Source of the DNA: Ferroglobus sp.
Lineage (GTDB): Archaea; Halobacteriota; Archaeoglobi; Archaeoglobales; Archaeoglobaceae
Assembly: GCA_015520115.1 (NCBI GenBank)
Contig: WAQS01000213.1
Coordinates: 1 to 6,800 of the forward strand
DNA length: 6,800 bases
Reading direction: 5' to 3'
Below are positions 1-6,800 of the stretch, one piece after another. How positions within the stretch are numbered: position 1 is the first letter of the stretch; every line of letters starts with the position of its first letter. The translations under genes and the position numbers were made by a program. A model generated the notes under the pieces. It was not told the DNA's origin. It saw nothing but the letters and a program-made list of their open reading frames with translations, and did no database searches.

Positions 1-1
1 G

Positions 2-880
2 GGTTCTGCTTTGTGCTTTGCCACTAAGCTATTCGATCTGAAGTGTACGGTTTACATGGTTAAGGTCAGCTACCATCAAAAACCCTACAGGAGAATTCTG
101 ATGGAGACTTGGGGAGGAGAGGTAATTCCTTCTCCAAGCGACAGAACGGAGAGCGGAAGGAAAGTACTTGAGAGAGATCCGGACAACCCGGGAAGTTTGG
201 GAATCGCTATAAGTGAGGCAATTGAGGACGCTGCAAAGCATGAGGACACGAAGTACAGTCTCGGGAGTGTTTTAAACCATGTTCTTCTCCACCAGACGAT
301 AATCGGGCTTGAAGCGAAAAAGCAGCTTGAAAGCATAGGTGAGGAGCCAGATATAATAGTTGGCTGCGTTGGAGGAGGAAGCAACTTTGCCGGGCTAAGC
401 TATCCTTTTGTGAAAAATGTTGAGAGGAGAGGGATGAAGATAATAGCCGTAGAGCCAGCTGCATGCCCGACTTTAACGAAGGGGGAATACAGATACGACT
501 TTGGAGATACAGCTGGACTGACACCTTTGCTGAAGATGTACACCCTCGGACACGAGTTTATACCTCCGCCGATTCACGCTGGAGGGTTGAGATATCACGG
601 AGACGCTCCTACCTTGTGCATTCTCGTTAAAAACGGATTGGTTGAAGCGAGAGCCGTCAAGCAAATTCCCACCTTCGAGGCTGGATTGATATTTGCGAGA
701 ACGGAGGGAATAGTTCCTGCTCCTGAAACCAACCATGCAATAAGGGTTGTAATCGACGAAGCCATCAAAGCGAGGGAGGAGAACGAGGAGAAGGTCATCC
801 TGTTTGGATTTAGCGGACACGGTTTGCTTGATTTGAAAGCGTACGACGATTTTCTGAGTGGAAAGCTTCAGGATGTGTGA
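2..880 (+). CDS. trpB2: TrpB2-type tryptophan synthase beta chain (5' end outside window)
   Basis: This is the C-terminal part of a PLP-dependent tryptophan synthase beta chain of the TrpB2 (TrpB-like) class, which joins indole to serine to give tryptophan in the cytoplasm. The frame is open from the left edge (G-S-A-L-C-F-A), so the TTG at 11 is not a real start. TrpB2 proteins usually have about 430 residues, so roughly 293 are visible and the PLP-binding lysine lies upstream. Visible family features are the phosphate-binding loop [12 protein letters not shown] (362-397), the block [20 protein letters not shown] (487-546), HAGGLRYHG (about 575-601) and the C-terminal SGHG (812-823). The block [15 protein letters not shown] is typical of TrpB2 rather than of TrpB1, the partner of TrpA. 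Known for the family: TrpB2 does not form the classical TrpA-TrpB1 complex and may salvage indole. Whether a trpB1 exists elsewhere cannot be seen. No trp gene adjoins it on the right. Confidence 0.93.
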
Positions 881-894
881 TAAAATTTCAAAAA

Positions 895-902
895 TTTAAT
901 AT
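895..902 (+). promoter_or_regulatory. TATA box of ftr, with Shine-Dalgarno at 925-929
   Basis: TTTAATAT lies about 34-41 nt before the ftr ATG, which would put the transcript start near 925-930. A GGTGG at 925-929 sits six bases before the ATG and can serve as ribosome binding site, so the predicted leader is very short. The run of six T at 917-922 follows the trpB2 stop and could end that transcript. The exact transcript start is inferred. Confidence 0.5.
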
Positions 903-916
903 CCTTTCAAACCAAC

Positions 917-922
917 TTTTTT
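917..922 (+). terminator. Oligo-T stop signal after trpB2
   Basis: A run of six T lies 37 bases after the trpB2 stop codon, with no stem-loop in front of it. Archaeal RNA polymerase can stop on T-runs alone, so this is a plausible terminator. It also overlaps the ftr promoter region, so its use is uncertain. Confidence 0.3.
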
Positions 923-935
923 CGGGTGGTTTTAA

Positions 936-1829
936 ATGAAAGTGAATGGTGTTGAAGTGGAAGAGACGTATGCGGAGGCTTTTGACATAAAGGTTGCGAG
1001 GGTTTTGATAACTGCCTACGACTACTACTGGGCTTACGTAGCTGCTAATGAAGCAACGGGCTTCGGAACTTCGGTAATAATGTGCCCGGCTGAGGCGGGA
1101 ATTGAGAAGAAAGCTTTGCCGAGCGAAACTCCAGACGGAAGACCGGGGTACTACATCCAAATCTGCCACATGAGCAAGAAAGGTTTGGAAGAGCAACTAT
1201 TGGCGAGGCTCGGGCAGTGCGTGTTGACGGCTCCCACAACAGCTGTCTTCAACGGATTGCCAGATGCTGAGGAGAAGTTTGACACTGGCAACAAACTCCG
1301 CTTCTTCGGAGACGGCTACGAGAAGCAGGTAGACCTCTACGGCAGAAAAATGTGGGCTGTACCGATGATGGAAGGAGACTTTTTGATCGAGAACGAGATT
1401 GGCTACGTGAACGGAATTGCCGGAGGTAACTTCTTCATCTTCGGCGAAACTCAGCCTTCAGCTTTGGCTGCTGCAAAAGCTGCGGTAGATGCCATTTTTG
1501 AGGTTGAGGGAGTTATAACTCCCTTCCCCGGAGGAATTGTAGCATCTGGATCAAAAGTTGGAGCGAACAAGTACAAGTTCCTGAAAGCTTCAACGAACGA
1601 AAAATTCGCACCAAGTATAAGGGAGCAAGTTCCGGATACGCAGATTCCGGAGGGAGTTAAGGCGGTATACGAGATCGTCATAAACGGAATTAGCGTTGAT
1701 GCTGTGAAAGAGGCTATGAAAGTTGGAATCGAAGCTGCTACGAAGATTCCGGGAGTTGTAAAAATAACTGCAGGAAACTACGGTGGAAAGCTTGGAAAGC
1801 ACCTCATTTACTTAAACGAACTCTTCTAA
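936..1829 (+). CDS. ftr: Formylmethanofuran--tetrahydromethanopterin N-formyltransferase
   Basis: This 297-residue protein is Ftr (EC 2.3.1.101). It moves the formyl group between formylmethanofuran and tetrahydromethanopterin in the cytoplasmic C1 pathway. In methanogens the pathway runs toward methane, while Archaeoglobales use it in the reductive or oxidative acetyl-CoA pathway. Length is exactly typical. Recognisable blocks are FGTSVIMCPAEAGIE (43-57), ETPDGRPGYYIQICHMSKKG (64-83), PMMEGDFLIENEIGYVNGIA (143-162), GNFFIFGETQPSALAAAKAA (164-183), PFPGGIVASGSKVGANKYKF (196-215) and NYGGKLGKH near the end. Glu246 in VYEIVING probably matches the active-site glutamate described for the Methanopyrus enzyme. 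The sequence reads very close to the Archaeoglobus fulgidus form as I remember it. The ATG at 936 is supported by GGTGG at 925-929 and a TATA box at 895-902. It is probably transcribed alone, since neither neighbour belongs to the pathway. Nothing in it looks damaged. Confidence 0.97.
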   Translation: MKVNGVEVEETYAEAFDIKVARVLITAYDYYWAYVAANEATGFGTSVIMCPAEAGIEKKALPSETPDGRPGYYIQICHMSKKGLEEQLLARLGQCVLTAPTTAVFNGLPDAEEKFDTGNKLRFFGDGYEKQVDLYGRKMWAVPMMEGDFLIENEIGYVNGIAGGNFFIFGETQPSALAAAKAAVDAIFEVEGVITPFPGGIVASGSKVGANKYKFLKASTNEKFAPSIREQVPDTQIPEGVKAVYEIVINGISVDAVKEAMKVGIEAATKIPGVVKITAGNYGGKLGKHLIYLNELF

Positions 1830-1838
1830 ATTTTTTAA
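1829..1838. terminator. Shared T/A-rich terminator between convergent genes
   Basis: The ftr stop (TAA, 1827-1829) and the stop of the small minus-strand gene (1835-1837) are five bases apart. Between them lies ATTTTTTAA with six consecutive T on the plus strand, suited to ending ftr transcription. On the minus strand the signal is weaker. Confidence 0.4.
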
Positions 1839-2035
1839 CACTCGTTTCTGCACGTTTTTATCCCTAAAATTTTGTAAAGAAGACAGAAACCAGTAACTCC
1901 GGTAAACATCAGAGCGATCCCCAAGACGACGAGTAACATTCCGTGCGGAAGGTAGTTTGTTGCTCCGGCTATCAGCAAAAAAGCTCCTACGATCAACCTT
2001 GCGATTCTATCCATTAAGCCCTCGTTTCTTTCCAC
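1835..2035 (-). CDS. Small DUF2892-type membrane protein
   Basis: This small integral membrane protein has two predicted helices and belongs to the DUF2892 type (also found as the C-terminal domain of YgaP-like rhodaneses). Typical features are the start NEGLMDRIARLIVG, a first helix in ARLIVGAFLLIAGA, a second helix around MLLVVLGIALMFTGV, and the ending GFCLLYKILGIKT. The family usually has C-P-L-Y-K where this has C-L-L-Y-K. I prefer the GTG at 2035 (66 residues), because AAAGGTG stands a suitable six bases before it. The in-frame GTG at 2044 (69 residues) has no Shine-Dalgarno, and an ATG at 2058 is out of frame. The function of the stand-alone proteins is not established. The cysteines (GFC and the final CRNEC) are notable but no metal site is certain. 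The gene is convergent with ftr and separated by 156 bases from the hydrolase gene upstream. Confidence 0.82.
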   Translation of the reverse strand: MERNEGLMDRIARLIVGAFLLIAGATNYLPHGMLLVVLGIALMFTGVTGFCLLYKILGIKTCRNEC

Positions 2036-2200
2036 GTTTGACACCTTTTTGTTTTCATGTTACAAACGTCGAAGCTCTGCGTAGTTGGCAAAGGTGTTGG
2101 TAGATTTGGAGCAGAAAAATCTTCGCTTTCTGTTTAAACAAGCTGAAATTAGCTAAAGCGATGCTGAATTCATCGAAAGGTGTTTGAAGGTTGGAGCGGA

Positions 2201-2968
2201 TCATCTTCTCTTCTCTCTGCTCACTTCTTTTAAAAACTCCTCAAGAGCTTTGTTGAACTCTTCGGGCTTTTCTATCATGACCATGTGGCTCGCTCCTTTT
2301 ATCACAACAAGCTTCGAATTTGGTATATGTTTGTGAAAGAATTCAGCGTACTTAACTGGAGTTAGTCTGTCCTTTTCTCCGACAACGATCAACGTCGGTA
2401 CGTTAATTTTTATCTTCCCGTTTTTGTAATCTTCAAGCAAATCGAACTTGTCGCACAGAGACAGGTCGAGGTGAAGAACCTCGGTTCTTTCAAGAAACTC
2501 CCTCTTCTTTTTCTCGTATTCTTCTCCCTTTTCAGCGAATCCCATTTCAAGAATAAGTTCAACAGCCTTTTCCGGATTTTTCTTCAATCCCTCAAGGATG
2601 TCGGGAAGAACCCTCAATCTCGCTCCCGTCCCGACGAGAACTAAGCCTTTGCAGACTTCTGGGTTATTAAGGTAAACCTTTTGCACAACAGCTCCACCCA
2701 AACTGTGACCGACTAAAACTGCCTTTTTCATGGTCTTTTTTACGGCCTCACCAACATAGTAAGCGTAATCATCCACGGATTTGACTTCAACTTTCTCGCT
2801 CTTTCCATGGTTTGGTAAATCGATAGCGTATCCTCCGACCTCTTCAAGTTGCTTTTCCCATTGCAAAGCATCACTCCCGGAGCTGTGAACGTAAAAAACG
2901 TCTCTCTCCTTACCCTTCAGAATTGAAATTCTAATGCCATCTACCTCAACGAACAACCTCTCAAGCAT
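2201..2968 (-). CDS. Alpha/beta hydrolase (esterase-like)
   Basis: This 255-residue cytoplasmic protein of the alpha/beta hydrolase fold has no signal peptide. The catalytic triad is complete: nucleophile Ser89 in GHSLGG (87-92), Asp200 in GEKD (197-200) and His228 in GASHM (225-229). An HSSGS at 28-32 occupies the oxyanion-loop position usually written HGxG. DLPNHGKS (50-57) matches the conserved turn after strand 4. Residues about 119-185 form the Lys/Glu-rich helical cap. The fold covers esterases, thioesterases, C-C hydrolases and haloperoxidase-like enzymes, and the substrate cannot be named from sequence. It lies 56 bases downstream of the AtoE-type transporter gene on the same strand. 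A role in releasing or using short-chain acyl compounds is possible, but its own promoter argues against strict co-transcription. No Shine-Dalgarno precedes the ATG at 2968, and a TATA box 22-29 bases upstream suggests a leaderless transcript. Confidence 0.88.
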   Translation of the reverse strand: MLERLFVEVDGIRISILKGKERDVFYVHSSGSDALQWEKQLEEVGGYAIDLPNHGKSEKVEVKSVDDYAYYVGEAVKKTMKKAVLVGHSLGGAVVQKVYLNNPEVCKGLVLVGTGARLRVLPDILEGLKKNPEKAVELILEMGFAEKGEEYEKKKREFLERTEVLHLDLSLCDKFDLLEDYKNGKIKINVPTLIVVGEKDRLTPVKYAEFFHKHIPNSKLVVIKGASHMVMIEKPEEFNKALEEFLKEVSREKRR

Positions 2969-2989
2969 GAAAAATTGTTGACTTGAGCG

Positions 2990-2997
2990 AATAAATA
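2990..2997 (-). promoter_or_regulatory. TATA box of the hydrolase gene (leaderless)
   Basis: On the minus strand the sequence reads TATTTATT, ending 21 bases before the ATG at 2968. Archaeal transcription begins about 22-27 bases after the box, so the transcript should begin at or next to the start codon. That agrees with the missing Shine-Dalgarno. Confidence 0.5.
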
Positions 2998-3002
2998 CGT
3001 TT

Positions 3003-3020
3003 GGAAATAAAAATGAAAAA
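3003..3020 (-). terminator. Oligo-T terminator after the transporter gene
   Basis: Read on the minus strand, two runs of five T within 18 bases begin five bases after the transporter stop codon (3025-3027). No stem-loop is present. T-runs of this kind are the usual intrinsic termination signals of archaea. The position would partly isolate the transporter transcript from the hydrolase gene. Confidence 0.45.
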
Positions 3021-3024
3021 GTGT

Positions 3025-4395
3025 TCAGTAGGGTATGAAGGTTAGAGCTAAGGCGTAGAATACTGCAGCAAACAGCATCAGAGTTATGCAGTAGCCGAAG
3101 ACATCTCTTGCTCTAACGGCGCAGATTCCAAGAAGAGGAATCGCCCAGAACGGCTGGAAAAGGTTCGTCCACTGGTCTCCGGCTCCGTAAGCTATTATGG
3201 CTTTACCTATCGGAACTCCAAGCTCCATTGCAGCTCTTGAGATAGTTTCACCTATAACAGCCCACTCTCCACCCCCAGAGGGAACGAAGAGGTTGACGAG
3301 TCCAGCCACAAGCCACGCAACCACTGGAAAAGTTGTAGGAGTTGAGATTCCTATGAGCCAGTTTGCCATTATTTTTCCGAGTCCGGAGAATTTTATCATT
3401 CCCATTATACCTGCGTAAAACGGAAACTGTAAAACGATGCCCGCTGCTGAAGGAACTGCTGAGTAGAATGCTTTCAGGTAGCGAATTGGTCGTAAGTATA
3501 ACAGAAGACCGACGAAGAGGAAGGTGAAGTTAACTATGTTCAGATCGAGCCCCTTTTTCTGAACGCCGAAGTGGTGAAAGATGTAAAATATGCCCATTAA
3601 AGCCAGCAAAATGCCGATTATCACGCTGTTCTCTATTTTATCGGCTAACGTTTTAAATTCCACTTTCTCCTCCTTTCTCTCCTCCTCAAGTAAGTGAGGG
3701 GCGTATTGCTCTATTCCTCTGCATGCCTTCGGATCTGAAGGGGAAATCGCATACATAACCCCGACAACGAACACAATGGACAGAAGACTCAGAGCGAGGG
3801 AGTAGCCGGAGAATATAGTTTCACTCGTTGGAACGATGCCGATTAAATCCTGAAGGAAGTGACCTTCCGTTGCCGAAAGTAGGGGAGCCGAAGCTGACAG
3901 CCCCCAGTGCCAGATCATCCCAAGTCCCGTGTAGCCTGCGGTAACTATTGCTGGATAATGAACAGGAATCCCCCTAAAATATGCCTGCCTACCCACTTCT
4001 CTCGCCAGCAGAGCTCCAACTATCAACCCGAGTCCCCAGTTTATCCAAGAGAAGATCATTGCGAAGAAAGCTACAAGGGCTGCAGCTTGCTTTCCATTTT
4101 TGGGAAGCGAAGCAAGCTTGACGAGCATTTTGTGCACAGCTGGATGGTAGGCTAAAGCGTAGCCAGTAACTAAAATCAAAACCATCTGCATCGCAAATGT
4201 AAGGAGGGTCCAGAAACCTTTGTACCAGTACAAAACCATGTCCACCGGAGACTGCTTCGCTATAACTATTCCCATGATGTAGCTGATGAAGGTCAGAATG
4301 ACGGCGAAGAGAAAGGGGTCTGGCATCCATTTTTCGACGCTCGCTGAAATTCTGTAGCCGATTCTTTCCAAGGTGCTGATCCTATACTCCTCCAT
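3025..4395 (-). CDS. atoE: Short-chain fatty acid transporter, AtoE family
   Basis: This 456-residue polytopic membrane protein belongs to the AtoE family, thought to carry short-chain fatty acids such as acetoacetate and butyrate across the cytoplasmic membrane. I recognise WMPDPFLFAVILTF (23-36), GFWTLLTFAMQMVLILVTGY (60-79), SWINWGLGLIVGALLAREV (116-134), LQFPFYAGIMGMI (322-334), NLFVPSGGGEWAVIG (368-382), GDQWTNLFQPFWAIPLL (406-422) and RDVFGYCIT (430-438). These are closely parallel to E. coli AtoE, which is about 440 residues long. About 11-12 membrane segments can be placed, with a charged loop LLEEERKEEKVEFK at 235-248. No signal peptide is expected. The ATG at 4395 lacks a Shine-Dalgarno. 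An A/T-rich TATA-like tract starts 17 bases upstream, so a leaderless transcript is likely. Archaeoglobales can oxidise fatty acids, which suits an uptake role, but substrate and direction are inferred. The alpha/beta hydrolase lies next downstream. Confidence 0.93.
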   Translation of the reverse strand: MEEYRISTLERIGYRISASVEKWMPDPFLFAVILTFISYIMGIVIAKQSPVDMVLYWYKGFWTLLTFAMQMVLILVTGYALAYHPAVHKMLVKLASLPKNGKQAAALVAFFAMIFSWINWGLGLIVGALLAREVGRQAYFRGIPVHYPAIVTAGYTGLGMIWHWGLSASAPLLSATEGHFLQDLIGIVPTSETIFSGYSLALSLLSIVFVVGVMYAISPSDPKACRGIEQYAPHLLEEERKEEKVEFKTLADKIENSVIIGILLALMGIFYIFHHFGVQKKGLDLNIVNFTFLFVGLLLYLRPIRYLKAFYSAVPSAAGIVLQFPFYAGIMGMIKFSGLGKIMANWLIGISTPTTFPVVAWLVAGLVNLFVPSGGGEWAVIGETISRAAMELGVPIGKAIIAYGAGDQWTNLFQPFWAIPLLGICAVRARDVFGYCITLMLFAAVFYALALTFIPY

Positions 4396-4412
4396 AATTA
4401 ATTTTTGAAAAT

Positions 4413-4424
4413 TAAAAATAAAAA
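4413..4424 (-). promoter_or_regulatory. TATA-like tract of the transporter gene
   Basis: The minus strand reads TTTTTATTTTTA, centred about 24 bases before the ATG at 4395. The spacing fits transcription starting at or near the start codon. The tract is simple A/T sequence, so the exact box cannot be fixed. Confidence 0.4.
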
Positions 4425-4550
4425 TGTTGCGTCAAAGAAGTTTTAAACCAAAAATTTTGGAAGATAGTTGAAACTTTTCAAATCTGAGGGGCAAAAATTT
4501 GCTAAATTCTGAATTCGCTCCTAATACCTCCCGTTTTCTTCCACAAGGTA

Positions 4551-4556
4551 TTTATA
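4551..4556 (+). promoter_or_regulatory. TATA box of tRNA-Tyr
   Basis: TTTATA lies 31-36 bases before the first base of the mature tRNA, in the sequence GGTATTTATAC. This is the normal archaeal stable-RNA arrangement and implies a 5' leader of a few bases that RNase P would remove. Confidence 0.6.
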
Positions 4557-4586
4557 CAGAAAACAACTCACACATAAACTGAAGTT

Positions 4587-4686
4587 CCCGGCTTAGCTCA
4601 GTGGCAGAGCGCGGGCCTGTAGTCTGTCCTGCCGCTGGCAGGCGGCAGAGAGCCCGTGGTCCCCGGTTCAAATCCGGGAGCCGGGA
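4587..4686 (+). tRNA. tRNA-Tyr (GUA) with intron
   Basis: The cloverleaf can be folded by hand. Acceptor stem CCCGGCT (4587-4593) pairs perfectly with AGCCGGG (4679-4685), with discriminator A at 4686. D stem is GCTC/GAGC (4596-4599, 4607-4610) with G18G19 at 4603-4604. Anticodon stem is CGGGC (4612-4616) with GCCCG (4652-4656), and the anticodon GTA is at 4619-4621. T stem is CCCGG/CCGGG (4662-4666, 4674-4678) around loop TTCAAAT. The C1-G72 pair with A73 is the archaeal tyrosine identity signature and agrees with the anticodon. The mature molecule is 72 nt, and CCA is not encoded. The anticodon loop is interrupted between positions 37 and 38. A TATA box is at 4551-4556. The gene marks the border between core-type DNA on the left and a decayed, AT-richer region on the right, a common role for tRNA genes as integration sites. 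Confidence 0.95.
4623..4650 (+). other. tRNA intron, about 28 nt, canonical 37/38 position
   Basis: These bases must be removed to close a seven-base anticodon loop, C-T-G-T-A-G|A. The boundaries follow from the bulge-helix-bulge logic of archaeal splicing endonuclease. Exon CTGT (4617-4620) pairs with intron GCAG (4645-4648), leaving the 3' bulge AG|A (4649-4651) and the 5' bulge AG|T (4621-4623). Inside is a perfect six-pair hairpin, CCTGCC and GGCAGG around GCT (4628-4642). The intron-side helix of the motif is weak, so this is a relaxed form and the boundary could shift by a base. Confidence 0.8.
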
Positions 4687-4765
4687 CTACTTACTTTTGG
4701 TTCAAGTTCCATCTTTTAAACTTCTTTTCGAAAGTGGACAAGAGAAAGTTGCCACTGTGAGATTG

Positions 4766-4771
4766 TTATAT
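4766..4771 (+). promoter_or_regulatory. TATA-like box before the SAM-like domain gene
   Basis: TTATAT lies 57-62 bases before the ATG at 4828, predicting a leader of about 30 bases that would include the Shine-Dalgarno at 4816-4821. The match is short, and in a decaying gene it may no longer be used. Confidence 0.3.
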
Positions 4772-4827
4772 CATCATGACTTCAAGAGAGGGGTTGAGTT
4801 TGATATTTTCTTGATGGGGAGATCTTT

Positions 4828-5340
4828 ATGATGTTTTACACTTCGGCGAAGATTGAATCATCTCTTGAGAGCTTTAAGAGGTCTTGCTCGCCTGAGGATT
4901 ATGGGGTCGTTTACGAGTTTGCAACGGACTTGCTGAGCAATGGGTTGAGTGAAATCAGAATAGCAGGATACATTAAGTGGCTCAAAATAATTGTGAAGAC
5001 TCGTGGGAAGAAACTGACTGAGTTCGACAAGGATGATGTGAAGTACGTCATGAATCACTTCCAAATCAGATGTAACAGGGGAGAGATATCCCAAAGCACC
5101 GTGTTCGAAGTTAAGAAAACTCTGAAGAAGTTTTTCAAGTGGTATGATAAAGGGGAACTCGAAACTCTGGAAGAGATCGAAACTCCTGAGGTCAGAGAGA
5201 TACCCAAAGTTGAGGTAAAACCAGAAAGAACCCCGACGCCAGAAGAGGGACGACTGCAGTCTCTCACTGTTGACATCTCACCAAGCAGCGTAAAAGCTAA
5301 CTCAAGAGACACGATAAAGCTCAAATTAAAAGTTGATTAG
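4828..5340 (+). CDS. Integrase-type SAM-like N-domain protein, truncated
   Basis: The open frame has 170 codons. Residues about 12-107 are helical and resemble the SAM-like core-binding domain found at the N-terminus of archaeal tyrosine recombinases. Typical blocks are LLSNGLSEIRIAGYIKWLK (35-53), LTEFDKDDVKYVM (63-75) and TVFEVKKTLKKFFKWY (91-106). A Pro/Glu-rich linker follows (108-143), then SLTVDISPSSVKANSRDTIK (145-164), which looks like the first strands of a CARDB/Ig-like beta-sandwich. There is no catalytic domain and no R-H-R-Y set, so it cannot act as a recombinase. GGGGAG at 4816-4821 lies six bases before ATG 4828; ATG 4831 is an alternative. The frame ends at a TAG inside the beta domain, and protein-like sequence continues beyond it. 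I therefore read it as the surviving front of a longer decayed gene (see 5341-5668). It could still give a short DNA-binding protein. Confidence 0.6.
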   Translation: MMFYTSAKIESSLESFKRSCSPEDYGVVYEFATDLLSNGLSEIRIAGYIKWLKIIVKTRGKKLTEFDKDDVKYVMNHFQIRCNRGEISQSTVFEVKKTLKKFFKWYDKGELETLEEIETPEVREIPKVEVKPERTPTPEEGRLQSLTVDISPSSVKANSRDTIKLKLKVD

Positions 5341-5668
5341 GAACCTAAGGATTGGAAAGGAGAGGCAAATGTCAAGATAATACCTCTCCGCGATAGTCTT
5401 CAAAAAAGAGTCTGAATTACCAGAAGTCTCTCGAAAACCCCTCCTGTAGAAGTGTAGTTCAGCTACACTTTGCCAGATAACTTGCCACTGCTTGGCTCTA
5501 TGAGGCTAAGATAGTCATTGAGGCTGGAGGAGTCAAAGTTAAGAAAGCTGAGGACAGTAATTTAAATAAGAAAAAGTTAGAACAAGTAAGACTCCAAGGC
5601 TCGGAGCCGTTATTGGAGCTGTAACGCTGATCAGTGGATTGGTGTTTTACAATCGTTTTCTGCTGTAG
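5341..5668 (+). pseudogene. Decayed 3' half: beta domain and C-terminal membrane helix
   Basis: This stretch has no long open frame but reads as a broken continuation of the 4828 gene. After the TAG at 5338-5340 the same frame continues EPKDWKGEANVKIIPLRDS to a TGA at 5413-5415. Shifting frame near the six-A run at 5402-5407 gives a second frame, broken by TAA 5478-5480. This frame then reads LATAWLYEAKIVIEAGGVKV (from 5481) followed by KKAED, like the last strands of an Ig-type domain. A further shift near the five-A run at 5571-5575 gives TSKTPRLGAVIGAVTLISGL (from 5582), then VFYNRFLL and a TAG at 5666-5668. That is a clear hydrophobic helix with a short basic tail. The restored protein would have about 280 residues: SAM-like domain, linker, beta domain, membrane anchor. 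Two stops and two shifts make it a pseudogene unless there are sequencing errors. Confidence 0.6.
5450..5470. repeat. Perfect 8-bp inverted repeat inside the remnant
   Basis: AAGTGTAG (5450-5457) and CTACACTT (5463-5470) are exact inverted copies around a five-base loop TTCAG. No T-run follows, so it is not an obvious terminator. It lies in the part of the remnant that aligns worst with a beta domain, so it may mark an insertion or a deletion scar. Confidence 0.5.
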
Positions 5669-5709
5669 CTCATGGGGTCTGATTAGTCTTTTTCAAGTAA
5701 GGATAAAAA

Positions 5710-5722
5710 TTAAATAATTTAT
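5710..5722 (+). promoter_or_regulatory. TATA box of the 327-residue gene (leaderless)
   Basis: TTAAATAATTTAT is centred about 29 bases before the ATG at 5745. That spacing places the transcript start at or beside the start codon. There is no Shine-Dalgarno in the bases before the ATG, in keeping with a leaderless message. Confidence 0.55.
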
Positions 5723-5732
5723 CTGAATTAAC

Positions 5733-5744
5733 AACTAATTAGTT
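5733..5744. promoter_or_regulatory. Perfect 12-bp palindrome, candidate operator
   Basis: AACTAATTAGTT is its own reverse complement and ends on the base before ATG 5745. Because the gene appears leaderless, the palindrome covers the predicted transcription start, downstream of the TATA box. A dimeric DNA-binding protein bound here would block initiation. Autoregulation by the operon's own product is a natural guess, not shown. Confidence 0.45.
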
Positions 5745-6728
5745 ATGTCAACAAAAGCACCCTCTCATAGTGAGATGAAGATATCTCTTTTGATTTTAGG
5801 TGTTTTAGACGAGTGTCTTCATGAGATGGAGTACTCGAAAGATTATTTATCAAGAACGAAGATTCACAAAATCCTCTTCGATGTAATTGAGTCTTTAGAG
5901 TTGGATATTACTAGATCTTGGTACTTAAGAGGGAAGTTTGTTTGGGGGGCTGAAAAGGCTATTAATTTGTATCTGAATATACCAAATAATGAATTTAAAA
6001 ATCTTGTTAGTTCTGATTTTGTAGAAAAATTATGTTCGTATATTGGAATCACGAAAAGTAAGTTAAAAGAGACACTCAAAATGGCATTGGAGAAATTTAG
6101 AGTACTTTTCACAAAGTTGGAACTCTACTTGGCTAACTTGTACGAACACGATGCTCCAGAGGAGTTTAGAAGCTTATACACTTCACATATTGCATTTAAA
6201 GAAAAATTTAGTGAATTGGTAGACGAACTTCAACAGTATTTGAGTAGAACTTCTCTAATCTATTATGAACCCTCATCGTTTTCCGTTGACTATGTATCAA
6301 GATCTATAACAAAACTACAAATGGAGATATCCAAACTTGATGAGTGTTCTGACCCAATAATAGACTTTTTAAATCTTTTCGATGAGATTTTACTTGGAAT
6401 TGAAGAAAAAGTGATTAAAAAGGAACTTCAATCGGAGCATGTGGACACTATAAACCAATTATTTGGTTTCTACGACGAAATTGTTTGGAAACTCCCTGCC
6501 ACGTATATAGCAATAAGGACTATCAAAGGTCCCTCTAAAGAAGAAATAATTGAGAATAGACTCAAATATCAAATAGAGAAACTACCTGAAATTATTTATG
6601 AAAAAGTAAGTGAATTTGAAAATAAAGTAGATCTATTCCCATCGGAATCCTACCTCAAAAGTAAATTAAATTGGAATGATGCGTCTAAGGCTTATCATTC
6701 TATACTAACACAATTCATGATGAGGTGA
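5745..6728 (+). CDS. Unrecognised 327-aa helical protein, PIN partner
   Basis: I do not recognise this protein with certainty. It is predicted to be almost all alpha-helical and soluble, rich in Glu, Lys, Leu and Ile, with no signal peptide or membrane segment. Residues 38-66 (RTKIHKILF, then SWYLRGKFV at 58-66) recall the start of Panacea/DUF4065 (SocA-like antitoxin) domains, in which K-x-x-K-L-L-F precedes an A/S-W-Y-x-H-G-P-x-V motif. The usual G-P is replaced by G-K here, so the likeness is weak. Residues 105-330 form long amphipathic helices, perhaps coiled coil around 150-165 and 184-228. The gene is visibly more AT-rich than ftr or trpB2, suggesting transfer. It appears leaderless, starting at ATG 5745; ATG 5775 is less likely given the TATA spacing. 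Its stop (6726-6728) overlaps the Shine-Dalgarno of the next gene, a PIN nuclease, so the two form an operon. An antitoxin or toxin-regulator role is inferred from this context only. Confidence 0.75.
   Translation: MSTKAPSHSEMKISLLILGVLDECLHEMEYSKDYLSRTKIHKILFDVIESLELDITRSWYLRGKFVWGAEKAINLYLNIPNNEFKNLVSSDFVEKLCSYIGITKSKLKETLKMALEKFRVLFTKLELYLANLYEHDAPEEFRSLYTSHIAFKEKFSELVDELQQYLSRTSLIYYEPSSFSVDYVSRSITKLQMEISKLDECSDPIIDFLNLFDEILLGIEEKVIKKELQSEHVDTINQLFGFYDEIVWKLPATYIAIRTIKGPSKEEIIENRLKYQIEKLPEIIYEKVSEFENKVDLFPSESYLKSKLNWNDASKAYHSILTQFMMR
6723..6728 (+). promoter_or_regulatory. Shine-Dalgarno deciding the PIN start (TTG)
   Basis: AGGTGA is nearly the full archaeal anti-16S match (GAGGTGATT at 6722-6730) and lies four bases before TTG 6733. 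It overlaps the TGA stop of the preceding gene, so ribosomes ending there can restart. This supports the rare TTG start and coupled expression. Confidence 0.65.
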
Positions 6729-6732
6729 TTCT

Positions 6733-6800
6733 TTGCTAGAGTACTTCCTTGACACATCGGTTATAGTAGCATATGCCTCTTGTTTTGGTGATAACGATTT
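6733..6800 (+). CDS. PIN-domain protein, VapC-like (3' end outside window)
   Basis: Only the first 22 codons are visible. They read LEYFLDTSVIVAYASC after the first residue, then FGDND. The strand L-D-T-S-V-I-V-A-Y is the classic opening of PIN domains, in which the Asp is the first of the acidic residues that bind metal in VapC-type ribonucleases. The start is TTG 6733, four bases after a strong Shine-Dalgarno that overlaps the stop of the 327-residue gene. In most archaeal VapBC pairs the upstream gene encodes a small VapB antitoxin of about 70-90 residues. Here the partner is four times larger. The remaining acidic residues and the protein length cannot be checked. It could be a toxin or a stand-alone PIN nuclease. 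Confidence 0.75.
   Translation, partial: MLEYFLDTSVIVAYASCFGDND

What the first reader, a model, noticed from the sequence alone, without database searches (positions are those of the whole stretch)
5745..6800. PIN nuclease coupled to an unusually large, unfamiliar partner: candidate new toxin-antitoxin type
Seen: a 327-residue helical gene is followed after four bases by a gene opening with the PIN signature LDTSVIVAYA, and the second gene's Shine-Dalgarno overlaps the first gene's stop codon. Known: VapC toxins usually follow small VapB proteins with AbrB, RHH or similar domains, and Panacea (DUF4065) domains serve as antitoxin modules for several toxin families. Inference: the large protein takes the antitoxin or regulator position, and its residues 38-66 (RTKIHKILF ... 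SWYLRGKFV) may be a divergent Panacea-like domain fused to a long helical part. The coupling, AT-richness and place beside a tRNA fit a mobile defence-type module.
Basis: partly seen in the sequence, partly recalled or inferred. Interest (0 to 1): 0.7.

Follow-up and report, generated by a model that had tools for sequence, protein, structure and literature searches.

The report
Panacea-like antitoxin coupled to PIN toxin
Archaea carry a recurrent two-gene module in which a large, predicted all-helical protein, likely a distant relative of the Panacea antitoxin domain, sits directly before a predicted RNA-cutting PIN protein or, less often, another toxin-like gene, so it would be a promiscuous antitoxin family that standard domain searches miss.

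Summary
In detail: a 327-codon gene (5745-6728) is followed after four bases by a gene opening LLEYFLDTSVIVAYA (TTG at 6733), cut off by the contig end. The first protein belongs to DUF8098 (PF26400); two full-text searches found no paper on it. Relatives occur in 5 of 59 genomes of the window's class and 75 of 391 of a haloarchaeal class. The next gene was PIN-like in 63 of 86 relatives compared, PemK/MazF in 9, unassigned small proteins in 7, mixed or absent in 7. In reverse, the PIN had a DUF8098 protein upstream in 32 of 34 loci read and a related protein in the other two. A predicted structure of one partner resembles VapC; four acidic positions are complete in 53 of 63. The Panacea guess holds by profile comparison: DUF8098 to Panacea 57% (200 shuffles at most 0.9%), and through bridge families 91-94% to Panacea and 95-98% to DUF8098. 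None of 13 proteins scanned matches the Pfam Panacea model. Best reading: a type II toxin-antitoxin (or sensor-effector) module with a divergent, promiscuous Panacea-related antitoxin. Toxicity, binding and neutralisation are untested. New variant of a known kind.

The parts
5745..6728 (+). DUF8098 (PF26400) protein, 327 aa, predicted antitoxin or sensor
   Evidence: ORF; a 99% identical protein and six further homologues carry precomputed PF26400, one named 'DUF8098 domain-containing protein'; AlphaFold2 model mean pLDDT 89.1, pTM 0.84
5856..5942 (+). residues 38-66, Panacea-like core motif (helix, then a two-strand turn carrying S-W-Y-x-x-G)
   Evidence: K42, S58, W59, Y60, G63 invariant in 22 rows; in the more diverse 29 rows K42, W59 and G63 are at 90% or more; hhalign of 80 DUF8098 rows to 18 Panacea rows, 57.0%, score 35.8 over this motif, 200 shuffles at most 0.9% and 18.0
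6117..6725 (+). residues 125-327, long helical C-terminal part
   Evidence: helices 125-136, 139-168, 182-224, 230-247, 249-259, 265-292, 301-307, 310-326 in the model; no convincing PDB match
6722..6728 (+). Shine-Dalgarno-like GAGGTGA overlapping the stop codon of the first gene
   Evidence: sequence
6733..6800 (+). PIN-like gene, first 22 codons only (TTG start; contig ends at 6800), predicted ribonuclease toxin
4587..4686 (+). tRNA gene with an insertion of about 30 nt in the anticodon-loop region (context)
   Evidence: RF00005, 58.2 bits
4828..5340 (+). ORF with a weak integrase N-terminal SAM-like match (context; possible mobile-element remnant)
   Evidence: PF13495 E 3.6e-4, 21.3 bits, below its cut-off of 27

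Best explanation
The pair is likely a type II toxin-antitoxin module in which the 327-aa DUF8098 protein, predicted to combine a divergent Panacea-like N-terminal domain with a long helical C-terminal part, would bind and restrain a long PIN protein that is predicted to cut RNA. The antitoxin gene comes first, and the toxin start is placed so that ribosomes finishing the first gene would begin the second (inferred from the overlap of Shine-Dalgarno and stop). When the antitoxin is lost or changed (plasmid loss, infection or another cue; inferred), the PIN would be freed and halt translation. The family is not tied to PIN: in another branch the same antitoxin-type protein stands before PemK/MazF or an unassigned small protein, much as Panacea antitoxins change partners. 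The Panacea-like part may be the scaffold or sensor and the variable helical part the partner-specific surface (inference by analogy with PMC10440598). Shown here: gene order, coupling, recurrence in both directions, different partners on one tree, intact acidic residues in most PINs, profile similarity to Panacea. Not shown: toxicity, binding, neutralisation, trigger.
Against: No experiment. The window's own PIN is truncated at 22 codons. None of 12 long PINs scanned passes a Pfam PIN cut-off, and Foldseek finds no PDB match with E <= 0.001; only one of five AlphaFold2 models of the PIN is confident (92.8; the rest 52.9-68.6). In one DUF8098 clade nine PINs have lost catalytic positions, which a nuclease toxin would not explain. 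Pfam PF13274 matches none of 13 proteins scanned (8 DUF8098, 5 bridge), and the five rows nearest the window show no Panacea signal on their own (0.3%). On the tree a single origin of the PemK pairing is not ruled out. At 327 aa it is large for an antitoxin and has no recognised DNA-binding domain.
Confidence: 0.72

Rival explanations
1. A sensor-effector defence module rather than a classical toxin-antitoxin pair: the DUF8098 protein would sense infection and switch on the PIN effector, which would act as an abortive-infection nuclease, without antitoxin turnover or autoregulation.
For: In 2 of 8 plasmid records the pair lies within or beside a DISARM-type gene cluster (annotated DrmE, helicase, DUF1998, phospholipase D, cytosine methyltransferase; PADLOC confirms DrmE in the first and DrmC in the second); in another it is two genes from a HEPN protein matching candidate system PDC-S58. 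The authors of PMC10440598 favour a sensor role for Panacea in antitoxins with other neutralising domains. Large size fits a sensor.
Against: In 4 of 8 plasmid records the pair is near replication or conjugation genes instead. It overlaps with the best reading, as TA pairs can defend against phage.
Confidence: 0.45
2. An RNA-processing complex: the helical protein is an activating or substrate-binding subunit of a PIN ribonuclease with a cellular role.
For: Strict pairing and mirrored divergence fit any obligate complex; the PIN model also aligns to protein-only RNase P chains at lower Z (7.2 to 8.4).
Against: Patchy distribution (5 of 59, 75 of 391 genomes), plasmid residence, and PemK/MazF in place of the PIN do not fit a housekeeping role.
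Confidence: 0.08
3. The DUF8098-Panacea similarity is convergence of a short helix-turn motif, and DUF8098 is an unrelated promiscuous antitoxin fold.
For: The direct match covers only 36 columns; no Pfam match; the PDB comparison barely tested the N-terminal part.
Against: The bridge families align to most of the Panacea domain (99-114 columns) and to 120-230 columns of DUF8098, with shuffled controls at most 5.8%.
Confidence: 0.2

Closest known systems
Panacea (DUF4065, PF13274) antitoxins, PanAT systems (PMC8832971, PMC10440598)
   Same: Antitoxin-first two-gene order with short gaps, pairing with different toxin folds, a K-L-x-Y ... Y-G motif, two short strands among helices, presence in archaea
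   Different: Below detection by PF13274 in 13 proteins scanned; about 330 aa with a long helical C-terminal part; mainly paired with a long PIN. In the main text of PMC8832971 a word beginning 'pin' occurs once, as a verb. PMC10440598 lists PIN/VapC-like toxins and PanA among its validated nuclease pairs; the PIN pairs named in the passages seen have RHH antitoxins. Supplements of both could not be read.
VapBC (PIN toxin-antitoxin)
   Same: PIN toxin second in a coupled pair; acidic positions kept; predicted fold aligns to VapC-type chains
   Different: The upstream protein is large and shows no AbrB/RHH-type domain; the PIN has about 110 residues between the second and third acidic positions (E53 to D166 in L027) and is 216-264 aa (one truncated copy 144 aa), against about 130-140 for the VapC chains listed
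MazEF/PemIK
   Same: PemK/MazF is the partner in one DUF8098 branch
   Different: The upstream protein is DUF8098, not MazE or PemI
DISARM class 1 (class name recalled)
   Same: Two plasmid copies of the pair lie in or beside such a cluster
   Different: Not a constant component: no DrmE in the other six plasmid neighbourhoods read

Membership tests
DUF8098 (PF26400) | match to the Pfam family | tested here: met
   Precomputed PF26400 on the 99% identical protein and on all 15 homologues listed; the model itself is not in the held Pfam, so the window's own protein was not scanned with it
Type II toxin-antitoxin module | two adjacent same-strand genes with short spacing, conserved across species | tested here: met
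   63 PIN-like next genes among 86 rows, gaps -35 to +18
Type II toxin-antitoxin module | second gene encodes a known toxin fold | tested here: met
Type II toxin-antitoxin module | toxicity of one gene, neutralised by the other through direct binding | not testable with these tools
   no experiment; no complex prediction available
VapBC | PIN toxin with conserved acidic residues | tested here: met
   D10, E53, D166 and D189 all present in 53 of 63 PIN-like partners; only the first is visible in the window
VapBC | small antitoxin with a DNA-binding domain (AbrB, RHH, Phd or similar; recalled) | tested here: not met
   327 aa, no such Pfam match even at E 10
Panacea (PF13274) | match over the Pfam gathering score | tested here: not met
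   no PF13274 match in 8 DUF8098 and 5 bridge proteins scanned
Panacea (PF13274) | profile-level homology over the domain | tested here: met
   57.0% direct over 36 columns; bridge families 91.2% and 93.6% to Panacea, 97.5% and 94.8% to DUF8098; the two bridge subsets alone 72.9% and 71.1% to Panacea; shuffles at most 5.8%. Not met by the five rows nearest the window taken alone (0.3%)
Panacea (PF13274) | compact fold of helices 1-7 and strands 1-2 (PMC10440598) | tested here: inconclusive
   the DUF8098 model has two short strands (57-59, 64-66) among helices, but no Panacea model was available for superposition
Panacea (PF13274) | pairing with several unrelated toxin folds | tested here: met
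   PIN, PemK/MazF and unassigned partners on one tree of 86 rows
DISARM | constant component of the gene cluster | tested here: not met
   DrmE-bearing cluster in 2 of 8 plasmid neighbourhoods read

The most novel reading that the evidence does not exclude
DUF8098 and its unannotated bridge families form an archaeal branch of a Panacea superfamily that surveys built on the PF13274 model would miss: a hyperpromiscuous antitoxin or sensor platform with a partner-specific helical arm, paired chiefly with a long PIN effector, that has swapped in PemK/MazF and other effectors and entered DISARM islands.
Probability: 0.5. Interest if true: 0.65.

Novelty: new variant of a known kind. Interest (0 to 1): 0.52.

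Why it matters
If true, the best known hyperpromiscuous antitoxin domain has a large hidden archaeal branch, and a domain of unknown function and an unannotated protein family gain a testable role. It supplies natural series of related antitoxins with different partners (PIN, PemK, unassigned) to ask how one fold neutralises unrelated toxins, and adds TA or defence candidates in haloarchaea, where genetic tools exist in Haloferax volcanii (recalled).

Tried and rejected

I first read the 4-member partner cluster (L018, L078, L081, L095) as RelE/ParE-like from its motifs. A profile comparison with 18 archaeal ParE-family proteins gave only 12.3%, and Pfam, NCBIfam and PDB sequence searches nothing credible, so it is reported as unassigned; 'RelElike' in the outputs is only my early label. 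The 3-member cluster (L021, L113, L115) did not match the PIN profiles (0.2%). The L024 partner, a singleton by phmmer, did match the PIN profile (91.6%).

Viral contigs gave no relative and no copy of the window's 3' end. Canonical haloarchaeal Panacea loci contain no long PIN or DUF8098 neighbour (0 of 20 loci).

Rows dropped before counts: one search dropped 33 of 124 DUF8098 ORFs as duplicates; one search left out four ORFs under 255 aa and the window's own copy (91 to 86); near-copies remain in the tree. Before six distant or short rows were dropped from the DUF8098 set (86 to 80); L144 was dropped from the Panacea set and L133 (same as L132) was never added, leaving 18 rows, 3 of them under the family cut-off; L119 was dropped; five rows before the mirror test. 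Eight of 38 PIN places were not read. One search stopped with an error after its 200 shuffles; the other controls were run.

Full report
What is in the window. Its nearest named relatives are Archaeoglobaceae/Archaeoglobales, and the window carries a formylmethanofuran-tetrahydromethanopterin formyltransferase. A tRNA (4587-4686) and an ORF with a sub-threshold integrase N-terminal match (4828-5340) precede an AT-rich stretch. There lies the 327-codon gene (5745-6728) and, four bases on, a TTG-started frame reading LLEYFLDTSVIVAYASCFGDND until the contig ends. GAGGTGA at 6722-6728 overlaps the stop codon.

What the first protein is. The protein database assigns PF26400 (DUF8098) to a 99% identical protein and to every other homologue found (7, 15). 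The held Pfam lacks that model. No paper in the searched library mentions DUF8098 or PF26400. AlphaFold2 from 22 aligned sequences gives a confident, nearly all-helical model (pLDDT 89.1, pTM 0.84).

Where relatives occur. They are in 18 of 294 genomes drawn from the phylum, 75 of 391 in the class of haloarchaeal genome G028 and 5 of 59 in the window's own class, itself included. Eight plasmid records hold one, all haloarchaeal. Two viral-contig searches found none.

What follows them. Reading the loci left 91 non-duplicate DUF8098 ORFs, 88 of them with a downstream ORF. Clustering by phmmer gave 63 PIN-like, 9 PemK/MazF, 4 and 3 in two unassigned clusters, and 9 singletons. The singletons include gene fragments, one VapC-type PIN over the Pfam cut-off (L114) and one divergent PIN (L024). 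In the 86-row tree the labels are 63, 9, 4, 3 and 7 other. The labels are clustered: PIN needs 6 changes (shuffled mean 20.5), PemK 2 (8.7), the four unassigned 1 (4.0), the three unassigned 2 (3.0); the mixed label 'other' needs 7, no fewer than shuffled. PemK and the four unassigned partners share one supported clade (100/99), and one PemK row (L083) falls beside the unassigned ones, with weaker support (92/79). So related antitoxins have different partners, though a single origin of the PemK pairing is not ruled out. The 63 PIN gaps lie between -35 and +18 bases, 41 of them at 0 or overlapping (starts were chosen mechanically). L030 and L090 had no partner in the stretch read. The set comes from several overlapping searches and holds near-copies, so the proportions are not those of nature.

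Reverse test. A profile of the PIN (A3) matched 4 of 59 genomes of the window's class and 36 of 194 haloarchaeal ones. In all 4 of the former, and in 28 of the 30 haloarchaeal loci read (of 38 places), a DUF8098-profile hit lies directly upstream; in three of these (L179-L181) it is weak, E about 1e-6 to 1e-5. In the other 2 a protein of about 310 aa with the motif RTRIHKLCCLAD...YWYKYG stands there. Distances within the two proteins of 58 pairs rise together (r 0.953; 0.773 for distant pairs; best of 1000 permutations 0.181). Shared inheritance alone would also give this.

Is the first protein Panacea-like? I collected Panacea proteins from haloarchaeal genomes (matches in 22 of 194, over the cut-off in 16) and compared profiles. 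200 column shuffles reached at most 0.9% and 18.0; reversed rows and PIN profiles gave 0.2%, the four-row unassigned toxin profile 1.3%; random halves of either side kept 22.8-63.7% in 12 of 12 trials. By subset: PIN-paired 38.0%, PemK-paired 18.2%, paired with the four unassigned 59.8%, paired with the three unassigned 0.2%, the five rows nearest the window (L008, L009, L010, L015, L022) 0.3%. The bridge is stronger. Proteins upstream of the most divergent PINs (9 rows) match Panacea at 91.2% and DUF8098 at 97.5%, with 200 shuffles at most 2.0% and 2.8%; their two subsets alone match Panacea at 72.9% and 71.1%. A family of 86 relatives of one of them, none with a precomputed Pfam domain, matches Panacea at 93.6% over 99 columns and DUF8098 at 94.8% over 120, with 100 shuffles at most 5.8% and 1.1%. 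The profiles use plain sequence alignments without secondary structure. None of 13 proteins scanned (8 DUF8098, 5 bridge) matches PF13274 itself, so I call it Panacea-related and do not file it as Panacea.

Surroundings. In Halorhabdus tiamatea pHTIA and a Halomicrobium urmianum plasmid the pair is in or beside a DISARM-type cluster (PADLOC DrmE in the first, DrmC in the second). On the Haloplanus and two Halobacterium plasmids it is near primase genes, with conjugation-type genes in the two Halobacterium stretches; on a Halorubrum plasmid about 5 kb from a replication gene; on a Halocatena plasmid near a HEPN gene and transposases; on a Natrinema plasmid near a phospholipase D-like gene and helicases. 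This fits a mobile module with defence neighbours but does not prove defence.

How it most likely works. Antitoxin first, toxin second, with translational coupling, is the usual type II layout. The DUF8098 protein would hold the PIN inactive; release would let the PIN cut RNA. PMC8832971 (abstract, passages and the first part of one results section seen) reports Panacea antitoxins neutralising many unrelated toxins, with complex formation. PMC10440598 (passages seen) finds that in multidomain antitoxins other parts can neutralise and proposes Panacea as sensor. By analogy the long helical part here may be the partner-specific surface. All of this is inference.

Relation to earlier work. PMC8832971 searched with the PF13274 model at gathering cut-offs, which saw none of the 13 proteins that I scanned. 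Its main text does not use PIN as a domain name (one word beginning 'pin', a verb). PMC10440598 mentions PIN-like toxins several times; the PIN pairs named in the passages seen have RHH antitoxins. PMC2701414 (passages) describes PIN-associated antitoxin families in archaea; none in the passages seen is this one. PMC12458937 (term counts and one passage) has no occurrence of PIN. Supplements were not readable, so a prior listing of these pairs there is not excluded.

Verdict. It is a new variant of a known kind: a divergent Panacea-related, promiscuous antitoxin candidate with a long PIN as main partner. Interest 0.52.

Noticed in passing
L124:11200-23754 and L125:3577-20320: The DUF8098-PIN pair lies in or beside DISARM-type clusters (DrmE, helicase, DUF1998, phospholipase D, cytosine methyltransferase) on two haloarchaeal plasmids.
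   Followed up: partly
partners in L019, L098, L102, L104, L105, L106, L109, L110, L112; see also L024: In one DUF8098 clade the PIN-like partner has lost one or more catalytic acidic positions although the gene coupling is kept.
   Followed up: partly
proteins P0016-P0101; loci L175, L176: A family of at least 86 proteins of about 310 aa with no precomputed Pfam domain (the organism names given are haloarchaeal) bridges Panacea and DUF8098; in the two loci read it precedes a divergent long PIN.
   Followed up: partly
L018:969-1418, L078:1479-1931, L081:2954-3403, L095:2985-3443: Four DUF8098 genes are followed by a conserved protein of about 150 aa with no credible Pfam, NCBIfam or PDB match in the searches made (RelE-like only by eye; profile 12.3%): candidate new toxin.
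   Followed up: partly
L021:689-1231, L113:3013-3519, L115:1626-1865: Three DUF8098 genes are followed by another unassigned protein of 168-180 aa (one copy 79 aa).
   Followed up: partly
L008:1053-1487: In Archaeoglobus veneficus (contig of 1,901,943 bases) the PIN partner frame is only 144 aa while the DUF8098 frame is complete.
   Followed up: no
window:4587-4686: tRNA gene with a probable intron in the anticodon loop; found by Rfam, missed by ARAGORN.
   Followed up: partly
window:4828-5340: ORF with a weak integrase N-terminal SAM-like match just after the tRNA; possible remnant of an integrated element.
   Followed up: no
L003:722-2035: A HEPN protein matching PADLOC models PDC-S58 and Cas13-ApeA lies close to a DUF8098-PIN pair.
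   Followed up: no
L093, L114, L038: Broken copies: a shortened DUF8098 frame followed by a transposase-like frame (by eye; L093), and split or fragmentary DUF8098 frames (L114, L038).
   Followed up: no
L130, L132, L133: Canonical haloarchaeal Panacea genes followed by a similar frame of 193-200 aa, a candidate partner that I did not identify.
   Followed up: no
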